Position numbers and translations under genes: made by a program
The notes under the pieces: generated by a model
Databases searched by the model: none
Told to the model about the DNA's origin: nothing
Seen by the model: only the letters and a program-made list of their open reading frames with translations
Source of the DNA: Polyrhizophydium stewartii
Taxonomy: Eukaryota; Chytridiomycota; Chytridiomycetes; Rhizophydiales
DNA length: 10,541 nt
Direction of reading: 5' to 3'
NCBI GenBank assembly: GCA_027604665.1
Contig: JADGIZ010000653.1
Location: 1-10,541 of the forward strand
Part shown: positions 1 through 10,541 of the stretch, piece after piece
Numbering within the stretch: position 1 is the first letter of the stretch
How the letters are laid out: each line of letters opens with the position of its first letter

Positions 1-1928
1 AACACCAGGCACCGCATCGACACGGTGCGCTGGGTCGCGCCAGAGGCATACGAGCGCGGATACTGGCCCGATCTGCCACTGGACGTGTTCTCGTTTGCCA
101 TGACGGCGCTCGAGATCCTGACAGCCAAGGTGCCGTTTGTCGAGCTGGCGCGCGACGACCATGTCCGCGCCAAGATCCGCAGCGGCGAGCGGCCGGCGCG
201 GCCAGGCGGCATCCCGGATGCGCTGTGGGCTCTGATCCAAGCCTGCTGGAGCCACGACCCGCAGACCCGGCCGACGTTTGGCGAGATCGTCGAGCGGCTC
301 GGCCCTGCCGTGCACGGGCCGGCGCCAGCAGACCACACGCTCGCTCTGCAGACGGCCGTCAGCCTCGCGCGCGGTCTCCGCCATCGGCTTGACACGGACG
401 TTGCGTCGTTCAACGCACAGGCCGCCGCGGCGCTCGTCGACCAGGTCGAGTGCGTGGCCGCGATGCTCGAGAACTGGGCGTCGGACGCATTCGGCTTCAC
501 GCTCGGCGACATGCAGGCGATCTCGAGCGTGCTCGGCGACATTGACCGCACGCTCGACGAGATGATGCGCAACAACCGGCTGCTGCAGGCGCTCAGCATG
601 TCGAGCGTCGCGGCCAAGCTCGACGAGCTGAGCAGGCGGCTTGTTGCGCTGCAGAAGGTAACGACGCCGTGTGATCGCGCACGGTGCACCTGCCGCGAGA
701 CTGACGCTCGCCGTGTGTCTGCAGTCGTCGCTGCCGAGCGACACGTTTGACGCGCACGCGGTCGCCAAGGCGATCGAGGAGGACGAGATGATGCTGCCGA
801 TCCTCGCCGAGGATCTGATGCAGATCCGCGAGCCTGGGTTCGACCTGAAGGGCCAGTGAGTCTGCTGTTGCGCACGCTCGCACGTCGGCACCATGGCATG
901 CTGATTCTGTCGGCCACAGACACCTTGAGACGCTTGTTGCCATCCAGCAGCACCAAGGCGAGCTTGTCGGCGTGATTCCAGAGGACAAGCGCTCGCAGAT
1001 GCAGCAGCTGATCGACAGGACGCGCGACGGCATTGTGTCGCAGACGGGCCAAGTGCAAGTCGTGCAGCAAGGATGGGTGCTGCTGCCCGAGCACATCTCG
1101 CTCGACGGCACGGTCAGCACGAGCGGCGTGCACCAGGGTCAGTGCAAGGGCGAGCCGGCGTCGTTCATGCCGATCCACGGCGACCTTGGCAACCAGTCTG
1201 TTCTGGACGCAGTCCAAGCCGAGGCGTCGCAGTGGCTCGCGCTGCGCCATGAGAACGTCCTGCGTCTGTTCGGCGTGAGCCTCGATCGTGACCAGCCGCT
1301 TGTTGCGACGTCTCGGTTCGTCAGCGACGTTGCCAGCTTCATTTGCAACAACAGCGGCATGGGTGCAGCGCAGCGCACGCAGATGATCCTCGGCTTTGCT
1401 CGCGGGATGCGGCACCTGCACGAGCAGCAGCCGCCTGTTGTGCACGGCAGCCTCACATCCGGCGCCGTGGTTGTTGGTGAGCGCAGGCGGGCTGCACTCG
1501 CGCAGAACCATGCCAGAGCTGACAGCCAGCGTGCTGCAGATGCCAGCGCGCATGTGTTTGTCTGCGACTTTGGCATCACGGCCATCAAGACGAGCCCAGC
1601 GGCCGACGAGCGATATGCAACCGAGCGCGAGCGGTGGCTGGCGTCGGAGGTGGCTGGCGCGCAGCACACGCCGAGCCGCGCGGCGGACGTCTTTGCGTTT
1701 GCGATGGTGGCCATTGAGATCCTGACCGGGGGCCTGCCGTTTGCGGACGAGGCGCCGAGCGCAATGATTGCCGGCGAGTGGATCTGCGACGGCGAGCGGC
1801 CCGAGCGGCCGGCGGGTGTCTCGGACGGGCTGTGGTCGGTCATTGTGGACTGCTGGCAGCAAGAACCCGAGAGTCGCCCTGCGTTTGGCGAGATTGTGCA
1901 GCGTCTGGAGTCGCTGGTTGGCATGTGA
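1..1928 (+). CDS. TKL kinase / pseudokinase multidomain protein, 5'-truncated by window edge
   Basis: This is the 3' end of a gene with exons 1-657, 725-855, 920-1476 and 1540-1928 (TGA), giving 577 C-terminal residues. All phases agree (0, 2, 1). Residues 1-101 are the C-lobe of a protein kinase, with WVAPE at 11-15, DVFSFAMTALEILT and the CW..DP..RP motif. Residues about 103-219 are helical and end in LDELSRRLVALQK, resembling the MLKL-type four-helix bundle. A linker (220-317) contains HLETLVAIQQ, matching RLETLLAIEQ in the downstream gene. Residues about 318-575 form a second kinase fold that looks catalytically dead: no GxGxxG loop, no Lys at the VAVK position (around residues 347-348), and HGSLTSGAVVV in place of HGDLKxxNVLI (catalytic Asp to Ser, Asn to Ala). 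The alphaC Glu (E364) and DFG (458-460) remain, and the APE motif reads ASE. The likely role is signalling through the pseudokinase under control of the upstream kinase (inference). TKL family membership is clear; substrate and location are unknown. Confidence 0.85.
856..919 (+). other. Phase-2 intron that joins the helical region to the pseudokinase
   Basis: Donor GTGAGT at 856 and acceptor CCACAG ending at 919, with a CTGAT branch-like site at 901. An apparent TGA at 857-859 falls inside the donor. Joining CA with A gives Gln followed by HLETLVAIQQ. The downstream gene has an intron of the same phase at the homologous place (2673-2758), followed by RLETLLAIEQ. This is why I treat 1-1928 as one gene rather than two. 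Confidence 0.85.
1083..1916 (+). other. Pseudokinase domain within the 1-1928 gene
   Basis: Aligned by eye with the first kinase of the downstream gene, the fold is kept: QAEASQWLALRHENVLRLFG against QQEAALWHPLRHENVLSLHG, then GFARGMRHLHEQ, DVFAFAMVAIEILTGGLPF and CWQQEPESRPAFGEIV. The catalytic positions are lost: the glycine loop is degraded to DGTVSTSG, no lysine lies near the VAVK site, HGD is HGS, and the loop Asn is Ala. DFG is intact, so residual nucleotide binding cannot be excluded. The domain is interrupted by one 63-nt intron at 1477-1539. Confidence 0.85.
1477..1539 (+). other. Phase-1 intron between catalytic loop and DFG (pseudokinase)
   Basis: Donor GTGAGC, branch-like GCTGACA near 1519, acceptor CTGCAG at 1539. 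Splicing gives AVVV-D-ASAHVFVCDFG. It occupies the same codon position and phase as the introns at 3328-3408 and 5909-6013. It is 63 nt, an exact multiple of three with no stop, so retention would insert 21 residues in frame. Confidence 0.85.
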
Positions 1929-2070
1929 CTGAGCGGTTGTTGGATTGAAGTCAGATCACTCGAAACGAATCGGCTTGCGCTGCCGGCCGTCCTCGTGCTG
2001 AGCCCACCAGGCCGCTTGGAGAAGCGTCGACACTGGCGAAATCCTTTCCACCCCTGCCGTCAAACCCGAG
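1929..2070 (+). other. Short intergenic region between tandem kinase genes
   Basis: These 142 bp run from the stop of the upstream kinase gene to the ATG of the next. They must hold the 3' UTR and terminator of the first gene and the promoter and 5' UTR of the second. I see no clear TATA box or canonical AATAAA. The spacing shows how compact the locus is. Confidence 0.6.
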
Positions 2071-4625
2071 ATGCTCGGCGAGACAGCCCCACCCCCGCAA
2101 GGCGACCCTAACAACCTCTCGCGCACCTACGTCCTGCTGAAAGTAGCCCAGCAGATCAAGGCAGCCGCTGATAGCGCCGCTGCCAACCGCGCCGCGGCTG
2201 AGCAGCTCGCCCGCCACGCCGTCGCTGCGGCAGGGTCGCTTGTCGCCGCCACCTCGGGCTCAGGCAACGAGACGGCCAAGCGCGAAGGCCTGCGTGTGCT
2301 CGGCGCCGTGCTGGACAAGGTCGAGGCGCTGCTCAAGAAGACGGCAGAGCGCAGCGTGCTGCAGCAGTTGCTGCTGCTGCATCCCACGGCTGGTCACATC
2401 AAGGAGCTCGAAGACGAGCTGTCGAACAATCTAAGGGTGCGGCACCCCTGCCGCCGCCTCGGGCAGACCAGCTCTGCCCTCGACTCGTGCTGACCCTTGC
2501 CTCCCGCGCTGGGCTGTGCGGCCCGTTCAATGCGATGGATGCAGGATCTTGGGCTCGCCGTGACGGTCCCCCTTGTTGTCGACCAGGCGATCCAGCTGGA
2601 CTCGGCGAACCTGACTCCTTTGTTCTTGCCGCTGATGGACAAAGCCGATAACAAGTTCGAGGTTGTCAGCGAGTGAGTTTCCACATCTGTCGGCTACACG
2701 GCCGAGACAAGGTCGTCGTTGCTGACCCTCTTGCACCGCCCCTCGCTGCACGGCGCAGACGACTCGAGACGCTGCTCGCCATCGAGCAGAACCGAGATGA
2801 AGTGGTGGCTCTTTTGCCCGCCAACATGCGCGAGCGCCTGCGCTCGCTGCTCGACGCCACGGCCGCAGACATTGTTGCATTCACCGGCCGCACCCTGAGC
2901 GCGCGTCAGGCATGGACGGTCTACCCGAGCGACGTGTACATTGTGCGCTCGCGGCAGCTCGGATCGGGCGGCTTTGGCGAGGTGTTCCGTGCTCGCTGGA
3001 ACGGCCGCGCCGTCGCCGTCAAGACGTTGGGCCGCCGACACGACGCCGAGGCCGATCGTGCGCTGCAGCAGGAGGCGGCGCTCTGGCACCCCCTCCGCCA
3101 TGAGAACGTTCTTTCTCTGCACGGCGTGTGCATCGATGCCGACGAGCCTTTCATTGTCATGCCGATGATGCTCGACAGTGTTGCCGCGTTTCTCGGTCGC
3201 TTCCCAACAGTCGGCGGTGATGTGCGGGCGGGCTTTATTTCCGGCATCGCGAGCGGCATGAAGTACTTGCACGGTCAGAATGTGCCCATCATCCACGGTG
3301 ATCTCAAGGCGGACAATGTGCTGATTGGTAAGTTCCTAGAGGTCATGTATGCACATCAACCCTTCAAAACCCGACTGACGCCAAGTATGCGTGCTTGTGG
3401 TAACGCAGACAACGAGTATCGTGTCTGCATTGCCGACTTTGGCATGGCGTTTGCCAAGGTGCAGTCGCAGGCGGACCCGCGGCGGCGTGGTGCGGCCGTA
3501 CGCTGGATTGCGCCGGAGCGCTTCAAGCGCGGATACAAGCTTGCGCAACCTTACGACGTCTTTTCGTTTGCGATGACGGCCATTGAAGTCATGACTGGCG
3601 CGCTGCCGTTCGCGGACGTGGTGGACGATGCGGCGGTTTCCGCGCTGATCAAGCGCGGCTCGCGTCCGCAGCGGCCCAGCGGCATGTCTGACGCCATGTG
3701 GGATATCGTTGTTGCCTGCTGGAACAAGGATCCCAGCGCGAGGCCGACGTTTGCGGGTGTGGTTGAGAAGCTCTCAAGCGTGCCGGCGGCGGTTCTCGAT
3801 CGCGATAGCGTGCAGTCAATGACCAACGTGGCTCTGGAGATTCAGGCCGAGCGCATCGCTGCTTCAGTTCAGGCGATCCTTGCGCGGTCGTCCAACCTCG
3901 GCGATGACGGCCCTGCTATCCAGGCGCTAGCGCATAATATCACCGCTGCGGCCAAGGCGCTTCTGCCCCGTGTTCGCGACGCCGAGGACGACATCGATAT
4001 CCGAGACGTCGACGCAATCGAGTCGCTCGCCAAGGAAGCCGCAGATCTAGCGGCGTCGGCCTCCAGCACCAGTGTCGGTCCGCACGCGGTCGAGCGCAAC
4101 AAGACGGCTGTGCAGATCGCGGAGCTGTCGCGCAGGGTGCACGAGATGCAAGAGTCAATGCATCTCCCGAGCGCCCCACAAGACGAAGACGCTAAAAAGC
4201 CTTCGACGCCGACACCCCAGGTACGACCCCGAGATGAATGGAGCCCAACATGTGCGACTGATGGATGTTGTGCTGAAACAATGACCTGATGACTGAGAGC
4301 AGGAATCGAGAGAGGAAAGGCTGGCCAGAATCCAGCAGCAGCTTGAGGAGGTCGAGAAGCTGGGACAGGGGCATGCGTCGCCGTTTAAACCATCCGAGCA
4401 ATCGGAAGCCGTGGATACGGTGGCACCAAGCAGTGTGCCGTGGTGGAAACGATTGTTCCGGATGCGAACACGCCCGTCGGAGGCTTCGTCGTCGACTACA
4501 ATGCTTCCCCCGCCAAGATATTCTGTGCCGCAGATGAAGCCACCTATGAGCGTAGCCGGATCGACTCCATCGGAGCTGGACCAGCAAATGCTAGAGCAGA
4601 TTTTGCAGCAGCAGCAGCAGATCTT

Positions 4626-4673
<48 letters not shown>

Positions 4674-6621
4674 AGTCCCGGCGAGGCCATCTCCGACCAT
4701 TAGCGAGTCAGCAGCGCCAGGGTCTGCGCCGCCGCCGCCACCACAGCGCCTTCCGCCGCCGCAGGCACCTTCACGGATACCCTCGCGGCCTTCGGCTGGG
4801 CCTCCTCCTCCGCCTCCGCCTTCTTCAACAGGAAGTATCTACACTGGCCCGCCTCCAAGGGCAGATGGCCAGATCCAGCCTCCAATGCTGCCGCCTTCCT
4901 CAACAGGAGGTGTCTACGATGTCCCGCCTCCAGGGACAGACACTCCGATTCGGCCTCCGGCGCGGCCCTCGACTCGACCGCCTTCCTCGACCGGGGGCCT
5001 CTACGATGGCCCGCCACCAAAGACGGATACTTCCCAGGAACCGCAGCACGGCTATGGCACTCAAGCGCCGCCTTCGCTTCCGACAGTGACGACCGAGTTG
5101 CCGTCAAAGACGCAGGAGTCGGTCACGGTGCAGCTCCCCGGCCCTGCTAAGCCCCTTGAAGATGCGCCGGGTTCCGATCAAAAGCGCAAACGCCGCACAG
5201 ACCAAGGCCAGCCGACTTTGGACTCGCCCGTCGTGGAGCAAGCCAGCGAGGTTGAGGAGGAGGACGATGATGACGACTTCGGCATCACCTTGATGGATGG
5301 CAAGCCCGTGGTCGAATCTGTCTCTATGGGCAATGCTGGTGACGATGACCTCGTGGAATACGACACGGAGATCATCAGCGAGAACGACGAGGGTGCGGGT
5401 AAAACTTCTCCGCAAGTCCCGGCCGGCGGGGAGGGCGGTGGCGGCGTCAGCGGTGGCGTGGCGCAGGACTCGAGCATGGCGGCACTCGCAACGATTGCCG
5501 TTGCCCGCAACCAAATCGAGGTGCTCAAGAGCCAGCCGCTGGGCAAGGGCGGATACGGCGAGGTGTACCGCGGACGCTTTGACGCCTCGACAGTTGCCGT
5601 CAAGCTGATCCGCGCCAAGCACCAGTCTGCGCTCCTGCCGATGCTGCGCAAGGAGGTTCTGGCGTGGTATCCCCTGCGGCACCGCAACATTGTGCCTCTG
5701 ATGCGCGTGTGCTTGGACACCGAGTGGCCGCTACTGCTGATGCCGCTGATGAGGGAGGATGCGCGGGACTTTGTGTGCAAGCGGCCGGATCTGAGCGTCG
5801 AGTCGCGCACGTGGATGCTGGGCCAGATTGCGCGCGGCATGGCGTACATGCACCAGAGCACTCCGCCCGTGATCCACGGCGACCTCAAGGCCAACAATGT
5901 GCTGATTGGTACGTGCGTGCGAACGTGTGCTGGTCTGGCAGACACGCTTGCACGCAGATGTGTTATGCTCTGCGAGTGATGCTGACGCTGCGACTGCTGC
6001 GCATGGCGTGCAGGCGAGGACGGAAGCGTATGCATTACCGACTTCGGCATGTCGTTTGTCAAGACATCGCCAACGGCCGACACGGTGCGGCGCACGCACG
6101 CGCTGCGCTGGGTCGCGCCTGAAGCGCACGATGTCGGGTACAAGCTCGACCTGCCATCGGATGTGTTTGCGTTTGCCATGACGGCCGTGGAGATCCTGAC
6201 GGGCGAGCTGCCGTTTGCCGAGGAGTCGTCGGACGAGATTGTCAAGGAGTGGGTGTTGGACGGCGAGCGGCCCTACCAGCCCAAAGGCACGCCCGAGTCG
6301 CTGTGGCAGATTCTCGACGACGCGTGGCACCACGATCCCGCTAAGCGGCCGGAGTTTAGCAAGATCGTTGAGATGCTCGATGCGCTGCCGTCGACCCCGA
6401 TCTCAGTCTCGGGCGAGGTGCCTGTCAAGGGCAGGATCCAGAACAATAGCGGCTTGAGCAGCGCCGTCGGAAGCGGATCGACGGCGGCAGACTCGAGGGG
6501 AAATGGTACGTTGGCCGTGATGGGCCAGATCTGTGCAGATCGCCTTCCGTGTTGGTTACTCTGCTGACACCTGCGGCCCCTGGTGCGGACTTTTGATGCA
6601 GCTGCGTCGATGCCAGCCTGA
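2071..6621 (+). CDS. Dual TKL kinase with MLKL-like helical N-terminus, polyQ and proline-rich insert
   Basis: Exons are 2071-2436, 2545-2672, 2759-3327, 3409-4220, 4303-5908, 6014-6505 and 6602-6621. They sum to 3993 nt with consistent phases, giving 1330 aa. Residues about 15-125 form an Ala/Leu-rich helical bundle ending KELEDELSNNLR-DLGLAVTV, resembling the MLKL N-terminal fold. Residues 126-225 are a linker with RLETLLAIEQ. Kinase 1 (226-478) has GSGGFG at 233-238, VAVK with K253, E270, HGDLKADN with D346 and N351, DFG 364-366 and WIAPE 387-391. A second helical region (480-600) contains IAELSRRVHEMQ. The insert has (Q)5 and (Q)15 runs (729-748), three PPSSTG-x-x-Y repeats (796-865), KRKRR (919-923) and an acidic stretch (941-950). 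Kinase 2 (1033-1284) has GKGGYG, K1059, E1076, HGDLKANN with D1152 and N1157, and DFG 1170-1172. Both kinases look active and are non-RD (HGD for HRD). The start is the first ATG of the open frame, 142 bp after the previous gene. Alternative: without the last splice, the protein ends at 6567. Confidence 0.85.
2437..2544 (+). other. Phase-0 intron at the end of the helical bundle
   Basis: Donor GTGCGG at 2437, CTGAC branch-like site at about 2489, and the next AG downstream is ATGCAG ending at 2544. Joining gives ELSNNLR-DLGLAVTV, a natural continuation of the last helix. The equivalent phase-0 intron in the upstream gene is 658-724, after LSRRLVALQK. Without splicing the frame stops at 2493. 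Confidence 0.75.
2673..2758 (+). other. Phase-2 intron before the first kinase domain
   Basis: Donor GTGAGT at 2673, branch-like GCTGACC near 2720, acceptor GCGCAG ending at 2758. The GTG at 2673 is therefore the donor and not a start codon. Joining GA with A restores Glu followed by RLETLLAIEQ, matching the intron at 856-919 in position and phase. Confidence 0.85.
3328..3408 (+). other. Phase-1 intron between catalytic loop and DFG (kinase 1)
   Basis: Donor GTAAGT, branch-like GACTGACG near 3373, acceptor ACGCAG at 3408. Joining gives NVLI-D-NEYRVCIADFG. It is 81 nt, a multiple of three with no stop, so an unspliced message stays in frame with 27 extra residues between the catalytic loop and DFG. 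Confidence 0.85.
4221..4302 (+). other. Phase-0 intron joining the kinase-1 half to the polyQ/kinase-2 half
   Basis: Donor GTACGA follows CAG at 4220; acceptor GAGCAG ends at 4302. Downstream codons read ESREERLARIQQQLEEVEKL, a charged helix that continues in the same frame into the polyQ region. Without splicing the frame stops at 4287-4289. This junction is what makes the two kinase domains one protein. Confidence 0.75.
4606..4671 (+). repeat. Coding CAG microsatellite, (CAG)5-ATCTTG-(CAG)15
   Basis: Five CAG codons (4606-4620), then ATC TTG, then fifteen uninterrupted CAG codons (4627-4671). They encode two glutamine tracts split by Ile-Leu, just after the helix-like ELDQQMLEQIL. No CAA codon interrupts the long run, so length variation between strains or alleles is expected. 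Confidence 0.97.
4813..5019 (+). repeat. Three degenerate proline-rich Tyr repeats (PPSSTG-x-x-Y-x-x-PPP)
   Basis: Copies are PPSSTGSIYTGPPP (Tyr805), PPSSTGGVYDVPPP (Tyr830) and PPSSTGGLYDGPPP (Tyr859), spaced 25 and 29 residues apart and separated by D-rich and P-rich spacers. Third-position differences between copies show that the peptide, rather than the DNA, is conserved. Confidence 0.9.
5909..6013 (+). other. Phase-1 intron between catalytic loop and DFG (kinase 2)
   Basis: Donor GTACGT, branch-like GCTGACGC near 5980, acceptor GTGCAG at 6013. Joining gives NVLI-G-EDGSVCITDFG. Position and phase are identical to 1477-1539 and 3328-3408, but this copy carries an in-frame TGA (5977-5979), so retention would truncate the kinase. 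Confidence 0.88.
6506..6601 (+). other. Probable last intron of the dual kinase gene
   Basis: Donor GTACGT, branch CTGACA near 6563, acceptor ATGCAG at 6601. Splicing ends the protein GNAASMPA with TGA at 6619-6621. Without it the protein would read through to TGA at 6565-6567. The strong signals favour splicing. Confidence 0.7.
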
Positions 6622-7008
6622 ACGCCATCTGATCGGGTTGTGCGTCCTGCACGCGGGGACATATTGGACGACTCTATAGGTCCCTGCCGGCAAACGCGAG
6701 CGGCCTCGCACAACGCGGCTCAGCCGGCGGCGTCGGCAGGCTGCTCACAGTAAAGCTCATTTTGTGGTCACTCTTGTGGGAGAGTGCGTTGTGGTTCCGG
6801 TCGCGGCCGGCAGGTTCTGCTGGATCGCAGGGAGCGTGAGACGATACAGCGCCACAAGAGCGACAATCGCGCTTGTCTCTGCCATGCGGGCCGTCGGCGG
6901 CTGCGGGGCGGGCGGGGATCTCGACCAGCGCACCTGATGAGACGCCGTGACTTCAGGCTGCCCAGAGCCGAGGCTGCAAAACTTTGCTTTGCCACACAAC
7001 CAGCGAGG
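6622..7008. other. Intergenic region, no gene recognised
   Basis: These 387 bp lie between the dual kinase and the cytochrome b561 gene and should hold the 3' UTR of the first and the promoter and 5' UTR of the second. A 9-bp inverted repeat, CTCTTGTGG (6771-6779) and CCACAAGAG (6852-6860), is present. A TATA-like CTATAGG sits at 6673. Neither can be assigned a function. Open frames here are short or in GC-rich shadow and have no recognisable product. Confidence 0.5.
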
Positions 7009-7895
7009 ATGATGTACACGAGGCTTGGCCTGCGACTGACGGTGTGGACGTACGTGGCGACGGTGCTCGCGACCGTGTACAACTCGCGGCCGCTGTCGCT
7101 CTTCTCGGCGCACCCGGTGTGCATGTCGCTGTTCCTGGCCGTTGGCGCCGAGGCGCTGCTGTCGTTCGAGCCGGTCATCCTCCGCAAGCGCGACGGCGGC
7201 CAGAAGCGCGCACCGCGCATGAGCCAGGTCGACCGCCACCGCGGCCTCATGTCGCTGGGCCTCGTCTTCCTGCTTGCGGGCTTTGCGGGTGCGTGGGCGC
7301 TGGGCGTGCGCTGCGCGGGAGGGGGGTGTGCGCGAGGCGAGGCGGCGAGGCGGCGGCTGCCGGCTGCCGGCTGCAGACACCTCGCAGCCGCGCTGTCAGG
7401 GAGGCTGGCGGGCACGGCCCGACCGCCGGGCACGGCGATTTGTGTGTGCCCGCACGCCCCGCACATGCCTCTGCGGCGGCCGTCCCCGAGGGGCCGGCGC
7501 ACGCTAACGGGCCGGCACACCCACGCACAGCCATCTACTACGCCAAGGAGGAGAAGAACCGCCCGCACTTCTCGACGACGCACGGCAAGTACGGCGTGGT
7601 GCTCGTCGGCTGGGGCATCGCGCAGATGGTTGCCGGCGGCGTCTTCCACAACTTCAACTTCCCGCGTACGCTGCTCAAGATCCACGGCATCGGCGGCATC
7701 GCCATGCTTGTCCTCACGGGCTGGTTCACGTACTTTACCCAGATCGACCGCGTCAAGGGCTGGTTCACCATGGCATCCATGAACATCCCGTATGCGCAGC
7801 TGGTGCCGTTCAGCGTCATTGCCAAGTACTCGCTCGGCGCCGCCACGGTGCTGCTGGCGCTCAACTACATGAACAACCGCCAGGGCCGCGCGTAA
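7009..7895 (+). CDS. Cytochrome b561-domain membrane protein (CYB561D1/D2-like)
   Basis: Two exons, 7009-7288 and 7531-7895, encode 214 aa, close to the roughly 220 aa usual for CYB561D2-type proteins. These transmembrane di-haem proteins pass electrons from ascorbate or a similar donor across a membrane, often serving ferric reduction. The four haem-ligand His are in family contexts: H35 in FSAHPVCMS, H77 in DRHRGL, H111 in TTHGKYG and H145 in LKIHGIGG. The segment FSAHPVCMSLF-x6-EALL is diagnostic. Hydrophobic segments at about 10-24, 36-54, 79-97, 112-130, 145-162 and 183-205 give six membrane spans. The start is the first of two adjacent ATGs; the first span follows at once, with no signal peptide. 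The gene converges on the WD40 gene, with 105 bp between stop codons. It has no evident functional link to the kinases. Whether it reduces iron in vivo is not visible. Confidence 0.92.
7289..7530 (+). other. Intron of the cytochrome b561 gene (242 nt)
   Basis: Donor GTGCGT at 7289, branch GCTAACG at about 7503-7509, acceptor CGCACAG ending at 7530. Phase 1: G plus CC gives Ala, joining LLAGFA-A-IYYAKEE across the third span. It is far longer than every other intron here and is strongly G/C-biased, with a GGGGGG run at 7321-7326 and repeated GCCGGCTGC. Confidence 0.9.
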
Positions 7896-8000
7896 AGCGC
7901 ACGCACACTCTTACACCAGTAAAACGTTGCGTGGTCGCTCTATTTTTGGCACTTATCGCTGCCGCCGAGGCGACTGTGGCGGCAATGAGATGCCTGATGG
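7896..8000. other. Convergent 3' intergenic region
   Basis: These 105 bp separate the stop codons of two convergent genes, so their 3' UTRs must overlap or nearly meet. A weak A-rich AGTAAAACG (about 7919) and a T-run CTATTTTTGG (7940-7949) are the only candidate 3'-end signals, one for each strand. Confidence 0.5.
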
Positions 8001-9973
8001 TCAGCGCGCCTCGGCCGACTGCTCCTCGACGTCACAGACAATGAGGGTCTTGCCGCTGCCGCCGAGCGCGACAAATCGGTCGCTGGCGCTCATGGCGGTC
8101 GCGTAGACGGCGTAGCTGAGCTGCGTGACGGATCCGACCAGCTGGGCGGTGATCGTCAGTCAGCCAGGCAGCGTGCGGCTCGACTGACATGCGCCGAGCA
8201 GCATTCTTCACCTTCTTGGTCTCGTTCGAGAAGACGCGGGCCTCCTTGACGGCGCCGCTGCAGCCACCGAGTATGAACCTGTTTGGGCCTCCCACGGCAT
8301 CAGTGCCCTTGCTGAACTGCGCCGAGTAGAGCATGGCCATGGGCGGCTCTGCCTCGCCCGACTGCGACCAGGGCACGGTTGTCGTGACCTGGCCCGACTC
8401 CCAGGACCAGATCTGCGGCTTGTGGAATCAGCAGCTGCTTGAAGGGTGGGTTGCGAAGGCTCATGTACGCACCTGGAGCGGGTCGTCCTTGGAGTACGAT
8501 CCAGTGAGCAGCACAGATCCGGTGTCGTCAAAGTCGAGCGAGTCGCCACAAATGTGCGGACCAAAGAAGCTGCGCACGGCGCAGCCAAGTCGCAGATCCC
8601 AGATCTGTATCGTGTTGTCCCAGCCGCCGCTGACCATGAGGTTGGGGTCGGTTGGGTGGAACTTTGTGCAGAAAATGCGGTTCGAATGCCCGGACGACTT
8701 TTCGCCGCGGCTGGATAGCGGGTGCGTCAGTGGACTCGAGTTTGTGAGAACAAGCGTGCAAGGTGCTGCGCGACGCACCCGGCGCAGATCTTGGCAACCC
8801 GCTTCTGAGTCACGCCGTCATAAAGGCGGAGGGTCATGTCGCTTCCGGCGGTGGCAAACGTGCCTCCGTCTGGGCAGTAGACGAGAATATTTGTTTGGTT
8901 GTCGTCCTCGGTGAAGGAGCTCAGAAGCTGCCCCGATGTGTAGTGCCAGTGGCGGATGGATCCGTCGGCGTCTGCGCGTACGGAAGCAACGTGAGTGCAT
9001 GTGGGGAATCCATGCGATTGGCGCCGATGCTCACAGGCGGCGGCCAGGATGCTCTTGTTCTTGAAGGCTGCGGCGTCTGGGCGGAAGCACAGCGAGGTGC
9101 AGGGCACGCGGTCCGACAGTGTTGGGTCGAGCACGAGCTCGCGAGTGTTTGACTGCATGGAGAAGACCTGTTTTGGGGCGTGTTAGATTTGAAGCGGGAT
9201 GCGTGCGATGCCGACACGGCGGAGGACTACCCACCGAGATGCGCGCGTCACCGGAGGCGAGGGCCAGGTACGCCTCGTCGGACGAGAACTTGAGCGAGTA
9301 TATCTCAGAGTCAACCCTATGGCAGGCACCGTCAGCACAGCGAGGTAGTGGCGCAGCGACACAGCAGTCGGGCGACAAGGCATGCCTTTTCGAGAAGCGC
9401 CACTTGAGCAGGCCCGAGCATCGCGGCTCGCGGTCGGTCTCCTCCCCGTCTATGCCTAGTATGGGCGGCGCTTGTCAACTTGAGCATGTGCGACAGTGGT
9501 CAGTACAAGGCATTGACCAGGCATACCCGCTTGGCGGCGCGAGTCCGAGATGCTGAGGCGCGGGTTGGACGCGCGAGAGCGCGGGTCGCCGCGCAGGTTG
9601 GGCATGCGACGCGAAGCATCGAGGGGCAGCAGCGCATTTGCCGCCGACGAGGCGAGCGGGTCGGTGCGTGGCTGCATGGGCGGTCGCTGGCGGGCAGCCG
9701 TCGTCTGCTGCGGCTGCGGCTGCGGCGGCAGGGTCGCAAGCGACATGACGGTCCGGCGGGGACGGCGGTGTGTGGATCTGGAGGCAAGGCCGCGACAGCG
9801 GCATGCGACAAAATGACTGCAGCAGCCAACAAAGCTGATTGTCTGCGTAGCTTAGCGATGCGGGCTTGGACACCGATTCTCGAGACTCACCCAATGTTGG
9901 TGCGCTCAAGTGGTTCGAACAGCTCCCGCTTCGGAAAGGGATAGTCCGAGCTGCTCTGGCTGGGGACCTTGAA
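8001..9973 (-). CDS. Seven-blade WD40 repeat protein, 5' end unresolved
   Basis: Exons on the minus strand: 9973-9891; one ending at 9527 (start uncertain, see intron notes); 9455-9235; 9167-9035; 8971-8779; 8710-8473; 8412-8212; 8141-8001 (TGA). Donors are GTGAGT, GTATGC, GTGGGT, GTGAGC, GTGCGT, GTGCGT and GTGAAG, and phases agree throughout. Blades, in order: EIYSLKFSSDEAYLALASGDARISVF; SLCFRP...AAAYADGSIRHWHYTSGQ; YCPDGGTFATAGSDMTLRLYD; IFCTKFHPTDPNLMVSGGW and NTIQIWDLR; GPHICGDSLDFDDTGSVLLTGS with DPLQIWSWESGQ; MLYSAQFS...FILGGC; and DRFVALGGSGKTLIVCDVEE. This matches a widespread eukaryotic family of single-propeller proteins, typically scaffolds; the partner is unknown. From ATG 9746 the product is 448 aa (428 if 9376-9317 is an intron). 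The upstream exon 9973-9891 encodes a conserved-looking YPFPKRELFEPLERTNIG tail but has no obvious own ATG, so the true start probably lies further upstream. Confidence 0.85.
9317..9376 (-). other. Possible extra intron in the WD40 gene
   Basis: Read straight through, exon 9455-9235 inserts a Cys-rich stretch (SPDCCVAAPLPRC...) between SKRHAL and VDSEIYSLKF. Removing 9376-9317 (60 nt, branch CTGAC, acceptor CCATAG) gives SKRHAL-VDSEIYSL in frame, but the donor GTCGCC is poor. A donor at 9403 (GTGGCG) is also in phase. All three readings keep the frame. Confidence 0.45.
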
Positions 9974-10192
9974 CTGAAGGCCAACACCAGCTTCGGCATG
10001 CGAGCCAGCCGCGAGATCGATCAGCGTGCGCGCGGGACACGGTGTGCAGATGCAACGTCGCCGCCGATAAGATGCATGCACACCGCCGGAGACTGCGGCG
10101 GGAGCGGGTCCGCATGCGCGCCATGGCATGGCGGCGCGGTTGCATCGGTGGCCCGAAAATTTGCCCCGTGTCCGCCACGCCCGCACACCAGC
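9974..10192. promoter_or_regulatory. Divergent intergenic region (shared promoter area)
   Basis: This stretch lies between the first supported exon of the minus-strand WD40 gene and the ATG of the plus-strand gene at 10193, so it must carry both promoters and possibly a further 5' exon of the WD40 gene. It holds a GATAAG (10066-10071) and an AT-rich CGAAAATTTG (10154-10163) in otherwise GC-rich DNA. No TATA box is convincing. Confidence 0.45.
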
Positions 10193-10541
10193 ATGTCACG
10201 ACCCGGCGCCTCGTCGTCGCCGTTCCTGCCGTCGGGCGGCGGGGCGGCGGCGGCCAGCTCGTCCGCGGCGCGCAGCGGCAGCCGGCTGTCGACGTCGTCG
10301 TCGCTGTTCGACCTGGACCTTGGCGGGCCGAGCTCGCTGATGGGCGACGGCGGCGGCGGCGGCGGCTTCGGCTTCGCCGACGACCTGCTGAGCTCGTTCG
10401 GCCTGTCGCTGGACCTGGGCGGCGACGCCTCGCCGCCGTCGGTCGCGCTGCCCGCGTCGACGTTCCCGCCGCCGCCGCAGCGCAGCGCGTCGACGCCGTT
10501 CGCCGCCGCGCAGCCGCCGCCGCTGCCGCTGGCTCGCGCGC
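10193..10541 (+). CDS. Unrecognised Ser/Gly/Ala/Pro-rich protein, N-terminal part only
   Basis: An ATG at 10193 opens 116 codons that run off the window with no stop. Third positions are almost all G or C, as in a coding GC-rich gene. The protein is low in complexity: poly-Ser, poly-Gly (a GGC run near 10348-10367), poly-Ala and poly-Pro. Two short acidic-hydrophobic islands stand out, SLFDLDLGG and FADDLLSSFGLSLDLGG, of the kind found in transcription activation regions or short linear interaction motifs. No domain is present in the visible part, so no function is given. It is divergent from the WD40 gene. Confidence 0.7.
   Translation, partial: MSRPGASSSPFLPSGGGAAAASSSAARSGSRLSTSSSLFDLDLGGPSSLMGDGGGGGGFGFADDLLSSFGLSLDLGGDASPPSVALPASTFPPPPQRSASTPFAAAQPPPLPLARA

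Follow-up and report, generated by a model that had tools for sequence, protein, structure and literature searches.

Proteins that join an MLKL-like helical bundle to a kinase are already known in animals, in plants and, according to the cited passages of a HELL/HeLo review, in fungi (PMC12881547). In that review some HELL domains occur in proteins with a kinase or pseudokinase domain, and the N-terminal helix is described as key to membrane targeting of HET-S, a role hypothesised for the whole family; the word chytrid is absent from its main text (PMC12881547). A Basidiobolus MLKL has also been named (PMC11476962). A 2022 survey of early-diverging fungi reported MLKL homologues only in Glomeromycotina (PMC8778642), and a 2010 survey described leucine-rich-repeat (LRR) receptors as largely absent from fungi, recording four Batrachochytrium dendrobatidis genes that combine LRR with kinase domains and show no sign of a transmembrane part (PMC2939053). 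One paper that also covers MLKL names Chytridiomycota a single time in its excerpted text, for TIR domains in NLRs. Among the literature matches listed, whose scope leaves out most subscription journals, we found no description of MLKL-like bundle-kinase proteins in chytrids.

Here we analyse such a protein from Polyrhizophydium stewartii, a chytrid of the order Rhizophydiales. The species is a saprophytic close relative of B. dendrobatidis with a long-read assembly of 31 Mb (PMC12204190). The genome examined in this work comprises 12.86 Mb in 690 contigs and is incomplete by comparison, so all copy counts below are lower bounds. The window, that is, the stretch of DNA analysed, is one entire contig (C649) of 10,541 bases. 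A first-pass annotation of its letters had read the last unit of gene 1, at the left end, as a helical bundle, a linker and a dead kinase fused behind another kinase, and had proposed a membrane-permeabilising executor resembling MLKL in a probable fungus. The fungal origin was borne out: a deposited P. stewartii protein matches gene 2 of the window at 100%, and Zn_clus gave seven matches and Chitin_synth_1N one. No Rfam family matched at gathering scores, and the 45 pattern matches on viral contigs included no relatives. Our analysis confirms the MLKL-like layout of gene 1, a type of architecture with precedents in plants and fungi.

Results

Gene 1 joins a bundle, a brace and a pseudokinase to an upstream kinase

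Gene 1 runs in from the first base of the contig, and its exons (1-657, 725-855, 920-1476 and 1540-1928) splice to a single open frame with GT/AG introns and a TGA stop at 1926-1928. The spliced end thus has the bundle, linker or brace, and kinase fold noticed in the first-pass annotation, distributed as follows.

1..300, forward strand: C-lobe of an upstream TKL-type kinase, cut by the contig start and in the same exon as the bundle (K2 segment profile, 6e-45; second kinase stretch in Pfam)
307..657, forward strand: exon part encoding the four-helix bundle, with family segment A at 364-642 (profiles without window sequences; AlphaFold)
725..855, forward strand: exon carrying the first stretch of brace, with family segment B at 743-844 (segment B profile, 1e-13, iterated on data including the window; splice frame)
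920..1476, forward strand: exon with further brace (segment C, 924-1100) and a degenerate kinase N-lobe up to the catalytic loop (1116-1475; segment C 6e-20 and K1 8e-36, profiles iterated with window data; lost motifs)
1540..1928, forward strand: last exon, from DFG through the whole pseudokinase C-lobe, TGA at 1926-1928 (K2 2e-45; Pfam kinase, spliced-protein residues 358-571)

The phases of the three introns are 0, 2 and 1, and introns 1-3 of gene 2 repeat this series. GC content by codon position in the pseudokinase part (0.70/0.48/0.81) is close to that in the bundle (0.72/0.39/0.87) and in the C-lobe (0.70/0.51/0.85), indicating that the pseudokinase part is coding sequence.

The junction between the upstream C-lobe and the bundle falls within a single exon. 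Elsewhere in the genome the protein of this exon finds 38 matches; in seven of them an unbroken frame continues across the junction into a bundle (C623 with three, C562 with two, C518 and C311 with one each). A match on C366 (residues 4-188) also crosses the junction and was left uncounted, the bundle segment being absent there. Because of the seven other in-frame junctions, we regard the fusion of a kinase C-lobe to the bundle within the same polypeptide, as first proposed for gene 1 alone, as a repeated trait. The first-pass annotation called the upstream kinase active-looking, but its lysine, catalytic aspartate and DFG are out of view because the contig starts inside its activation segment. 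No contig overlapping the 5' part of gene 1 was found, as its first 310 bases match elsewhere at only 67-81% identity.

The gene 1 bundle is homologous to MLKL_N-type bundles

Segments A (bundle), B and C (brace) recur in front of kinases in iterated profiles, and matches to B and C place a brace between the bundle and the kinase of gene 1. Because the iterated segment profiles contained the window's own copies, we built two profiles without window sequences. The first, from six database proteins, matched the gene 1 bundle with 43.9 bits (E 1.9e-13); the best of 7,300 shuffled frames reached 10.0 bits and the reversed gene 1 frame 6.5 bits (E 0.076). The second was built from three members that each score above the cut-off of the Pfam family MLKL_N (PF22215), namely the deposited proteins P0002 and P0132 and the stretch C623:10485-10784 (C623 unit 5). 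It matched with 30.5 bits (E 2.7e-9), and its controls gave 6.9 bits for the best of 7,300 shuffled frames and nothing for reversed frames at E up to 1. The gene 1 bundle is therefore homologous to proteins above the MLKL_N cut-off. This second match starts in helix 2 and spans helices 2-4, with helix 1 outside. Used alone, the B. dendrobatidis bundle scored only 5.4 bits on the window, where shuffles reached 3.9, and the two are therefore connected by way of the family.

AlphaFold modelled the 117-residue gene 1 segment with four helices, at 7-30, 37-59, 66-98 and 100-116 (mean pLDDT 75.9, pTM 0.52). This prediction, which the first-pass annotation had named as the check on its bundle, agrees with profile matches far above the shuffled controls. 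At E up to 10, Pfam listed neither MLKL_N for the gene 1 segment nor RPW8 or HeLo for the gene 1 and gene 2 segments; the sole family listed for gene 1 was ATG17_like, well short of its cut-off of 43 bits (12.9 bits, E 0.076). In the fold comparison MLKL did not rank above other bundles, in a table that HeLo, RPW8 and ZAR1 chains lay outside, and a Foldseek search with the gene 1 bundle gave no match under 0.001. When the P0002 model was searched, both match tables were filled by its kinase domain. PDB sequence searches with alignment profiles A1 and A5 and one single query returned designed helical and other unrelated proteins and no MLKL chain, the designed proteins being the best matches of the family profile; the whole-protein profile A4 found kinases and LRR proteins among the best 60 of 3,116 matches.

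The bundle is internal, since a kinase C-lobe precedes it within the same exon, and its first helix is not a free N-terminal one. Its start is polar: the best 19-residue hydrophobicity mean is 0.56 up to and including the first helix (1.04 with helix 2), the second least hydrophobic among 24 copies, and the net charge of the first 60 residues of the segment is -4. Because the bundle is internal, starts polar and has its helix 1 outside the three-member match, pore formation or execution by gene 1's own bundle appears doubtful from its sequence. The MLKL-like reading of the first-pass annotation accordingly stands for the order of bundle, brace and pseudokinase and for the family link to MLKL_N, and is not supported for the role of membrane-permeabilising executor, against which the absence of a Pfam MLKL_N match for gene 1 also counts.

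The gene 1 kinase has lost its catalytic residues

We aligned 25 kinase units with profile E values under 1e-30 from 29 fetched stretches and the window, omitting weaker matches (12 of 37). In gene 1 the VAVK lysine is replaced by methionine, the HxD aspartate by serine and the loop asparagine by alanine, and the glycine loop is absent, so that all four losses first noted by eye recur in the alignment; DFG and the alpha-C glutamate, on which the first-pass annotation was silent, are retained. At least one of the lysine, HxD aspartate, asparagine and DFG aspartate is missing in 12 of the 25 units, and 13 look active, counting one (C474) whose DFG column is unreadable. Lysine, aspartate and asparagine are all altered only in gene 1 and C465 (glycine loop and DFG unreadable in the latter), the two most degenerate kinases of the set. 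In both C311 and C518 an active-looking unit comes after a pseudokinase unit.

In a tree of the 25 units the dead label needs five changes or more (bootstrap range 4-7; shuffled mean 8.7). With the motif columns kept in the tree, its well-supported branches force only one such change, so repeated loss is likely though unproven, with a single origin as the less probable alternative. The end branch of the gene 1 kinase is 1.18, against a median of 0.34.

Gene 2 has an N-terminal bundle and two active-looking kinases

Gene 2 lies downstream on the same strand and was modelled with six exons.

2071..2436, forward strand: exon 1, N-terminal four-helix bundle, paralogue of that of gene 1 (MLKL_N the only Pfam family, E 0.17, 11.9 bits, cut-off 27; leave-out profile 56.6 bits)
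2545..2672, forward strand: exon 2, first brace segment (segment B, 1e-14)
2759..3327, forward strand: exon 3, further brace and an active-looking kinase N-lobe with HGDLKADN (segment profiles, motif alignment)
3409..4220, forward strand: exon 4, C-lobe of the first kinase followed by a weak third bundle (about 3855-4166; K2 2e-51; bundle profiles)
4303..5908, forward strand: exon 5 in our model, a poly-Q and proline-rich linker and a second active-looking kinase N-lobe at 5539-5907 (motif alignment; P0121 omits part of the linker)
6014..6505, forward strand: exon 6, second kinase C-lobe at 6019-6378, with approximate positions for the exon start and the gene's 3' end (segment profile)

The weak third bundle of the window, between the two kinases of gene 2 (3855-4166), scored 22.5 bits (E 8.2e-7) with the six-protein profile and dropped to 8.5 bits (E 0.018) when the three-member profile was used. 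The deposited P. stewartii protein P0121 (HK105_006940) is 100% identical to gene 2 over the 480 residues searched. Its model and ours coincide in exons 1-3 and over most of exon 4, after which P0121 leaves out part of the linker and places one later junction differently. P0121 also joins gene 2 to a downstream cytochrome b561-like gene (PF03188), and positions 2071-7895 of the window look like two genes. Positions 4605-4672 and 4816-4958, in the proline-rich linker, hold a GCA run (poly-Q) and a repeat of 75 bases.

Bundle-kinase units recur in the genome and in deposited proteins

Segment A has 24 matches across the 29 stretches and the window, including the window's two, in a count that leaves out five loci overlapping others or the window (L011, L012, L017, L023 and L024). 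Three of the 24 lack a kinase of their own behind them within the stretch (C311:9443, C311:9889 and C623:10497, the last near a contig end). Against the PF22215 cut-off of 27 bits, P0002 scored 32.0, P0132 of B. dendrobatidis 28.8 and C623:10485-10784 27.3. Of 14 control genomes, all prokaryotic, a single one gave a match, which fell short of the cut-off. MLKL_N was found at E up to 1 for five of the 13 bundle sequences of alignment A5 and four of the ten whole proteins of A4; for alignment A1 (18 sequences) it was found for the first member only, among the 25 of 48 families listed. RPW8 matched one of the 13 bundle sequences, P0002, with 22.4 bits (cut-off 30.4). The AlphaFold model of P0002 (mean pLDDT 81) has a bundle with a short helix between helices 3 and 4, three brace helices and a kinase.

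A second group of MLKL_N-like stretches starts with DFVPxPGL, scores 20.9 to 24.5 bits, under the cut-off, and adjoins a kinase in each case (C253:7931-8200, C135:8077-8331, C409:6399-6653, C57:22704-22958 and C161:9316-9567).

A protein search with the gene 2 bundle region gave no match at E 0.01 among 7,996 scored candidates, although P0001-P0004 lay within the length range; probably the candidate list was filled by alanine-rich words and relatives were missed. Two later searches recovered 17 deposited relatives from P. stewartii, B. dendrobatidis and B. salamandrivorans. LRRs stand beside the kinase in 12 of the 17, being absent from P0002, P0005, P0121, P0123 and P0126, and Pfam found none in the visible parts of gene 1 and gene 2. 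The order is bundle region, kinase and repeats in seven, where the bundle region was identified by MLKL_N above the cut-off (P0132), by MLKL_N below it (P0001 and P0004) or by alignment (P0003, P0127, P0128 and P0129). P0133 has a kinase and repeats. In P0124 a bundle and repeats precede two bundle-kinase units, of which the leading one has a dead catalytic loop; P0125 is alike after a different start. Five P. stewartii kinase proteins (P0002, P0005, P0122, P0124 and P0125) carry the database name 'U1 snRNP protein', apparently a misannotation.

Hydrophobic starts, with best 19-residue means of 1.70 to 2.03, were found in six copies (C623 unit 5, C310, C575, P0001, P0002 and P0132), and many family bundles lack one. 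As a rule for N-terminal copies the hydrophobic first helix did not hold, the difference between internal and first copies not being significant (p 0.16). The first unit at C562:5371, corresponding to P0123, starts with MGNKQSSP followed by a basic patch before the bundle, which we take to resemble an N-myristoylation start.

Discussion

Our computations establish the domain order of gene 1, its family link to MLKL_N proteins, the loss of catalytic residues and the repeated in-frame fusion. We read gene 1 as encoding the terminal unit of a tandem kinase protein, composed of an MLKL_N/HeLo bundle, a brace and a pseudokinase, in which a kinase-pseudokinase switch would operate with an internal bundle that would probably not itself execute; we assign this reading a probability of roughly 60%. 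By analogy with a proposal for plant tandem kinase-pseudokinases, the gene 1 pseudokinase would form the regulatory half of the switch, as phospho-acceptor, allosteric partner or bait, and the internal bundle may serve in oligomerisation or autoinhibition. Better candidates for a membrane executor would be paralogues with an N-terminal bundle and a hydrophobic first helix, namely the six copies with hydrophobic starts named above.

Alternatively, the bundles may be plain scaffolds or dimerisation adaptors of chytrid-specific RAF-like signalling kinases in which cell death has no part. The 13 of 25 units that look active, the many bundles without a hydrophobic start and the fold match to MLKL that does not exceed that to other bundles all suit this possibility. 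It accounts less well for the three members above the MLKL_N cut-off, one of which also has a sub-threshold RPW8 match, and for the LRRs, a feature of many immune proteins, in most of the deposited relatives. We consider it possible but unlikely. A fused activator and effector, in which the gene 1 bundle is a killing domain restrained by the pseudokinase and freed through phosphorylation by the upstream kinase as a single-chain necrosome, would fit the domain order and fusion, the family link to MLKL_N and the four predicted helices. This is quite unlikely, given that the bundle sits between two kinase domains, that its helix 1 is polar and outside the three-member match with a net charge of -4 over the first 60 residues, and that the upstream kinase is unseen before its activation segment; moreover, the cited review ties membrane attack in the superfamily to the extreme N-terminal helix (PMC12881547). 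That the last unit is a functionless, decaying duplicate is very unlikely: its kinase is, with C465, the most degenerate of the 25 and has a long end branch, but its four exons are open, its GT/AG introns keep the phases of gene 2 and its codon-position GC pattern is strong. An unrelated coiled coil, helical-looking through composition, as the lone ATG17_like listing and the designed helical proteins at the top of the PDB matches might suggest, is largely refuted by the leave-out profiles (E 1.9e-13 and 2.7e-9) with their reversed and shuffled controls (maxima 10.0 and 6.9 bits).

On a more far-reaching reading, Rhizophydiales chytrids would have NOD-free receptors combining an LRR sensor, an MLKL-type executioner bundle, a pseudokinase and an active kinase, a necrosome-like circuit in cis that is tandem-expanded like an immune repertoire, with dead-kinase units such as that of gene 1 evolving into switches or baits; we consider this reading speculative and unlikely. 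If the function proposed for the family is correct, the range of MLKL-type machinery would reach into zoosporic, early-diverging fungi, among them B. dendrobatidis, a pathogen of amphibians, and in these fungi it would be coupled directly to kinases and LRRs. The family would then link the survey that placed MLKL only in Glomeromycotina with the four LRR-kinase genes of B. dendrobatidis, and would suggest, in testable form, a way in which chytrids could recognise non-self. With its naturally occurring range of active-looking and dead kinases, the family also lends itself to tests of pseudokinase control over a bundle.

Comparison with known systems

Animal MLKL resembles gene 1 in the order of bundle, brace and pseudokinase, and is connected to it in Pfam MLKL_N through relatives; it differs in that the gene 1 bundle is not N-terminal and is fused behind another kinase domain. 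MLKL keeps the VAVK lysine and loses DFG, whereas the gene 1 pseudokinase has lost the lysine and kept DFG. The plant MLKL_N-kinase Pm13 of wheat has a four-helix MLKL_NTD, a three-helix brace and a kinase in the same order, and its kinase retains the catalytic residues, as does the first kinase of gene 2 (PMC10951266). Pm13 is a single unit with an N-terminal bundle, in contrast to the internal bundle and dead kinase of gene 1, and LRRs are not mentioned in the cited passages (PMC10951266). Fungal HeLo/HELL and HELL-kinase or HELL-pseudokinase proteins belong to the same four-helix superfamily as the gene 1 bundle (PMC12881547); tandem arrays and LRRs are not described for them in the cited parts of two sources (PMC12881547, PMC11476962). 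P0132 of B. dendrobatidis combines LRRs and a kinase like the four genes recorded earlier, for which the excerpted text does not mention an MLKL_N domain (PMC2939053). Plant tandem kinase-pseudokinases such as WTK1/Yr15 carry a kinase and a pseudokinase in one chain (PMC6170490). In gene 1 two kinase folds share a reading frame, and of the first of them the catalytic half lies off the contig. Further conserved domains are absent from 92 such plant proteins in the cited account (PMC6170490), whereas the chytrid kinase units mostly have their own bundle and brace. What is new in the chytrid family is thus the in-frame tandem array of active-looking and dead kinases, most with a bundle of their own, together with the link to leucine-rich repeats.
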